A stretch of DNA of 64,000 nt, taken from contig JADFYH010000004.1 in the NCBI GenBank assembly GCA_015233135.1, forward strand, positions 1 through 64,000, in the 5' to 3' direction. Every line of letters starts with the position of its first letter. Position 1 is the stretch's first letter. Of this stretch, positions 1-64,000 are shown in pieces. The notes under the pieces were generated by a model. The model searched no databases, was not told the origin of the DNA, and worked only from the letters and a program-made list of their open reading frames with translations. The position numbers were made by a program, and so were the translations under genes. This stretch comes from Deltaproteobacteria bacterium (GTDB lineage Bacteria > UBA10199 > JADFYH01).

Positions 1-22
1 TGCAGTTGGAAGTCATCTTCTT

Positions 23-87
23 CGTAGGGTTGGGCCTCCGTGCCCGACCGCAAATGGTGACGGGCGGCCACAGAGGGCCGCCCCTAC
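23..87. repeat. REPIN-like inverted repeat doublet
   Basis: Two GC-rich palindromic halves with inverted outer ends (CGTAGGG at the left, CCCTACGG at the right). The right half contains the hairpin GGGCGGCC-ACAGAG-GGCCGCCC. It belongs to a different family from the CCCTCTCCC elements found elsewhere in the window. The reading frame of the gene that follows has no stop through this element, so it may lie inside a coding sequence that began left of the window. Confidence 0.7.
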
Positions 88-145
88 GGTAGAATCCCCC
101 AGCTGCCAAGACTTCATCGAATTTGCGCGCCGAACCCCAGAGATT

Positions 146-1403
146 TTGCGTCAAACACAGCTGCAAACCTTGATGCTGGCGATGGGAGCGGTGGGAGGAG
201 GAGCCAGGTCTCGTCCAAGTAGGACGTTTGAGCTTGAAGGATTGAGAGCTCGTCTGGAAGATGCTCGTAATCGATTGGCTAGTGCAGAAAGAAGAGGAGA
301 TGAAAGCGATCAAGGTGCTTCTCGTTTGGTGATTCACGAATTAGAACAAAAGATTGCTGGCCTTGAAACTGAAACTGTTCAAATGCTTGCCAAAGCCCAC
401 CCTGTAGCTAGTTTGATGAGCCTAGTGTCTGTAAAAGGTGGTAGATTCCGTATGGGAGGAGAGGATGTAGATGCTTATGACGATGAAGACCCTGTTCAAG
501 AAATCACCCTGCCTGGTTTTGAAGTGACCGAGACCGTGGTGACGAATGCGGCCCTTGAACTTTATAGAGAGGCGATGAAAGAAAAGCCTTTTGCTGTGAT
601 TGCTACCGAAGCGGAAAACCCTTATTGCTGGGTGATTGGGCGCTTTGCTAGTGAGGAAGCAGCTAGAAGATACGTGGGTGAAGGAAGTAAGGGAAATATT
701 AACGAAATCATTGAAAGTGAATCCGCTGGAAATAATCCAGGAGCTTACGATTTTTTTAGTCAAAGAAGGTTTGTGACGGGTCTTCAAGATGAAAATCTTA
801 AAGACAACCCCAACGGCTTGCAGATTGTCCGAGTGGTTCCCGAAATCTATAGAAAGAGCGAAAAACTTTTTTAGACCCAATCAACCTGCCGCTGAAGTCA
901 CTTGGTTTGAGGCCTTGGGCTGTGCCGATTGGCTGGGGCGTGCATTAAGAAGTGGTCTTCCTGGTCGCCTGCCCAGTGCCGCAGAGGCTGAATTTGTGAG
1001 ACGAGGAGGGATTGATCCTCAAACAAAACAATGCCGCAATTTTAAATATAGGACGAGTGATGGAACGCCACCTAATGGGAGCAATGCCGATTTTGATAGA
1101 CCCTTTGCAGAAGGCCCGAAGGATGTGGATGCCGTTCCAGTAAATCCCTTAGGCGTAAGGATGAACGGAGTATGGGAATGGTGCAATGGTTGGTATCGAA
1201 AGAGTTTAGAGGGGCTGGCCAAGACAACAGCAGGGTTTCCAGATCCGGAAATAATTGATAAATCTATTAGACGCGAGCTGCGGGGTGTTTCCTGGAACCA
1301 CTTTAGTGCCAGGGACGCGCGAGCGGCCTTTCGGGACAACTGCATGCCTGTTATTCGCTACAGTCTTGCCGGGTTTCGGGCCGTTGTTGTGCCCCAGGAC
1401 TAA
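146..1403 (+). pseudogene. Frameshifted SUMF1/formylglycine-generating-enzyme-like domain protein
   Basis: Two overlapping frames together read as one protein of about 418 residues. The first (146-874, TTG start) has a coiled-coil-like charged segment and then the start of an FGE/SUMF1 fold (VKGGRFRMGG, then DEDPVQEITLPGFEVTETVVTN read in pieces). The second (789-1403) has the rest: AAEVTWFEALGCADWL, LPSAAEAEFVRRGG, NGVWEWCNGWY and the terminal AGFRAVV. Continuity breaks at a run of six T near 868; removing one T joins LF to RPNQPAAEV. This is either a real null allele or a base-call error. Nothing resembles the reactive-cysteine arrangement of true sulfatase activators, so a structural or binding role in the wider family is more likely. 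The frame is also open leftwards to base 2 (with plausible residues such as QDFIEFARRTPEIL), so the true start may be outside the window. Confidence 0.7.
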
Positions 1404-1450
1404 TGTTTCCCCTTTGTTTTCTTAACTCTCTGACAGGTAAGCCATTTACT

Positions 1451-1477
1451 CGTTCCCACGCAGAGCATGGGACCGAG
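1451..1477. repeat. REP-like palindrome
   Basis: Short hairpin CGTTCCCA...TGGGACCG in the gap between the frameshifted gene and the toxin-antitoxin-like pair. It resembles the GTTCCCACGCAGAGCGTGGG type of extragenic palindrome found in many genomes. Only one copy was noticed in this window. Confidence 0.5.
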
Positions 1478-1561
1478 AGGAAAATGCCTCATTTTATAAC
1501 CAAACAATTGGAATCAAATCCTCTCCTTGCCAAGCCCTGTGCAACCTAGAAGAAGATCTCC

Positions 1562-1591
1562 TTGATTTCTGCTTAGCGCTAAGCATACAAT
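1562..1591 (+). promoter_or_regulatory. Promoter with a 16-bp perfect palindrome in its spacer
   Basis: TTGATT (1562-1567), an 18-bp spacer and TACAAT (1586-1591) form a good sigma-70 promoter. The spacer holds the perfect palindrome TGCTTAGCGCTAAGCA (1570-1585), well placed to let a bound repressor block polymerase. The -10 ends 7 bp before the ATG of the next gene, so the transcript probably starts at or next to the start codon (leaderless or nearly so). This layout is typical of an autorepressed toxin-antitoxin operon; that reading is inference. Confidence 0.65.
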
Positions 1592-1598
1592 CAGAGTC

Positions 1599-1856
1599 AT
1601 GAATATACATAAACTCGCAAAGGAATTGGGGCGTAAAGGGGGGTTAGCTCGTGCTCAGAAACTTTCGGCCAAGCGAAGAAAAGAAATTGCTTCATTAGGA
1701 GGAGTAAGTAAATCTTTATCCCAAAAGGCCAATGAGCGTATTGAGAGCAATTTTCGTTTTTGGGAGACTATGAAAATTTTAAGACCTTCTCAAAAAGTAA
1801 AATCTGTTTCTCGTGTGAATTACCGATTACCTGAAATCTATGCCTGTCCAAAGTGA
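1599..1856 (+). CDS. Small basic protein, possible antitoxin partner of the nucleotidyltransferase
   Basis: An 85-residue protein of unknown function. The N-terminal half carries a GRKGGLARAQKLS segment followed by KRRKEIASLGG, a helical, basic, KGG-like sequence seen in many small bacterial proteins and compatible with DNA binding. The C-terminal half (NFRFWETMKILRP... to NYRLPEIYA) may be the part that contacts a partner. Its 3' end overlaps the next gene by 17 bp in another frame, showing translational coupling. The start is fixed by the promoter just upstream and there is no clear ribosome binding site. By position (first gene, operator in the promoter, overlapping enzyme gene) it looks like an antitoxin or regulator. 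No family name can be assigned from sequence alone. Confidence 0.6.
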   Translation: MNIHKLAKELGRKGGLARAQKLSAKRRKEIASLGGVSKSLSQKANERIESNFRFWETMKILRPSQKVKSVSRVNYRLPEIYACPK

Positions 1857-2379
1857 TTATTTTGATATCGTAGGGCCTCTCGTTCAAGAATTAGAGGCAT
1901 GTGCTTTAATGCCAGTCCTTATAGGAGGTGTGGCACTCGTTATTTTAGGTTCTCAGCGTGTGACGAAAGACTTTGATTTTTTAGTTTCGCGCTTAGGTCA
2001 ACAGGATTTAATTTCAAAAGAAATAGTAAATATTTTTTATAAACATGGTTTTGAATTGGTATCCAAGTTTAACGAGAAGAGAGAAATTATTAGGACTATT
2101 GATAATCCTAGAATAGCGGCCCTTCGTTTGAATATGGACGTTCCCGACAGTGCGTTTTTTTATTACCCGAAAAAAGATTTTAAAATTGACCTTCTTTTTG
2201 ATTTTCCTATCCTTGCTAAGGAAGTGGCAGAGAGGGCAGTAAAAATTAAAGTAAAAAGTTATTCTCTTCGAGTTGCTTCCCCTCAAGATCTCATTCGCCT
2301 CAAAGAAATCGCCTATGCCGATCGCAAAAGTGCCGCGGATGCCCAGGATTTAGAGTTCCTACGAAATCTAAAACATTAA
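1840..2379 (+). CDS. Nucleotidyltransferase-fold protein (AbiEii/DUF6036-like), possible toxin
   Basis: A 179-residue protein with the polymerase-beta-type nucleotidyltransferase signature. LIGGVALVILGSQRVTKDFD (residues about 27-46) supplies the GS motif and the paired acidic residues DFD, and KIDLLFDF near residue 115 fits the third acidic position. The C-terminal VASPQDLIRLKEIAYADR...DAQDLEFL segment is characteristic of the AbiEii/DUF6036 group, where the K and D residues follow the catalytic core. Such proteins commonly form two-gene modules with a small upstream partner and several act as toxins that modify tRNA or other targets. The 17-bp overlap with the preceding small gene supports a module here. 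Toxicity itself is inferred. Confidence 0.7.
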   Translation: MPVQSDYFDIVGPLVQELEACALMPVLIGGVALVILGSQRVTKDFDFLVSRLGQQDLISKEIVNIFYKHGFELVSKFNEKREIIRTIDNPRIAALRLNMDVPDSAFFYYPKKDFKIDLLFDFPILAKEVAERAVKIKVKSYSLRVASPQDLIRLKEIAYADRKSAADAQDLEFLRNLKH

Positions 2380-2450
2380 AGTGAATCTTCGCTTAGTGGC
2401 TAACACAATTGTTGACCGCACTCCCTCAGCCCTGCTAACAGCCCCCGGGC

Positions 2451-4112
2451 ATGGAAAATTCTTCCTCAAACAAATATCAAAACTGGAAACAAAAAACCTC
2501 CGAATGGGTCAAAAAACATCCGGAACGCGAGAAAGAATTTGTCTCCATTTCCAATCGTAAAATTGATGCGGTTTATCTTCCTCAAAATCCTGAAGATCCG
2601 GAATATCAGGAAAAAATAGGCTTTCCCGGTGAATATCCTTATACCCGCGGAGTGTATCCCAGCATGTATCGTGGAAAATTCTGGACCATGCGCCAGTTTG
2701 CGGGTTTTGGTTCGGCACGGGATACCAATCAACGCTTTCATTATCTTTTAGAACATGGACAAACCGGGCTTTCCACGGCTTTTCATTTTCCCACCTTGAT
2801 GGGTTACGATTCCGATTCTCCCCGTGCGCGAGGAGAAGTGGGGGTTTGCGGGGTGGCCATTGATACCTTGAAGGACATGGAAATCCTCTTTGATAGAATT
2901 CCTTTGGATAAAGTGACGACCTCAATGACCATCAATCCACCCGCTGCGGTCTTGCTTTGCATGTACGTGGCCTTGGCGGATCAGCAGGGGATTCCCCGAA
3001 ATAAAATTGGGGGAACCCTCCAAAACGACATCCTCAAGGAATACATTGCCCAGCATTCTTATGTTTTCCCTCCCCAGCCTTCCATGCGTCTCATTGTCGA
3101 CACCTTTGAATTTTGTTGCAATGAAGTCCCCAGATTTCATCCCATCAGCATTTCCGGCTATCACATACGGGAAGCGGGTTCTACAGCGGTACAGGAATTG
3201 GCGTTTACGATTGCCGATGGCATCGCTTACGTACAAGCTGCGATAGAGCGGGGTTTGAACGTGGATGATTTTGCACCCAAGCTTTCTTTTTTTTGGGATG
3301 TACACAACGATTTTTTTGAAGAGATCGCGAAAATGCGAGCGGCCCGTCGCATGTGGGCCAAGATCATGCGCAAACGTTTTGGTGCAAAAAAGGAAAGCTC
3401 CTGGCAAATGCGCTTCCATTGCCAAACTGCGGGGGTATCCCTTACCGCACAACAACCTTACAACAATGTGGTGCGCGTCACCTTGCAGGCCCTGGCCGCG
3501 GTGATGGGGGGAACTCAGTCGCTGCATACCAATTCGCTGGATGAAACTCTGGCCCTGCCTAGTGATGAGGCGGTGCAGATTGCGCTGCGTACCCAACAGA
3601 TTATTGCCAACGAAAGCGGAGTGACCTCTACGGTAGATCCTTTGGCAGGTAGTTATTACGTCGAAAAGCTAACCGATGACTTGGAAGCAGAAGCCAATCA
3701 CTATATTTCCAAGATTGATACCCTGGGAGGTATGGTGCGCGCGGTAGAGCTGGCTTATCCCATGCGGGAAATTGCGGAGGCCTCTTTTAGGTTTCAGCAT
3801 CAAATCGAAAAAAATGAAAAAATTATCGTAGGGGTGAATGACTTCACCAGTCAGAACGGAACCACTTTGCCCATCTTGAAAATCAATGATCAGGTGGAAA
3901 AAGAACAGATCGCCGCCCTTAAAAAAGTGAAGGCCGAACGGGATAACCAGCAAGTTCAAGCCACATTACAAACCATAAAAGCCAAGACGGAGACTTCGGA
4001 AAATTTGATTCCTTACATTTTAGAGGCCGTAAAGGCCTATGCCAGTGTGGGAGAAATCATGGGCGTGTTACGGGAAGTTTGGGGAGAGTATCGGGATCCC
4101 TGTGTGATTTAA
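2451..4112 (+). CDS. icmA: B12-dependent acyl-CoA mutase large subunit, isobutyryl-CoA mutase type
   Basis: A 553-residue substrate-binding subunit of a methylmalonyl-CoA-mutase-family enzyme, with the B12 domain encoded separately downstream. Family landmarks include MRQFAGFG (80-87), GYDSDSPRARGEVG, GGTLQNDILKEY (187-198), SISGYHIREAG and GGTQSLHTNSLDE. In P. shermanii methylmalonyl-CoA mutase, Tyr89 and Arg207 bind the substrate carboxylate. Here the matching residues are Phe83 and Gln201, and the same six-residue offset holds for the conserved Gln197 (here Gln191). Phe/Gln is the pair known for isobutyryl-CoA mutase, which interconverts isobutyryl- and n-butyryl-CoA. The split 553 + 135 residue layout also matches IcmA/IcmB. 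A repeat element separates the two genes. No G-protein chaperone (MeaB/MeaI) lies nearby. Automated annotation would probably call it methylmalonyl-CoA mutase. Confidence 0.8.
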   Translation: MENSSSNKYQNWKQKTSEWVKKHPEREKEFVSISNRKIDAVYLPQNPEDPEYQEKIGFPGEYPYTRGVYPSMYRGKFWTMRQFAGFGSARDTNQRFHYLLEHGQTGLSTAFHFPTLMGYDSDSPRARGEVGVCGVAIDTLKDMEILFDRIPLDKVTTSMTINPPAAVLLCMYVALADQQGIPRNKIGGTLQNDILKEYIAQHSYVFPPQPSMRLIVDTFEFCCNEVPRFHPISISGYHIREAGSTAVQELAFTIADGIAYVQAAIERGLNVDDFAPKLSFFWDVHNDFFEEIAKMRAARRMWAKIMRKRFGAKKESSWQMRFHCQTAGVSLTAQQPYNNVVRVTLQALAAVMGGTQSLHTNSLDETLALPSDEAVQIALRTQQIIANESGVTSTVDPLAGSYYVEKLTDDLEAEANHYISKIDTLGGMVRAVELAYPMREIAEASFRFQHQIEKNEKIIVGVNDFTSQNGTTLPILKINDQVEKEQIAALKKVKAERDNQQVQATLQTIKAKTETSENLIPYILEAVKAYASVGEIMGVLREVWGEYRDPCVI

Positions 4113-4120
4113 GTTTACTT

Positions 4121-4217
4121 CCTCCCCTTAAGCTAAGGGGAGGTGAGGAGGGGTTATGGTGCACTTGCACTCAATTGGACCATAACTCCCCCACCCCCCT
4201 CTTAGCTTAAGAGGGGG
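4121..4217. repeat. Intra-operon REPIN-like element, copy 1 of 3
   Basis: A 97-bp imperfect inverted repeat. It has a left palindrome (CCTCCCCTTAAGCTAAGGGG then AGG), arms TGAGGAGGGGTTATGGT and ACCATAACTCCCCCACC around a short centre, and a right palindrome built on CTCTTAGCTTAAGAG. It can fold into a three-hairpin RNA or DNA structure. It fills almost the whole gap between the two mutase genes and ends just before the ribosome binding region of the second. Near-identical copies lie at 18403-18499 and 49928-50023. Confidence 0.9.
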
Positions 4218-4232
4218 AAATGGAGAAAAAAT

Positions 4233-4640
4233 ATGGAACGCAAAATCAGAATTCTAGTCGGTAAACCTGGCCTGGATGGCCACGATCGGGGGGCTAAAGT
4301 AGTGGCCCGGGCCTTGCGCGATGCGGGTTACGAAGTAGTTTATACGGGTCTGCATCAGACTCCTGAAATGATTGTCAGCACGGCCATTCAGGAAGATGTG
4401 GATGCCATCAGCATTTCCATTCTTTCCGGCGCGCACAATTATATTTTTCCGGAAGTCGTCCAGCAGCTGAAGGATAAGGGGATCACCGACATGTGTATTT
4501 TTGGGGGTGGAATTATTCCCGAGGAAGATGTGCTGGAGTTGAAAAAGCAGGGAGTGGCTGAAATTTTTACACCGGGCACACCGCTGACAGGTATTTTAGA
4601 TTGGGTTTCAAAAAACGTGAAGGCGAGGGAGTTACTTTAA
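4233..4640 (+). CDS. icmB: B12-dependent acyl-CoA mutase small (cobalamin-binding) subunit
   Basis: A 135-residue stand-alone B12-binding domain. The base-off/His-on cobalamin motif DGHDRG (residues 15-20, with His17 as lower axial cobalt ligand), the later ISIS-LSGAH segment and GGGIIPEED (the GG motif) are all present. It partners the upstream large subunit and together they would carry out a radical 1,2-rearrangement of an acyl-CoA carbon skeleton. Length matches IcmB (about 136 residues). The gene is separated from its partner only by a repeat element, so both are probably on one transcript, and htpX follows 15 bp downstream behind an AAGGAG site. Confidence 0.88.
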   Translation: MERKIRILVGKPGLDGHDRGAKVVARALRDAGYEVVYTGLHQTPEMIVSTAIQEDVDAISISILSGAHNYIFPEVVQQLKDKGITDMCIFGGGIIPEEDVLELKKQGVAEIFTPGTPLTGILDWVSKNVKARELL

Positions 4641-4655
4641 AAAAAGGAGTTTTCT

Positions 4656-5549
4656 ATGGCCTGGATAAAACGCATCTTTCTTTTCGCAGTGGTTAATATT
4701 TTGGTGGTATTGACTCTCTCTACGCTGCTGTCTGTCTTGGGTGTACATCCCTATCTCTCAAAACATTATGGGATCGATTATCAGTCACTCGCCATTTTTT
4801 GCCTGGTTTGGGGGATGGGTGGCGCCTTGATTTCTCTCGCGCTTTCCCGAGTGATGGCCAAATGGATCATGGGGGTGCAGGTGATTGATCCAAGCCAGGC
4901 GACTGGAGAATGGGCAAGTCTTGTGCAGCGTGTCCATCGTCTGGCACAGGCAGCGGGGTTTTCCACCATGCCGCAAGTGGGAGTCTATCAAAGTGAAGAA
5001 CTCAATGCCTTTGCGACGGGTCCCACGCGCTCACGCGCTTTGGTAGCGGTTTCTACCGGGCTGCTTCGTCGTATGGAGGATTCGGAAGTTGACGGGGTTT
5101 TAGGTCACGAAATTACACACATCGCCAATGGCGATATGGTGACCATGACCTTGCTGCAGGGAATCCTCAATGCCTTTGTGATGTTTCTGGCTCGTGTGAT
5201 CGCCTTTGCGGTCAGTCAAAATGTAAAAGAAGAGTCGCGTTACTGGGTGCGGTTTCTGGTGACCTTTGTTTTGGAAATGACTCTCAGCCTTTTTGGTTTT
5301 TTGGTACTGGCCGCTTTTTCAAGGTGGAGAGAATACCGTGCGGATAAAGGTGGGGCTACGTTAGCGGGTCGTCAGAATATGATTTCCGCCCTGCAGGCAT
5401 TACAACGCTATGTGGAGATTCGTGAATCCAATGAAAGCCCTGCGATAGCGAACTTCAAGATTTCCGGGAAGACCACTTCTTTTCTCTCTTTGCTGGCGAC
5501 GCATCCTCCTTTGGAACAGAGGATAGAGAGGTTGAGGCAGTATTTGTAA
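4656..5549 (+). CDS. htpX: HtpX-type M48 membrane zinc metalloprotease
   Basis: A 297-residue inner-membrane protease that degrades misfolded membrane proteins in the HtpX family. Two N-terminal membrane segments (about 5-30 and 44-64) precede the cytosolic catalytic domain. The zinc motif is HEITH (151-155), with the third ligand probably Glu226 in WREYRAD. Two further hydrophobic stretches (about 163-187 and 198-220) lie between them, as usual for HtpX. The Gly-rich LSRVMAKWIMGVQVI segment after the first membrane pair also fits. It follows the mutase small subunit closely and may be cotranscribed, though no functional link is evident. Confidence 0.92.
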   Translation: MAWIKRIFLFAVVNILVVLTLSTLLSVLGVHPYLSKHYGIDYQSLAIFCLVWGMGGALISLALSRVMAKWIMGVQVIDPSQATGEWASLVQRVHRLAQAAGFSTMPQVGVYQSEELNAFATGPTRSRALVAVSTGLLRRMEDSEVDGVLGHEITHIANGDMVTMTLLQGILNAFVMFLARVIAFAVSQNVKEESRYWVRFLVTFVLEMTLSLFGFLVLAAFSRWREYRADKGGATLAGRQNMISALQALQRYVEIRESNESPAIANFKISGKTTSFLSLLATHPPLEQRIERLRQYL

Positions 5550-5591
5550 TTCACGTTACGCGATATTTTCAATAATCGACTCCGTGGAAGT

Positions 5592-5629
5592 CCCCTCTCC
5601 CCTTGAGGGAGAGGGTTAGGGTGAGGGGA
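5592..5629. repeat. CCCTCTCCC-family palindrome (half element)
   Basis: CCCCTCTCCCCTTGAGGGAG followed by AGGGTTAGGGTGAGGGG. It is one palindrome plus the G-rich tail that forms half of the full doublets seen elsewhere. It lies between the convergent ends of htpX and the M16 protease gene and may help terminate both. Confidence 0.8.
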
Positions 5630-5647
5630 CAAATCAAACTTCTGTGC

Positions 5648-8200
5648 TCACTCCTTCCCCCCCAACACCGCCAGCACATAGCGGTCCAAATCAAAATATT
5701 TTTGTGCCACTTTCAAAATATCGTTTTCAGTCACCTTCAAAACTTTATCGGGAAATAGAGCGATTTCTTTGTAGCCCAGTCCGTAAAGTTCGTTGAAGGC
5801 CAGCTGCGAATTGAGATGGGAGTTGCGTTGCAGGTCGATCTCAAAAGTACCAATCAAATGTTTTTTGGCGCGTTCCAATTCGGCGGGGCTTACTTTTTCG
5901 CTTTGGATTTTTTTCAGTTCACTTTTAATTCCGGCAATGGCTTGTTCTGCCTTTTGAGGTTCCGTGGCAATATAGACGGCGAAAAAGCCGGGCTCCAAAC
6001 CTTCCTGAGAAAAGCTGGTGACGCTATAAGCCAGGGATTGTTTGTCGCGCAGCTCCATGAACAATCGTCCGCCCTGGCCCGCCAAAATATGGTTGAGCAC
6101 TTCCATGGCGTAGCGGTCTTTGTTGTAAATGCTAGTTCCCAGAAATCCTAAAACAATATGGGTCTGCATTTTATCTTTGGGGATCCGGCTTTCAATTTTT
6201 TGAGCAGGGGCCTGGGGCATATTAAAGGGTGAAGCATAAATCATTCGACTCTTGAGAGGAGATAATTTTTTTTCAAAAAAATCCCTATAAGTTTCCGGAT
6301 CAAAATCTCCCACCATCGAAAGCACCATGGCTTTGGGATTCAGCATCGTTTGATGGATCTCCAGCAGATCCTTTCGTTTCAGACTCTTGACGGTTTTTTC
6401 AGTGCCAATCGCCGGTAAACCGTAAGGATGCTGGGGATAAAGATCTTTCAAAAATCGTTTATAGGCGAGAGAGGCCAGCTGATCTTCTTCCCGCTTGATC
6501 GCTTGCAGAATGAGGGCTCTTTCTTTTTCAATTTCTTTCGTGTCAAATTTGGGTTCGAGCAGCAGTTCAAAAAATAAATCAAGAGAATCATCCAGTTTTT
6601 CACTCAGAAAATCCCCCTGCAAGCCATCGGCATTTCTTCCGGAAAAGGCGTCGATATTGGCTCCCAGGTTTTCTATCGTAAAGGCAATTTCTTCTGCGCT
6701 CTGTTTTTGAGTCCCTTTGGTGAACACCTGAGCAAAGAGATGATGGGCCCCATTATTTTTCGGGTTCTCATAACGCAAACCGCCCAGGTTGCTGAGGCGC
6801 AGCGAAACCAGGGGGAGATTTTGATTTTGCTTGAAGAGCAGGCGTATCCCGTTTTTGAGGGTATAGGTCTTGATTTCCGGGGCAGATTTCATCACTTTTT
6901 TTGCCTTGGACGAAACCTCGCTCCAGAGGGCATCGATATTGAAATCGCCTTCACGCAACTTGCTTTTTTCGGGCACTAACACGCTGAAATTTATTTTTTC
7001 TTTCACAAAATATTTTTCCGCCACTTCATGCAATTCGTCAGGATCGACTTCATCGATTTTTTGGTAATACTTTTTATCGAATAAATAATCGCCCAAAGTG
7101 GTTTCAAAATATCCATATTTCCGGGCAATACCTTCCACTGTTTCACGTTCGTAAAAGGCATCGCTCTTAATGTTAAGGCGCGCGCGGGCCAGCTCGGCAT
7201 GAGAAATGGGATTGTGTTCCAGGGTAAAAAGCTCCTTTATAATTTCCTTGATGGCCTTGATGACTTTCTTTTCCTGGGTGGTAAATCCCACCACAAACAG
7301 GCCCTGGCTTTTGGGGGTATAGGCGTAGGAATAAATCGAATCGACCAGACCTTTTTTTTCTTTGATGTGCTGCTCCAGACGCGAACTCAGGCCTTCTCCC
7401 AGAAGATGGGAAAGCAGATCCAGCGCCGGCAAATCGCCGTGCGACAGGCTGGGAATGGGGAAGGCCAATTGCACATAGTGTCCTTCAAAATTTTTACGGT
7501 TAATCGTCAAGCGTGGGTGGGTCTGCTCTGGTTCGGCATCTTCTATTCTAAAGAGGGCGGCCTGGTCGGAGTAATTTGCAAAAATCTTTTTTATTTTTTC
7601 CAAGGCAGTTTTCGAATCGAAATTTCCCGACACCACAAAGACCAGATTTTGCGGCACATACCAACGGTGGTAAAAACTTTGCAGATCCTCTTGGGTAAAG
7701 GCCATCACGCTTTCTTTGCTGCCAATGATGGGCCTTCCGTAGCCATGCACTTGGTAAACAGTCTTGAACAGGCTTTCCGAGAGCACTTTGCCCGGGCTAT
7801 CGTAAGAGCGATTCATTTCTTCGATAATCACCGGTTTTTCGCGTTCCATCTCTACGGCATCAAACAGGGGATTCAAAATGGCGTCGCTTAAAATATCCAG
7901 CCCCTCATCAAAATAACGAGAAGAGAGAGTGCAATAATAAACCGTTTCATCAAAGCTGGTGTAGGCGTTGATCTCTCCACCCGCTGCCTCAATGGCCCCG
8001 GCGATTTGGCCGGCTGGGCGTTTGGGCGTGCCCTTAAAAATCATGTGTTCGATATAATGGCAGATCCCGGCCTCTTTTTCGCTTTCCACCACGCTGCCTA
8101 CTCTAAAGCAGGCGTTAAAAGAGACGACAGGGTTTTGGTGCGATTCGATGAGCAGTAGAGTCATTCCATTGGGGAGGATGTGTTTTTGGGGCTTAATCAT
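5648..8200 (-). CDS. M16 family zinc peptidase, two fused M16 units
   Basis: An 850-residue protein with two tandem M16 (insulinase/pitrilysin) halves. The N-terminal unit has the inverted zinc motif HYIEH (residues 48-52) and the downstream acidic cluster around VIIEEMNR (about 125-131) that supplies the third ligand. The second unit, from about residue 430, aligns in layout (LKNGIRLLFKQN, then AHHLFAQVFTKGT) but has lost the HxxEH motif, so it is the non-catalytic half that closes the chamber. No signal peptide is visible, although many homologues are exported or periplasmic. The gene is transcribed away from tldD across a 227-bp gap. The exact substrate cannot be told from sequence. Confidence 0.9.
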   Translation of the reverse strand: MIKPQKHILPNGMTLLLIESHQNPVVSFNACFRVGSVVESEKEAGICHYIEHMIFKGTPKRPAGQIAGAIEAAGGEINAYTSFDETVYYCTLSSRYFDEGLDILSDAILNPLFDAVEMEREKPVIIEEMNRSYDSPGKVLSESLFKTVYQVHGYGRPIIGSKESVMAFTQEDLQSFYHRWYVPQNLVFVVSGNFDSKTALEKIKKIFANYSDQAALFRIEDAEPEQTHPRLTINRKNFEGHYVQLAFPIPSLSHGDLPALDLLSHLLGEGLSSRLEQHIKEKKGLVDSIYSYAYTPKSQGLFVVGFTTQEKKVIKAIKEIIKELFTLEHNPISHAELARARLNIKSDAFYERETVEGIARKYGYFETTLGDYLFDKKYYQKIDEVDPDELHEVAEKYFVKEKINFSVLVPEKSKLREGDFNIDALWSEVSSKAKKVMKSAPEIKTYTLKNGIRLLFKQNQNLPLVSLRLSNLGGLRYENPKNNGAHHLFAQVFTKGTQKQSAEEIAFTIENLGANIDAFSGRNADGLQGDFLSEKLDDSLDLFFELLLEPKFDTKEIEKERALILQAIKREEDQLASLAYKRFLKDLYPQHPYGLPAIGTEKTVKSLKRKDLLEIHQTMLNPKAMVLSMVGDFDPETYRDFFEKKLSPLKSRMIYASPFNMPQAPAQKIESRIPKDKMQTHIVLGFLGTSIYNKDRYAMEVLNHILAGQGGRLFMELRDKQSLAYSVTSFSQEGLEPGFFAVYIATEPQKAEQAIAGIKSELKKIQSEKVSPAELERAKKHLIGTFEIDLQRNSHLNSQLAFNELYGLGYKEIALFPDKVLKVTENDILKVAQKYFDLDRYVLAVLGGKE

Positions 8201-8427
8201 GTTTTTCCTTATTCAGTCTCGGTTTTTAAGTAGTTAAAGTAAAAGGACTTGAGAGCCCCGAGTTCTTTTCAATCATTTGGAGACGACGCTCGCAAGTTTT
8301 TTGTGGGTTCTTTTGTGTTTTATTGCTTACGGTGTATGATGTGCGTAGTACACCTATAAAAAAATTGACATAGACAGGGCTGAGGGTTTGCGTTTAGCGG
8401 GGTAGGGAAAACTCGGGGGTCTCAAGC

Positions 8428-9828
8428 ATGATACAAGACTACAATTTATCCGCAATCTTGAAAAAATCCCTCTCCAAAGGAGGTGATTTTGCTGAAATTT
8501 ATTTTGAACAAAGCCTCAGTAATCAAATTGTCTGCGAACAAAAGCAAATTGAAAAAATTGTCTCCGGTATTGATGTAGGAGTAGGCATTCGCGTTTTGTT
8601 CAAGGGGCAAACGGCGTATGGTTACACCAACGATTGGAGTGAGCAAGGTCTGCTGAGCCTTGCTGCGAGAGTTTCGGAGGCCGTGGAGGCCAAATATTTT
8701 GACAGGGATTTCGTCCTGCATTCCGTAAAGCCTTCCTGGAAAAATTCACCCTCCAAAAATCCATCCCATTTTGAACTTAAAGAAAAAATCATCCCCGTGT
8801 TAAAAGCCAGTGACGTTGCCTGGAAACACAATGAATATATTCAACAAGCCACAATCACTTATCGGGACCTTGAAAAAAAAATTCTCATTGCCAATTCTTT
8901 GGGGGAGCTTTGTGAAGACGAACAAATTTATACTGTCTTCTTAACCCAGGTGGTGGCTCAAAAAGACGGAATCCTCCAAACCGGCTACGAAGGCGTGGGA
9001 GGCACTTTGGGCTTTGAACTTTTTGATGAACATTGTCCCGAAGAAGTAGCCACCACCGCTGCAGCACAGGCTTATCAAATGTTGCATGCACGGCCAGCTC
9101 CTGCGGGAAGCATGCCCGTAGTGCTTGCTGCAGAGGCAGGTGGCACAATGGTGCATGAAGCTGTAGGGCATGGATTGGAAGCCGATTTGGCGATGGAAGG
9201 GCTTTCGGTATACCAAAACAAAATTGGTGAACGAGTGGCTTCTTCACTAATTACTGTAGTGGATGATAAGACTCTCCCCTACAAAAGAGGTTCCTTCGTA
9301 TTTGACGACGAAGGTAGCCCGGCTCAAAAAACCATCCTCATCGATCAAGGGATTTTAAAAACTTATATGCACTCTCGTCTGTACGCCGAAAAAGCAGGCG
9401 TGGCTTCTACTGGAAATGGCCGACGTGAATCGTACAAATGTCGACCTATTGTTCGCATGACCAACACAATGATCGCCTCGGGCAAAGAGGATCCCCAAGA
9501 AATTATTCACTCGGTTGAAAAAGGTTTGTATGTCAAACGCATGGGCGGCGGCCAGGTAAACACGGTAAATGGCGACTTCATGTTTGAAGTGACCGAAGGC
9601 TATTTGTTGGAGAAAGGTAAAATGGGTGAGGCCGTACGCGGCGCTACGCTCACCGGAAATGGACCAGAGATTTTAATGCAGATTGATAAAGTAGGTTCCG
9701 ATCTAGGCTTCGGCATCGGCACCTGCGGTAAAGACGGCCAAGGCGTACCAGTAGCGGATGCGCAGCCAACTTTGAGAATTCCAGAGATTGTAGTGGGAGG
9801 AATTGCATATACCGTACCCATAAAATAA
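8428..9828 (+). CDS. tldD: TldD metalloprotease subunit
   Basis: A 466-residue TldD/PmbA family protein. The family's HExxxH zinc motif is present as HEAVGH (residues 243-248) inside GGTMVHEAVGHGLEADLAME. TldD is normally the catalytic half of the TldD-TldE heterodimer, which trims unfolded peptides and matures some ribosomal peptides. No tldE/pmbA partner lies in the window, so it must be elsewhere or absent. The gene ends about 40 bp before two tRNAs on the other strand, with a shared hairpin between them. Confidence 0.93.
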   Translation: MIQDYNLSAILKKSLSKGGDFAEIYFEQSLSNQIVCEQKQIEKIVSGIDVGVGIRVLFKGQTAYGYTNDWSEQGLLSLAARVSEAVEAKYFDRDFVLHSVKPSWKNSPSKNPSHFELKEKIIPVLKASDVAWKHNEYIQQATITYRDLEKKILIANSLGELCEDEQIYTVFLTQVVAQKDGILQTGYEGVGGTLGFELFDEHCPEEVATTAAAQAYQMLHARPAPAGSMPVVLAAEAGGTMVHEAVGHGLEADLAMEGLSVYQNKIGERVASSLITVVDDKTLPYKRGSFVFDDEGSPAQKTILIDQGILKTYMHSRLYAEKAGVASTGNGRRESYKCRPIVRMTNTMIASGKEDPQEIIHSVEKGLYVKRMGGGQVNTVNGDFMFEVTEGYLLEKGKMGEAVRGATLTGNGPEILMQIDKVGSDLGFGIGTCGKDGQGVPVADAQPTLRIPEIVVGGIAYTVPIK

Positions 9829-9860
9829 AAAAACACTCAGAGCGAAAACTCTAAGTGTTT
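9824..9860 (-). terminator. Rho-independent terminator of the tRNA transcript
   Basis: An 11-bp stem with one internal mismatch (AAACACT.AGAG pairing with CTCT.AGTGTTT, loop CGAAAA). Read on the minus strand it is followed by a T-rich run (TTTTTTATTTTA), as expected downstream of tRNA-Arg. On the plus strand the T-tract is weak, so its use by tldD is less certain. Confidence 0.8.
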
Positions 9861-9871
9861 GATTTATATGA

Positions 9872-9945
9872 TGCACCCAGCATGATTCGAACATGCGACC
9901 TACGGTTTCGTAGACCGTCGCTCTATCCAACTGAGCTATGGGTGC
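9872..9945 (-). tRNA. tRNA-Arg (anticodon ACG)
   Basis: A 74-nt cloverleaf on the minus strand. The acceptor stem is GCACCCA/TGGGTGC, the D stem GCTC/GAGC, and the anticodon stem ACGGT/ACCGT with loop CTACGAA, which gives ACG. The T loop is TTCGAAT. CCA is not encoded. It decodes CGN Arg codons after A34 is converted to inosine. It is cotranscribed with the serine tRNA upstream. Confidence 0.96.
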
Positions 9946-9965
9946 AACAAGACTGTTTTCAGCAA

Positions 9966-10054
9966 CGGAGGAGGAGGGATTCGAACCCTCGGTAAGATTT
10001 TCACCCTACGACGGTTTAGCAAACCGTTGCCTTAAGCCACTCGGCCACCCCTCC
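9966..10054 (-). tRNA. tRNA-Ser (anticodon GCU)
   Basis: An 89-nt class II tRNA with a long variable arm on the minus strand. The acceptor stem is GGAGGGG/CTCCTCC with discriminator G. The anticodon stem is ACGGT/ACCGT with loop TTGCTAA (anticodon GCU, reads AGC/AGU). The variable arm includes GTAGGGTG...TCTTAC. It lies 20 bp upstream of tRNA-Arg in the same transcript. Confidence 0.96.
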
Positions 10055-10217
10055 ATTTACGCAAATCTGCGGAAAAAAATACTCTCAGCTACAGCGATAG
10101 CCATACCCAAGAATGGTCCAGTTCCCTAACCTTATTTTGTTTGGGTGTTCAAGAAATTTTATTCACTCTATAGAGAACCCTTAGGAACGCAATCCTAAAA
10201 ATAGAGCCAGCTAAAAT

Positions 10218-11003
10218 TCAAATTGCCCGTTCCCGTGCAATGAGAGCTGCTCCCAGAGCCCCGATGGTATCGGGATTTTCAGGGATGGAAATGTCACGTT
10301 TCAAGGCTTCACTCAAGGCCCGGACGACACCGGCATTTCGAGCGACACCACCAGACATGCTGATGGAAAGGCCTTCGATATTGGGGGCAATGCGTTTGAC
10401 CAAGGTGACGGTTCTGGCCGCGATGGCAGCGTTCAGGCCATTGACAATTTTTCTCATCTCAATCCCGTCGGCGATCAGAGACACCACCTCACTCTCGGCA
10501 AAGACGGTACACATACTGCTCAAGGTGCAGGCGTCTTTAATTTCTCCGTGAAACTGACTCATCTCCTCGAGATCAATCTGAAGGGCACGAGCCATGGCTT
10601 CTAAAAATCGACCCGTCCCCGCTGCGCATTTGTCGTTCATGGCAAAATCAGCCACACGCCCTGACTTATCAATTCGAATAGCCTTGCTGTCTTGTCCGCC
10701 AATATCGATCAAGATTTGAGTTTTCGGAACACGCGCGAGGATGCCTCGGGCATGGCAGCTAATTTCGGTCACCGTGGCCAATCGATCCTCCACGCGCTCA
10801 CGGCCATAACCGGTCGAAACAATAGCCTTTACATCGGATCGAGAAATACCCGAGGCACGCAACACCTCATCCGTCGCACGAGCGATCGCCTCACGATTTT
10901 TTGCGCCTGTAGGAACAACAGAAGACGCCAAGATCCGTTCCTCATGATCCACAAGAACGGCATCACACGATAGACTTCCGATATCGAGACCTAGATAGTA
11001 CAT
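10218..11003 (-). CDS. 2-hydroxyacyl-CoA dehydratase activator ATPase (BadF/HgdC family)
   Basis: A 261-residue ASKHA-fold ATPase that injects one electron at low potential into the partner dehydratase. Features are LGLDIGSLSCDAVLVD (N-terminal phosphate loop), LIDIGGQDSKAI, and NDKCAAGTGRFLE with Cys126 followed about 40 residues later by SSMCTVFAESE. These two cysteines from each monomer of the homodimer bind the shared [4Fe-4S] cluster in this family. SMSGGVARNAGVV and the terminal GALGAALIARE complete the fold. Length (260) matches HgdC. It overlaps the upstream dehydratase gene by 13 bp, so it is the last gene of a MarR-dehydratase-dehydratase-activator operon. Confidence 0.92.
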   Translation of the reverse strand: MYYLGLDIGSLSCDAVLVDHEERILASSVVPTGAKNREAIARATDEVLRASGISRSDVKAIVSTGYGRERVEDRLATVTEISCHARGILARVPKTQILIDIGGQDSKAIRIDKSGRVADFAMNDKCAAGTGRFLEAMARALQIDLEEMSQFHGEIKDACTLSSMCTVFAESEVVSLIADGIEMRKIVNGLNAAIAARTVTLVKRIAPNIEGLSISMSGGVARNAGVVRALSEALKRDISIPENPDTIGALGAALIARERAI

Positions 11004-12208
11004 TGAATCATCTCCAAAAATGCTTCGAGTCGTGTCCGCACCTGACCCTCGGCAAAATTTCTCGAATCAATACAATCGATCTCGAGGTTCAATACCGGAA
11101 CACCGATCTCCTTGAGCCCTGATTCGATGAGTCCTCGAGCTCCCGTGCCTTGTCGACAACCCCAGTGACAAGGATTGATGGCCCCATGGATCTGATATTT
11201 TTTTGCCAGTTTTTTGAGATTCTGGATGCGATATTCGATGGGGCCATTGAAGGGATTCGAGATCGCACGACGGGCCAGTCCTAGATAGGGATCCTCGGGA
11301 TCAATGGCTTCCCAGGTGATGGAATTGAGTTCATCAATAACAATCGAGGTCTGAAATTTTTCTTCCAACCACGGAATGAGGGGCGTTTTGAACTGGATTC
11401 GATTTTGAATCCAAAGGAGACGGATGCGATTTTCTGGCAGAGAAGCATTCTTATTCCGGATTCGTTCTGCGAATTCATCCCGATAGGCCTGCGCAATCTC
11501 AATGGCGGCCTGGCTTCCAAAGAGAAGTGACATCGTGACACCAAAGTTTCCCAGATCGCGATTTCTCACCGGTGAAGGCACCTGTTGAGCCAGGGCGAAG
11601 ACCTCGTTTAAGAGACCTCGTGCCTCGTTGGTACGAACAATCGCCTTGCGCAATCGATCCCGATCCAAACTCTTGCCCGTATGATCGCTGATAAATTTTT
11701 CCATTTCCCGCAATTGATCCGCCAGATAACGAACAGCCGGCTCGTCGTTGGACTGAGGGACATGAAGGACAAAGAGATCTCTCTTGAATCCTCGCGCCAA
11801 TGTCTCCATAGCGGCCACCCCTCCACTACAAGGGGCACTGGAGGCGATCAAAAAGTCTGGTGTGGGAATCATGCCCTTGTGAGCCGCACCAAGCACGGCG
11901 CGGTGATAGGCGCACGTATCCAAGGCACAGCCCATGTGCTCCGCTTCATCCAAAAAGGGCGACGCCATTTGAGAAGAGGCCAGGATAGAACCGACAAATT
12001 CGATAAAACATGAAGTGACTCCCATCGTGCTTAGAAGATCAAAAGGGACCGTCAGTCCGCACCAGGCAACTTTTTCGTCCTTCGAAAAAAGTCGTGCGCC
12101 CAAACGAGCCACTTCGAGGGCAAATCGCTTCCTGCCTTGAGGACGAGGCGAACCTTCTAGCTCGGACTGGAGCCTTGAGACTGTAGATTCAAGAAATTGT
12201 TGCATCAT
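10991..12208 (-). CDS. 2-hydroxyacyl-CoA dehydratase family subunit (HgdA/BcrB-like)
   Basis: A 405-residue member of the 2-hydroxyacyl-CoA dehydratase / benzoyl-CoA reductase family (HGD-D). Cysteine-bearing segments typical of the fold are WCGLTVPFDLL, HMGCALDTCAYHRA, IASSAPCSGG and, near the C-terminus, NPCHWGCRQGTG. The closing LEIDCIDS...EGQVRTRLEAFLEMI is the family end signature. These cysteines are candidates for ligating a [4Fe-4S] cluster. The neighbour encodes the second subunit and the following gene the activator, so a heterodimer plus activator like HgdABC is the simplest reading. Substrate is unknown; lactoyl-, phenyllactoyl-, hydroxyglutaryl- or aryl-CoA are all possible. Confidence 0.85.
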   Translation of the reverse strand: MMQQFLESTVSRLQSELEGSPRPQGRKRFALEVARLGARLFSKDEKVAWCGLTVPFDLLSTMGVTSCFIEFVGSILASSQMASPFLDEAEHMGCALDTCAYHRAVLGAAHKGMIPTPDFLIASSAPCSGGVAAMETLARGFKRDLFVLHVPQSNDEPAVRYLADQLREMEKFISDHTGKSLDRDRLRKAIVRTNEARGLLNEVFALAQQVPSPVRNRDLGNFGVTMSLLFGSQAAIEIAQAYRDEFAERIRNKNASLPENRIRLLWIQNRIQFKTPLIPWLEEKFQTSIVIDELNSITWEAIDPEDPYLGLARRAISNPFNGPIEYRIQNLKKLAKKYQIHGAINPCHWGCRQGTGARGLIESGLKEIGVPVLNLEIDCIDSRNFAEGQVRTRLEAFLEMIQCTI

Positions 12209-12214
12209 AAAATA

Positions 12215-13267
12215 TCACCTCAACATCTCAATAAAAGCCTCGATCCGTGTTCGTTGCTGTCCTACCGATCGCAGGGTGCAATCCCCTTCAAGAATAAGAA
12301 AGGGGATTCCTGCATTTTTCAGGACCTCACGAATGGTGGAAAATCGAGACAGATAGGGATCACAAAATTTGACCACATGTCCGATAATCCCCCGCACCTT
12401 CGAGGCCCGGGCGCGGGTGACAAGATTATCCGCCATCGCAAGGGGCGAGGCTGAATCAAAGGTTCGGGCGCAAGGGGCTCGTGTCAGGATAGCGCGGGCC
12501 AGGCGTTCAAAAATGTCTCCGGAGGAATTCATTTCCAGAGGAGCAAACATCCTTGATCCTGTGCAGAGATCTTCATCAATAATAGTTGCCCCGCAAGATT
12601 CGATGATTGAGAAAACCTCTGGATCCGGAAGAATATTTCCAAAGATAAAAAGTGGAATCGGATTAGAACTACGTTCTTTCAGCTCCGCTTGAGAGAGTTC
12701 CTCTTTCAAAATACGAAGAGTCTCATCAAGTGGTTCCATCATGGACTGATTGTAAAGCCTTTGTAGCTTGGCGCTCCCGCCTTCAAGGGCAGAGCGTTTC
12801 TGACGATCACGAAGTTTCAAAAAAAGATCGGAGAGTGTGGCAAGACGAGCGAGGCTATTTTCAATATCATCGGTTGTAATCTTCCGCCCTCGCCAATCCG
12901 ACAACAGATCCGCAAGCCGTAACAGTTCACCCTTAAAAAAAGAAAGCGATGGGTTGCTTGCCGTCAGAGGAAGGTCCAAAAGCACGAGGCGATCATTCGG
13001 TCGAACATGGGCCCAGGCATCACTGAGACGACGCATCGCCTCGCAACTGTTCATGAAGACAAGCCCCGCGAGCGGAGGGAGATCATTTTCCAAGGCACGA
13101 TCGAGAATTTTCTTTACGTGAGGGCAGAGGTTATCATGCAGGACGTGACCCGCTCGATCCAGGAATTCTCCAAGAGGAAGAATGCGATAGGGAGAAAAGC
13201 CCGCAGCATCAATCAAGGCAAGGGGTGTATAGGCGCAAGCAAATCCGATCTTTTCCGTCATGATCAT
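12215..13267 (-). CDS. 2-hydroxyacyl-CoA dehydratase family subunit (HgdB/BcrC-like)
   Basis: A 350-residue paralogue of the downstream subunit with the same terminal signature (LEGDCTLRSVGQQRTRIEAF). Cysteines lie in LCPHVKKIL, MNSCEAMRRLSDAW, IDEDLCTGSRMF and HVVKFCDPYLS, matching positions used for cluster binding in this family. It is shorter than the partner, as is usual for the second subunit. The ATG shares an ATGA overlap with the stop of the MarR gene, so it is translationally coupled to its regulator. An early motif PLALIDAAGFSPYRI is characteristic of the family start. Confidence 0.85.
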   Translation of the reverse strand: MIMTEKIGFACAYTPLALIDAAGFSPYRILPLGEFLDRAGHVLHDNLCPHVKKILDRALENDLPPLAGLVFMNSCEAMRRLSDAWAHVRPNDRLVLLDLPLTASNPSLSFFKGELLRLADLLSDWRGRKITTDDIENSLARLATLSDLFLKLRDRQKRSALEGGSAKLQRLYNQSMMEPLDETLRILKEELSQAELKERSSNPIPLFIFGNILPDPEVFSIIESCGATIIDEDLCTGSRMFAPLEMNSSGDIFERLARAILTRAPCARTFDSASPLAMADNLVTRARASKVRGIIGHVVKFCDPYLSRFSTIREVLKNAGIPFLILEGDCTLRSVGQQRTRIEAFIEMLR

Positions 13268-13728
13268 TTTCCTTGTTGGGCGTTTTTGAGAATGCGACGA
13301 AGCACATCTTTAGTCAGGGCCATCTCAGCCTTCGAAATTCCCTGAAAAACCTGGGGCAGAGCTCGGTCCAGCACTTTGAGAACAGGCTTTTGAAGCTTGT
13401 GCCCCTTGTCCGTCAACTGGATCAACTGTGCCCGCCGATCTCCAGGGGCCTTGGTGCGCAACACCAATTGATCTCCCTCCATGCGGTCCAAAAGTTCCGT
13501 CATCGTCGATGGCTCAAGCCCAGCACGCTGTGCCAGCGCAACCCCCTTCACACCGTCTTGATGCCAAAGACTCATCAAAACTCCCAAATACGCAGGCCGC
13601 ACCTCTTCCACCCCACCCTCTTGAAGGGCCTTCTTCAGTGCTGACGTCACCAGAAGCGAGACTCGCGAAACCAGGTAGTAGGGGCAATCAGTTAAATTAT
13701 CGGCAGTGAGCTTTATATTCGAAACCAT
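13264..13728 (-). CDS. MarR family transcriptional regulator of the dehydratase operon
   Basis: A 154-residue MarR-type winged-helix regulator. The recognition region is GVALAQRAGLEPSTMTELLDRM and the wing VLRTKAPGDRRAQLIQLT, followed by the C-terminal dimerisation helices. It is the first gene of the dehydratase operon and overlaps the next gene by 4 bp, so it probably controls the operon in response to a CoA ester or an aromatic or hydroxy acid. Start choice: the frame extends upstream to a TTG that is part of the -35 TTGACA, so the ATG at 13728 is preferred. That ATG sits inside the palindrome CCATATAGTATGG, a likely autoregulatory site. Confidence 0.85.
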   Translation of the reverse strand: MVSNIKLTADNLTDCPYYLVSRVSLLVTSALKKALQEGGVEEVRPAYLGVLMSLWHQDGVKGVALAQRAGLEPSTMTELLDRMEGDQLVLRTKAPGDRRAQLIQLTDKGHKLQKPVLKVLDRALPQVFQGISKAEMALTKDVLRRILKNAQQGK

Positions 13729-13737
13729 ATAGTATGG
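13725..13737. promoter_or_regulatory. Putative MarR operator overlapping the start codon
   Basis: CCATA-TAG-TATGG, a 13-bp interrupted palindrome lying between the -10 box and the start codon. A related 17-bp sequence, GAAACCAGGTAGTAGGG (13667-13683), repeats the core GAAACCANNTAGTANGG 54 bp further into the gene. Binding by the MarR product is inferred. Confidence 0.4.
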
Positions 13738-13743
13738 AGACGG

Positions 13744-13770
13744 ATTGTACGGATACGAAGTAAATGTCAA
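13744..13770 (-). promoter_or_regulatory. Promoter of the MarR-dehydratase operon
   Basis: On the minus strand: TTGACA (13770-13765), a 15-bp spacer and TACAAT (13749-13744). Both boxes are strong, but the spacer is 2 bp short of optimum, which may make it dependent on a factor or tightly repressible. Transcription would begin near 13737, leaving a leader of about 9 nt. Confidence 0.5.
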
Positions 13771-13877
13771 GAAAATAGAGAAAGCTGCCCTCTAAAAATT
13801 AAACAGGCAGCTACTGAATTTTTTTATCACTTAATTTCATGGACAATCGATGTGAATCTCTCTAAAAAAAATAGGAT

Positions 13878-14489
13878 ATGAAATTTTCATTGCCCACCAA
13901 GAATGTGTATTTAAATGTCCCAAACTATTTTAGTTTTGCTCGCATTGCCTTTATTCCCTTGGTGATGATTTTCTTGGGCTTTCAGTATCCTCTGCACTCC
14001 GAAAAATTCAGTCCGATGCTTGGTGTTATTGCCTCATTTTTTTTCGTATTGGCAGGAATTTCGGATCTCTTTGATGGCTATTATGCCCGGCGAATGAATA
14101 TCAGTGGTGTTTTTGGAAAGCTGATTGATCCCTTGGCCGATAAATTGATGCATATGGCCGTGATGATCATGTTGATTCCTCTTCAAGAACTCCCCGCTTG
14201 GTTGGTGATTCTTTTTTTGTTTCGTGAAATTACGATTACCGCCTTGCGTTCGGTTGCCCTGGAAGATGGTTTTGTGATGGCCGCTGATTATTGGGGGAAA
14301 AAGAAGACTGCCTTGCTGAATTGTTCTCTCACTTGTTTTATGCTCCCCCACCGTTTTTTGTGGGCCGATAGCCGGGTCGTAGGCTGGGTGGTGCTCAGTC
14401 TGGCACTGGTTGTATCTTTGGGATCAGGAGTGAATTACTTGATGAAATATTTTATCCCCATTGTCGAAAAACAATCCTCTGAAAAATGA
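13878..14489 (+). CDS. pgsA: CDP-diacylglycerol--glycerol-3-phosphate 3-phosphatidyltransferase
   Basis: A 203-residue integral membrane enzyme making phosphatidylglycerol phosphate from CDP-diacylglycerol and glycerol-3-phosphate. The CDP-alcohol phosphotransferase motif is complete: DLFDGYYARR followed by GVFGKLIDPLADK (residues about 63-87), with all the aspartates that bind metal and CDP. NVPNYFSFARIAFIPLV at the start is typical of PgsA. Five to six membrane helices are visible. It stands alone, with a hairpin before the downstream respiratory operon. Confidence 0.88.
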   Translation: MKFSLPTKNVYLNVPNYFSFARIAFIPLVMIFLGFQYPLHSEKFSPMLGVIASFFFVLAGISDLFDGYYARRMNISGVFGKLIDPLADKLMHMAVMIMLIPLQELPAWLVILFLFREITITALRSVALEDGFVMAADYWGKKKTALLNCSLTCFMLPHRFLWADSRVVGWVVLSLALVVSLGSGVNYLMKYFIPIVEKQSSEK

Positions 14490-14524
14490 ATATCATTTTC
14501 ATTTTTTTGCTAGACAGATTTTTT

Positions 14525-14571
14525 AGCCCAAGATAAGGGCGTATCCTTTGTACTTTTGGGCTCAATTTTTA
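14525..14571 (+). terminator. Possible terminator after pgsA
   Basis: Outer stem AGCCCAA/TTGGGCT (14525-14531 with 14556-14562) and inner stem AAGG/CCTT, followed by CAATTTTTAAATTTTTTT. The stem is short and interrupted, so this is a moderate call. Confidence 0.45.
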
Positions 14572-14666
14572 AATTTTTTTCTGCGCTTGTTGTGTGTTGA
14601 AGTGTCAATACGAATTGCTGGGGCACCTTATCATCGAAAGACAAGCTGCAAGGAGTGTGAGTAGCC

Positions 14667-15206
14667 TTGAAAAGCAAATTTTCTCCAACCGCTTTGACTC
14701 TTATTGTCCTGATGTTACTGGGGATCTTTTTGAATTTTTGGTGGAACCTGGGAAACAGCGTGGGCTATGCACCTGTTCAACCTATTCCCTTCAGCCACAA
14801 AATTCATGCAGGCGACAATAAAATTCCCTGTCTCTACTGCCATGTCAATGTCGACAAAGGTCGTCATGCCACAGTCCCTAGCATGAACGTGTGTATGAAT
14901 TGCCACCTCATGGTTCGATCAAACCCTGATCCTAGCAGCAAAGATTACAGTCCTTATATTCAAGATTTAATTCAACACTATAGGGAAGATAAGCCGATCG
15001 AATGGATTAAAGTTCATGATCAACCCGATTTCGTCTTTTTTAATCACAGACCGCATATTGCCAAAGGCTTCGACTGTGCGGCTTGTCACGGCGATGTGAA
15101 ACAAATGTCGAGGATAGAACAGGCCAAACCTTTGAACATGGGCTTCTGTGTCGATTGCCATAGGCAGAACGGTGGGCCTGTGAACTGTAATACCTGTCAT
15201 CACTAA
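14667..15206 (+). CDS. actA: Alternative complex III pentaheme cytochrome c subunit ActA
   Basis: A 179-residue exported multiheme cytochrome. One N-terminal membrane segment (about 8-28) is followed by five CxxCH heme sites at residues 55, 76, 137, 161 and 174. Five hemes plus an N-terminal anchor and this gene order match ActA, which passes electrons within quinol:cytochrome c/oxidase oxidoreductase on the periplasmic side. The start is a TTG with AGGAG 11 bp upstream; the frame is closed by a stop just above it. It heads a six-gene operon. The 176-bp upstream gap holds the pgsA hairpin and no promoter that stands out. Confidence 0.93.
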   Translation: MKSKFSPTALTLIVLMLLGIFLNFWWNLGNSVGYAPVQPIPFSHKIHAGDNKIPCLYCHVNVDKGRHATVPSMNVCMNCHLMVRSNPDPSSKDYSPYIQDLIQHYREDKPIEWIKVHDQPDFVFFNHRPHIAKGFDCAACHGDVKQMSRIEQAKPLNMGFCVDCHRQNGGPVNCNTCHH

Positions 15207-15264
15207 TAAAGCAGTTACTAGTTGTCAGTTTTTTGTACTTTATGATTTTTTTGGGTATCCTTAT

Positions 15265-18200
15265 ATGAGTCAAAACCAAGCGAAATATTGGACGAGTATC
15301 GGTCAGCGGCTTCAAACCGAGGCTTATAAGCAAGCTGTAGGAAAAGAATTTTTGGAAGCTCCGGAAAAACAGAATTTGACCGACATGGATAGGCGCTCTT
15401 TTCTTAAGGTGATGGGGGCGGGTTTGTTGTTTGCCTCTGCAGCCTGTTATCGTCGACCTGTAGAAAAAATAATTCCTTATGTGAATCGTCCCGAAGAGGT
15501 GGTTCCTGGAGTAGCCAATTGGTATTCCTCCACTTGTGGAGAATGCGCGGCTTCTTGTGGAATTGTGGTGAAGACTCGGGAGGGCCGTCCCATTAAATTA
15601 GAAGGGAATGAGTTGAATCCCTTGAACCAGGGCGGAATGTGCGCCAGAGGCCAGGCTTCCATTTTAAATCTTTATGATCCGGATCGTCTCAAATTTCCTG
15701 TCGCCTTAACGGAGGGCAAAGCCCAGGAAATAAAATGGGCCGATTTGGACCAAAAAATTCAGGCTGCTTTGTCGGAGGCTTCCCAAAAGGGACAAAAGAT
15801 TTATCTCCTCACAGGAGTGGTGAATAGCCCTTCTACCTTAAAATTAATTTCTGAATTTTCTAAAGTTTACCCTCAAACTCAACAGGTGTCTTTTGATGCG
15901 ATTGTGCCGGAAGAAGTCTCCCAAGCCCAAAAGTTGGCTTATGGTCCGGCCTTGGCCCCTACTTATAAGATGGAGAAGGCAAAACTGATTTTAAGTTTTG
16001 GTGCGGATTTTTTAGGAACCTGGATCTCTCCCGTTCAATTCGCCAAAGATTTTGCAAAAGCTCGTCGAGTGGAAAACGGATCCATGGCAAAATTGGCAGT
16101 AGTCGAATCTGTACTTTCTCTCACGGGAAGTAATGCAGACGCCTATTTGGCCGTTTCGTCAGGAGACGAGTTGTGGGTGGCCTTGGGTCTTTTGAATGAA
16201 ATTTTAGTGCAAAAGAAAGTTTCTCGTTATGCCTCCGAGTTGGGTTTGGCTGTGGCCTTGGCGCCTTACTCTTTAAGTGAAGTTTCCAAAAAAACAGGTT
16301 TGAGACTGGAGGCCCTCCAAAAATTGGCGAAGGATCTGCTGGAAGCAGAAGGTGAGGTGCTGGTTTTAGGTTCTGCCCTAAAAGCCAAAAATGCAGTGGC
16401 TCTCGAATTGGTGGCGGCCCTGTTGAATTCCATTTTGGAAAGTGATGGGAAAACCGTAGATTACAGGCAAACTTCCAATCAGTCCAAAAGTTCTCTGGTC
16501 GATTTACTGGCCTTAATTCAAGACATGAAAGATTCCAAAGTGGGTGCCTTGATTGTGGCTGGAGTCAACCCTGTTTATGTTTTACCGCCTTCTTTAGGTT
16601 TTAAGGATGCCCTTAAAAAAATTCCTTTAGTGGTGAGTTTGGCTGATCGTGTGGATGAAACGGCAGAGCTGGCGCATTTTGTTAGCCCTGCTGCCCATTA
16701 TTTGGAGGCTTGGTCGGATGCCGAGCCGCGCAAAGGTGTTATCAGTATTGCTCAGCCGGTGGTGTCGCCTTTGTATCAAACGCGCAGTTTTCAGGATTCA
16801 CTTTTAACCTGGGCTAAATTGCCTGCCAAAAGTTGGTATGAATTTTTAAAAGAAAATTGGAAAAATGAAATTTATGCCTCGCATGTGCAGGGAAGAAGTT
16901 TTGAAGTCTTTTGGGAGGAGAGCCTAAAAAGCGGTGTGGTGTTAGATGAAAACAGCGGAGACGATTTGCCTAGTCGTCCTTTTACAGTGTCTGCCTTACT
17001 TGAAAAAATCCCCGCCCAAATTTCTTCTGCGGGACTGAGCCTTGCTTTCTATCCTTCTTACGCCGTGCTCGATGGTCGTTCTTCCAACAATGCCTGGTTG
17101 CAAGAATTGCCCGATCCTCTGTCCAAACTCACCTGGGAAAACGCCTTGTCGGTCTCGGTTAAAAAATCTTCAGAATTATCCTTGAAAGATGGGGATGTGG
17201 TGAGGGTGAAAGGGCAGGGTTTTGATTTTGAGGTGCCGGTGATTGTTCAGCCAAAATTATCTACCGAGATGCTGACCTTGGCGATGGGTTATGGGCGTAA
17301 AAAAGCGGGTCGAGTTGGTTCGAACATCGGTGTGAATGTGGCCCCTTTCCAAAAAGTGGAAGCAAACTCTCTTGTGTGGACTGGTTTTCCTGTCGAAATT
17401 ACAAAAACGGGTGCGCATAGTCCACTCGCTCAAACCCAAGGCCATCATAATCTAGAAGTGGGGGAGAGTTCTTTGACGAATGAGCCTGGCAATGAGCTTC
17501 CTCTGGCACGAAAAAATGAGGTGATCAAAGAGTTGAATTACGAGGAATATCGAAAAAATCAGGGTCGTTCTGAAGAAGAACAGGAAGGGCCTCTCCCTTC
17601 GATGTGGGATTCTCATGAATACAAAACTTATCGTTGGGGGATGGCCATCGACATGAGTGCCTGCACGGGTTGCAATGCCTGTGTCATAGGCTGCCAGTCT
17701 GAAAATAACATCCCTACCGTCGGGAAAGATCAAGTGATTCGTGGGCGTGAAATGCAATGGATTCGAATCGATCGTTATTATTCGGGCGAGATCGAGAACC
17801 CCGACGTTTCGCACCAGCCCATGCTTTGCCAGCATTGCGAAAATGCCCCTTGTGAAACCGTTTGTCCTGTTCTGGCGACGGTACATAGCGACGAAGGTTT
17901 GAATAGCATGGTGTACAACCGTTGCGTGGGAACTCGTTATTGCGCCAACAACTGCCCTTATAAAGTACGTCGTTTCAACTTCTATGATTATGCAAAAAAA
18001 TTTCTCGAAAAATACGAGTGGAAAGACAACGATTACTCCGGGGATTTTTTAAGTTTTGGCAAGCAACCCAAATATGAGGAATTGGTGAATCTGGTTTTGA
18101 ACCCCGACATTACGACGCGTAGTCGTGGAGTGATGGAGAAGTGTAGCTTTTGTATGCAACGTATTCGTGATTCTAAAGACAAGGCAAAAGCAGAAAATAG

Positions 18201-18393
18201 ACAAGTTCGAGACGGTGAAATAAAAACCGCCTGCCAACAAACTTGTCCTTCGAACGCCATCGTTTTTGGAAATACAAACGATCCCCATTCAGAGATCTCA
18301 AAAATTAGAAAGAATCCACGAGGCTATAGTGTCTTAGAAGAGATTAATGTGAAACCTCAAGTCACGTATTTGAAAAAAATGAGGAATGTTTAA
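15265..18393 (+). CDS. actB: Alternative complex III subunit ActB (molybdopterin-oxidoreductase-like plus ferredoxin-like iron-sulfur domain)
   Basis: A 1042-residue fusion. A twin-arginine-like leader (DRRSFLKVMGAGLLFASAAC, residues about 43-62) precedes a MopB-type domain with TCGECAASCG and GGMCARGQ. Family knowledge says this domain has lost the molybdenum cofactor. From about residue 790 follows a four-cluster ferredoxin-like domain: CTGCNACVIGC, CQHCENAPCETVC, CVGTRYCANNC and CSFCMQRI with CQQTC. In the third motif a Thr replaces the second Cys of the usual CxxC, which fits the [3Fe-4S] cluster known for ActB. The subunit carries electrons from the quinol site to the cytochromes. An inverted-repeat element lies between it and actC. 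Confidence 0.93.
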   Translation: MSQNQAKYWTSIGQRLQTEAYKQAVGKEFLEAPEKQNLTDMDRRSFLKVMGAGLLFASAACYRRPVEKIIPYVNRPEEVVPGVANWYSSTCGECAASCGIVVKTREGRPIKLEGNELNPLNQGGMCARGQASILNLYDPDRLKFPVALTEGKAQEIKWADLDQKIQAALSEASQKGQKIYLLTGVVNSPSTLKLISEFSKVYPQTQQVSFDAIVPEEVSQAQKLAYGPALAPTYKMEKAKLILSFGADFLGTWISPVQFAKDFAKARRVENGSMAKLAVVESVLSLTGSNADAYLAVSSGDELWVALGLLNEILVQKKVSRYASELGLAVALAPYSLSEVSKKTGLRLEALQKLAKDLLEAEGEVLVLGSALKAKNAVALELVAALLNSILESDGKTVDYRQTSNQSKSSLVDLLALIQDMKDSKVGALIVAGVNPVYVLPPSLGFKDALKKIPLVVSLADRVDETAELAHFVSPAAHYLEAWSDAEPRKGVISIAQPVVSPLYQTRSFQDSLLTWAKLPAKSWYEFLKENWKNEIYASHVQGRSFEVFWEESLKSGVVLDENSGDDLPSRPFTVSALLEKIPAQISSAGLSLAFYPSYAVLDGRSSNNAWLQELPDPLSKLTWENALSVSVKKSSELSLKDGDVVRVKGQGFDFEVPVIVQPKLSTEMLTLAMGYGRKKAGRVGSNIGVNVAPFQKVEANSLVWTGFPVEITKTGAHSPLAQTQGHHNLEVGESSLTNEPGNELPLARKNEVIKELNYEEYRKNQGRSEEEQEGPLPSMWDSHEYKTYRWGMAIDMSACTGCNACVIGCQSENNIPTVGKDQVIRGREMQWIRIDRYYSGEIENPDVSHQPMLCQHCENAPCETVCPVLATVHSDEGLNSMVYNRCVGTRYCANNCPYKVRRFNFYDYAKKFLEKYEWKDNDYSGDFLSFGKQPKYEELVNLVLNPDITTRSRGVMEKCSFCMQRIRDSKDKAKAENRQVRDGEIKTACQQTCPSNAIVFGNTNDPHSEISKIRKNPRGYSVLEEINVKPQVTYLKKMRNV

Positions 18394-18402
18394 GAGTTTT
18401 TT

Positions 18403-18499
18403 CCTCCCCTTAAGCTAAGGGGAGGTCAGGAGGGGTTATGGTCAATTGCATCCATTTCGCCATAACGCCCCCTAACCCCCTCTTAGCTTAAGAGGGGGG
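18403..18499. repeat. Intra-operon REPIN-like element, copy 2 of 3
   Basis: Same structure as the element between the mutase genes: left palindrome CCTCCCCTTAAGCTAAGGGG then AGG, arms with GGAGGGGTTATGG and CCATAACGCCCCC, right palindrome CTCTTAGCTTAAGAG. The centre differs (TCAATTGCATCCATTTCG). It occupies the actB-actC gap and ends immediately before the AAAGGA ribosome binding region of actC. Confidence 0.9.
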
Positions 18500-18510
18500 A
18501 AAGGAAAAAA

Positions 18511-19881
18511 ATGTCGACACAGGTACTTTTAAATCCACTCGAAGAAGAACCCCTCATTGCCCCCGATAAAATTTACGGGGATGTGACCCACGATGTCTGT
18601 AAACCCCTGGAAAGTTTTCCGACCAAGATGTGGTGGATTGCCTTCTTGAGTGCCTTGGTTCTTTTTTCCTTTGGCGCCCGCATGGTGTCCATCACTATTG
18701 CCGATGGTATTGGAACCTGGGGTTTGAACAATCCTGTGGGTTGGGCGGTCGACATCACCACTTTCGTTTTCTGGATTGGTATTGGTCATGCCGGAACGCT
18801 CATCTCAGCGATCCTGCTTTTATTCAGACAAAAATGGAGAACCGCGATCAACCGTTCGGCAGAGGCCATGACGATTTTTGCAGTGATGACGGCGGGCATG
18901 TTTCCGCTCTTGCATACCGGTCGGCCCTGGTATGCCTGCTTCTGGCTTTTCCCTTATCCCAATCAGCGTGGATTGTGGGTAAACTTTAAATCGCCTCTTT
19001 TGTGGGACGTGTTTGCGGTGTCTACCTATCTGACCATTTCCCTGCTTTTCTGGTACCTGGGGTTAATTCCCGATATCGCCTCCGTGCGCGATAGGGCAAA
19101 AAATAAAATCCGAAGAACCATTTATACGATTCTTTCTTTTGGATGGAGGGGTTCTGCAAGAAACTGGAACCACTATGAAATCGTCTGTCTGATTCTGGCG
19201 GGTCTTTCTACGCCTCTCGTGCTTTCCGTGCATACCATCGTTAGCTTTGACTTTGCCGTTTCCATCTTGCCGGGTTGGCATACCACTATTTTCCCTCCCT
19301 ACTTTGTAGCCGGGGCCATTTTCTCAGGTTTTGCGATGGTGGTCACCTTGCTGGTGATTGCGCGTGAGGTGTTTGGCTTGAAAGACTATATTCAAATCAA
19401 GCATCTTGAAAATATGAACAAGGTGATGCTGCTCACGGGCATGATGGTGGGATACGCCTATATCATCGAATTTTTTACGGCCTGGTACAGCGGCAATCTT
19501 TACGAACGTTTTATTTTCATCAATCGCGCCACGGGGCCTTACTGGTGGGCCTATTGGACCATGATGACCTGCAACGTGATCTCTCCCCAAATCTTCTGGT
19601 TCAAAAAACTGCGTCGCAATTTGGCGGTGATGTTTGTGGTTTCTATCGTGATTAATATTGGAATGTGGTTTGAGCGCTTTGTGATCATTGTCACTTCTCT
19701 GCATCGCGATTACTTGCCTGCAAGCTGGGGCTATTATCGAATGACCATTTACGAGGTTGCGATGTTGGTGGGCAGCTTCGGTTTTTTCTTTATTTTCTTT
19801 TTGCTCTTCTGTCGCTTCATGCCCACGATTGCCATGTTTGAAGTGAAGAGTATTATGAAGCTAAAAAGTAATGAGGTCTGA
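18511..19881 (+). CDS. actC: Alternative complex III quinol-binding membrane subunit ActC (NrfD/PsrC-like)
   Basis: A 456-residue polytopic membrane protein of the NrfD/PsrC family with about ten hydrophobic helices. Helix segments such as [20 protein letters not shown] and the conserved [20 protein letters not shown] match ActC, one of two quinol-site membrane subunits. The C-terminal tail is cytoplasmic and basic. It is separated from actB only by the repeat element and from actD by 2 bp, so all are on one transcript. Confidence 0.92.
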
Positions 19882-19883
19882 CT

Positions 19884-20417
19884 ATGAATTTGATGGATGA
19901 AGCTCCGGATGCAGGACTTCTGGCCTTATTTGAAAGCCCGGACGATCTTGTGCATGCGATTGAAAAAGTCAAAAAGCAAAGATATCGCAAAGTGGAGGCC
20001 TATACCCCCTTTCCCATCCATGAAGTGATTCACGCCTTGGGAATCAAGCGTTCAAAAATTCCCTGGGGAACTTTATTCATGTGTTTGCTGGGAGGGACTC
20101 TGGGATTTGGAATGCAGGCCTGGATGAATGGAATCAGTTGGCCTATTAATGTTGCAGGCAAACCTTTTATTTCGGCCCCGGCTTTTGTTCCCATTACTTT
20201 TGAGCTTACGGTTTTAATCGGTGGAATCAGTACGGTTGTGTTGCTCTTTTTAATGTGTGGTCTTCCAAATCGTCACAAAGCTGTTTTGGATCATCGGCTC
20301 ACCGACGATCTGTTTGGTTTGTACGTGGAAAAGTCAGACCCTCGTTTTAATGAGGGGGAACTCCAGGGGATTTTTAGAGATTGTCACGTGAAAGAAATTA
20401 AAAATTTTGGCGACTAA
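19884..20417 (+). CDS. actD: Alternative complex III subunit ActD (DUF3341)
   Basis: A 177-residue DUF3341 protein. The N-terminal cytosolic part (AGLLALFESPDDLVHAIE...YRKVEAYTPFPIHEV) is the family signature. Two membrane helices follow (about 63-80 and 106-131), then a short tail with PRFNEGELQGIF. In solved alternative complex III structures, ActD packs against the membrane subunits and carries no cofactor. It follows actC by 2 bp. Confidence 0.9.
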   Translation: MNLMDEAPDAGLLALFESPDDLVHAIEKVKKQRYRKVEAYTPFPIHEVIHALGIKRSKIPWGTLFMCLLGGTLGFGMQAWMNGISWPINVAGKPFISAPAFVPITFELTVLIGGISTVVLLFLMCGLPNRHKAVLDHRLTDDLFGLYVEKSDPRFNEGELQGIFRDCHVKEIKNFGD

Positions 20418-20418
20418 A

Positions 20419-21003
20419 ATGAAAACAAAATTTATTAAGATTTTAAGTCTAATGGCTCTGCTTTCTGTCCTGGCCGCCTGCGGAGGCACAAGTGAGAAGC
20501 CTCCTTTTGAATATATGGCCAACATGACTAACTCTCCTGCGGTGAAGGCCTACGAAGAGGTTCCACGAAAGCCGGTTGAGGGGACTATCCCTAGAAATTT
20601 TCATCCTTATCCTTATACCAAAGAAGAAGGGGACAAAGCGGGTGCCGAGGGGGTGAATCCTTTGCCACTCACGAAAGAGGTTTTCGCGAAAGGCCAGCTG
20701 CAATTCAATAGTTACTGTATTGTTTGCCATGGCCCTAAAGGGGAAGGGGATGGTTACATCATTCCTAAATTTCCAAAACCCCCATCTTTACTTTCAGACA
20801 AGGTTCGCAATTGGCCGGATGCCAGAATTTACCACGTGATTAGTATGGGTCAAAACCTGATGCCCTCTTATGCAACCCAAATCAGACAAGAAGACCGCTG
20901 GGCCGTTATTCATTATGTGCGAGCCTTGCAGCGAGCGGCCAACCCCACAGGTGAAGATATTGCTCTCGTAAAAAAAATGTCGAAGGAAGGAACGCTGCCA
21001 TGA
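20419..21003 (+). CDS. actE: Alternative complex III monoheme cytochrome c lipoprotein ActE
   Basis: A 194-residue lipoprotein cytochrome. The signal peptide ends in a lipobox (SVLAAC, Cys21). The heme site is CIVCH at residue 100, with Met148 in GQNLMPSY as a likely distal ligand. ActE is the mobile or exit heme subunit that hands electrons to a cytochrome c or directly to an oxidase. A TTG 12 bp upstream is in frame, but the ATG gives a normal leader. The stop overlaps actF by ATGA. Confidence 0.9.
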   Translation: MKTKFIKILSLMALLSVLAACGGTSEKPPFEYMANMTNSPAVKAYEEVPRKPVEGTIPRNFHPYPYTKEEGDKAGAEGVNPLPLTKEVFAKGQLQFNSYCIVCHGPKGEGDGYIIPKFPKPPSLLSDKVRNWPDARIYHVISMGQNLMPSYATQIRQEDRWAVIHYVRALQRAANPTGEDIALVKKMSKEGTLP

Positions 21004-22190
21004 GTCCAGCCTCAAAATCCCTGAAAAATTTTTCTTGGTCTCCTTGGCTCAGCACTCTTTGGACGCTACTGATCCTCTTGGGTGCTGTTTCCTTTGGCTT
21101 TGCCGTGTATGAACACGAAGAGAAAAGGGCTTGGGTTAATTTTCTTTTGAACTATGTGTTTTGGTTTTCCATCGGTTTGTCCGGTGTTTTTTTTGCTGCC
21201 TTGCAACATCTGACAGGGTCTTATTGGAGTGTTACCGTGAGGCGCGTTGCAGAATCTTTCTCTGCTTTTTTGCCCTGTGCCTTTGTCTTGTTTTTTATTT
21301 TTCTTTTGTTTGGCATGAGTTCTCTCTACGAGTGGCTTGATCCCAAGGCCGTTCAAGCCGATAAATTATTGCTGATGAAAAGCGCTTACCTGAACAAGAA
21401 TTTCTTCATTGTTCGTCATCTCGCTCTTTACACAGTCATTTTTTTAATGGGCGGTTGGATGATAAAAAACTCGATTCGACAAGATCAAAGTGGGGATCTT
21501 CGTCTTACTCGGATAAACGTGAAAATTGCAGCTCCTTTCATGCTTTTCTTTGGTTGGTTATTTACCTTCGCTATTTTTGATTTGGTAATGTCTCTACAGC
21601 CCCATTGGTTTAGTACCATCTTTGGAATTTATTGCTGGGCTGGTCTTTTTTACAGTGGCCTAGGCATGCTGGCTTTATGGGTGGTAAATCTCCGCAAAAA
21701 TGGATATCTGGGGGATTATGTTTCAGAAGACCATCTGCACGATATTGGAAAACTCATGTTCACCTTTATGGTGTTTTGGGCCTACATCGCTTTTTCGCAG
21801 TTTGTACTCATCTGGTATGCGAATATGCCCGAAGAAACAGTGTTCTTTTTGAACCGGGCCCGAAACCACTGGAAGTGTCTTTCCTACATTTTGATTTTTT
21901 TTAAATTTGTCCTTCCATTTTTTATTTTGGTCTCCAGGCCTTCCAAGCGAAACCCAAAACGGATGGGGATTATGGGTGCTTGGTTTGTCTTGGCCCAATA
22001 TCTAGATATGTACTGGCTGATCTTTCCGGTTTTTTACCCAGAAAATCCTGTATTTGGTTGGATAGAAATTGGCATCTTTGCTGGGTTTGCGGGTTTGTTT
22101 TTTAAGGTGGTTGGAGTAAAGCTAGGCCAGAATTCTGCAGTCGCTGTCAAAGATCCGAGGTTAGAATTGGCTCTACATCACTCTCAATAG
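21000..22190 (+). CDS. actF: Alternative complex III membrane subunit ActF
   Basis: A 396-residue polytopic membrane protein, the second NrfD-like subunit of alternative complex III. Segments FSIGLSGVFFAALQHLTGSYWSV (read in two halves) and SEDHLHDIGKLMFTFMVFWAYIAFSQF are diagnostic of ActF. About ten helices are visible. It closes the actABCDEF set; no actG and no cytochrome oxidase genes follow, unlike many genomes where caa3 or cbb3 genes are adjacent. The terminal oxidase must therefore lie elsewhere. Confidence 0.92.
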   Translation: MSPASKSLKNFSWSPWLSTLWTLLILLGAVSFGFAVYEHEEKRAWVNFLLNYVFWFSIGLSGVFFAALQHLTGSYWSVTVRRVAESFSAFLPCAFVLFFIFLLFGMSSLYEWLDPKAVQADKLLLMKSAYLNKNFFIVRHLALYTVIFLMGGWMIKNSIRQDQSGDLRLTRINVKIAAPFMLFFGWLFTFAIFDLVMSLQPHWFSTIFGIYCWAGLFYSGLGMLALWVVNLRKNGYLGDYVSEDHLHDIGKLMFTFMVFWAYIAFSQFVLIWYANMPEETVFFLNRARNHWKCLSYILIFFKFVLPFFILVSRPSKRNPKRMGIMGAWFVLAQYLDMYWLIFPVFYPENPVFGWIEIGIFAGFAGLFFKVVGVKLGQNSAVAVKDPRLELALHHSQ

Positions 22191-22229
22191 TTTTTATTTT
22201 TGTTTTTGTATTTTTTGTTGAGGAGCACT

Positions 22230-23006
22230 ATGCCTTTATTAAAAAATAAAACTGCATTCATTACTGGCTCTTCCCGTGGAATAGGGCGGGCTGTGGCTTT
22301 GAGACTTGCGGATGAAGGTTGTCACATCTTGTTGCATTACCGACAAAATAGGGAAGAAGCCTTAAAGGTGGAAAAGGAAATTTTAGGGAAAGGGGTTCGG
22401 TGTTGGAAATATGCGGCAGATCTTTCGGATTTACAGCAAGTAAAAAGTCTGCACGAGCAGATTAAAAAAGAGCATGCTCACCTGGATATTTTTGTTTCGA
22501 ATGCTGCCGCCACGGCCTTTAAACCCCTGGAACAAATCAAGGCGCACCATATTGAAAAAACTTTTAACATCACGATTTCTACATTTGTCTTAACGATGAA
22601 TGCCTTTAAACCTCTTTTTAAAAAAGGCTCAAAAATTATCACGGTGTCCGGAATTGATACCATCAAATATTGTATGAATCACGGTTTGCTGGCGGCAGCG
22701 AAATCTGCCTTAGAAATGCTTACCCGCTACTATGCCCAAGAATGGAAGAAGGAAGAAATCTATGTCCAGGGCATAAACCCCGGTTTAGTCGATACCGATT
22801 CCATGCAAGTTTATTGGGGGAAAGAATACGAAAAAAAGAAGGCGGAACTTGCCCAGCTTATTCCTCCACATGGGCTCATGCCACCCAAAGATGTTGCTGA
22901 TCTCATCCTCTTCTTGCTGAGCGATGCAGCCAATTGGATGAATGGTGAAACCCTAGTGGCCGATGCGGGAGTAGGCTTTCAGATGCCTGTGTTTTCGGAG
23001 ATTTAA
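22230..23006 (+). CDS. Short-chain dehydrogenase/reductase, FabL-like
   Basis: A 258-residue Rossmann-fold oxidoreductase. GSSRGIG (13-19) binds NAD(P), NAAA (91-94) is the structural motif, and the C-terminal WMNGETLVADAG is typical. Overall it resembles enoyl-ACP reductase III (FabL), which uses Tyr-x6-Lys. Here the Lys is present (158), but the position six residues before its spacer is His151, with the nearest Tyr at 147. Catalysis may be altered or use another residue. The ATG at 22230 has GAGGAG 7 bp upstream, so the longer in-frame start is rejected. It follows actF by 39 bp and could be cotranscribed. Confidence 0.8.
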   Translation: MPLLKNKTAFITGSSRGIGRAVALRLADEGCHILLHYRQNREEALKVEKEILGKGVRCWKYAADLSDLQQVKSLHEQIKKEHAHLDIFVSNAAATAFKPLEQIKAHHIEKTFNITISTFVLTMNAFKPLFKKGSKIITVSGIDTIKYCMNHGLLAAAKSALEMLTRYYAQEWKKEEIYVQGINPGLVDTDSMQVYWGKEYEKKKAELAQLIPPHGLMPPKDVADLILFLLSDAANWMNGETLVADAGVGFQMPVFSEI

Positions 23007-23018
23007 TCCTTGTAGATT

Positions 23019-23759
23019 TTAGTCACAATATCCCATCTGAAAAATTTTTCTGTCTTCTAATCTCAGAGCCGTCAGTTCTCTCTTCCAAACACAGCCTGAA
23101 TCCAACGATTGCCAGTTTTTACCCTGCCTTACTCCGAGAGCGGCCCAATGTCCGAACAAAATTGTAATATTTTTTTCCAATCTCATTTTCATTTCAAACC
23201 AGGGCTTAAAGGGCTTTGGACAGGCCTCTGGGGGACCTGAAAAGTCTGGATTTAATACGAGATTTTCATCCAGACAACGCATGCGAGTAAAGATGGCGAA
23301 TAATTCAGGGAGCATGAATTTCTTTTTAAGAGCAATTTTGGCTTCTTCATTGTGTTGCAGGATTTTCTGAAGATCCCAGCTGGGTAAAATGCCTGCGTGT
23401 ACCATCAGATAGTTGTTTTCAAAATGTACAAAATCTCGTTCGCTCAGCCAATTTAACCAAAGAGTAGCTTTGGAGGATTCCAAAATGCCTTTAATTGTGT
23501 CTCCTTTTTTTTCTTCCCGCTTTCCCCAAAAACGAAAAAGCAGATGGAGCTCATGATTTCCCAATACAACTTCTAAGCGCGTTCGATGTTCGTAAACCCA
23601 TTGCAGGGTTTCTTTGGAGCGAGGACCTCTGTTCACCAGGTCTCCCGCTAACCAGAGCGTGTCTTTATTCTCATCAAAACGAATGTGCTTCAGCAATTTT
23701 TGAAAGGTGTTGAAACAACCTTGAATGTCGCCAATGGCATAAGTGGGCATGAAATTCAT
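23019..23759 (-). CDS. apaH: Symmetrical Ap4A hydrolase (bis(5'-nucleosyl)-tetraphosphatase)
   Basis: A 246-residue calcineurin-like phosphoesterase. The metal-binding signature is complete: YAIGDIQG, LAGDLVNRGPRS and LGNHELHLL, with the late LFGHWAALG. It splits diadenosine tetraphosphate into two ADP. It is a little shorter than E. coli ApaH (280). A second ATG three codons downstream (MPTYAIGD) is an equally possible start. It is convergent with the SDR gene. Confidence 0.9.
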   Translation of the reverse strand: MNFMPTYAIGDIQGCFNTFQKLLKHIRFDENKDTLWLAGDLVNRGPRSKETLQWVYEHRTRLEVVLGNHELHLLFRFWGKREEKKGDTIKGILESSKATLWLNWLSERDFVHFENNYLMVHAGILPSWDLQKILQHNEEAKIALKKKFMLPELFAIFTRMRCLDENLVLNPDFSGPPEACPKPFKPWFEMKMRLEKNITILFGHWAALGVRQGKNWQSLDSGCVWKRELTALRLEDRKIFQMGYCD

Positions 23760-23843
23760 TCTCTTGAATTCCGGAAAACAAACAAGCGTTTTGTTTTCGG
23801 ACGAAGAAAAAAGTTACTTCATAGATAACTTGAAGAGTTGACC

Positions 23844-23880
23844 CCACTCACTAACCCTCTCCCTCAAGGGGAGAGGGGAG
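23844..23880. repeat. CCCTCTCCC-family palindrome (half element)
   Basis: CCCCACTCACTAACCCTCTCCCTCAAGGGGAGAGGGGAG, read as a tail plus one palindrome, in the gap between the divergent apaH and comM genes. It matches the half element at 5592-5629 in inverted orientation. Confidence 0.75.
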
Positions 23881-23955
23881 GATAGTTTCAAATATCGAGT
23901 AAGTGAATGTGTATGGCATCTCCTTTGCTTCTACTCTTCTGGCAAAGGAGCAAAT

Positions 23956-25476
23956 ATGACTTCATTATTGTCCCATGTTTATTCGGCGGGTCTAATCGGC
24001 ATTGACGCCTATCCCATCGATGTCGAGGTGCACATTAGTCTGGGACTTCCACTCTGGAGCACCGTAGGCTTGCCTGAATCTGCTGTAAAAGAAAGCAAGG
24101 ATAGGGTGGTCTCGGCCATTCATAATAGTGGCTATGAATTCCCTTATCGTCGCATCACCATTAATCTGGCCCCCGCCAATATCAAAAAAGAAGGCACGGC
24201 CTTCGATTTACCCATTGCACTGGGTTTGCTGGCGGCGTCAGATGTAATCCCCAACGATAAATTGCAAGACTATCTCATTGTCGGAGAGCTTTCCCTCAGC
24301 GGAAAAGTGCGCCGTATGCGAGGGGCACTTTCAGTCGCTATTTTAGCAAAGCAGCTTTCCAAAAAAGGTCTGATTTTACCTTTGGAAAATTGGGCAGAGG
24401 CCTCGGTGGTAGAGGGGATCGAATTATTAGGAGTTCAAAGCCTGCCGGAAGTAGTGGAGTTCTTTGCCTTGGGCAAAACCATTGAAGCGCCTCAAATTGA
24501 AAAGAAGGAAATCAACGAAAAGGAATTTTCAAACGAAGATTTTTCAGAGGTGAGGGGACAGGCCTTTGCAAAAAGGGCCCTGGAAATTTCCGCCTCAGGG
24601 ATGCACAATGTGCTCTTGGTAGGTCCTCCTGGCACTGGGAAAACCATGCTGGCCTCCCGTTTGCCCAGCATTCTACCCGAGATGAATTTCGAGGAGGCCT
24701 TAACCACCACCAAAGTCTACAGCTTGATGGGGCTTCTTTCCAAAGACGAGTCTTTGTTGCGTACGCGCCCTTTTCGTTCCCCTCACCACACTATCTCCGA
24801 TGCGGGTCTGATTGGGGGAGGAAGTCATCCCAAGCCCGGAGAAGTCTCTCTTTCTCACAACGGGGTTTTGTTTTTGGATGAGCTCACCGAATTTCGTCGT
24901 AATGTTTTAGAATCGCTGCGTCAACCGATAGAAAACGCCAAAGTCACCATCTCTCGTGCACAACAATCAATTACCTATCCGGCCCGTTTTTTACTGGCTG
25001 CCGCGATGAATCCCTGTCCTTGCGGACATTATGGAAATCCAAAAGTGAATTGCTCTTGCTCCCCAACATTGATGCAAAAATATAAATCAAAAATTTCAGG
25101 TCCTCTTTTAGACCGCATGGATCTGCGCATTGAGGTGCCTTCTCTTACTTATGAAGATTTGGTGTCTCAGCAAGAAGAAGAAAAATCTGCGGCGATTCGG
25201 CATCGAGTATTGGAAGCTCATCAGCGTCAAGCCCATCGCTTAATAGAGGAAGGCCTCTTTTTTAATTCCCAGATGGGGCCACGTTTGTTGCGCAAATTTT
25301 GTCCTCTGGAAAATGAGGCCCAAAAATTAATGGAAATGGCCATGAAGCGTTTCCAACTTTCAGCCAGGGCCTATAATCGAACGCTAAAAGTCGCACGGAC
25401 CATTGCAGATTTAAAAGCAGAGGAAGCCCTTTCTTCGTCTACCGTAGCTGAAGCCATCCAGTACCGCTTTGGTTAG
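23956..25476 (+). CDS. comM: YifB/ComM family Mg-chelatase-like AAA+ ATPase
   Basis: A 506-residue ATPase of the ComM group, which drives branch migration during natural transformation in species where it has been studied. The N-terminal ribosomal-S5/Lon-like domain (VEVHISLGLPLWSTVGLPE to about 170) is followed by an AAA+ core with Walker A GPPGTGKT near residue 220 and LFLDELTEF as Walker B. AAAMNPCPCGHYGN and the cysteine pair CSC are the family zinc-like motif. The C-terminal Mg-chelatase domain is complete. Its stop overlaps that of a small convergent gene. Confidence 0.92.
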   Translation: MTSLLSHVYSAGLIGIDAYPIDVEVHISLGLPLWSTVGLPESAVKESKDRVVSAIHNSGYEFPYRRITINLAPANIKKEGTAFDLPIALGLLAASDVIPNDKLQDYLIVGELSLSGKVRRMRGALSVAILAKQLSKKGLILPLENWAEASVVEGIELLGVQSLPEVVEFFALGKTIEAPQIEKKEINEKEFSNEDFSEVRGQAFAKRALEISASGMHNVLLVGPPGTGKTMLASRLPSILPEMNFEEALTTTKVYSLMGLLSKDESLLRTRPFRSPHHTISDAGLIGGGSHPKPGEVSLSHNGVLFLDELTEFRRNVLESLRQPIENAKVTISRAQQSITYPARFLLAAAMNPCPCGHYGNPKVNCSCSPTLMQKYKSKISGPLLDRMDLRIEVPSLTYEDLVSQQEEEKSAAIRHRVLEAHQRQAHRLIEEGLFFNSQMGPRLLRKFCPLENEAQKLMEMAMKRFQLSARAYNRTLKVARTIADLKAEEALSSSTVAEAIQYRFG

Positions 25477-25817
25477 GAATTTAAGAGTTGACGATACCGA
25501 GGGTCTTGTTGGGCTGCTTGATAAATACTGTCTGTAACCAATTCGATTATTTCAGGGTTCTGAAAGACTTCTTCCAGATTGTCCTGAACTTTTTTACGCA
25601 CCTGACTTCGTGTCAGAGGAATAGGCCTTCCTAATTGCCTGCTTGCTAACAAGTTACTGCGAACAAGTTTAAAAAGAAGCCCCGCTTTTTCCTGAAGCTG
25701 TTCCACAATATGGGTAGGATCTTGTGTGGCAATCTGTGCCATTTTCTGATTAATTTTTTTGGTTACGGTCTCTAATTTTAAGCCCAAATCCTGAGCTGTC
25801 CATCGCTGGATTTTCAT
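25473..25817 (-). CDS. Hypothetical protein, 114 residues
   Basis: A small, mostly helical protein without a recognised family. It starts at an ATG preceded by GGAGAA. The longer in-frame extension upstream is rejected because it runs antisense into the NifU-domain gene and has no ribosome binding site. Sequence is Gln- and Leu-rich (NQKMAQIATQDPTHIVEQL, RSQVRKKVQDNLEEVF), with no signal peptide or membrane segment. Its stop overlaps the comM stop in the opposite direction. Confidence 0.6.
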   Translation of the reverse strand: MKIQRWTAQDLGLKLETVTKKINQKMAQIATQDPTHIVEQLQEKAGLLFKLVRSNLLASRQLGRPIPLTRSQVRKKVQDNLEEVFQNPEIIELVTDSIYQAAQQDPRYRQLLNS

Positions 25818-25967
25818 AACTTCTCCTATATCTAAGTGTGTTCTCGGCATAACCCTGAAAAATGTTGCTAAGAAAATAAAAAAAAGTGCAGGATTCGTAT
25901 CCAGCATCGAAGCGCGATTGATTTGCTTTCTGGGATTTGCTACGAAACAGGGAACAAGGGGGACCGT

Positions 25968-26195
25968 ATGATGACTAAAGAAAGTGTCGAAAAGGTGTTT
26001 GATAAGCGCATTCGTCCTGCCATTCAAATGGATGGCGGAAATATAGAACTGGTGGAGGTGCGTGATAATTCCGTTTTTGTAAGGCTGGTAGGGGCTTGTG
26101 GCACTTGTCCAAGTTCCCAAATCACTTTGCGTCAAGGGGTAGAAGGTATTTTAAGAGAAGAGTTTCCCGAGATGGTAGAATTGGTTCAATGTTAA
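25968..26195 (+). CDS. NifU C-terminal-domain iron-sulfur scaffold protein
   Basis: A 75-residue stand-alone Nfu domain. IRPAIQMDGGNIELVEV and GACGTCPSSQITLRQGVE are the family core, and CGTC is the CxxC pair that holds a [4Fe-4S] cluster between two subunits. It would transfer clusters to apo-proteins, a need made plausible here by the cluster-rich actB and dehydratase genes. Two consecutive ATG codons begin the frame with GGGGGAC just upstream; a longer start lacks a ribosome binding site. The stop overlaps that of the next, convergent gene. Confidence 0.88.
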   Translation: MMTKESVEKVFDKRIRPAIQMDGGNIELVEVRDNSVFVRLVGACGTCPSSQITLRQGVEGILREEFPEMVELVQC

Positions 26196-27595
26196 GCAAG
26201 TGAAAAGACGGAGGCTTGAAGATCTCCAGCAGGTAATCGAGCAGGAGCAGGGCTTTCAGGAAGGGTATCTTCCGAGGCAATTTCGCTTTCGTTTTGTTGC
26301 TGAGGGTCGCGAGATCCACTGCCGTTTGAGGAATCTCGATGTTCTCCACTGCCAGAATGTGAACTGGCCGCGTTGGCTTCTACTCTTTGGTGTTCCCCGT
26401 CCAATCTGCTCAACATTAGTCCGAAGTGGACTGGGCTTGTGTCACGCACACGCGAGCCTTGAGCTGCCAAATTTATCGCGATGGCGTTAGTGACTACACT
26501 GCTGCCAGGAAGATTTTCTTCTACAGCCCTACCGTTTGCAACTGCAGTTTGATTATTCCAACCCCTGTGGATATCAGTAGCTTGCGCATTGCCTTGGGCG
26601 TCTCCAGAAATAGCCAGATCCAGACCTCTCCAAGGTGAGAGAGGCCGAGGGGAGTCTGCTTGATCTGCCCGAGCTTGTGAGGTGTTTTCCTCTCTGAAAG
26701 ATTTATACACAAAAAACCTTTCCCCCCGAATGGCTTCCCGGAGTTCTGAAAGTGTTTTGCCTGTTCTGGTTACAAAAGAATGTAACAAATCATTCTCTTC
26801 AGGGATAGAGCTGAGAAGAGCTGGAGCAGAGACTGGATTCAATTGAGCGGTGAAATTGAGAGCCGCGGTTCTCGTTGGAAAAGGATCATATTGGGTTTGC
26901 AGATAATGTTCTAAAGAGAGTGCCAGACGAGCAGGGGCGGCCACTATTTCCATTGTGGCTTGGGCGAATGGCGTAATAAAAGTAGAAACAAAACTGGATA
27001 CAAAACAAGAGGGTGAGGAGACAGGGGCAATGTGTCCGTTTGCGGCAGTGGTGTTTGCAGGTCTTGCCTCAGAGGTGCCTGTTAAGTAATTTAAAAGTGA
27101 TCTTGCCAAAACTGCATCTGGCGTAATTGCCGCTGTATTGGCTGTGGCCAGGCGATCAACAACAAAGCTTGAGTTTGTTGGACCTGCAGGCCCTTGTAGC
27201 CCTTGTGATTTGAATGCAGAAGAAAGAAGCCCTGTCTTAGAATAAAGCGTGCTTCTTTGAGGTCCACCCAGAGGAGTCATCTGAGCTGCAGTTGCAGGCG
27301 CTTCCTCTAAACCTAAAGATTCTGACAACGCATCTTCTATACGATGAAGGGTGCTTGAAGCCGCCTCTTCGACGTTATCAAGCAATCTTTCCACAAAATG
27401 TTCTACACGACCAAAAAGCCTGGTACTACCCGTTAAAGCTCCATGATAAATTTCCGCGCCTGTCTTACGGCCATGGGTAAAAATAGAATCTGCAATGGAA
27501 GTAATTACGGGTGTTTGAGGGGCAGCAATAGGCACCAAGAGAGGGGGCTCAGTGGTAATACGAACTCTGCTGTTAGTTTCGTTAATGGGTGCCAT
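26192..27595 (-). CDS. Large protein of unknown function, orphan group member 1
   Basis: A 467-residue protein that matches no family I recognise. It is rich in Ala, Ser, Thr and Pro. It has an acidic helical region near 60-95 (VERLLDNVEEAASSTLHRIE), a mildly hydrophobic stretch near 190-225, and a low-complexity polar C-terminus (SGSGEHRDSSNGSGSRDP). No signal peptide is evident. Upstream lies the same GCAA-N16-GCCGATAG promoter-like signal that precedes two other large unknown proteins in this window, and a GGTAGG sequence lies between it and the ATG. This shared control is the best clue to its role. Amino-acid bias suggests a structural or secreted-effector-like protein, but that is speculation. 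Confidence 0.6.
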   Translation of the reverse strand: MAPINETNSRVRITTEPPLLVPIAAPQTPVITSIADSIFTHGRKTGAEIYHGALTGSTRLFGRVEHFVERLLDNVEEAASSTLHRIEDALSESLGLEEAPATAAQMTPLGGPQRSTLYSKTGLLSSAFKSQGLQGPAGPTNSSFVVDRLATANTAAITPDAVLARSLLNYLTGTSEARPANTTAANGHIAPVSSPSCFVSSFVSTFITPFAQATMEIVAAPARLALSLEHYLQTQYDPFPTRTAALNFTAQLNPVSAPALLSSIPEENDLLHSFVTRTGKTLSELREAIRGERFFVYKSFREENTSQARADQADSPRPLSPWRGLDLAISGDAQGNAQATDIHRGWNNQTAVANGRAVEENLPGSSVVTNAIAINLAAQGSRVRDTSPVHFGLMLSRLDGEHQRVEANAASSHSGSGEHRDSSNGSGSRDPQQQNESEIASEDTLPESPAPARLPAGDLQASVFSLA

Positions 27596-27617
27596 AAAAA
27601 AAAGCCTACCTAAGAGA

Positions 27618-27645
27618 CTATCGGCAAAAGCAAGGCTTAGGTTGC
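27618..27645 (-). promoter_or_regulatory. Sigma-28-like promoter signal 1 (GCAA-N16-GCCGATAG)
   Basis: Minus strand: GCAA (27645-27642), 16 bp, GCCGATAG (27625-27618), then 22 bp to the ATG. The -10 part is nearly identical to the sigma-28 consensus GCCGATAA. The -35 part GCAA differs from the classical TAAA but is shared by all three occurrences in the window. Confidence 0.55.
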
Positions 27646-27701
27646 TAAGTTTTTTGTTTTTTTGTCATTCTGGCCTACAAATGCTTATCTGAAAAGCATT
27701 T

Positions 27702-27799
27702 CCCCTCTCCCCTTGAGGGAGAGGGTCAGGGTGAGGGGTACCTCGAGTGCACTCAGGATCACCCTCTCTCTGACTCTCTCCCCTCAAGGGAGAGAGGAC
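27702..27799. repeat. CCCTCTCCC-family REPIN-like doublet
   Basis: A full 98-bp element. A left palindrome (CCCCTCTCCCCTTGAGGGAG...), the tail GGGTCAGGGTGAGGGGTAC, centre CTCGAGTGCACTCAGG, then the inverted counterpart ending CTCTCCCCTCAAGGGAGAG. It lies between the orphan gene's promoter and the end of aroE. Confidence 0.88.
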
Positions 27800-27869
27800 T
27801 TTGAATCAGTTTTCATTTTTAAAATCTGCGGAACTCAAATTTTAAATTGTTTCTAATCATAAATTTCCT

Positions 27870-28745
27870 TTAGTGATAGTCCGCAATTTCATTTTTTCCC
27901 CTTAAAGCCTCTTTCAAGGCCCGTTTCATCACCAACACAGGGGCTTTTTTTCCGGTCCAGATCTCAAAAGCGAGGACGCCTTGGTAGAGCAGCATTCCCA
28001 GCCCGTTTTGGGTTTTGAATTTTCTTTTTTGGGCTTCTTTTAAAAAAGGAGTGGGGAGGTAGATAATGTCGGTGACTAAGCAGTGTGAAGGAAGTTTATC
28101 CCAAGGGAAATAAGGGAGCTCTTCGCCTTTTAGGCCCAGGCTAGTGCTCTGAATCACCAAGTCGATTTTGGGGGATATTTTTGCTAAGGCCTTTTCTTCC
28201 CATTCTACAGCTAATATTTTGGTTTTTATAAATTTTTTAGAAAATTCTCTACTTAATTTTTCTGCTCGGTCTTTTGAACGGTTACAAATAAAAATATCCT
28301 TTACTCCATTGAAAGCCAAGGCAGCAATCAAGGCCCTTGCAGCCCCTCCGGCTCCAAAAAGAAGGATTTTTTTCCCTTTTACCTCAAAGTGTTTTTCCCG
28401 TTTTAAGGCCTCAATATAGCCTTGTCCGTCGGTGTTGAAGCCCAGGATCCTGCCTTCGCAGATTTTAATCGTATTGACGGCCCCAATCATCTTGGCCTCT
28501 TTGCTCAATTCCTCTACAAAAGGAAGCACGGCCTCTTTATTGGGGATAGTGACATTCAGGCCTAAAAAATTACTGGATTTTATAGCCCTGAAAAAATCCT
28601 TCACCTCATTGGGTCTTAAATGGATTTTGGAATAAGTATAAGGCAAGCCGCATTTTCTAAACGCCGCCTGATGCATAACGGGGGAGAGTGAGTGTTCGAC
28701 AGGATCTCCAATAATTGCTAATTGATGTCGCTGATCCAAGGTCAT
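27870..28745 (-). CDS. aroE: Shikimate dehydrogenase
   Basis: A 291-residue NADP-dependent enzyme reducing 3-dehydroshikimate to shikimate in aromatic amino acid synthesis. The substrate domain begins with AIIGDPVEHSLSPVMHQAAF and contains NVTIPNKEAVLPF with the catalytic Lys of the NxTxPxK motif. GFNTDGQGYI supplies the catalytic Asp. The nucleotide domain has LLFGAGGAARAL and ends with GLGMLLYQGVLAFEIWTG. It overlaps ribF by ATGA and so is coupled to it. Confidence 0.95.
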   Translation of the reverse strand: MTLDQRHQLAIIGDPVEHSLSPVMHQAAFRKCGLPYTYSKIHLRPNEVKDFFRAIKSSNFLGLNVTIPNKEAVLPFVEELSKEAKMIGAVNTIKICEGRILGFNTDGQGYIEALKREKHFEVKGKKILLFGAGGAARALIAALAFNGVKDIFICNRSKDRAEKLSREFSKKFIKTKILAVEWEEKALAKISPKIDLVIQSTSLGLKGEELPYFPWDKLPSHCLVTDIIYLPTPFLKEAQKRKFKTQNGLGMLLYQGVLAFEIWTGKKAPVLVMKRALKEALRGKNEIADYH

Positions 28746-29674
28746 AAATGAAATCTTTTAAAAATTTTCTTCGAGCATTCAATGTCTTTATGAATTTGAG
28801 CAACCAAGGCTTCGGGGTTTTCAAACTTTCTTTCTTCCCGGATACGATCGATAAATGAAAGTTGAAGTTTTTTACCGTACAGATTTTTTGTTAATTTCAA
28901 AAGATGCGTTTCAATGGTGAGTCGATTGCCATAAAAAGTAGGGCGCCAACCGATATTGGTGACTGAATGGTGTTTTCGGAGTCCTATTTTAGTCAGGGTG
29001 GCATAAACACCGCTGAGGGGCAAAAGCTCGTTGGCCACCATCAGGTTGGCCGTTGGGAAATTAAGCGTACGTCCTATCTGTTTGCCACGTACGACCGTTG
29101 CCTGTATCGTGAAAGGTCGCCCAAGCAATAAATTGGCCTCTAAAATCTTTCCGTTTAAAATAAAGTGGCGAATCTGTGTGGAAGAAACCAGCGTATTTTT
29201 ATGATAAAAAGCAGGAAGCACTTTTAGTTTTATCCCGCTGGCTTTACAAAGTTTTTCAAGCAGTTCCAGATTTCCACTCCGGGATTTCCCAAAGGTAAAA
29301 TCATAACCGACCACCAAGCCTTTTACTCCAAGCGTTTCGATTAAAATTTTATTAAAAAAATCTTCTGGGCCAAGCGCTGCAAAATGCTTATCAAAAGGTT
29401 CCAAAATGAGGACCTTGATTTTATTTTTTTTAATCCATTTTATTTTTTGTTCCGGAGTCCCAATGAGAGGCGGGGTAGAGGCGGGGGATAGAACCTTTAC
29501 GGGATGCGGATCAAAAGTATAAACCCCGGCCTTTGCTTTTAATTCGTTCGCCAATAAGGCGGTCCATTCGAACATCTTGCGATGAGCGAGGTGAATGCCA
29601 TCGAAGTTGCCCAAGGCGAGGACTAACTTTTTAAATTTGCCTCGGGCTGCTTTTGAGGAGTGAAAGATTTTCAT
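28742..29674 (-). CDS. ribF: Bifunctional riboflavin kinase / FAD synthetase
   Basis: A 310-residue protein converting riboflavin to FMN and then FAD. The N-terminal adenylyltransferase domain has LALGNFDGIHLAHRKMFEW and later VVGYDFTFGKSRSG. The C-terminal kinase domain has GRTLNFPTANL and GVYAT, followed by NIGWRPTFYG and ETHLL. Length is normal. It lies between the S41 protease gene (10-bp gap) and aroE (4-bp overlap), forming a three-gene transcript. Confidence 0.95.
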   Translation of the reverse strand: MKIFHSSKAARGKFKKLVLALGNFDGIHLAHRKMFEWTALLANELKAKAGVYTFDPHPVKVLSPASTPPLIGTPEQKIKWIKKNKIKVLILEPFDKHFAALGPEDFFNKILIETLGVKGLVVGYDFTFGKSRSGNLELLEKLCKASGIKLKVLPAFYHKNTLVSSTQIRHFILNGKILEANLLLGRPFTIQATVVRGKQIGRTLNFPTANLMVANELLPLSGVYATLTKIGLRKHHSVTNIGWRPTFYGNRLTIETHLLKLTKNLYGKKLQLSFIDRIREERKFENPEALVAQIHKDIECSKKIFKRFHL

Positions 29675-29684
29675 GCATTGAAAA

Positions 29685-32450
29685 TTACTTCAGTTTCCGA
29701 ATATAAAAACTTTTGTGTGAACTCAAATCGCGTTCATCTCTGGCAATAATCGAAATAAGATTATTCTTTTCTCCCAAGGGAACGCTCGATGAAAAAGTGA
29801 TTTTTTTGGAATTTTCCTCGCCAGACACCGATTTTAAATAAACCTTATTTTCACCCACATAAATGAGGACATCTTTTAAAGGCGTCTCCGAGCTGACTGT
29901 GCCTGCTATATTGATTTTACCGGAGTTGCTGGACTGTACACCGTCAATGCCGCTCAGTTCAATGACAGGTGCCTGTACCCAAATGTCTGCGGGAGGCAGG
30001 GAAGCAGCCTCGGTAAGGCTCAGCTTAAGCTTGTCGAATAAATTTTCCTGCAAGGCTGAATCGCTCAAGGAAATTTCCAGGCCAATCTTCTCTTTGGAAT
30101 AATCTTTGGTTACGGTAAAAACAAAGCGGGCCTGTTTGACTTCGTCTTTGCCCAAGTTTTGGAGTTTGCTTCTGCCTTCGGAGATGAACAGCGATTCGCC
30201 TTCCAGATTTTTCAGATTGGCCACTACTTCTTTACTCACACCAGGCCCCAGGTTTTTCACATCGAGCAGGAGGGTGCTTTTGTTCCCCTTGCCAGGTTTT
30301 TGATTGTTTTCAAAATGATATTTGTAGCTGTAGACAGGTCTGGCTTTCGCGCGAGTGGAAATTAAGGTGATGAAAGGTTCGGGTACTTTACCATTCGCTT
30401 CTTTAAAGGTGAATTTCACTTCGTCTTCGCGAGAAAGGGCGAACTCTGGAATTTTAACCTTTGCCGTCCAGTTTTTGGTTTCACCACTTTTTACTTTTCC
30501 AAAGGCAAATTCTTTATTTTTAAAGTAGGGATTCTCCGATTCGGTTTTGGCAATCAGTCGGTAAAAATCACCTTTTCCAATGTTTTTAACGCTGAGGTTG
30601 AGTCTTACTTCTTCCCCCCCAGTCAAAGCCTCCCCTGATTTTTTCCCTTCGATATTGAAGGTGACTTGGGCCTGTGGCGTTTCACTGCTTGCTTCTTCGT
30701 TCCAGTTGATGCCTATTTTTTCAAAAGCCGAAACGAGTTTAGCGAGTTCTCCCTTTTCAGATTCTTTTTCCAGGCCGTCCGATTGCTTCAGGAGTTGGGG
30801 GCGTTCGGAGGTTTTTGCCTGGGTGATTATTTTTCGGGCCAGTTGAACGTAATAATCCTGATCCAGTTTGAGATCCCGCGAATAGTCGTCGTTTTCTTCG
30901 TCTTTTGGGTTAGTTTCAGTGCTTTCTTTTTTAGGGACAAAATATTTACTTTCAAACACGGGTTTTTTGGTTTGATTAAAATTTGACTCCAGATGTTTTT
31001 CCAAATCTTTTTCTCTAAAAGTATCTCCTTCTAAAAGATGTACCGATTCGGAGTTGACCGAAACCGGATCCAGCCTGATGTCGGGCGTGATGCCCACCGA
31101 TTGAATGGATTCATTGCCGGGAGTCAGATATTGGGCGATGGTCAATTTCAACGCGGAGTTGTCACGAAGCGTATAAACGGATTGAACACTTCCTTTTCCA
31201 AAAGTTTGTTCACCAATTAATACCGCGCGATTATTGTTTTTAAGGGCACCGGCTACAATTTCAGAGGCCGAAGCCGAAGAACCGTTCACCAATACAATCA
31301 TCGGATAAGGATCTTCAGTGCCTGCTCCTACCGCTTCGTTGACTTGCAACACTTTATCTTCCGCGCCCACCGTTGAAACAATGACGCCGTGATCTAAAAA
31401 GAGATCCGACACCTTAATGGCCTGGTCGAGCAGGCCTCCCGGGTTGTTTCTTAAGTCGAGAATCAGGCCTTTGAATTTAGTGGGATTGGCCTTCAGCTTT
31501 TTCAAGTTTCTTACCAACTCTCTGTAAGTATCTTCCTGAAAACTTTTGATTTTTAAATAAGCGACATCGCCTTCGGGGCTCTGCAAAAGTTTGGATTGAA
31601 TGCTATCAATTTTAATTTTTGCGCGGACCAGTGTAACTTCGAAAGGTTCATTAATATTTTCGCGACCTAAGGTAAGGTTGACCGAAGACCCAATTTTTCC
31701 CCGAAGCTTTTCCACTGCTTCGTTCAGGTTCATGTTGATGGTCGATTCGGTGTTGATTTTTAAAATCTTGTCTTTGGTTTTGATTCCGGCTTTCCAGGCA
31801 GGGGTCCCTTCGAGAGGAGAGATGACGGTGAGATCGCCATCTTTCAATCCCACTACAATTCCCAATCCTCCAAACTCCCCTTCGGTTTGGGTGCGAAATT
31901 CCTTGAACAGTTTTGGAGGAAGCAGGGCAGAATGAGGATCCAGATTTTCAACCATGGCATTCATGAGGGTGCGCTCAATGTCTGCAATGCTGGTTTCACC
32001 CTTGTAATTTTTTTGCAGAAAATCATAGACCTGATTGAGCAAGGGAAGCAGCTGATCCAGGCCGGCCTTTTGATTGCTGAAGTTGGGAAGGCTAAATTTC
32101 TTTTCCTGGTTTTCTACGGTGAGTGTAAATTTCGAGGAATTTTCAGGAAAGTCGATTAAAATTTCAGAGACTGTTCGTGAAACAGCCAGCAAACCCGCTC
32201 TCAGCATCTGTTTGGCATTGATGCGAGCGGGGTCATAATAATTATGCCCGATAAAAAATAAGGTTTGCTTGGAAATATCTCCCGCGCTGTAATTCGCTGG
32301 GACGTCCGAATTGTTTATTACTGCGGCGTTTGAGGTGGAATTAAATCCGCTTTGGTAGAGTAAAGAGCCACTCAGTGCAATGAAGCTGAGGGTAAAATAG
32401 AGAAGAATTTTTTTAAAAAAATAGTTTTTGTTTGATTTTTTTGTTTCCAT
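29685..32450 (-). CDS. C-terminal processing peptidase (S41) with long CARDB-like extension
   Basis: A 921-residue exported protease. An N-terminal membrane anchor or signal (about 15-36) is followed by a CtpA/Prc core: PDZ domain near 190-260 (GGLGIVVGLKDGDLTVISP), LDLRNNPGGLLDQAI, catalytic Ser in NGSSASASEIVAGA and, 25 residues on, catalytic Lys in TFGKGSVQ. The core ends near 500. The remaining 400 residues are unusual: a charged linker, then two beta-rich repeats with VRLNLSVKNIGKG and LLLDVKNLGPGVS (CARDB-like) and a terminal Ig-like domain. It would act in the periplasm on protein C-termini. The extension may bind substrate or cell wall. Confidence 0.88.
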   Translation of the reverse strand: METKKSNKNYFFKKILLYFTLSFIALSGSLLYQSGFNSTSNAAVINNSDVPANYSAGDISKQTLFFIGHNYYDPARINAKQMLRAGLLAVSRTVSEILIDFPENSSKFTLTVENQEKKFSLPNFSNQKAGLDQLLPLLNQVYDFLQKNYKGETSIADIERTLMNAMVENLDPHSALLPPKLFKEFRTQTEGEFGGLGIVVGLKDGDLTVISPLEGTPAWKAGIKTKDKILKINTESTINMNLNEAVEKLRGKIGSSVNLTLGRENINEPFEVTLVRAKIKIDSIQSKLLQSPEGDVAYLKIKSFQEDTYRELVRNLKKLKANPTKFKGLILDLRNNPGGLLDQAIKVSDLFLDHGVIVSTVGAEDKVLQVNEAVGAGTEDPYPMIVLVNGSSASASEIVAGALKNNNRAVLIGEQTFGKGSVQSVYTLRDNSALKLTIAQYLTPGNESIQSVGITPDIRLDPVSVNSESVHLLEGDTFREKDLEKHLESNFNQTKKPVFESKYFVPKKESTETNPKDEENDDYSRDLKLDQDYYVQLARKIITQAKTSERPQLLKQSDGLEKESEKGELAKLVSAFEKIGINWNEEASSETPQAQVTFNIEGKKSGEALTGGEEVRLNLSVKNIGKGDFYRLIAKTESENPYFKNKEFAFGKVKSGETKNWTAKVKIPEFALSREDEVKFTFKEANGKVPEPFITLISTRAKARPVYSYKYHFENNQKPGKGNKSTLLLDVKNLGPGVSKEVVANLKNLEGESLFISEGRSKLQNLGKDEVKQARFVFTVTKDYSKEKIGLEISLSDSALQENLFDKLKLSLTEAASLPPADIWVQAPVIELSGIDGVQSSNSGKINIAGTVSSETPLKDVLIYVGENKVYLKSVSGEENSKKITFSSSVPLGEKNNLISIIARDERDLSSHKSFYIRKLK

Positions 32451-32576
32451 AGGGGGACTATACTACCCCAGCTAAAAAAAGCTGCAAGTTAAGTTTTGAA
32501 ATAGACTTGAACCTTTTAGAGGCTTAGTGAGTCTAGAGCTTGTGGATTTGAAATTGATTAAGAAAGGGAAAAAAAT

Positions 32577-33161
32577 ATGAAAAAAAGAAATATCGGCTTA
32601 TTGTTCGGGGCTTTTGCCCTGGGGGCGCTAGGGTTTCTCCAACCCGTGAAAGCCAATACGTATCGGAGTTTGGGAGTAAAAGATTTGTCCAGCCTCAGCA
32701 AATCTCCGGCCTCCATAGGTTTTAAGGGAAAGGTGATTAATATAGAAGACACGAAAGATCATCAGAGAGTAACCTTTGAGATACAGGAGGTGTTGAGAGG
32801 GGATGTCCCACGAGAGAGCACTTTGACTCTCAATTTCAAAAAGCCCGCCCAACTTCACACCCTGGGTTGGCCTCAGCAAAAAGTCCCTGTGTTTAGTAGA
32901 GATGAAGAAAGTGTTTTGTTTGTTACTCAAAACGTGAGGGGGGAAGATTTCTTTATCGGGGGTGAAGATCAATCCCGTTTTTATGTTAAAAAAGTGGGCA
33001 GCCGTAGCCTGATTTGGAACGGCTTAGGCAATCGAAACCTGATTGATACACAAAGTACAAATACCCTGATGCGTGCTATCGTTAACGATATGCAGGGCCG
33101 CAACGAGGGCAGTATCGATTACCAGGACTTTAAAAAACTTTTAGATCAGACTCAAGAATAG
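32577..33161 (+). CDS. Exported protein, possible partner of the downstream metalloprotease
   Basis: A 194-residue protein with a clear signal peptide (KKRNIGLLFGAFALGALG, cleavage after VKA). The mature part is beta-rich: GFKGKVINIEDTKDHQRVTF, then IQEVLRGDVPRESTLTLNF and ESVLFVTQN. That pattern recalls small OB-fold domains that sit beside secreted metalloproteases (the TIMP-like type), but the usual cysteines are absent and the comparison is only by eye. The next gene, 13 bp downstream behind AAGGA, encodes a matrixin-like protease, so an inhibitor, propeptide or chaperone role is plausible but unproven. Confidence 0.65.
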   Translation: MKKRNIGLLFGAFALGALGFLQPVKANTYRSLGVKDLSSLSKSPASIGFKGKVINIEDTKDHQRVTFEIQEVLRGDVPRESTLTLNFKKPAQLHTLGWPQQKVPVFSRDEESVLFVTQNVRGEDFFIGGEDQSRFYVKKVGSRSLIWNGLGNRNLIDTQSTNTLMRAIVNDMQGRNEGSIDYQDFKKLLDQTQE

Positions 33162-33174
33162 GAAGGATAACAAT

Positions 33175-34716
33175 ATGAAAAAATGGCTTCCTGCATTACT
33201 ACTCAGTTTAATTGCCGTACCTGCCTGGGCCTATGGTCCTATTGCCGTGCAGGCGGATGGAACACCTATCAAACACGTGGGTTTAAGTTCTACTCATTCC
33301 CTGGTGTGGAATCCGGAAACAGGGCCTTTGCAAGATACAAGCAGCAAACATACTTTTGTTACGCAAAGGGTGAATGCTACCTCCGACCAGGTAAGTGCCT
33401 TTCAGGAATTACTTCATTTTTGTGGATTAACCAGCGCGGGTGGAAGGACGGCGAGCAGTTTTGGAACTCCTGCAGACACTGGTGGTAGCAGCAGCGGCGG
33501 ATGTTCGATGAATCCTTTTGAATCAATCGCCTATGCGGCAACAGACAATTCGACAGGGACTACTCTTATTCATGATGCTTATGCGGTTTGGGCGGCAGTA
33601 TCTACTGCCGATTTATCTTTTTCCCAAGGGACTTCTTTGGGGGTAGATGTCAATCTTTGCAACTATTTCAATTACATCGAGACAGACATGTTTCCCCTCA
33701 GCGACTCAACTGATCCGCGTGTTTGCGCTGCCTTGGGGACTTGTTCTGGAAGCTCTGTAAACCCCGTGGTGTTTGATGGGAATGGAGATATCGTTGCGGC
33801 AGAATATGGGGAGGCCAATCGTTCAACCTTGCTAGGCTCTGCGGGTCCTACGGTGTGGAGTGGTCAGCCGGGATTCATCCGAATGCAGGCCTTGTTGAAT
33901 GGGGTTTGTTTAAGCGATGCCCCAGACACTGCGGCTTGTGGTACTGGTACGATCAGTCTTGCGGACATGAGATCTATTATGGTGCATGAACTGGGGCATT
34001 CCCTGGGGCTTTCCCATTCTCAAGTCAATCTCACCTCAGTGACCTTCGATAGTAATGGTTATGCCAGTTTGGTCGATCCTTCTTATACAGGCGATATTGT
34101 GACGATGTTCCCTGTTTTGGTGCAGACCTCGCCTACTTCTACCACCAATGTAGATCTTTCCTCTTTGCATACCGATGACATTGCGGGCATTTCGCATCTC
34201 TACCCCAAATCGACTTACGCCGCGGGTGTTTGTACCGCCTCGGGAACTGTTTATTATGGTGGGGCAGGTCAGCGTTGTGTGGAGGTGGTTTTAAGAGATA
34301 CCACATCGGGTGCCGGTAAAACCAATGCCCTCTCTTTTATTACCGGGGCTGAAAAGAAAAATAGATCGCTTGTGGATACCGATGGAACTACGTACACACT
34401 CTGCGATGAGTCGACTACGGAGCGCTGTGGGGACTATAGCATCACAGGTTTACAGCCAGGGAAGACCTATACGATTGAAGTGAATAGTATCTATCCCTCT
34501 TTTACAGGGGGGTCTCGTGTAGATCCTTGCGCTCACATCCCTACTTTTTCTGCGTATCCCGTTTACCCTGCGGGTGTGAATTCTGGAGTTCCCCACAACA
34601 CGATGGTTGCTGCCCACGGGACGATTGCTTGTCCGGCTCCTGGGGGATCCACGATTACCTGTACGGGCGCTGGAGGAACCACCGCTAATACCGGCCTTTG
34701 TGTGACAATCCCCTGA
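33175..34716 (+). CDS. Secreted matrixin-type zinc metalloprotease
   Basis: A 513-residue exported protein. The signal peptide KKWLPALLLSLIAVPAWA is followed by about 250 residues leading to the metzincin motif HELGHSLGLSH (about 271-281), with three zinc-binding His and the catalytic Glu. DIVTMFPVL about 30 residues on supplies the Met-turn. SSLHTDDIAGISHLYP is the usual end of the peptidase domain. The last 160 residues form a Cys-containing beta-rich domain (SGTVYYGGAGQRCVEVVLRD, then YTIEVNSIYPSF), like a carboxypeptidase-regulatory domain. It is likely a secreted protease acting on large extracellular substrates. Confidence 0.85.
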   Translation: MKKWLPALLLSLIAVPAWAYGPIAVQADGTPIKHVGLSSTHSLVWNPETGPLQDTSSKHTFVTQRVNATSDQVSAFQELLHFCGLTSAGGRTASSFGTPADTGGSSSGGCSMNPFESIAYAATDNSTGTTLIHDAYAVWAAVSTADLSFSQGTSLGVDVNLCNYFNYIETDMFPLSDSTDPRVCAALGTCSGSSVNPVVFDGNGDIVAAEYGEANRSTLLGSAGPTVWSGQPGFIRMQALLNGVCLSDAPDTAACGTGTISLADMRSIMVHELGHSLGLSHSQVNLTSVTFDSNGYASLVDPSYTGDIVTMFPVLVQTSPTSTTNVDLSSLHTDDIAGISHLYPKSTYAAGVCTASGTVYYGGAGQRCVEVVLRDTTSGAGKTNALSFITGAEKKNRSLVDTDGTTYTLCDESTTERCGDYSITGLQPGKTYTIEVNSIYPSFTGGSRVDPCAHIPTFSAYPVYPAGVNSGVPHNTMVAAHGTIACPAPGGSTITCTGAGGTTANTGLCVTIP

Positions 34717-34744
34717 TTATCGTTCCCTTGCTAAGATGAATGAA

Positions 34745-34774
34745 AGCCCCCCGATTTTATCGGGGGGCTTTTTT
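34745..34774 (+). terminator. Rho-independent terminator after the metalloprotease gene
   Basis: Perfect 10-bp stem AGCCCCCCGA/TCGGGGGGCT with loop TTTTA and a following run of T. It ends the two-gene exported-protein transcript. Confidence 0.93.
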
Positions 34775-34971
34775 ATGTAGACTCTTCCCCCCACTTTTAA
34801 AACAATTCATCCTTCTCTGTGGTTTTTATTCCCCATTCTTTTTCTTTGAAGAAGATTTTTATTTTTATAAAACAAGCCAAAATCAGGCCTTTTTAAGCAT
34901 TTTTTAGAGATCCTGAAAATGGCAAGCTCTTTGCTTTATCTATGGCTTGTAATCTTTAAGAAAGGGCGGCG

Positions 34972-35193
34972 ATGCTACACGAAGATTTAAATTCAACTCA
35001 AAATTTGGAAACAACGGAAGACAAGTCTTATGATGTTTTATCAGGAGACAACACCCAGTTTGTAGAAAAGGCCGTCACCCGTTTACCCGCTTGGGCAAAG
35101 TCTTCTGCGGCGGTCATTGCCTTGGGGCAATTTAATTTAATGAACAATCGAGCCTTTCAAGTTTTGGCGAGTCGAGTGAAGAAAGTCTCCTGA
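34972..35193 (+). CDS. Hypothetical small protein, 73 residues
   Basis: A short acidic-to-basic protein without a known family. The N-terminus is polar (NSTQNLETTEDKSYDVLSGD) and the C-terminal part is amphipathic (RLPAWAKSSAAVIALGQFNL, then RAFQVLASRVKKV). A GGGCGG sequence lies upstream of the ATG. It is flanked by terminators on both sides, so it is a single-gene unit. Coding status rests on the clean frame, its isolation and a terminator that directly follows. Confidence 0.55.
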   Translation: MLHEDLNSTQNLETTEDKSYDVLSGDNTQFVEKAVTRLPAWAKSSAAVIALGQFNLMNNRAFQVLASRVKKVS

Positions 35194-35241
35194 TACCCCT
35201 CAGGATGTACGAAACAATTAGCCTTCAAGTGGAAAACCCTC

Positions 35242-35262
35242 CCTCCGCTTGGAGGCTTTTTT
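35242..35262 (+). terminator. Terminator after the 73-residue gene
   Basis: Stem CCTCC/GGAGG with loop GCTT, followed by CTTTTTTATT. The stem is short but GC-rich. Confidence 0.7.
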
Positions 35263-35330
35263 ATTAATTGCCTTTCTCTAAATTTTGATTCAGCTATCAG
35301 TATGAACCACATTCTCAACAGGAGCCCCTC

Positions 35331-35873
35331 ATGAAAAAGAATATTTTAAATTTATTGTTAGTCCTTTCTTTTCTTCTGCCCCTTTCCCTGCAAGCTGAAG
35401 AAAAAAAGATAGAAGAAAAAAAGTTGGAAGAAGTGCAAAAAACAGAGACGATGAAGACAGAAACCAAATGTAAGTTGAAATTTGAGCTCAGCTCTTGGTC
35501 CGCTTTTTACAAGTCTGGCAAAGGCCAGGGGCAGGTGACTTGTGACAATGGACAAAGTGCCGAGGTGGCTATTCGTGCGGTAGGAGGGGGTATCACCTTT
35601 GGTAAAACAAAAATCACAGAGGGATCAGGTAGTTTTTCTAAAGTGAAGGATATCTCCGAAATTTTTGGTAGCTATGTGGCTTCCGAAGCGCATGCCGGTA
35701 TTGTCAAATCGGGACAAGTTCAAGCGATGACCAAAGGAAGCGTGTCTCTCGCTCTGTCAGGGAAGGGGAAAGGGTACGACCTGGGGTTTGCTTTTGGCAG
35801 ATTTAAAATTTCTTCCTCAGGCGAAGTTCAGTCCAATTCTTCCGTGAAGGAAAAAGATTTGAAGGGAGAGTAG
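35331..35873 (+). CDS. Exported glycine-rich protein of unknown function
   Basis: A 180-residue protein with a strong signal peptide (NILNLLLVLSFLLPLSLQA). A short, highly charged linker (EEKKIEEKKLEEVQ) leads to a domain with one possible disulfide (TKCKLKFEL and GQVTCDNGQ) and repeated small-residue beta strands (AVGGGITFGKTKITEGSG, KSGQVQAMTKGSVSLAL). The composition suggests a periplasmic or surface beta-sandwich. I do not recognise the family. AGGAGCC precedes the ATG. Confidence 0.65.
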   Translation: MKKNILNLLLVLSFLLPLSLQAEEKKIEEKKLEEVQKTETMKTETKCKLKFELSSWSAFYKSGKGQGQVTCDNGQSAEVAIRAVGGGITFGKTKITEGSGSFSKVKDISEIFGSYVASEAHAGIVKSGQVQAMTKGSVSLALSGKGKGYDLGFAFGRFKISSSGEVQSNSSVKEKDLKGE

Positions 35874-35901
35874 ACCCTTCTTCCCATCAGCAAATCAGCT
35901 C

Positions 35902-36243
35902 TTAATCGCGGCTGGGATTTGCAGGCACAGGCTGGGTTTCGGCGATTTGAGCCCGATCTAGAATAAGGATATATTCTTTCGGTTTTACGTAGCCCAGTTT
36001 TTCACGGACCAGTCTTTCAGCAAAGACCTGTTCTTTGAGCAGAGAAACTTCTTCTTTGAGCTTTTGGTTGGTATTGAAAATGAGCTGATTTTCGGCCTGG
36101 ATTTTTTGCTTCATCCTGTAGAGATCGCGGAGTCTCAGTAAACCTTCATTCCCCAACAAAGTTAAAAACACGAAAGCCCCTACGATCACCAAACCCAAAG
36201 CACAAAAAAGTTTCCAGTTGTTTTCACTGAACAATTTAATCAT
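35902..36243 (-). CDS. ftsB: FtsB/DivIC-type septum formation protein
   Basis: A 113-residue bitopic membrane protein of the FtsB/DivIC family, which links FtsQ and FtsL in the divisome. One membrane helix (about 12-30, LFCALGLVIVGAFVFLTLL) is followed by a coiled coil (LRDLYRMKQKIQAENQLIFN and KLKEEVSLLKEQ) and then VREKLGYVKPKEYILIL, the usual FtsB ending. The short start is chosen because it overlaps the DUF2905 stop by ATGA; the longer frame is antisense noise. Confidence 0.8.
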   Translation of the reverse strand: MIKLFSENNWKLFCALGLVIVGAFVFLTLLGNEGLLRLRDLYRMKQKIQAENQLIFNTNQKLKEEVSLLKEQVFAERLVREKLGYVKPKEYILILDRAQIAETQPVPANPSRD

Positions 36244-36470
36244 TTTTTTAACCAAGAAAAAAGATAATGCAGAAGGGTGAATATTAAACTGATCAGCAGG
36301 GAACTGACAACAGGGAAATAGAGGGAAGCCCCATCTATTATGATAATAAAATCCCCAGGCAAGTTTCCTAAATTTTTCAAGACTGCAATCTCGGGGCGTA
36401 CCCAAAGAAAAATGCCAATCAATAAAAAAAACAAGCCCAGATAAATAAAAATTTTGGATAAAGAAGGCAT
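36240..36470 (-). CDS. DUF2905 small membrane protein
   Basis: A 76-residue protein with two membrane helices (about 6-22 and 51-70) and the family core LKNLGNLPGDFIIIIDGASLY then FPVVSSLLISL. DUF2905 genes are often found just after ruvB, as here. Function is unknown. The start at 36470 is preferred over one inside ruvB because it gives the normal family length. Confidence 0.8.
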   Translation of the reverse strand: MPSLSKIFIYLGLFFLLIGIFLWVRPEIAVLKNLGNLPGDFIIIIDGASLYFPVVSSLLISLIFTLLHYLFSWLKK

Positions 36471-36474
36471 AGAT

Positions 36475-37509
36475 TTAGAATAAAATGGCTTGTTCCTTTT
36501 CTTTAAGAGGCAAGCCAAAATGCAGATAGGCTCGGTCGGTGGCTATGCGGCCACGGGGAGTTCTGTGCAGGTATCCTTCTTGAATCAAAAAAGGTTCATA
36601 GACATCTTCCAGCGTATCTTTTTCTTCCCCAATCGAGCTGGATAAGGTTTCTAGCCCCACCGGTCCGCCCGAAAATTTTTCGATGAGTGTCAGTAGAATG
36701 CGCCTATCCATGTGGTCAAAGCCGGCTTCATCCACTTCCAAAAGTTTGAGCGCATCTTTGGCGACCTGCAGGGTTACAAAACCCTGGGCCTTTATTTCGG
36801 CAAAATCTCGAACTCGTTTCAACAGGCGATTGACGATGCGGGGAGTGCCGCGCGAGCGTTTGGCGATTTCGAAGGCCCCTTGCCCATCAATTTTAAGATT
36901 TAAGATCTTGCAGGATCGCAGCACAATTTCACTCAGCTCTTCGGGGCTATAAAAATCCAGTCGCATGACCACACCAAAACGATCCCGCAAAGGGGAGGTG
37001 AGCAGGCCTGCGCGGGTCGTGGCTCCAATCAGCGTAAATTGGGGCAGGTTGAGTTTGATGCTTTTTGCCGAAGGACCTTGTCCAATCAAGATGTCCAGCT
37101 GGTAGTCTTCCATGGCCGGATACAGAATTTCTTCCACGGTGGTATTGAGGCGATGGATTTCATCGATGAACAGCACCTGTTTTTCTTCCAGATTGGTCAA
37201 AATGGCCGCCAAGTCACCTGCACGTTCGATGACCGGCCCCGAGGTGGTCTTGATGCTAGCCCCTAATTCAGAGGCGATGATATGGGCGAGTGAGGTCTTT
37301 CCCAATCCTGGCGGGCCGTAAAAGAGGCAGTGGTCGAGCGCTTCACCGCGGCGTTTGGTGGCTTCGATAAAAATTTGGAGTTTTTCTTTTACTTTGGTTT
37401 GACCAATATATTCAGACAAGTTTTTAGGGCGCAGTGAGTTCTCAAACTCCACTTCTTCCACTTCCAAGGGAGGGGCGGCAATGATGTCGGTGTTGGAGCG
37501 GATGGTCAT
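36475..37509 (-). CDS. ruvB: Holliday junction branch migration ATPase RuvB
   Basis: A 344-residue AAA+ motor for branch migration. [19 protein letters not shown] opens the core, followed by Walker [11 protein letters not shown], Walker [10 protein letters not shown], sensor 1 GATTRAGLL and the C-terminal winged helix ([17 protein letters not shown]). Length and motifs are normal. It works with RuvA and RuvC encoded just upstream on the same transcript. Confidence 0.97.
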
Positions 37510-37522
37510 AAGGGTAGTGGGT

Positions 37523-37558
37523 AGAAGTAAGAAGTAAAAAGTAAAAATTCTTACTTCT
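37523..37558. repeat. Inverted repeat in the ruvA-ruvB gap
   Basis: Perfect 11-bp arms AGAAGTAAGAA and TTCTTACTTCT around a 14-bp A-rich loop. No T-run follows on the transcribed strand, so it is not a standard terminator. It could set the relative expression of ruvA and ruvB. Confidence 0.55.
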
Positions 37559-37569
37559 GTATTCTGAAT

Positions 37570-38175
37570 TCAATATTTCTGCGAAATAAATTTTAATGCT
37601 TCCTTAAAAAGTTGTTCGAAAGTTTGGCTGAAATCTCTTTTTTGGTCATTCAAAAATCTTTCAATTTCATTTCGGTTATAGCCCAGGTTTAAAAGGGCTG
37701 ACAAGAGTTCATCCTTTTTGGGGGATGAAGTTTTTATCGATTTTGAATTTTCTGCTGAAGCAGAGAAGTGTTTGAGCTTGTCTTTGAGTTCCAAAATTAA
37801 TCGTTCTGCGGTTTTTTTACCGATGCCGGAGATGGCCGTGAGGCGGCCCAGATCTTCTTCTAAAACGGCTCGAACTAATTGGGCACTTTCAATCCCCGAC
37901 AAAATAGTCAGGGCCAGTTTAGGTCCAATTCCAGAAACGCTGACCAGTTTTAGAAACATCTCTTTTTCTTCCCGTCGGAGGAAACCGTACAAGAGCAGGG
38001 CGTCTTCTCGAACCACGGTGTAGATCCAAAGTGAGAGGGCAGTTGTGTTATTTGCCTGTTGAATTTGAAGCAGGTTAGGCAGCGGAAGGAAGACTTCATA
38101 ACCGACACCATTCACATCTAAAATAAGGTGGTCCTCGCCAAAAAATAGGGGTGTGCCGGTTAAGTAGGCTATCAT
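37570..38175 (-). CDS. ruvA: Holliday junction DNA helicase subunit RuvA
   Basis: A 201-residue junction-binding protein. The OB-fold domain (MIAYLTGTPLFFGEDHLILD) comes first, followed by helix-hairpin-helix motifs (LVSVSGIGPKLALTILSG and LTAISGIGKKTAERLILELK) and the C-terminal RuvB-binding domain (SALLNLGYNRNEIERFL). It is separated from ruvB by a 60-bp gap with a hairpin. Confidence 0.96.
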   Translation of the reverse strand: MIAYLTGTPLFFGEDHLILDVNGVGYEVFLPLPNLLQIQQANNTTALSLWIYTVVREDALLLYGFLRREEKEMFLKLVSVSGIGPKLALTILSGIESAQLVRAVLEEDLGRLTAISGIGKKTAERLILELKDKLKHFSASAENSKSIKTSSPKKDELLSALLNLGYNRNEIERFLNDQKRDFSQTFEQLFKEALKFISQKY

Positions 38176-38187
38176 GATTTATTTACC

Positions 38188-38682
38188 TTAAGAGGAACGC
38201 TTCACTTGTTCAATCCATTTTAGTGAATGGAGATGACAAATCGCCACGGCCAGGGCGTCGGACGAATCGAAGTAAGTGCTCTCAGGGAGTTTGAGCATGG
38301 TTTTCACCATTTGCTGGATCTGCTCCTTGCTGGCACGGCCATAGCCCACCACTGCCTGCTTTACCTGCAAGGGCGTGTATTCATAAATGGGGATTTTTTT
38401 CTCCAAGGTTCCTACCATCGCAGCCCCTCGCGCATGGGCCAGCTGAATGGTGCTTTTTACATTTTTGGCGTAAAAAATATTTTCGATGGCCACCGCAGAG
38501 GGAGAAAATTTTTCGATGAGTTCTTTAATGCCCGAGAAAATAGTGTAGAGGCGATCTGCAAAGCTTTGCTTGGTATCCGTAAAAATGCCGCCGTTGTCCA
38601 AATGAACCAATTTGGAACCTCGTTTTTCAACGAAGCCGTAGCCTGTGATTCTGCTTCCTGGATCAATTCCTAGGATGCGCAT
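38188..38682 (-). CDS. ruvC: Holliday junction resolvase RuvC
   Basis: A 164-residue RNase H-fold nuclease. The acidic active-site residues are visible in ILGIDPGSRITGYG (Asp7), AIENIFY (Glu near 67) and STYFDSSDALAVAICH (paired Asp near 140). It cuts junctions processed by RuvAB. It is 12 bp upstream of ruvA in the usual yebC-ruvC-ruvA-ruvB order. Confidence 0.96.
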   Translation of the reverse strand: MRILGIDPGSRITGYGFVEKRGSKLVHLDNGGIFTDTKQSFADRLYTIFSGIKELIEKFSPSAVAIENIFYAKNVKSTIQLAHARGAAMVGTLEKKIPIYEYTPLQVKQAVVGYGRASKEQIQQMVKTMLKLPESTYFDSSDALAVAICHLHSLKWIEQVKRSS

Positions 38683-38689
38683 GAATAAG

Positions 38690-39442
38690 CTACTCCATTT
38701 GTTCCATCAATTTTTCCGGAATATCAAAGTTGGCATACACTTTATTCACGTCGTCGTGTTCTTCGAGGATATCCATCAATTTGAGCATCTTTTCGGCCTC
38801 TTCTTTGGTGCTGAGTTCCACGTGGTTTTGAGGAATGAGGGCTACGTCACTTGAACTGCATTTAAGGCCTGCCTTGTCCAGTGCGGCTTTCACGGCATCA
38901 AAGCTGGCGGGATCGCAGGTGACCTCAAATTGTTCGTCTTCGTCTTTGATATCTTCTGCCCCGGCATCCAGGGCAATTTCCATGAGTTTGTCTTCGGTAA
39001 GACTGGAGGTCTTTTCTAAAATGAATTGTCCTTTTTTATGAAAGACCCAGGCAACGGAGCCGGATTCTCCCAGGTTTCCACCGTTTCTGGAGAGGGTGTG
39101 GCGCAGTTCCGAGACGGTTCTATTTTTATTATCGGTGGTGGTATCTATCATGATGGCCACGCCATTGGGGCCATAAGCCTCATAGATATTGTCTTCGTAA
39201 TTTACACCTTCAAGCTCACCGGTTCCTTTTTTGATGGCCCGATTGATATTGTCCACCGGCATACTCTGTGCCTTGGCGTCATCGACGGCCTTGCGTAGAC
39301 GAGGGTTCCCCGAAATATCGCCCCCGCCCATTTTGGCGGCGACGGTAATGGCCTTGATGAGTTTGGTAAAGGTAGCACCGCGTTTGGCATCCGCTGCACC
39401 TTTTTTTCGTTTAATCGTCGCCCATTTTGAATGTCCGGACAT
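38690..39442 (-). CDS. yebC: YebC/PmpR family protein
   Basis: A 250-residue protein of the YebC/TACO1 family, described both as a transcription factor and, in recent work, as a translation factor easing ribosome stalling on prolines. It starts with the family signature [19 protein letters not shown], so longer upstream starts are rejected; GAGGTC precedes the ATG. It heads the ruv operon, a very common association. Confidence 0.96.
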
Positions 39443-39546
39443 GATGACCTCAAATTGATGTTGTCGTAACTGTTTGAAAAAGAAAGATAGGAAGTGGATA
39501 ACAAAGGCTTGGAATAGGCTCAAGCAAGAAATCAAAAAGCTAGAAA

Positions 39547-41076
39547 TTATTCAGCATCTGAATAATGCAGGTAGGCCAAGGAAAGAGCTGTTACACCCAT
39601 AATTCCGACCCATCCCAACACGAAGGCCCTGTTGCGAAGCAGGGCACTCAAGGTTGTAGGTTGGGCAGTAATTCTCGCAGTGGCAAGGAATTCACCCATG
39701 CTGAGTCGCCCGCTGCGGCAAATCCATTCAATGAGAGGGATTCCTATAAAGGAATTGAGCCCGCTTTCAAGCGCCAGATTGAGCGAGGGGTTGTGGCGTT
39801 CAGATTCAGGAATAAGATGTGTGGTCACGAGATGAATTGCTCCGCCAATAATGGGGCTCAAGATCAAGGGAAGCAGGACATAATGAACGGTGCCATGATT
39901 CAAAAATCGTCTTAGATATTCGGGACGACTCGGATTCAGGTATGCACGATAGCTTTGAAAGGCAAAAGAAGCTTCTTCAGAAATCAAAATACTTTTGTTG
40001 AAATGAAACTGAAAAATTAAAGGTTGAAGCAAATGATGGTAAGCATAGGCGGCCCCCATAAAAAAAAGGTTTCCGGGGCTGATAAAATTATGTCCCTGAC
40101 TGCGTGTTTTCTGAATTCCCAAGTCTAGGGTTGTGTTTCTTGAATTTATCCAGATTCTCAAGGCATTCAATTGTCCGGGGGCGGGAGAGTTGGGCAAGGC
40201 GAGCTGCAACATTTGACTTATTGTGATTTTATTTGTGGAATTTTCAGGATTTGTTTCCACAATTTGCTGACCCAAAAACTGTTCATTGCCTCTCAACCTC
40301 TCATGAAGAATTTGAGAAAGAAGCACAAATTCCTGTGGTTCAAAGGGGGCCCTGCCTAGGTGAAGGGTATCCCCTCGGAGTTGAGTTTCTCGAAATAACA
40401 GATTAATAGCAGCTATTTCATCCGGTTGTACTTGGGCGGTCTCCTGAGGGAATTCTTGATCGTGTTGGAAGCGGTTTAAAAGATCTTGTATCTTTTCTGG
40501 ATCCAAAGAGAGGCCGTACAGGCTTACTTCCTGATCCCATTGCCATGGATGAATCCCCGCACTTTGAAGCTCCTGGGGATGTTCACGGGCATAAGTGCTC
40601 CAGCTTGTTGCATAGTCTGTGAGACGCGTCCGAAGTGCATCGACGGGAGTTGCTTGTTCGTTGGGGCTGGGGGTGCTCAAATAATTGGGGAGGACATTCG
40701 TATAGTAATCGGCCGCCCGTCGAAAGGCATAGGCGGAATTAAAACGAGTGCCTGGTGCTTGGGATTGAGAGAATGCCAACACTTCCAAGGGGCTTACAAA
40801 ATGGTCGTGATTTGTATCGGCTTGTCGAAGAGCCTCCAAGGTTTCATGGTAACTGGCTTCAATGTGGCTTGAAGCGGGAGTTTGAGCGATGAGGCTCTCA
40901 GTGCATTGCATTTCAGGGGTTTGAGGGGAGGCAGGAACTTCAAAGACAAGATTGTGAATACTTAATTGGTTGTGTCTATAGTTTTGCTGCCGATCTCCTC
41001 CTAAGTGGAAGAAAAGGCCAAGCTCTTCCCTAAAGGAATCGAGTAACGGTTGTGATGCTTGGCGGCATTGATTCAT
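39547..41076 (-). CDS. Large membrane-anchored protein with EF-hand-like motif, orphan group member 2
   Basis: A 509-residue protein of unknown family. A canonical calcium-loop pattern [12 protein letters not shown] (residues 87-98) occurs once. The middle is polar and helical with no recognisable fold. The last 180 residues contain several hydrophobic stretches ([60 protein letters not shown]), so the protein is probably held in the membrane by its C-terminus. The start is the ATG 9 bp inside a possible GTG; it leaves exactly 22 bp to the upstream GCCGATAA box, as in orphan member 1. No signal peptide is seen. Confidence 0.65.
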
Positions 41077-41098
41077 AAGTGGCACCTACCTAAATACC

Positions 41099-41125
41099 TT
41101 ATCGGCAGGACCACAGAAATGTTGC
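41099..41125 (-). promoter_or_regulatory. Sigma-28-like promoter signal 2 (GCAA-N15-GCCGATAA)
   Basis: Minus strand: GCAA (41125-41122), 15 bp, GCCGATAA (41106-41099), then 22 bp to the ATG. The -10 box is a perfect match to the sigma-28 consensus. TTTAGGTAGG between it and the gene also matches the leader of orphan member 1 (CTTAGGTAGG). Confidence 0.6.
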
Positions 41126-41238
41126 GTGTGCAGGGCAGATTTTTTTCATTATTTTTCCGTCAGGGGGAAAAATGAGCAATCCCCGGTGCTTGGAATAGCG
41201 CTCGAGCGTAGATTAAATAACGGTCAACAGGACAAAAA

Positions 41239-43914
41239 CTATTCTTCTTCATCACGGGTCAAAAATCGACGAAGCCCCGCTCTCATTCTTTCGAAAATGC
41301 CTGGACGTGGCGGTGTTTGAGGGCTTTCTAATTCAAATCTCCGAATAAGCTCAGCTTCAATTCGATCAGCATCTTTTCTTAAAACTATAGTCCCATTGGG
41401 CAACAGACGATATCTTTCGGCAAATCTTTGAGCCGCTTCTTGAGCAGGGGCATAGGGGTCAGGATTGTTTTCAACAACTGAAGTTCTACGATCTTCTACA
41501 GGTTCAGCGTCTTTCGAAGGGATTTCCTCCAAACGCTTTTCTAAAATTCCAAAGGCTGCATTTTTTACTTCAACAACCCAGCCCCGCCAAATTGCGTCAC
41601 TACCCTTCAGTACAATAGAATGATCCTCCATTTCCTGCAGTAACGCCTTGAATTCAGCTACCTGTTCCACACAAACATCACATTCTTGAGCTAATCGAAT
41701 ATTTCGAACCACGTTAAGGATAAAAGTTTCTTTCGCTTGTGGACTAACTCGAAGACCCCGTATCGTTCCAAGAAAACGATCGAAATTATAAAGCGACATT
41801 TTTTGAGCCAAAAATTCCAAATAATAAATTGAATCTTCCCGTCTCGTTGTTCGATTTTTTTCATTGAAGAATTCTTCGCGATCGTAATTAAAAACCAACA
41901 TCTCTAAAAGCGTTGGCAATTGATTCATGAACAAAGGGTTTTCTAATATTTTTGCAAGTTCGCTCTCATCAAAGCGAAAACCAGGTATAAATAAAACCCC
42001 TTGAAAGGCCGATAAAAAATCTCCTTTTACTCCTTCTAACGAAGCGCTCAACCGCTCTATCAATAAATTTCTTGCTCTCCTGTTTTCTGGAATAAAGGGT
42101 GACAAAATTATCAATTCATCAGAGTCAGCGCCCAGTGCTGTATATCCAGGCCGAAATCCAAGTTTGGTCTCGTAACCCAAAAGGGCTAGCAAAGGGATGA
42201 GAGGCAGATAACCATAAACTCCATCTTTTTGAACCCTCTCTTCAATTCGCGAACAAATTCTTTCGGCTTGCTCTGCATTAATTCTTTTTTCTCTCAAAAG
42301 AAGCTCAATCACTTTTTGATAAAAAGTTGCTACCGATTCACTAGTCCATAATTCTTCAATCGAATGTTCAACAATCGCATTCCATTGATCCGGTCTGAGT
42401 CGAGATAAATCGAGAGATGGAGAACCTTCAGAAAAGGCAGTTTCATGGTCGCATGAAACCTGGCAGGAAAAAAGATAGCACCACAGCCGTTTAAGCATCT
42501 TCGGATGTTCCAAATCCAAAGTTTCAGCAGGGAAAGTGCTCAATAGCCTTCGAGCTTCTTGGGTAGATTCAGGACGATCAACAAAATCAGAGGTAATAAA
42601 TTCCAAGGCCTCAAACAAACCCGATTCAAATGTAAGTTTGCAACCCCTAAAGAGTGGGTTTTTGTATATTGCCTCACTCAAACTTATTCTCTGTGCTGTT
42701 AATCTTGGAAGGTCTGACAATTCCAGGGTAAAAGAATATAATAATCTTCGAAAAATTTCCGGGCTTTCTCTGAGACGACTTAAAGCCCTGGCCGTTGCCT
42801 GAAATGCTGCTTCCTGCACCGCTGGTGGACCCAGTACTGATGTTTCTCTCTCAAGAGCTTCCACAATGAAATCCGGAAAAATCTCCGCTTCATCCCAACC
42901 CGGCAAACTCAAGGGCAGCACTCTTTTTGTAAATCCCAGGGCCCTTTCGTCTGCATCCTCACTTGCGATGGCCCTCTCCGTCACCTCCAAAAAAACTTCT
43001 CGAGAGACGGAGGCAAGATCCAAGCTCTCTATCCCTGAAGGATAAGTTTTCCTTTCAGTAGGCGCTCGCATCACCGCTCCAGGTCCCATTCCTACAAAGC
43101 AGCCCAGACTGCTCCACAAGGTCGCCCGCCCCACTTGGCGGGCAAAACGCAACAAATGCCGGGCACTCACTTGTATGCCCACTTGGGCGATTTGATTACC
43201 ATGGTGCACCCCCGCGTCCATGACGGTGTTGTGGAGGTATTCCCTCAGGAGATCTGCAATTTGCCCCTCTCCCTGAGCCTCCCGCGCACGGGGGGAGGGA
43301 ACTCTTTCCCCTCTCCCTCGAGGGGAGAGGGTCAGGGAGAGGGTGGTCTCGGATTCACTCGGATTCCACCCCACCCTTCTCTCAAACCCCTGCTGCAAAT
43401 GACTGGCCGCCGTAAACACCGCACCGCCAAACAGGCGCTGCAGCACATAGCGCAAAGTAGTACTTTGTATAGAATTGTTAAAAAAGGGAAAGGCCAACCA
43501 ATTCATGAAATGAGACGAGTTAAAATTGATTAAACCTGCTGTGTTTCCTCTAAGGCTCCAATGCCCGCCCAGGGCTTCGCAGAGCCCAGCGGCCAGAAAG
43601 GTGTTGGTCATATGTGCCGCAAAGCGAATGAAACCCTCCCGGCGAAGGGCCATGCTGGCCACTTGGGAAAAGCTCAACCGCTCAAACACCCGAAGGCCAC
43701 AAGTGCGAAGGATTTTGCGTTCCACCGCACCGCCTATCAAACCACCCGCAAAGCCAGTACCTATCGTAAAGGCAATACTCCTCAGCATCTCGGGCGTACA
43801 CACTTCATCCTTCACCTGCCGCCAAAACTCAGGGCGAGAGCAGGTGTCAACCAGGGCTTCGTAGGTCTGGTAAAAAGAATGATGAAATTGGGATAAGCTG
43901 CGATCTATCGACAT
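41239..43914 (-). CDS. Large protein of unknown function with an in-frame repeat insertion, orphan group member 3
   Basis: An 891-residue protein of no recognised family. The first 270 residues have several hydrophobic segments (SIAFTIGTGFAGGLIGGAVE, ANTFLAAGL-type stretches, RYVLQRLFGGAVFTAASH) suggesting membrane association. Residues about 190-218 (TLSLTLSPRGRGERVPSPRA and on) are encoded by a palindromic repeat element inserted in frame. From about 290 to 890 the protein is a long, soluble, helix-rich region resembling a tandem helical-repeat array, with two cysteine pairs (CYLFSCQVSC, CDVCVEQ). It ends in a charged tail (FERMRAGLRRFLTRDEEE). The -10 of its promoter-like signal lies 7 bp before the ATG. 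The mix of membrane head and helical-repeat body suggests a scaffold, but nothing direct shows a function. Confidence 0.65.
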   Translation of the reverse strand: MSIDRSLSQFHHSFYQTYEALVDTCSRPEFWRQVKDEVCTPEMLRSIAFTIGTGFAGGLIGGAVERKILRTCGLRVFERLSFSQVASMALRREGFIRFAAHMTNTFLAAGLCEALGGHWSLRGNTAGLINFNSSHFMNWLAFPFFNNSIQSTTLRYVLQRLFGGAVFTAASHLQQGFERRVGWNPSESETTLSLTLSPRGRGERVPSPRAREAQGEGQIADLLREYLHNTVMDAGVHHGNQIAQVGIQVSARHLLRFARQVGRATLWSSLGCFVGMGPGAVMRAPTERKTYPSGIESLDLASVSREVFLEVTERAIASEDADERALGFTKRVLPLSLPGWDEAEIFPDFIVEALERETSVLGPPAVQEAAFQATARALSRLRESPEIFRRLLYSFTLELSDLPRLTAQRISLSEAIYKNPLFRGCKLTFESGLFEALEFITSDFVDRPESTQEARRLLSTFPAETLDLEHPKMLKRLWCYLFSCQVSCDHETAFSEGSPSLDLSRLRPDQWNAIVEHSIEELWTSESVATFYQKVIELLLREKRINAEQAERICSRIEERVQKDGVYGYLPLIPLLALLGYETKLGFRPGYTALGADSDELIILSPFIPENRRARNLLIERLSASLEGVKGDFLSAFQGVLFIPGFRFDESELAKILENPLFMNQLPTLLEMLVFNYDREEFFNEKNRTTRREDSIYYLEFLAQKMSLYNFDRFLGTIRGLRVSPQAKETFILNVVRNIRLAQECDVCVEQVAEFKALLQEMEDHSIVLKGSDAIWRGWVVEVKNAAFGILEKRLEEIPSKDAEPVEDRRTSVVENNPDPYAPAQEAAQRFAERYRLLPNGTIVLRKDADRIEAELIRRFELESPQTPPRPGIFERMRAGLRRFLTRDEEE
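43265..43343. repeat. CCCTCTCCC-family element inside a coding sequence
   Basis: Outer arms CCCTCTCCCTGA and TCAGGGAGAGGG enclose two inner hairpins (TCCCGCGCACGGGGGGA and CCCTCTCCCTCGAGGGGAGA...). All of it is read in frame by the host gene, adding about 26-29 residues rich in Arg, Ser, Pro and Glu without a stop. Confidence 0.88.
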
Positions 43915-43921
43915 GAGGGCA

Positions 43922-43948
43922 TTATCGGTAAGAGCTGGGAAAAGTTGC
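43922..43948 (-). promoter_or_regulatory. Sigma-28-like promoter signal 3 (GCAA-N15-ACCGATAA)
   Basis: Minus strand: GCAA (43948-43945), 15 bp, ACCGATAA (43929-43922). Only 7 bp separate it from the ATG, so the transcript would be leaderless or nearly so if the annotated start is right. Confidence 0.5.
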
Positions 43949-43961
43949 CTGAAATTTCAAC

Positions 43962-44007
43962 AAAACCCATCCTTACTGTTATTGAATCAATGTAAGAGAT
44001 GGGTTTT
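43962..44007 (-). terminator. Long hairpin downstream of trxA
   Basis: Arms AAAACCCATC/GATGGGTTTT plus an inner CTTAC/GTAAG stem with one bulged base. It lies directly after the trxA stop and before the promoter of the large orphan gene, insulating one from the other. Confidence 0.65.
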
Positions 44008-44030
44008 ATTTAAAGACACAACCGTATAAA

Positions 44031-44360
44031 TTATAATACTTTTTTTATCGCATCTTCCAGCGTAGCCCGGGGAACCGATCCCAGGATCTGATCTACTTTT
44101 TGTCCTGCCTTAAAGAGAATAAGGGTAGGAATGCTGCGCACTCCGTATTGGACTGGAACCCCCTGGTTTTCATCCACATTCATTTTATAGACGGCCACTT
44201 TGCCCGCATAATCTTTGGCCAAGGCATCTACCGTGGGGCCTAGCGCTCGGCAAGGGCCACACCATTCGGCCCAAAAATCGATGAGGACGGGCAGGGGGTT
44301 TTTCAAGACTTCTTGTTCAAAGTTACCATCACTCGCTTCTTTTACGTGTTCGGATGCCAT
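44031..44360 (-). CDS. trxA: Thioredoxin
   Basis: A 109-residue thioredoxin with the redox site WCGPC (33-37), the conserved cis-Pro segment YGVRSIPTLILFKAG and no signal peptide, so it is cytoplasmic. It begins with an AGGAGG site 7 bp upstream. It is divergent from the tetrapyrrole operon. Confidence 0.96.
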   Translation of the reverse strand: MASEHVKEASDGNFEQEVLKNPLPVLIDFWAEWCGPCRALGPTVDALAKDYAGKVAVYKMNVDENQGVPVQYGVRSIPTLILFKAGQKVDQILGSVPRATLEDAIKKVL

Positions 44361-44411
44361 ATTTTCCTCCTGATTTGTGATTGTGTGACGGAAATGAAAT
44401 TGCGAATTCTA

Positions 44412-44424
44412 TGACTTGAAGTCA
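44412..44424. promoter_or_regulatory. Palindrome in the trxA / tetrapyrrole intergenic region
   Basis: TGACTT-G-AAGTCA, perfect 6-bp arms, in the 92-bp gap between divergent genes. It could be a binding site acting on both. No known regulator motif was matched. Confidence 0.3.
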
Positions 44425-44452
44425 AGTTCAATTCGGTTATAAGACGAATTCC

Positions 44453-45037
44453 ATGAATTATTATCCCCTCAATTTGAAGATACAAAATAAATCTGTAGTC
44501 GTGGTGGGTGGCGGCTCTGTGGCCTTGCAGAAGATTCTGGGTTTGCTCGGGGCAGGGGCAATCATTGAAATTATTTCTCCCTTGTTGCATAAAGACCTTT
44601 TGTGCCTGGTGAGTGAGGGTCGTATCCAATGGCAGCAAAGAAAATATAAAAAAGGAGATCTGAAATCGGCTTTTCTTGCCTTTGCTGCAACAAATAATAG
44701 AGAGGTAAATCAAAAAATTTTAGAGGAGGCTCAGCAAAGAAAGATTCTATTGAATGCAGTCGACCAACCCGAGCTTTGCGATTTTATTATTCCCGCCCGA
44801 GTGTCCAGGGGAGAATTCCTGCTCACGGTGTCTACCGGGGGGGAAGCTCCCTTTTTATCAAAAAGGCTTAGAAAACAATTGGAGAAAAGTTTTGGGTTGG
44901 AGTATGGCCTACTTTCCAGAAAAATTAAGAAAATCCGTCAGTGCTTTATCAGGCAAGGGCGCGAACAGGAAATTAAGCCCTTTTTGGAAAAATATTGGGA
45001 GAAAATGTTGGAGAGGTTTAAGAGGTTAAATAATTAA
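44453..45037 (+). CDS. Precorrin-2 dehydrogenase / siroheme synthase N-terminal domain (Met8/CysG-N type)
   Basis: A 194-residue protein making sirohydrochlorin from precorrin-2 with NAD, possibly also inserting iron. The opening YYPLNLKIQNKSVVVVGGGS is the family signature with the nucleotide-binding GGG. NAVDQPELCDFIIPARVSRG and LLTVSTGGEAPFLSKRLR are the conserved middle. It lacks the methyltransferase half found in CysG. It sits just upstream of hemX and hemA, so tetrapyrrole branch and trunk genes are grouped. Confidence 0.9.
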   Translation: MNYYPLNLKIQNKSVVVVGGGSVALQKILGLLGAGAIIEIISPLLHKDLLCLVSEGRIQWQQRKYKKGDLKSAFLAFAATNNREVNQKILEEAQQRKILLNAVDQPELCDFIIPARVSRGEFLLTVSTGGEAPFLSKRLRKQLEKSFGLEYGLLSRKIKKIRQCFIRQGREQEIKPFLEKYWEKMLERFKRLNN

Positions 45038-45066
45038 CTGACCTTACGCGATTTTTATTCCCCCCC

Positions 45067-45150
45067 CCCTCTCCCTCGACGGGAGAGGGTGATATTGGTG
45101 GAATCAAATATCACCCCCTCCTTAACCCTCCCTCCTCAAGGTGGAGGGGA
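45067..45150. repeat. CCCTCTCCC-family REPIN-like doublet
   Basis: CCCTCTCCCTCGACGGGAGA and AGGGTGATATTGGTGGAATC, then the inverted part AATATCACCCCCTCCTTAAC to CCTCAAGGTGGAGGGG. Inverted arms GTGATATT/AATATCAC flank the centre. It occupies the gap between the siroheme gene and hemX. Confidence 0.85.
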
Positions 45151-45184
45151 TTTCTAATCCAAGTGGAGTGGTTGAAAAATACTT

Positions 45185-45976
45185 ATGCTCACTACATTCG
45201 CACACACCAGCGCCCTGTTTTTTGCCTTCGCGACTCTTCTTTATCTGGGGAGTTTCATCTCTAAGCGAAAAAAACTTTGGAGTCTGGCCCAAGGGGCTTT
45301 ATTGCTGGGTTTGGGGGTTCAGGCCCTTGGTTTTGCGCTCCACTTTGCCAAGGTGGGCTTCCCCCTGCTTCAACAGGCCGACGAGGCCTTCTTGTTCAGT
45401 GGTTGGATATTGGCTTTTCTTTATCTGGTTCTCTCCCTTAAATATCATCTTCCCTGGCTGGGTTTGTTTTTCATGCCTGCGGTGCTTGTTTTATATTCCC
45501 TTTCTCATTTCTCCAATGAGCACTATGCCCAAAATGTTTTATTGTTTCATTCGCCCTGGGCCTCCATCCATATTGTGTTCAGTTTTTTGGCCTTTTCGCT
45601 TTTTTCCCTTACTTTCCTGATGGGGCTCTTGTTTCTGCTTCAAGAATATCAACTCAAGTCCAAAAGAAATTTTTTGGAGCTAGAAAAAATGCCTTCCCTG
45701 GAACTGCTCGACCTGCTTCATTTCAAGGCCTTGCGCCTGGGTTTTATTTTTCTGACCTTGGGTATCTTGAGCGGTTCTGCCTGGGCCAAGACGGTGAAGG
45801 GGCTTTATTTTTTTAATGATCCCAGGCAGCTTTGGACGTTAGTGGCCTGGCTCGTCTACCTTTTATTCCTTCAAGTGCATGTGCGCGCAAATTGGCGGGG
45901 AAGGAGAGGAGTTTTACTTTCTTTATTAGGCTTTGTAGTGATTCTCTTTACGTTTTTGGAGGTTCGTCACTCATGA
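45185..45976 (+). CDS. HemX/CcsA-like cytochrome c assembly membrane protein
   Basis: A 263-residue polytopic membrane protein with eight hydrophobic helices. The C-terminal part (GSAWAKTVKGLYFFNDPRQ, LWTLVAWLVYLLFLQVH) is the heme-handling region of the CcsA/HemX family, but the tryptophan-rich WWD core of true CcsA is reduced, pointing to the HemX group. HemX in Bacillus lowers the amount of glutamyl-tRNA reductase, and here the gene overlaps hemA by ATGA. So a regulatory or stabilising role toward HemA is likely. Confidence 0.82.
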   Translation: MLTTFAHTSALFFAFATLLYLGSFISKRKKLWSLAQGALLLGLGVQALGFALHFAKVGFPLLQQADEAFLFSGWILAFLYLVLSLKYHLPWLGLFFMPAVLVLYSLSHFSNEHYAQNVLLFHSPWASIHIVFSFLAFSLFSLTFLMGLLFLLQEYQLKSKRNFLELEKMPSLELLDLLHFKALRLGFIFLTLGILSGSAWAKTVKGLYFFNDPRQLWTLVAWLVYLLFLQVHVRANWRGRRGVLLSLLGFVVILFTFLEVRHS

Positions 45977-47250
45977 GCTTGATCATCGTGGGGATCTCCC
46001 ACAAAACCGCAAATCTTGCCTTACGCGAGCAGTTTGCCTTATCGGACGAAAGGCAGATTCAGCTGCTCCAAAGGCTTTCTTCCTTGAGCGCGGTGGAGGA
46101 GTGTGTGCTGGTTTCCACCTGTAATCGCCTGGAGGTCTATGCCTTTGCTTCAGCGGAAGATAAGGCCCTCCAACAAATTAAAATTTGTTTGAAAGAAATC
46201 CCAAATTCAGCGGATTTTGATGAAGATATTATTTATAGTTTCAATCAGGGGGATGCTTTTTTACATGGCTTTCGAGTGGTGAGCGGACTCGATTCGATGG
46301 TGTTGGGGGAGAATCAAATTTTATCGCAGATGAAAGAATCTTTTCGTCAGGCAGAGCAAGAAGGCAGCTTGGGGACCAGTCTCAATAAATATTTTCAGCG
46401 CTGTTTTAACGTTTCCAAAAAAATTCGACACGAAACCCAGTTGGGGGCTCATCCCGTCAGCGTGAGTTATGTCGCGATTTTGCTGGCTAAAAAAATTTTT
46501 GGTTCTCTGGAAAACAGAAAAGCCCTTTTGTTGGGGGCTGGTAAGATGAGCGAGCTGGCCTTGCAGAACCTGAAAAGCCAGGGCTGTTCGGAAATTTTAA
46601 TCAGCAATCGAAATATTGAAAAAGCAAAGGCGCTGGCCTCTCAGATTGCGGCGCAGGTGGTTCCTTTTGAAGATTATCTGGGCTCACTCAGCGAAGTGGA
46701 TGTGGTCATTACTTCCACGGGGGCCCAGGAGCCAATCTTGAAGGTTCAAGCGGTTCAAGAAAGTATGAAGCTTCGCAAAAACAAGGCCCTTTTTATCATC
46801 GATATTGCCTTGCCCCGAAATGTGGAAGAAGGGGTAAATGATCTTTATAATGTTTATCTTTATAATCTGGATGATCTTCAAAAAGTGGTCGATCAAAATC
46901 TGAAAGAACGACAAAAAGAGGCCTTGAAGGCCGAACAAATTTTAATCCATGAAGTGCAATTGTTTAAAGAAGAAGAAAAACATCGCTCTCTAAGCCCCAC
47001 CATTGCCAAACTCACCCAAAAATTTAATCAGATTCGCGAAAAAGAGCTGGAAAAGCTTGTTTTGCAACTCGCGCCTCTTTCCTCAGAGCAGCAGCAGAAG
47101 ATACGGGCCTGCACCCAGGCCATGGTGAGTAAAATGTTGCATGATCCCTTGTTGGTCTTAAAAACCGAACAACAGGAGCCTTCCTCCTTGTACCAGGACA
47201 TTCTGAAAAAACTTTTCCGCCTGGAGGACGAAAGCGATCTTGACAATTGA
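45973..47250 (+). CDS. hemA: Glutamyl-tRNA reductase
   Basis: A 425-residue enzyme reducing glutamyl-tRNA to glutamate-1-semialdehyde, the first step of C5 heme synthesis. The catalytic Cys50 is in VSTCNRLEVY, followed by GLDSMVLGENQILSQMK and the NADPH motif LLLGAGKMSEL, with the C-terminal dimerisation helices intact. The ATG that overlaps the hemX stop is chosen because it gives the normal N-terminus SLIIVGISHKTA; a longer upstream frame is rejected. Confidence 0.96.
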   Translation: MSLIIVGISHKTANLALREQFALSDERQIQLLQRLSSLSAVEECVLVSTCNRLEVYAFASAEDKALQQIKICLKEIPNSADFDEDIIYSFNQGDAFLHGFRVVSGLDSMVLGENQILSQMKESFRQAEQEGSLGTSLNKYFQRCFNVSKKIRHETQLGAHPVSVSYVAILLAKKIFGSLENRKALLLGAGKMSELALQNLKSQGCSEILISNRNIEKAKALASQIAAQVVPFEDYLGSLSEVDVVITSTGAQEPILKVQAVQESMKLRKNKALFIIDIALPRNVEEGVNDLYNVYLYNLDDLQKVVDQNLKERQKEALKAEQILIHEVQLFKEEEKHRSLSPTIAKLTQKFNQIREKELEKLVLQLAPLSSEQQQKIRACTQAMVSKMLHDPLLVLKTEQQEPSSLYQDILKKLFRLEDESDLDN

Positions 47251-47282
47251 CGCTTTGTGCAAAACCCTTTAAAGGAGCGGCC

Positions 47283-47975
47283 ATGCCAATTTACCGACAA
47301 GACCCCAGGCCTCGAAAAAAACAACCCGATGAATTTGTCTCTCTTGTAGATAAACTTGTGATCTATGCCCGGGAAAGGAGTGCAGTCGTGCTTTTTACGG
47401 CGGCTGTCATTTTGTTTGTTGCTTGTAGTACCTGGTTTTGGAGGTTTTATCATTCCAACCAGGAACAGCAATTAGCCAGTCAGATTTTTGAAGTAAAAAA
47501 GAAAACACCCGGGGAACAAAAACAGCTTTATTCTGATTTGGTGAAAAAATATCGCTATGCCCCCCTGGGAATATGGATGTCCTTGCAGCTTGCTGATCTG
47601 CAATCGAATGATTGTGACGAGGTGATTAAAACCCTTTCCGATTATGTGGGGCATGGAGAAAGTTCCCCCCTGAGAGGCCTGACTTACCTTAAGATGGGGG
47701 CTTGTTTGGAGAACAAACAAGATTGGGGCAAAGCAATCGAAATTTATGAAAGGGCCTATTCAGATTCTACAAATCCCCTGAAGGATATGGCCCGCCTGAG
47801 ACAAGCTTACGTGTTGAAGGCCCAGTCCAAAAAAGAGGAAGCAAAAAAAGTGTTTGAAGAATTATCGCAGGAGAGTGCGATCGTTTTACCAGTGGTCCGT
47901 GAAGAAGCAGGGCTTGCTTTGTTGAGCTATTCTCTTTCGGGAAATGATTCTGCTCAAAGCCAGAAGGCTAATTAA
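47283..47975 (+). CDS. Membrane-anchored TPR-like protein
   Basis: A 230-residue protein with a short cytosolic N-terminus, one membrane helix (about 35-53, AVVLFTAAVILFVACSTWF) and a periplasmic helical domain of TPR type (GLTYLKMGACLENKQDWGKA, IEIYERAYSDS). Architecture resembles YfgM, an inner-membrane chaperone-like protein. The AAAGGAG site sets the start at 47283. It closes the hem operon. Confidence 0.75.
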   Translation: MPIYRQDPRPRKKQPDEFVSLVDKLVIYARERSAVVLFTAAVILFVACSTWFWRFYHSNQEQQLASQIFEVKKKTPGEQKQLYSDLVKKYRYAPLGIWMSLQLADLQSNDCDEVIKTLSDYVGHGESSPLRGLTYLKMGACLENKQDWGKAIEIYERAYSDSTNPLKDMARLRQAYVLKAQSKKEEAKKVFEELSQESAIVLPVVREEAGLALLSYSLSGNDSAQSQKAN

Positions 47976-48009
47976 CTCATCCATCTTTTTAAAAAAACAG
48001 AAGCCCCCT

Positions 48010-48038
48010 TGTAAAGGCAAGAACAGGGAGCTATAGAC
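48010..48038 (+). promoter_or_regulatory. Possible promoter of the 2-oxoacid oxidoreductase operon
   Basis: TTGTAA (48010-48015), 17-bp spacer, TATAGA (48033-48038), followed by AAAAGGAGA before the ATG at 48064. Box quality is moderate. Confidence 0.4.
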
Positions 48039-48063
48039 AAAACTAAAAGGAGATTTTACCATC

Positions 48064-49920
48064 ATGAGTCAGGCGAGTGCAGCAATGCAAAAGAAAAAAA
48101 CAATAGAAGAAAAAGAAAATGTCATTATCCGTTTTGCGGGGGATTCCGGGGATGGGATGCAGCTTACGGGAACTCAATTCACGCATACCACGGCGTCCAT
48201 TGGAAATGATCTTTCCACCCTACCCGATTATCCGGCTGAAATTCGTGCTCCTGCGGGCTCCCTGGCGGGAGTGAGTTCCTTCCAATTGAATTTTTCCTCC
48301 AGAGACATTCGAACTCCCGGCGATTTGCCGGATGTTTTGGTGGCAATGAATCCCGCTGCCTTGAAGGCTAACCTGGGAGATATGGCTCCAGATACAATTA
48401 TTATTGCCAACGAAGATGCCTTCATCGACCGCAATTTAGAGCGTGCAGGTTATACTTCCAATCCTCTAGAAGATGGAAGCCTCAAGGGTTTCAGGCTGTT
48501 TCGGGTTCCCATTGGAACCTTGAACCAAAATGGCCTGGCAGAGTTAAGTCTTACAGGGAAAGAAAAAGACCGTTCTAAAAACTTTTTTGCTCTAGGGATG
48601 ATGTACTGGATGTACGACCGTCCTCTGGATGTAACGCTGAAATGGATTGAAGAAAAATTCAGTAAAAAACCAGAAGTGGCCAAGGCCAATATCTTGAGTT
48701 TAAAGGCGGGGTTCAATTATGCGGAGACGGCTGAAATTATGTCCGTTCATTTCAAGGTAAAACCTGCCCAATTGAAGCCTGGAAAATATCGAAATATTAT
48801 GGGGAATGAGGCAACAGCACTGGGTTTGGTGGTAGCATCGGAATTGGTAAAAAAACCACTCTTCTTTTGCAGCTACCCGATTACCCCCGCTTCTGAAATT
48901 CTGCATGAACTTTCAAAGCATAAAAATTTTGGGGTAAAAACCATTCAGGCGGAAGACGAAATTGCAGCCGTTGGAGCTGCCATTGGAGGCGCATTTGGAG
49001 GAGCTTTTGCGGTTACCAGCACCAGTGGTCCGGGTTTGGCTTTGAAGTCTGAAGCCATTAACCTGGCCGTCATGACCGAGTTGCCTTTGCTGGTGATCAA
49101 TGTTCAGAGGGGTGGGCCAAGTACGGGGTTACCGACCAAAACCGAGCAATCCGACCTGCTTCAAAGTATGTTCGGTCGAAATGGTGAAAGTCCTGTCCCT
49201 GTTTTGGCGGCGGCTTCTCCTTCCGATTGTTTTTTGATGGTGATTGAAGCAGCGCGCATTGCCATCAAATATATGACGCCTGTTATTTTTCTCACCGACG
49301 GCTACATTGCCAATGGATCGGAACCTTGGTTGCTGCCTTCGATAAAATCGCTCCAAAAATTTGAAATCAAGTATGCCGAAAAGGGTGAAGGCAAATTCAT
49401 GCCTTTTCTGCGCGATGAAAAAACTCTTTCCAGACCTTGGGCTATCCCCGGTACAGCGGGTTTGGAACATCGCATCGGCGGCATAGAAAAAGCGGATAAA
49501 ACGGGAACTGTGAGCTATGATCCCATCAACCACGATAAAATGGTTCGCTTACGAGCTGCTAAAATAGAAGCGATTGTCCAGGATGTTCCTGATTTGGAAG
49601 TGACAGGTGGAGCGAGTGGAGACGTCCTTTTGCTAGGTTGGGGTGGCCCCTATGGAGCGATCACTTCGGCGGGGGATCAGTTGCGTGCTCAGGGGCATAA
49701 GGTAAGCAGTGTGCATCTCCGTTATCTGAATCCTTTCCCCAGGAATTTGGGGCAGATTCTCAAGAACTTCAAAAAAGTAATGATTTGCGAATTGAATTTG
49801 GGGCAGCTTGCTTTTCTGATTCGGGCCAAGTATTTGGTAGATGCGGCCTCGTTTACTAAGGTTCAAGGGAAGCCTTTTGGCATCCAGGAAATTGTCAAAG
49901 AGGCGAAGAAATATTTATAA
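48064..49920 (+). CDS. korA: 2-oxoacid:acceptor oxidoreductase alpha subunit (fused gamma-alpha)
   Basis: A 618-residue subunit of a thiamine-diphosphate oxidoreductase that decarboxylates a 2-oxoacid (probably 2-oxoglutarate) to the acyl-CoA and reduces ferredoxin or another acceptor. The N-terminal gamma domain has FAGDSGDGMQLTGTQFTHT and the alpha domain has NEATALGLVVA, SYPITPASEILHEL, TSTSGPGLALKSEAI and RGGPSTGLPTKTEQSDL. No iron-sulfur motif is seen, as in two-subunit KorAB enzymes. The beta subunit follows after an inverted-repeat element. Confidence 0.92.
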   Translation: MSQASAAMQKKKTIEEKENVIIRFAGDSGDGMQLTGTQFTHTTASIGNDLSTLPDYPAEIRAPAGSLAGVSSFQLNFSSRDIRTPGDLPDVLVAMNPAALKANLGDMAPDTIIIANEDAFIDRNLERAGYTSNPLEDGSLKGFRLFRVPIGTLNQNGLAELSLTGKEKDRSKNFFALGMMYWMYDRPLDVTLKWIEEKFSKKPEVAKANILSLKAGFNYAETAEIMSVHFKVKPAQLKPGKYRNIMGNEATALGLVVASELVKKPLFFCSYPITPASEILHELSKHKNFGVKTIQAEDEIAAVGAAIGGAFGGAFAVTSTSGPGLALKSEAINLAVMTELPLLVINVQRGGPSTGLPTKTEQSDLLQSMFGRNGESPVPVLAAASPSDCFLMVIEAARIAIKYMTPVIFLTDGYIANGSEPWLLPSIKSLQKFEIKYAEKGEGKFMPFLRDEKTLSRPWAIPGTAGLEHRIGGIEKADKTGTVSYDPINHDKMVRLRAAKIEAIVQDVPDLEVTGGASGDVLLLGWGGPYGAITSAGDQLRAQGHKVSSVHLRYLNPFPRNLGQILKNFKKVMICELNLGQLAFLIRAKYLVDAASFTKVQGKPFGIQEIVKEAKKYL

Positions 49921-49927
49921 TAATTTC

Positions 49928-50023
49928 CCTCCCCTTAAGCTAAGGGGAGGTTAGGAGGGGTTATGGTCCAATTGGATCAAATTGCCATAACGCCCCCTGT
50001 CCCCCTCTTAGCTTAAGAGTGGG
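49928..50023. repeat. Intra-operon REPIN-like element, copy 3 of 3
   Basis: Left palindrome CCTCCCCTTAAGCTAAGGGG then AGG, arms GGAGGGGTTATGG and GCCATAACGCCCCC, right palindrome CTCTTAGCTTAAGAG. It fills the korA-korB gap and stops just before the TTAGGAGAAA ribosome binding site of korB. Its layout is the same as at 4121 and 18403. Confidence 0.9.
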
Positions 50024-50038
50024 TTAGGAGAAAAATTT

Positions 50039-51064
50039 ATGACTCAAGAAAACTCCATCTCTCTCAATCAAACCCGTAAAGATTTTATTAGTGACCAGGA
50101 AATACGTTGGTGTCCCGGTTGTGGTGATTATGCCATCCTGGCTCAATTGCAAAATACCCTACCCAAGCTCAATATTCCTCGGGAAAAATATGCCTTTGTG
50201 TCGGGGATTGGCTGTTCAAGCCGTTTTCCTTACTATATGAACACCTATGGTTTTCATACGATTCACGGCCGTGCCCCCACTTTTGCGACCGGCCTAAAAA
50301 GTTACAGACCCGATCTCTCCGTGTGGGTGATTACTGGAGATGGCGATGCATTGAGCATTGGCGGCAATCATTTTATCCATGCGATGCGACGAAATATCGA
50401 TTTGAAGGTCTTACTTTTCAACAATCGTATTTATGGTCTGACGAAAGGGCAGTACAGCCCTACTTCTGAGAGGGGCAAAAAGACCAAATCTTCTCCCCAG
50501 GGAGCTTTGGATTATCCCTTGCGTCCCATTGCGTTGGCCTTGGGCGCTGAGGCCACTTTTGTGGCGCGTACGCTGGATACCGATGTGAAACACATGAGTG
50601 AAGTTTTTGAGGCAGCAGGTCGTCACAAGGGGATTGCCTTTGTAGAAATTTTACAAAACTGCGTGATTTTTAACGACGGGGCTCATGCGAGCGTCAGTGA
50701 CAAAGCGACCAAAGAAGACCTGTCGATCAAATTGGTGGAAGGCCAACCTCTTATTTTTGGAAAAGAAAAAAACAAGGGCCTTCGCTTAAAAGGCTTTAAA
50801 GTCGAAGTCGTTGAATTCGATGCGGCAAATCCTCCCTCCGATTTGATGCTTCATCAAACTCACCTGGAAGATTCTACCTATGCGTCTATTCTTGCCAGAC
50901 TTGAGCTGCCTGAATATCCAGTTCCCTTCGGTGTGTTTCGATCCATCCTGAAACCTAGCTATGAGCAATTGTTAGAAGATCAGGTCCAGTCTGCGATTGA
51001 ACATAAGGGCAAGGGGAATATTGAAAAGTTAATGAATAGCGGAGAGACTTGGGTGGTGGGGTAG
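50039..51064 (+). CDS. korB: 2-oxoacid:acceptor oxidoreductase beta subunit
   Basis: A 341-residue thiamine-diphosphate subunit. WCPGCGDYAILAQLQ and SGIGCSSRFPYYMNTYGFH contribute cluster and cofactor residues, GDGDALSIGGNHFIHA is the thiamine/Mg motif, and LFNNRIYGLTKGQYSPTS is the KorB signature. It resembles 2-oxoglutarate-type enzymes more than pyruvate-type by this last motif. Its stop directly abuts that of the convergent RDD gene. Confidence 0.93.
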   Translation: MTQENSISLNQTRKDFISDQEIRWCPGCGDYAILAQLQNTLPKLNIPREKYAFVSGIGCSSRFPYYMNTYGFHTIHGRAPTFATGLKSYRPDLSVWVITGDGDALSIGGNHFIHAMRRNIDLKVLLFNNRIYGLTKGQYSPTSERGKKTKSSPQGALDYPLRPIALALGAEATFVARTLDTDVKHMSEVFEAAGRHKGIAFVEILQNCVIFNDGAHASVSDKATKEDLSIKLVEGQPLIFGKEKNKGLRLKGFKVEVVEFDAANPPSDLMLHQTHLEDSTYASILARLELPEYPVPFGVFRSILKPSYEQLLEDQVQSAIEHKGKGNIEKLMNSGETWVVG

Positions 51065-52786
51065 TTAGGGGCTCTGCACGATCAATCCCTTTTCATAATT
51101 CAAATTTTGCCCGCTCAATTGATCCCTCAAAGTGAGAATAATCTTGTAGACCCCCGCGTTCATTTCTTTGGGTAATTTAAAAGAGTTGGCAATATTTAAG
51201 GCAGAGACGTTAGCCGCAAGCGTCTGGTTGAATTCCACCACTTTCTTTTGTGCTAAAAAAGTGCTCGCATCCGGATTCAGAATTTGGGCATCTTCGCTTA
51301 CGTTGACATCTTGGATTTTTCCTATTTGAAATCCGCTTACTTTAAAGAATAAGTAAACCTCTTCTCCTGCCTGAAACTGACCCTCTCGACGGATTTGGGC
51401 GGGGTTAGGGCCTGAAGAAAGATAAAATTCGGGAATACTTAAATTCCCCTGTGCCAAAGACGGAGGGGGGGAGAGGCTTGAGGCTGTCGTGTTTACCGTA
51501 GGAGCTGGAACTAGGGTTTGCCTAGAAGAGGAGATGTTTTTTGCGGAAGTGTCTTCAGTATCGTCCAACATCAAGAACTGGGTTTTTTGGTAGAGAAGTT
51601 CTGAGGTTTTTAAACTTAGATTTTTAAGTTCCCCCATCCACCAGTGTTTTTGCGGATTCTTGTAACTGGTGTAAGAAAAAAATCCCAGCAGCAGCAACAG
51701 AAAAATGAAGCCGTATCTGCCCCGAAGATGATTCATTTTTTTGATGACCAGGGTATCGGCTACCAAATCTCCCAAGCGTTGTTTGCGTCGGCTGAGGGCA
51801 ATGAGTAAATAGGCAATGAGGACATCTATCGGAAGAAAAAAATTTCGAATGACAGCAGCTGTGGCATCAATGGCTTCGCCATTTTCCATAATCACCCGAC
51901 GCCCTAAAATAAATTTTCCTGGCGTGGTCGCAGTGAAAAATTCAAACAGGGGAAAATAACCTAGAACAAAAATCGAAAGGAAGAATCCAAAAACGTAGAG
52001 GGTGTATGGTTTTTCCGGATTTAAGGTGGATGCGGTGAGATAAAGCAAAGAGAAATAAAAGACCAGATCGAAACTGAAGGAAAGCATGCGGATGTAAGTG
52101 GAACTTAGAGGGACAGAGCGTAAATCGATGCTATCTTGTTTGGCTTGAGCTTTGTCGATGACCACCGTTTGTGCAGCTCTATCTCCCAGACGCTGATAGA
52201 AAGGAGAACTTTCCATAGAAAGGAGCGCCACCAGAAAGGCAAAAGGATAATCAAAAAGACGGCAAAAGTTACGCAGGAAAATACTGGAAAGTTTGGGTTG
52301 AAAACCTTCTAAATCCACCACCTTTAAGTGGCAGAGCCATTTTCCAAAGGTTATCCCCCAGAGAGATTCCAATAGCAGGTAATACAAAAAGATAATAAGA
52401 AAGGCTGAAAAACTTAAAACTCCATTGGGGTAATTTTTTAAAAAGCTTTGTGGAAACACAAAATGTTCGAGGATAAGTTTAAAGCCAAAAACAAGATAAA
52501 AAAGCAAAAGACTATCAATGAAAAAAGCGGCAAAGCGTTGTTTGGGAAGGGCTGCCTGAATGGGAAAACGTTCAATGTATTGAGAAAAAGAGGGCAGGGG
52601 GCCCAGGTCTTCTAAAGTACTGCGATGCAAAGGACGCGAAGACAGGTCACTTTTTTTTACGAAAGCAACTGTTCCCTCCGCTTCCTCTTCCGCTTGTGGA
52701 TTAGCAGGAGGAGTCGTTCCCTTACTTTTCTCTTTTTCTTCTACAATTGTCTGGTCCTCTTCATCATCAAAAGAATTAGAATTCAT
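51065..52786 (-). CDS. Membrane protein with two RDD domains and a periplasmic beta domain
   Basis: A 573-residue protein. A charged cytosolic N-terminus precedes a first RDD domain (RFAAFFIDSLLLFYLVFGF to GDRAAQTVVID, about 82-213) and a second one (LSFSFDLVFYFSLLYL to GDLVADTLVIKK, about 232-350). A further membrane helix (FIFLLLLLGFFSY) leads to a periplasmic region that ends in a beta-rich domain (GEEVYLFFKVSGFQIGKIQD). RDD domains occur in transporters and ion channels; two in one chain would act like a built-in dimer. Function is not known. It is convergent with korB. Confidence 0.8.
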   Translation of the reverse strand: MNSNSFDDEEDQTIVEEKEKSKGTTPPANPQAEEEAEGTVAFVKKSDLSSRPLHRSTLEDLGPLPSFSQYIERFPIQAALPKQRFAAFFIDSLLLFYLVFGFKLILEHFVFPQSFLKNYPNGVLSFSAFLIIFLYYLLLESLWGITFGKWLCHLKVVDLEGFQPKLSSIFLRNFCRLFDYPFAFLVALLSMESSPFYQRLGDRAAQTVVIDKAQAKQDSIDLRSVPLSSTYIRMLSFSFDLVFYFSLLYLTASTLNPEKPYTLYVFGFFLSIFVLGYFPLFEFFTATTPGKFILGRRVIMENGEAIDATAAVIRNFFLPIDVLIAYLLIALSRRKQRLGDLVADTLVIKKMNHLRGRYGFIFLLLLLGFFSYTSYKNPQKHWWMGELKNLSLKTSELLYQKTQFLMLDDTEDTSAKNISSSRQTLVPAPTVNTTASSLSPPPSLAQGNLSIPEFYLSSGPNPAQIRREGQFQAGEEVYLFFKVSGFQIGKIQDVNVSEDAQILNPDASTFLAQKKVVEFNQTLAANVSALNIANSFKLPKEMNAGVYKIILTLRDQLSGQNLNYEKGLIVQSP

Positions 52787-52893
52787 ACCCTCCAGACTAG
52801 CATTTAAAATGGGAAAGAAAAGTCATTTTTAACTATTCAGGTACGAGTAATTGCGTGGTCGGGGAGTTTCCTAAAAAAGTATTTGAGCAAAGT

Positions 52894-52988
52894 CCCCTCT
52901 CCCTTGAGGGGAGAGGGTTAGGGAGAGGGTGACCCTAAGTGCACTTGAGATCACCCTCCCCTTGATCCCCTCCCCTCGAGGGAGGGGA
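52894..52988. repeat. CCCTCTCCC-family REPIN-like doublet
   Basis: CCCCTCTCCCTTGAGGGGAG then AGGGTTAGGGAGAGGGTGA, centre CCCTAAGTGCACTTGAGA, then TCACCCTCCCCTTGATCCCC and TCCCCTCGAGGGAGGGG. It lies in the 327-bp region between the divergent RDD and ATPase genes. The rest of that region holds only the ATPase promoter and operator. Confidence 0.88.
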
Positions 52989-53055
52989 AAACCACGTGAT
53001 TACAATATTTTTTGAAAAATTCCCAGCCCCCCTGCTCGAGTGGTTTTGCCCCCTG

Positions 53056-53106
53056 TCTAAATTACTCGCGAGTAAATTTGACACCTATCTAAATTACTCG
53101 TATGCT
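53056..53106 (+). promoter_or_regulatory. Promoter with operator-like repeats before the AAA/DUF4143 gene
   Basis: TTGACA (53078-53083), exactly 17 bp, TATGCT (53101-53106). A 20-bp near-perfect palindrome centred on ACTCG-CGAGT (53059-53078) touches the -35. The 13-mer TCTAAATTACTCG occurs at 53056-53068 and again at 53088-53100, 32 bp (three helical turns) apart, the second copy filling the spacer. This arrangement suggests a dimeric or tetrameric repressor binding one face of the DNA. Confidence 0.7.
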
Positions 53107-53113
53107 TTTTTTT

Positions 53114-54235
53114 ATGAATAAAAACCCTCGATACCTCGAAAAACAAATCAAAGAAGATCTCAAAAAGAAGATGGTTTTTTTGAGTGGGCCACGACAAGTA
53201 GGTAAAACTACGCTTTCGAAAAGGCTTCTCAAAGAAAAAGGTGGGCTTTATCTCAATTGGGATATTCCGAACGAGCGACAACGCTTTTTGAAGCAGGAAT
53301 TTTCAGAAGAAAAACTCTGGGTCTTTGATGAAATTCACAAGTATAGAGCCTGGAGAAATAGCCTTAAAGGCATTTACGACGCCCACGCCAAAACGCATCA
53401 AATCCTGGTGACGGGTTCTGGACGTCTTGATTTATACCGTCGTGGAGGCGATTCACTTCAGGGTCGCTATCATCTTTTGCGCCTTTATCCCTACACCGTT
53501 GCAGAATTGAAAATTGAAAATCAAAAAGATTTCGAAACCCTTTTCAAATTAGGTGGTTTCCCAGAACCCTATTTTTCCCAATCCCAAAAAGAAGCCCGTC
53601 GTTGGACCCGGGAATATCGCACTCGCATTCTCGAAGAAGACATCACGCAACTCGAGCAAGTTCAAGATCTAGGAAACCTGGAAGCTCTCATGATTGCCTT
53701 GCCCTCACGTGTATGCTCACCCCTTTCCATTAATAGTTTACGAGAAGATCTGCAGGTGGCTCATAAGACGGTTTCGAATTGGCTGGAAATTTTGGAGCGG
53801 CTTTATTTTATTTTTCGTCTTAAACCCTTCGGTGCAAAAAAATTAAGGGCCATTAAAAAAGATCAGAAGCATTATCATTTTGATTGGAATTTACTCGACG
53901 AAGACGGCCCCCGTTTCGAAAACCTCGTCGCGGTTCATCTACAAAAATGGGTGCATTATCAGCAAGATGTAGAAGGTTATGACGATGAGCTGCTTTATTT
54001 TAGGGATATTGATTTAAGAGAAGTAGATTTTATTTTGACGCGAAAAGGGAAAGTGACTCAGGCCATCGAATGTAAATTGAAAGATGAGGAGCTTGGAAAA
54101 GGGCTGCTTTATTTTAAAGCGAAATTCCCTCAGGCAGAGTGCTGGCAGATCTCGGCGTTTGGTCAAAAAGATTATTTGTCGAAAGAGGGGATACGCGTTT
54201 CTCCAGCTTTGAGATTTTTGAGGGGGCTAATTTGA
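53114..54235 (+). CDS. AAA ATPase with DUF4143 domain
   Basis: A 373-residue protein. The N-terminal AAA_14 domain has Walker A GPRQVGKTTLSKRL, Walker B LWVFDEIHKYR and sensor LVTGSGRLDLYRRGG. The C-terminal DUF4143 part contains the winged-helix-like NSLREDLQVAHKTVSNWLE and a PD-(D/E)xK-like segment DLREVDFILTRKG...QAIECKLKD. Such ATPases are widespread, accessory and of unknown target. An ATG 12 bp upstream lies inside the -10 box, so the later ATG is chosen; with the -10 ending 7 bp before it, the mRNA is probably leaderless. Confidence 0.85.
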   Translation: MNKNPRYLEKQIKEDLKKKMVFLSGPRQVGKTTLSKRLLKEKGGLYLNWDIPNERQRFLKQEFSEEKLWVFDEIHKYRAWRNSLKGIYDAHAKTHQILVTGSGRLDLYRRGGDSLQGRYHLLRLYPYTVAELKIENQKDFETLFKLGGFPEPYFSQSQKEARRWTREYRTRILEEDITQLEQVQDLGNLEALMIALPSRVCSPLSINSLREDLQVAHKTVSNWLEILERLYFIFRLKPFGAKKLRAIKKDQKHYHFDWNLLDEDGPRFENLVAVHLQKWVHYQQDVEGYDDELLYFRDIDLREVDFILTRKGKVTQAIECKLKDEELGKGLLYFKAKFPQAECWQISAFGQKDYLSKEGIRVSPALRFLRGLI

Positions 54236-54266
54236 AATTTTAAGGGTACAGAATGGCAGGGGCAAG

Positions 54267-57200
54267 TTAGTGATTAAGCCAACGCTTTTGTTTTTTTCGA
54301 TAAATCCACATTAAAAATATTGAAGCAGCCCAGAAGTAATTGGGTGCAGCGTTGTTCGACAAACTACAGCCTCCCGATCCCGAGACTCGGGAATCGTCTG
54401 TCTGGCCCGCTCGGGGGGATAAGGCGCTGGCCACGCTGAGTTTTACCACGGTGTTATTACTCTTGAGCGTATAAATGTCCGCTGCAGAATTGGGATTGTT
54501 CGGATTGGCGATCAACAAGAGATCAGAGCCTATGGCATCGGCAGCGGAAGCTCCAGGAACAACGATTACTTGGGAGCTGCTTGTAACATCGAGAGTGGAA
54601 GTTGATCCCAGGTTGCTGGATCCGAAAATTACGTAGATTGCCCCGCTATGATTGGCCCCATAATCCGGCGCCCCAATTATCAAATCGGCAATGCCATCTC
54701 CACTGACATCTGCAATGGCGATCATTCGTCCGAATCCGTTAGTCGCGCTGCCTCCTGTGATCCGTACATTCGCGTCACTGGCACTCAGATGATCTCCCAA
54801 ACTCTTTCGTCCCAAATAAATGTAGGCAGTTCCATCGTTTCCCATTACCACTAAATCCGGATCTCCATCTCCATTCAAATCTCCCACCGCCAGCGATTGA
54901 TAACCCGTGATGGAATCCGTTTCACTAGAAGCACTTCCAAAATCGGCATCTACTCCCCGAGAAGACAACTCCACGCTGCCTGAAAGACTTCGGGCATCCG
55001 AGGATAACAGGGCGATGTTTGATCGGAATTGGCCGCTATCCAGCGCTCCCTGTTGCATGAGATTCTGGTTTAGGGCAGGGTTGTCAGGTCCCAGTAAAAT
55101 ATCGGCTTTACTAGAACTATTTAAATAATTTGAAACCAGTACCGAACTGACAGGATGTTCTGCGGATCCAAAAATGGTACTCGTTAAATTGTAGCTGGAA
55201 TCATAAATATAAATCATTCCGTGGGGGCCAGAGTTTGGGGCTCCTACTAAAATTTCATCTTCTCCATCCCCATTGATATCTCCGCTGGCGAGATAGCTTC
55301 CAAATTCCCCCTGGGCTTGAGAACCCGAGACATAGGTGAAGTCGGAGGAGTTGTTTATACTACTGATGCTTCGACGAGGGCTGGAGGGATCCGAGCTGTT
55401 TTGGGTCAAGACTCTCGAGATCGAGTTATTTAAATTCAATTCTCCCAAGTTTATATTGTGAGAAAGATCTTGCAGCGCTACTTCAGAAAAATACACACGT
55501 CCTGCGCCGCCTTCTTCTCCAGGAACTCCGATAATCAGACGTCCAGAATTTGTTACGGTAAAGCTATACTGGGTATTGGCAGACGCGGGGAGGGTGATTT
55601 GGGCTGATCCTACTCCCAAGGCTACCCGCTGAGAGCTGCTCGTTTCATTTCCGTTACTCGTGTTTACCGTGGTTGTGGTTTGAAGTAGGTGAGTGGATCC
55701 ATGAACTCCCACGACATGTTCTTCCTGGTCTTCGGTGCGCACACCAGAGACCGCAATCACATACAAGGTGAGGGTGCCTGATCCACTGGCCCCCGAACTG
55801 TGAGTGACATTCAAAGTGAGATGTACTTCTCCACTGTCAGAGCCTGCAGTAAACACAGGATTTGCAAGGCTTGTGTCGCTCAAGGTTCCACTGCCTGTCG
55901 AGGTGGAGTCCACACTCCAGACATAAGTATAGCTGCCTGAACTCAGAGTGGATGAAGGGGTGACGCTTGCAGAAAGACCAATGCTGGCCCCTGCTCGCAG
56001 GCTCTGATTGCTGCCTGCATTCACATTTAAAGTGATGTTAGTTTCACCTTCTCCACCGCCACTGGGTTCGGAATCGTTATCTTGAATGCTGATATTGGCA
56101 TAAGAACCGGTCAGGTTGTTGTAGTTCGCATCATTACTGACACTGTGATAGGTAAAGGCACCTGTGTGTTGACCTTCAACTAGGTTGTCGTCCACCGCCG
56201 ACACCAAGAGGCTTTGTGCCTGATTCCAGTTGTTGGCGGTGAAGCTCATCTGGATCGGCGTCACATTAATTTGAGCATTGGGGCTATAGTTGATTGTCAC
56301 GGTGTTTGTCGGTTGCGAATTTAAACGGATACTCAAAGTCGCATTGTCTCCCCCCTCGGCAAGGGAAAGGGAGCTGGGACTGAAGTGGATTCCCGCCGAA
56401 TCACTGGCTGTAATCGAGACCACGATGGATCCAACAGTAAGATTGGCCCCATAGTTTGTATCGTTGCTGGCAGCCGTGTGCGTGATTGTGGCAGTGTGTA
56501 TGCCTTGGGCGATACTGTTGTTCACGGCTGTAACCGTTACCATTTGCGGCGTGCTCCAGTTGCCAGAGTTACCAGACGTAAAGGTCAAGGAAGTAGGCGA
56601 TGCTGTTACTCCGGAGCCTGCGTTTACTGTGATGACTACATCGCTGGTGGGCTGGCTGGTGAGGGCTATGGTATAAGAATCGGTGGCCCCACCTTCTACC
56701 ACGGTAGTGCTTCCATTACTTTGCGTGAGGGTCACCCCTGCAGAATCGTTATCGATAATGGAAACTGTAATGGGATTAACACCAATCGCATTGTAAGCAC
56801 TATCCCCGCTGCTGGCGCTGGGACTGATCAGTCCCGTATGATTGCCTTGTGCCAGGTGATCGTCCACCGCGGTGACTGTCACCGTTTGGACCTGATTCCA
56901 GTTTGAAGCAGTGAAGGTGAGACTGGGAGGATTTGTGGTCACCTGGCTGTCGGGGTGCATCGTAATCGTCACATCGGAAATGGGTTGAGTGCTGAGCAGC
57001 ACCGTGAAAGTATCGGTGTTTCCTCCTTCGGTGACTACGGTGGATCCGGAAGATTCTGCAATCGATACCCCAGGAGAATCATTGTCAGTAACATTTGCGA
57101 CCACTGAGGCAATGGAAAGCCCATTGTAAAAAGTATCCGAGCTTGTGGCAGTATGGGTAATCGTTCCCGTGTGCAGGCCATCAGCCACCTGATTGTCCAC

Positions 57201-60200
57201 CGCCGACACGGTGACGGTTTGAGGGCTATTCCAGTTGCCTGAAGTAAAGGTGAGGGTTGGGGGAGTAGTAGATACCTTATCATCCGGAGTCACTGTAATC
57301 ACCACATCTTGAGTAGGTTCAGAAGTGAGCACAACGGTGTAAGAATCGGTCACGCCGCTGCCTTCGGTGACATTGGTACTTCCGCCCGACTCGGTAATAG
57401 TGACGCCCACAAAGTCATCGTCGGTAATCGTTGCCGTGTGCACTGTGGTGCCTCCCAGGCTGGCATTGGTGGGAGCCTCCATTGTCAAGACCACGGTTTC
57501 ATTGCCTTCATGAATTGCATCGGGAATAATGCTGATGGTCGTGGAGGCCGTAGTCTCCCCAGCAGCAATCGTGAGAGGAGAAGCCGTGATTGTGTAATCG
57601 GTTCCGTCAGTAGCTGTGCCGCCGATACTAAAAGGCACTGTGGTAGTCTTCCCACTCGCTGCGGAGAGTTGGGCGGTCACGGTCATCGTTCCGGATTCAC
57701 TGGCAGAAGCCTGGGCGGAGCTGGTCCATTGCACGGAAGGTTGGGGGTCGTCATTGAGGATGGTCCCGGTTGCGCTGGATCTGTCAAGTGTGGCATTCGA
57801 AGGCCCACTCAACAAGGTAAGTGTAAAGGTTTCATCATCCTCATACAGGGTATCTCCCAAAATAGGCACGCTAATCGTTTTGGATATTTCATCCGGGTTA
57901 AAGGTAAGAGTGCCGGAAGTGGCGGTATAATCAGAACCCGCCGTCGCGCTAACATTAGCGGTGGCATAGTTCACCGTAATGGTTTGAACGCTGGGACGAT
58001 TCAAGGTCACAGAAAAATCCATGCTGGAAGAACCCGAGTTGCCTTCGTCACGACTGCTGTCGGCAATGGAGAGGGCGGGCTGGGCATCGTTGTCGGTGAT
58101 ATTGGCGGTGACGGAGGCGATAGTCACACCGTTGTATCCCCCGCCGGAAGCGGCATGGGTGATCGTTGCGCTGTGAGGGCCTTCATAACGGTTGTCGTCT
58201 ACCGCAGTGACGGTCACGGTTTGAGGGGTATTCCAGCTGCCTGTCGTAAAGGTCAGGGTGCTCGGAGACACAGTCACTCCATGGGTGGTATCGGAGGAGC
58301 TCGGAGTGAGGGTGACACTGGATGTCGGTTGAGAGGTGAGAACCAGCGTGTAAGAATCTGTTGCACCTCCTTCGGTCACATTGGTACTTCCTCCCGATTC
58401 ATTGATCGTCACTCCTGCCGTATCGTCGTTGAGGATAGTCCCTGTGCCGATGCCTGGGGGAACGGTCGTCGCATTGCTGGGGTTGCTCAAGGTCATGGTC
58501 AGCGTCTCATCGACTTCCACTACATAATCGCCAATCACCGACACATCGATCGTCTTGGAGGTCTGCCCTGGCGTAAAGGTGAGGGTCCCGGAAGTAGCAG
58601 TATAATCGGATCCCGCCGTTGCAGTGCCATCGCTCGTGGCATAATCCACCGTAATAGTTTGAACGCTGGAATTGGAGAGGGTGACGCTATAGGTTAAATT
58701 CTTTGTCCCCACATTGCCTTCTGTTACCGAGGGACTATCAATGGAAATCATGGGCTGGGCATCGTTGTCGGTGATAGTGGCGGTGACAGAGGAAACCGCC
58801 ATTCCATTGTAGCCTCCATCGTTACTACTCACGCTGAAAGAAATGCTGTCCGTATGAGCCCCTTCGTAGCGCGTGTCGTCAATGGCTGTGACCATCACCG
58901 TTTGAGGAATATTCCAGTCGCCTGTGGTAAAAGTGAGGGGAGAAGACGACACCAAAACCCCGTAGCTGCTATCTTCGGGGCTTACCGCCACCGAGACATC
59001 ATCGGTGGGTTGAGAGGCCAGGACGACGGTGAAAGAATCCGTGGCTCCGCCTTCGGTCACCGCCACACTGCTCTTCGAGACATTGATTGCAGGCGTAACA
59101 AAGCTCCACTTGGTGTTGTGGGTTGAATCGATACAATTCGTATAACAGGTGATGTTACTTGCATTGGTGTTTTTGCTGTCTTCCACATCCACATAACCGC
59201 TGATGTCTCTGCTGCCTTGGGGATCAATCAACCACTCAGTTCCCTCGATACTGCTTCTTAGATTCAAGAAAGTTTTTGCAATGGAGTCTCCATGAAGTGT
59301 GAGAGTGTGTTCGATGGTCTGTTTGGAACCCGCAGTAAAGGTCATGGTCGTGACAGCGGTAGCAGTCAGGTTGTAGAAAGTGGTAGAGCCATCGATGGTT
59401 TGACAATCACTCAGATCCACGGTTCCCGAGTTGTGATTGAAGGTGCTCCCAACCAGATGATAGAAGCCCCAGTCCACATATAGGGTGCTGGAGGGGGCTG
59501 TAAAAGTAGTACCAGCATTTTGATAAAAAACATCGGTGGTGATTGTCCCTGATCCGCCGGTGTAGGTTCCTCCATTGAGCTGGAGTATGGCCATTGACAT
59601 GGCTTGGGAGCCTTGTGCGAAGGTTCCCGTGTCTCCACTATCCGTACTAAAAGAATACAGGGTTAAATCATGATTGATCAATGAAAGGATTCCACCAGAT
59701 TTTAGGACGTCGATATTTTGATAAGTGGAGTCTGTTCCTGGATCAAAACTCTGGGCACCGCTCCCATCAAAGACAATCTTATTGTTACCGCTGGTATAAG
59801 TGCTGCTATTGCTCCAGTTCCCAGCTACATAAACGTCCTGGTCATTACTATTGAGGGTGGCTCCACTACGGATGCTGAGGTCCCCGTTTACATAGAGGAT
59901 AGAATCCTGTTTCAAGGTATCATCCCCGGCGTTGATGATGAGGTTGTAATAGTTATTTCCGGCGGCCAGTGAATTGCGGGTGTTGGTTCCTGCAGCCCCA
60001 GTGTATTCGACAGTTCCCGAATGTGTATCCATGGGGAAGCTGTTGTCTGAGGCAGAGCCAGCCACATAAAGAGCGTTAACATCCGAGGCATTCAGGGCTC
60101 CTTTGTAAATCGCCACTTCGTCAATCACGGTGTTCAATTCTCCTGCAAGGCCGTCGATTCCATATTTTCCAATGCGCAGCTCACTGGCTCCATCGGTTGG

Positions 60201-61322
60201 ATTGATAGTATCGGCTGCGGAGCCATCTAACACGCCATCCAGGTAAACTTTAATGTTTGTCCCATCATAAACGGCCGCCACATGGTGCCAGGTATTGGCA
60301 GAAACGGTCGTGGTGCCTGTGACCCCGGCAAGAGAACTTCCACTCAGAGTATTAGCTTCGAGTTTTCCACTGCTCACTCTAAACCTGTATCCATTGATGC
60401 CATCGGGTCCGGAGGCTTCATACTTTTCAATGATGCCGGCGTTCTGACCTGTGGAGGCAAGATTTATCCAGGCAGAAAGCGTGAAAGGCCCGGTGAGACT
60501 TAAAGAGGGAGAATCGGCAGCAGAAATATAATCGCCATTTTGGCCATCGAGAGAAATCGCATTACTGCTAAATTCTCCAGTGGCCGCATAGCCTACGATT
60601 CCATGCGCACTGGCATCGTTGGCATAGCGGGTGGCGTCGTAGAAGGTGCCGCTGGTTTCATCCAGGTGATAGAGGGCGACCATTCCATGATCCAGGATTT
60701 CTCCACCCTGCAGACGCAGGGTTCCATTGTTGTTGAAAGTTCCACCCAGTGATAAATTATGCCCCGCCAAATCGAGTATCCCCGAGGTGATACTCAAATC
60801 GCCGCCTACCACGAGATCGGCACTGAGGCTGAAGACTGAACTTGCTCCTCCGTTAATAATCAGATTTCCATAGTTCCAATTCTTCAAGGTGTAGGAAGGG
60901 GATGTCCCGTTGTAGACTACCGTTCCTGCTGCTACTCGAGGATACCCACTACTAGTGGTGAGGGTTTCACCCCCTTGCAATTGCAGGGTTCCGGTGACGG
61001 TAATGGCGGGAAACCCACTGGTAGATAAGACACCCGCATAATCGGACTGGATATAGATTCCTCTTACCGAAATACTGCTATCGATCACGCAATCTGCACT
61101 ATTGCCGTCGAAGGTGGCGTCGTCTAAAAGCCCTGGGGCTGTTGTATCGTTAGTGCCCCCGCTGGAAGTAGACCACTTGGTATCGTCTGAAAAACTGTCC
61201 CCATTCCCAATCCAATATTTGGTCGCTGCTTGAGCAAGGTTAGGTGCAAATAAAAAAAGCACAAAACAAACGCGTAACAACCATTTTAAATGCAGATGTG
61301 GAAGTACAGACACTTTCATCAT
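54267..61322 (-). CDS. Giant surface protein with LamG, Calx-beta-like repeats and FG-GAP repeats
   Basis: A 2351-residue exported protein. A signal peptide (LLRVCFVLFLFAPNLAQA) leads to a beta-helix-like region, a LamG/concanavalin-like domain (about 210-425, VALYHLDETSGTFYD to VIDEVAIYKGAL), and more beta strands to 740. About nine Calx-beta-like repeats of roughly 110 residues (about 745-1750) follow, each ending in a DND or NDD calcium motif. Then come a PKD-like domain (1755-1870) and FG-GAP repeats (GDINGDGEDEILVGAP, GDLNGDGDPDLVV, ADVSGDGIADLIIGAP). The C-terminus has GGCSL, a hydrophobic helix and a basic tail, a sorting signal like those processed by rhombosortase- or exosortase-type enzymes. 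GGAGG lies 5 bp before the ATG. It is likely an adhesin. Confidence 0.9.
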   Translation of the reverse strand: MMKVSVLPHLHLKWLLRVCFVLFLFAPNLAQAATKYWIGNGDSFSDDTKWSTSSGGTNDTTAPGLLDDATFDGNSADCVIDSSISVRGIYIQSDYAGVLSTSGFPAITVTGTLQLQGGETLTTSSGYPRVAAGTVVYNGTSPSYTLKNWNYGNLIINGGASSVFSLSADLVVGGDLSITSGILDLAGHNLSLGGTFNNNGTLRLQGGEILDHGMVALYHLDETSGTFYDATRYANDASAHGIVGYAATGEFSSNAISLDGQNGDYISAADSPSLSLTGPFTLSAWINLASTGQNAGIIEKYEASGPDGINGYRFRVSSGKLEANTLSGSSLAGVTGTTTVSANTWHHVAAVYDGTNIKVYLDGVLDGSAADTINPTDGASELRIGKYGIDGLAGELNTVIDEVAIYKGALNASDVNALYVAGSASDNSFPMDTHSGTVEYTGAAGTNTRNSLAAGNNYYNLIINAGDDTLKQDSILYVNGDLSIRSGATLNSNDQDVYVAGNWSNSSTYTSGNNKIVFDGSGAQSFDPGTDSTYQNIDVLKSGGILSLINHDLTLYSFSTDSGDTGTFAQGSQAMSMAILQLNGGTYTGGSGTITTDVFYQNAGTTFTAPSSTLYVDWGFYHLVGSTFNHNSGTVDLSDCQTIDGSTTFYNLTATAVTTMTFTAGSKQTIEHTLTLHGDSIAKTFLNLRSSIEGTEWLIDPQGSRDISGYVDVEDSKNTNASNITCYTNCIDSTHNTKWSFVTPAINVSKSSVAVTEGGATDSFTVVLASQPTDDVSVAVSPEDSSYGVLVSSSPLTFTTGDWNIPQTVMVTAIDDTRYEGAHTDSISFSVSSNDGGYNGMAVSSVTATITDNDAQPMISIDSPSVTEGNVGTKNLTYSVTLSNSSVQTITVDYATSDGTATAGSDYTATSGTLTFTPGQTSKTIDVSVIGDYVVEVDETLTMTLSNPSNATTVPPGIGTGTILNDDTAGVTINESGGSTNVTEGGATDSYTLVLTSQPTSSVTLTPSSSDTTHGVTVSPSTLTFTTGSWNTPQTVTVTAVDDNRYEGPHSATITHAASGGGYNGVTIASVTANITDNDAQPALSIADSSRDEGNSGSSSMDFSVTLNRPSVQTITVNYATANVSATAGSDYTATSGTLTFNPDEISKTISVPILGDTLYEDDETFTLTLLSGPSNATLDRSSATGTILNDDPQPSVQWTSSAQASASESGTMTVTAQLSAASGKTTTVPFSIGGTATDGTDYTITASPLTIAAGETTASTTISIIPDAIHEGNETVVLTMEAPTNASLGGTTVHTATITDDDFVGVTITESGGSTNVTEGSGVTDSYTVVLTSEPTQDVVITVTPDDKVSTTPPTLTFTSGNWNSPQTVTVSAVDNQVADGLHTGTITHTATSSDTFYNGLSIASVVANVTDNDSPGVSIAESSGSTVVTEGGNTDTFTVLLSTQPISDVTITMHPDSQVTTNPPSLTFTASNWNQVQTVTVTAVDDHLAQGNHTGLISPSASSGDSAYNAIGVNPITVSIIDNDSAGVTLTQSNGSTTVVEGGATDSYTIALTSQPTSDVVITVNAGSGVTASPTSLTFTSGNSGNWSTPQMVTVTAVNNSIAQGIHTATITHTAASNDTNYGANLTVGSIVVSITASDSAGIHFSPSSLSLAEGGDNATLSIRLNSQPTNTVTINYSPNAQINVTPIQMSFTANNWNQAQSLLVSAVDDNLVEGQHTGAFTYHSVSNDANYNNLTGSYANISIQDNDSEPSGGGEGETNITLNVNAGSNQSLRAGASIGLSASVTPSSTLSSGSYTYVWSVDSTSTGSGTLSDTSLANPVFTAGSDSGEVHLTLNVTHSSGASGSGTLTLYVIAVSGVRTEDQEEHVVGVHGSTHLLQTTTTVNTSNGNETSSSQRVALGVGSAQITLPASANTQYSFTVTNSGRLIIGVPGEEGGAGRVYFSEVALQDLSHNINLGELNLNNSISRVLTQNSSDPSSPRRSISSINNSSDFTYVSGSQAQGEFGSYLASGDINGDGEDEILVGAPNSGPHGMIYIYDSSYNLTSTIFGSAEHPVSSVLVSNYLNSSSKADILLGPDNPALNQNLMQQGALDSGQFRSNIALLSSDARSLSGSVELSSRGVDADFGSASSETDSITGYQSLAVGDLNGDGDPDLVVMGNDGTAYIYLGRKSLGDHLSASDANVRITGGSATNGFGRMIAIADVSGDGIADLIIGAPDYGANHSGAIYVIFGSSNLGSTSTLDVTSSSQVIVVPGASAADAIGSDLLLIANPNNPNSAADIYTLKSNNTVVKLSVASALSPRAGQTDDSRVSGSGGCSLSNNAAPNYFWAASIFLMWIYRKKQKRWLNH

Positions 61323-61454
61323 AAAACCTCCAACGGAATAAACTTCTTTATCTAAAGAAATATTTTACGGACTTTTGTGACAGGGGAGAAGAGCAAAAGG
61401 GCAAAGACTAAGACTTGTTAAAACAAACTCAGAAGAATTAAGAAGAATGAAGCA

Positions 61455-61479
61455 GAGACGGGTTTGAAACCAGTCTCTA
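61455..61479. repeat. REP-like palindrome upstream of rseP
   Basis: AGAGAC-GGGTTTGAAACC-AGTCTCT, inverted arms around a second internal palindrome. It lies in the gap between the giant surface protein and the M50 protease, and a possible TTG start of the latter falls inside it. Confidence 0.6.
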
Positions 61480-61523
61480 CTTTTCATCTTGCCTATTCTC
61501 CAATCCTTTCCTACATATTTTTT

Positions 61524-62894
61524 ATGACCATCATCACCTTCTTATATTTTCTTGTCGGTTTGGGGCTTCTCATTTTTATCCACGAACTTGGGCATTTTCT
61601 CGTTGCCAAATGGGCGGGAATTCGTGTGGAGCAATTTTCGCTGGGTTTTGGCCCCAAGCTTTTTGGCTTTAAGAGGGGAGAGACCGAATACAAAATTTCC
61701 ATACTTCCGTTGGGTGGCTATGTAAAGATGTCGGGCGAAGAGCCAGAAGAGGAAAAAATAAAACCCCTGGATGACCCTCGCAGCTTTGCAGCACAGCCTT
61801 TATGGAAACGGGTGTTGGTAGTGTTGGCAGGTCCTACCATGAATTTGTTTTTGGCTTTGCTGCTGATGCCTTTGGTTTTTATGGTTGGGCATCAGGAACC
61901 TTCTTACTTGCATCAAGAAAGTGTGCTGATAGGGGTCAAAAAGGATTCCCCCGCTGACAAAATTGGAATGATGAAAGGAGATAAGATTATTGAGATAGAA
62001 GGCAAGCCCATCCAGCATTGGCTGGAGGTGATGAAAACTGTGAAGAAGAATCCCAATGGAAGTCTTGAGTTAAAAGTTTTACGTGGAAGTGAAATAAAAT
62101 CTTTCCAAGTAAAACTGGATGCTGACAAAGATAATCTGGTTGGGATTTTTGGTATTGAGCCCCCTTTGTTTATAGTTTTCCCCCCCATTATTGCTGAGGT
62201 GGCTCCCAATTCGCCAGCACTTCGTGCAGGTCTAGAGGCCAACGATAGAATTCTCTCTGTCAATGGAACTCCGATTAATTCTTGGGATGAAATGAGTGAT
62301 TTGCTCACGGCTTCGCAAGGGAAAAATACGCAGCTAGAGGTATTGAGAAATGCAGAGAAGAAAAATCTGGCAATTGCTCCTACCTACGATTCGGATAATA
62401 AAAAATGGATTTTAGGGGTGGTTAAAAAAATCCCTGAAGGAAGCTATATCCAAGTGAAATATAGTTTCGCGGAGGCCCTAGAAAATGGAATAGAAGAGTA
62501 TAATGGATTGCTGGGGCTTACCTTTAAAGTTCTAAAGAAATTATTTAGTTTTAAGCTTTCTTACAGGGCCTTGGGAGGGCCCGTTCAAATTGCTCAAGCG
62601 ACGGCTCAAGCTGCCAAAAGTGGCTTCGGAGATTTCCTCTATTTTATTTCCTATCTAAGTATCCAGTTAGGGGTGATGAATTTACTCCCTATCCCTGTGC
62701 TCGATGGAGGGCATTTGTTTTTTATGCTCTTTGAAGTGGCCCGCGGGAAAGCCCTTTCTATCAAAACAAGGATGATCGCCATGCAGGTGGGAATGGCTCT
62801 GCTTTTTTCGTTGATGATCCTGGTGACCATCAACGATTTGAGCAATTTGCAGGTTGTGCATAAATTGATCAATTTTGTGGTGGGGAAGTTTTAA
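61524..62894 (+). CDS. rseP: RseP-type site-2 zinc metalloprotease (M50)
   Basis: A 456-residue intramembrane protease that cleaves anti-sigma factors or signal peptide remnants. The first helix has the zinc motif HELGH (20-24). FSLGFGPKLFGFKRGETEY is the family loop. Two PDZ domains lie in the periplasm (VKKDSPADKIGMMKGDKI and VAPNSPALRAGLEANDRI). The C-terminal helix motif NLLPIPVLDGGH contains the third zinc ligand Asp. The ATG at 61524 is chosen because the upstream frame runs through a repeat. No clear ribosome binding site is seen. Confidence 0.93.
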   Translation: MTIITFLYFLVGLGLLIFIHELGHFLVAKWAGIRVEQFSLGFGPKLFGFKRGETEYKISILPLGGYVKMSGEEPEEEKIKPLDDPRSFAAQPLWKRVLVVLAGPTMNLFLALLLMPLVFMVGHQEPSYLHQESVLIGVKKDSPADKIGMMKGDKIIEIEGKPIQHWLEVMKTVKKNPNGSLELKVLRGSEIKSFQVKLDADKDNLVGIFGIEPPLFIVFPPIIAEVAPNSPALRAGLEANDRILSVNGTPINSWDEMSDLLTASQGKNTQLEVLRNAEKKNLAIAPTYDSDNKKWILGVVKKIPEGSYIQVKYSFAEALENGIEEYNGLLGLTFKVLKKLFSFKLSYRALGGPVQIAQATAQAAKSGFGDFLYFISYLSIQLGVMNLLPIPVLDGGHLFFMLFEVARGKALSIKTRMIAMQVGMALLFSLMILVTINDLSNLQVVHKLINFVVGKF

Positions 62895-62908
62895 AGCGAG
62901 AGTTAATT

Positions 62909-63613
62909 ATGTACATTCTCGCCCTAGACACCACCAGCTCTCAAGGGGGGGTTGTCTTATTAAAAGACAATGAAGTTTTGGAAGCCAACTCCTGGCAGGC
63001 TTTTTCCAATCACAGTGCTGCCCTGGCCTTTAACACGCACCAAATTTTAGAAAAATTTAAACTGAAGGTAAATGACTTGGACGCGATTGGGGTTTGCACA
63101 GGGCCGGGCTCCTACACGGGCATTCGTGTGGTGCTCAGCTTTGTGAAAGGCTTGGCTGCACTGAGCTCTATTCCCATCGTCCGGCTTTCCAGCCTGGATT
63201 TACTGGCTTATCAAAATCGAGACTTGAGCCCTTTGGCCGTTTGTTTAGATGCCCGAAATGCTGAAGTCTACGCAAAGTTTTTTGAGAAAAATTTTCAGCT
63301 CACTCAAAAAGATATTCAGGAATCTTGCCTCTCTTTTAAAGATTTTTTTGTGGCCCTTGAATCAAAGATCTCTCTCTCGGAAGTTTTTTGGCTGGGTTCA
63401 GGGGCGATAGCCAATGCCTATTTTTTGAGAGAGCAGGGGGTACAAGAAAACAAAATTCTTCCTTTGGAAAAATCTCAATTAGACATTTTGTCTTTGGCGC
63501 AGCTGAGTTTTGAGTGTTACCAGCAAAAACTTTTTCTGGGTTCGGTGCTGGAGTTGCAGGGCAATTATTTGAGGGATTTTCGAGTGAGGGACAAGGGTAA
63601 TACCTCACCCTAG
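62909..63613 (+). CDS. tsaB: tRNA threonylcarbamoyladenosine biosynthesis protein TsaB
   Basis: A 234-residue ASKHA-fold protein needed with TsaD and TsaE for the t6A modification of tRNAs reading ANN codons. The opening ILALDTTSSQGGVVL and GVCTGPGSYTGIRVVLSF are diagnostic. The last four residues and the stop codon come from the inverted repeat that begins at the end of the gene, so the original C-terminus may have been replaced. It follows rseP by 14 bp. Confidence 0.93.
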   Translation: MYILALDTTSSQGGVVLLKDNEVLEANSWQAFSNHSAALAFNTHQILEKFKLKVNDLDAIGVCTGPGSYTGIRVVLSFVKGLAALSSIPIVRLSSLDLLAYQNRDLSPLAVCLDARNAEVYAKFFEKNFQLTQKDIQESCLSFKDFFVALESKISLSEVFWLGSGAIANAYFLREQGVQENKILPLEKSQLDILSLAQLSFECYQQKLFLGSVLELQGNYLRDFRVRDKGNTSP

Positions 63614-63712
63614 CCCTCTCCTACTTTAGGAGAGGGGGCATACGGATTATTGTTGAAAGCTGAGTCTCTCTTATCTCCCTCTCCTAGGGTAGGAGAGGGT
63701 CGGGGTGAGGTA
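63602..63712. repeat. REPIN-like doublet between tsaB and hisD
   Basis: Outer inverted ends TACCTCACCC/GGGTGAGGTA, with inner palindromes CCCTCTCCTACTTTAGGAGA.. and CCCTCTCCTAGGGTAGGAGA... The element provides the tsaB stop and ends one base before the hisD stop codon, so it fits exactly between two convergent genes. Confidence 0.9.
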
Positions 63713-64000
63713 TCACAACCTGAACTTCATTGCCAAGGCGTGCGCATGCAGGCCTTCCATCTCTGCAAGTCGCACCACACTAGGGCCCAAGGACTTTGCC
63801 ATCTCGGCACTGCAATCGATGAGGCTCGAAAATTTCAGGAAATCAAAAGTAGAAAGCGGTGAACTAAAACGTGCCGTGCCATTAGTGGGAAGCACGTGAT
63901 TGGGGCCTGCCAAATAATCTCCAAAAGATTCGGTGCTGTGATAGCCTAAAAAGATGGCTCCGGCGTGTTTGATTTTTTTAAGAAGCGATTCTGGATTTTT
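63713..64000 (-). CDS. hisD: Histidinol dehydrogenase, C-terminal part (runs off the window)
   Basis: The 3' end of a gene that begins beyond the right edge; 95 codons are visible. They read AGAIFLGYHSTESFGDYLAG, PNHVLPTNGTARFSSPLSTF and AEMEGLHAHALAM, the unmistakable HisD C-terminus with the Glu and His that contribute to the zinc and histidinol site. The enzyme catalyses the last two steps of histidine synthesis. It is convergent with tsaB across a repeat element. Confidence 0.95.
   Translation of the reverse strand, partial: KNPESLLKKIKHAGAIFLGYHSTESFGDYLAGPNHVLPTNGTARFSSPLSTFDFLKFSSLIDCSAEMAKSLGPSVVRLAEMEGLHAHALAMKFRL

Follow-up and report, generated by a model that had tools for sequence, protein, structure and literature searches.

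In-frame copies of a short palindromic repeat in an 891-residue reading frame and in many other genes of a deltaproteobacterial genome

The window analysed here is a stretch of 64,000 nucleotides from contig JADFYH010000004.1 of a Deltaproteobacteria bacterium, and one of its genes, encoding a putative protein of 891 residues, is traversed by a palindromic element of 79 bp (Table 1). The canonical unit of this element reads CCCTCTCCCTGACCCTCTCCCCTCGAGGGAGAGGG on the minus strand and is a perfect 35-nt match to a repeat family found throughout the genome, while the second unit is degenerate; the two arms are 74% complementary. The sequence-only reading had claimed that the element is read through without a stop near residues 190-218; this is confirmed, with the in-frame reading TLSLTLSPRGRGERVPSPRAREAQGEG covering residues 191-217/218. 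RNA folding of the element gave z-scores of -4.3 (minus strand) and -4.0 (plus strand) relative to shuffled sequence. In the window CCCTCTCCCT occurs 9 times, against 0.22 expected from shuffles, and Table 1 includes five intergenic copies for comparison.

Table 1. Positions of the element, its host reading frame and comparison copies in the window
Feature	Position	Strand	Remark
891-aa ORF with in-frame repeat	41239..43914	-	flanks of the repeat both coding-like
Coding region upstream of the insert, residues 34-175	43388..43813	-	homologous to residues 73-216 of paralogue L029
Two-unit inverted palindromic element (REPIN-like dimer)	43265..43343	-	residues 191-218
Canonical 35-nt repeat unit	43309..43343	-	reads TLSLTLSPRGRG
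9-nt spacer separating the two units of the dimer	43300..43308		
Degenerate inverted 35-nt unit	43265..43299	+	minus-strand reading PSPRAREAQGEG
Intergenic single repeat copy (comparison)	5593..5627	-	
Intergenic single repeat copy (comparison)	23843..23877	+	
Intergenic 94-nt dimer (comparison)	27703..27796		member of a nearly identical genome set
Intergenic copy (comparison)	45067..45160		hairpin part, then degenerate second unit
Intergenic copy (comparison)	52895..52990		with a second, degenerate arm

The 891-aa protein matched no Pfam family, and no orthologue was found in 40 relatives of its class or in a scan of GTDB species. Two paralogues are present in the genome, L029 (632 aa) and L192 (472 aa). 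Upstream of the repeat, L029 aligns to the window protein with a local score of 116, compared with a shuffled maximum of 55, and L192 is linked to the window protein through L029. In the three-way alignment each paralogue has a gap of 25 residues within the repeat segment and another of 4 residues directly ahead of the segment. Downstream of the repeat the window protein aligns to its paralogues only weakly (score 35, below the shuffled maximum), and for this reason the insertion in the window gene itself, judged from divergent paralogues, is regarded as probable. The start codon assigned to the window ORF is a prediction; the homology of its upstream part with a paralogue shows that the gene does not simply begin after the repeat, one of two circumstances named beforehand as undoing the claim. 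AlphaFold applied to the N-terminal part of the window protein together with the two paralogues returned a pLDDT of 35 and was uninformative. Alternatively, the segment could be an ancestral linker of low complexity, similar to the repeat through chance or convergence, as its degenerate second unit and the absence of orthologues from the genomes searched would allow. The perfect match of the canonical unit, the full-length dimers elsewhere that match the element over 80+ nt at 78-84% identity, and the paralogues that are without the segment make this origin extremely improbable.

A strict palindrome pattern gave 77 matches per strand in the 2.6-Mb genome and 0 for a reversed control. The repeat was surveyed in 98 stretches (378 kb) fetched around listed sites, so that the resulting counts are lower bounds. 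These stretches contain 153 repeat sites, which simple ORF and codon scoring placed inside ORFs (46), between genes (92) or across gene ends (15); the coding density of the stretches is 0.90, yet 92 of the 153 sites are intergenic. After two of the 46 genic sites had been discounted as low-complexity look-alikes, at least 44 in-frame copies in at least 34 ORFs remained. Repeat units are 34-37 nt long and occur as inverted dimers or, in many cases, singly. Alignment of 178-190 units yielded the consensus TCA-CCCTC[A/T]CCCTRRCCCTCTCCC(C)TCRAGGGAGAGGG-GA. More than a dozen loci (window 27703-27796, L063, L075, L076, L085, L105, L116-L121, L133, L151) share a 94-nt dimer that is nearly identical in all of them and has extended flanks (CACTAGAAATAC ... 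CACTCAGGATCA). This dimer was never seen in a gene and is probably the youngest, recently mobile subfamily. In L138:1741-2076 a long ORF contains a repeat-containing unit of ~150 nt in tandem, which is a repeat-derived protein segment amplified in tandem.

The sequence-only reading had also asked how many other proteins carry in-frame copies and in which frames. The roughly 44 copies in 34 ORFs use all six, with counts of 15, 4 and 7 for the antisense frames and 7, 13 and 12 for the sense frames. With small variants, such as CAA in place of TAA in one frame, each of the six is free of stops. Because the element is short and readable in this manner in any of the six frames, its genic copies can add residues to proteins. 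The peptides differ among the six frames, with Pro, Gly, Ser, Leu, Glu and Arg as prevalent residues. At unit position 10, C is present in 18 of 46 genic units and in 8 of 95 other units; enrichment of such stop-free variants was set aside as proof of selection, as genic copies had been chosen for being open.

Known protein families were matched by 28 of the 31 host ORFs scanned. The hosts include rng, sat, mutY, queA, pdxA, uvrA (two copies), mutL, uvrC, aceE, ddl, nagZ, macB, bioF/kbl (two), ubiB, folC, manC, leuS (two), metH (three), aguB and comEC, along with a Thy1 protein, an acyltransferase, an alpha-2-macroglobulin, a SNF2 helicase, a DUF488 protein, a TIGR00275 flavoprotein, a HATPase protein and a radical SAM/DUF2344 protein. 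Some of them, leucyl-tRNA synthetase (LeuRS) for one, are essential enzymes. The repeat segment is absent from homologues at 11 sites in 8 proteins, where homology continues in the same frame on either side. Relative to solved homologues, the additional residues at the repeats number +31 and +35 in LeuS, about +30 and +38 in UvrA, +37 and +29 in MetH, +36 in BioF, +26 in NagZ, +33 in AguB, and about +13 each in Ddl and Sat. Comparison with orthologues had been proposed for the original case; wherever orthologues exist, the repeat-encoded segment is missing from them, and nowhere did they all share it with conserved residues, in support of the original interpretation.

It could be argued that chance alone keeps some of these frames open through a repeat that marks a gene boundary or sits in a decaying gene, the true protein ending before the repeat or starting after it. 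Several repeats do overlap gene ends, the window ORF has a putative start codon, and queA, folC, manC and pdxA are without a clear extra segment, the first three showing no clear net insertion at the repeat. Against this stand the same-frame homology that flanks the 11 sites, the conserved upstream part of the window ORF, and leuS, of which only one gene was seen in the genome and that one bears two inserts; chance-open frames are therefore a very improbable account. In the surveyed sites no gene interrupted by a repeat was found, five suspect adjacent pairs having been tested. Same-strand ORFs abut the repeat at nine other sites, and all five pairs tested proved to be two different complete genes. 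The absence of interrupted genes fits a purging of frame-breaking insertions, though broken genes are harder to spot than open ones.

Several host loci show further peculiarities. In pdxA (L070:1637-2572) about 50 family residues are seemingly missing at the repeat, as if the insertion came together with a deletion. In L159:1394-2875 a repeat dimer lies just ahead of the DUF488 domain and has possibly joined two formerly separate reading frames. The mutY-like ORF (L065:698-2365; C1 near 62651-63455) contains a second kind of repeat, composed of TCTCAC[AG]-type tandem units and their reverse complement, which is seemingly in frame in MutY (e.g. SHLSRLTS, SRETKDVRRKTKEVRRET) and enlarges the protein. 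This second repeat has 15 matches in the genome, mostly in the mutY-like ORF and in C1:93957-96095.

Leucyl-tRNA synthetase permits the closest view of the inserts. All 29 aligned LeuS orthologues of the same class lack both of them: at the first site they have a median of 9 residues compared with 31 here, and at the second site 28 orthologues have 1 residue and one has 4, compared with 36 here. An AlphaFold model of LeuRS, built with the same-class LeuS alignment as input, has a mean pLDDT of 84.5 and a TM-score of about 0.85 to E. coli LeuRS, and its confidence falls below 50 only at residues 1-13, 381-414 and 574-604. The latter two segments are the inserts and represent the sole internal regions of low confidence, so that the model predicts an intact LeuRS with the repeat segments as disordered loops. 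The earlier suggestion that the insert is perhaps a tolerated linker fits this model. The second LeuS insert (L139:1170-1260) consists of a purine-rich stretch (GGGGKEEGRGKREEEHERSGSN) and a truncated repeat unit, ahead of the conserved VDQYIGGIEHAVLHL motif, and is a case of two kinds of insertion side by side.

Inserts of this kind might instead be selected functional segments, such as linkers, interaction motifs or hairpins that tune expression in the mRNA, rather than tolerated debris. Such a role could be suspected from the many hosts, among which LeuS, UvrA, MetH and BioF have two or three copies, and from the strong folding of the element as RNA. However, the use of all six frames gives different peptides in different hosts, the hosts are unrelated enzymes, and the LeuS inserts, besides their predicted disorder, are confined to this genome within the class. 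A general functional role is accordingly given a small probability.

We consider it highly probable that the repeat is a REP/REPIN-like non-autonomous element whose frame-keeping genic copies are tolerated as disordered loops. A high-copy palindromic element, present as single units of ~35 nt and as inverted dimers of ~70-104 nt, would have spread by transposition into intergenic and genic sites through a putative enzyme. A genic insertion with a net length that is a multiple of three would add 12-38 residues rich in Pro, Gly, Ser, Glu and Arg, and the host proteins, which as read from their ORFs are predicted to contain the inserts when translated, may tolerate the addition as a disordered loop without putting it to use. 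Frame-breaking insertions would be purged, so that only in-frame, loop-compatible genic copies survive. One Y1_Tnp gene was found in the genome, which is a draft assembly, and no repeat copy lies within 1.5 kb of it; a RAYT acting as a repeat-flanked mobiliser was rejected on this ground. No target-site duplication of the kind seen in MITEs was apparent, matching k-mers in the flanks of the repeat being without notable excess over shuffled partners.

The repeat is also found outside this genome. A few copies occur in 23 of 45 other genomes of the class, and exact copies are present in genomes of Chloroflexota, Proteobacteria, Gastranaerophilales and Atribacterota, where most ORFs through the repeat look spurious. 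In a Dehalococcoidia MAG (L167:6971-7999), and so in another phylum, a transporter-like ORF that looks like MFS and looks real reads through the repeat in frame as HPHPNPLPSRERG, with the insert probably lying in a loop. A broader proposal would treat the repeat as a REP superfamily without GTAG/CGTC tags, spread over several phyla and suited to coding sequence, that in this lineage serves as a general source of disordered loops, some of them functional; this we hold to be rather unlikely.

With this repeat, the few selfish palindromes that have become protein are joined by an independent, cross-phylum family. Its approximately 44 natural insertions, many of them in enzymes of known structure, provide a test set for insertion tolerance and for the ways in which mobile DNA can give rise to new stretches of protein. 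They also carry a warning for annotators, as segments of the 'SPRGRG/PSPLRGEG' type in predicted proteins are repeat DNA and not domains.

Several known systems resemble the repeat in part. Its GC-rich hairpin is reminiscent of whalefall-1 RNA (RF01762), but this candidate was rejected, as the covariance-model similarity is weak and every match is below the gathering score. Rickettsia palindromic elements (Ogata et al. 2000/2002) are, according to PMC10969869, ~150 bp long and encode a conserved peptide, with 44 integrations reported in R. conorii. The Rickettsia elements and the present repeat are alike in that a single genome has palindromes within the reading frames of many unrelated genes, and in similar number; in contrast, the present units measure 35 nt (about 70-104 nt in dimers), have the GC-rich CCCTCTCCC sequence, are read in six frames without a conserved peptide, and belong to a different lineage with a genome of 2.6 Mb. 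The resemblance to Rickettsia that had been noted at the outset, with an unrelated repeat family, is thus one of function and not of family membership. PARCEL repeats are likewise palindromic repeat DNA translated within proteins, described in PMC2996958 as an amphipathic coding repeat that spreads horizontally.

The closest likenesses are with REPs and REPINs. A high-copy palindrome of 20-40 nt, mainly intergenic and present singly or as inverted dimers, is a REP in the general sense, and the repeat has all of these properties. GTAG/CGTC REPs are hairpins of about 20-40 nt, single or in inverted dimers and mostly intergenic; some are in frame in genes, uvrA has double inserts in other bacteria, and the dimers encode 20-30 residues (Di Nocera et al. 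2013, PMC3733652). The repeat shares with them the short hairpins, the single and inverted-dimer forms, the mainly intergenic location, the in-frame genic copies and even the double hit in uvrA, but has neither tag at the hairpin end, the flanks of 178 units being TCA before and GA after. REPINs are composed of two inverted REP units and a short spacer that form one dispersed element (Bertels and Rainey 2011, PMC3116915), an arrangement also seen here; unlike in the REPIN/RAYT system, a repeat-flanked RAYT gene was not found and many units are single. Palindromic repeats in frame within genes are a known but uncommon phenomenon, and the repeat of the window is one more case.
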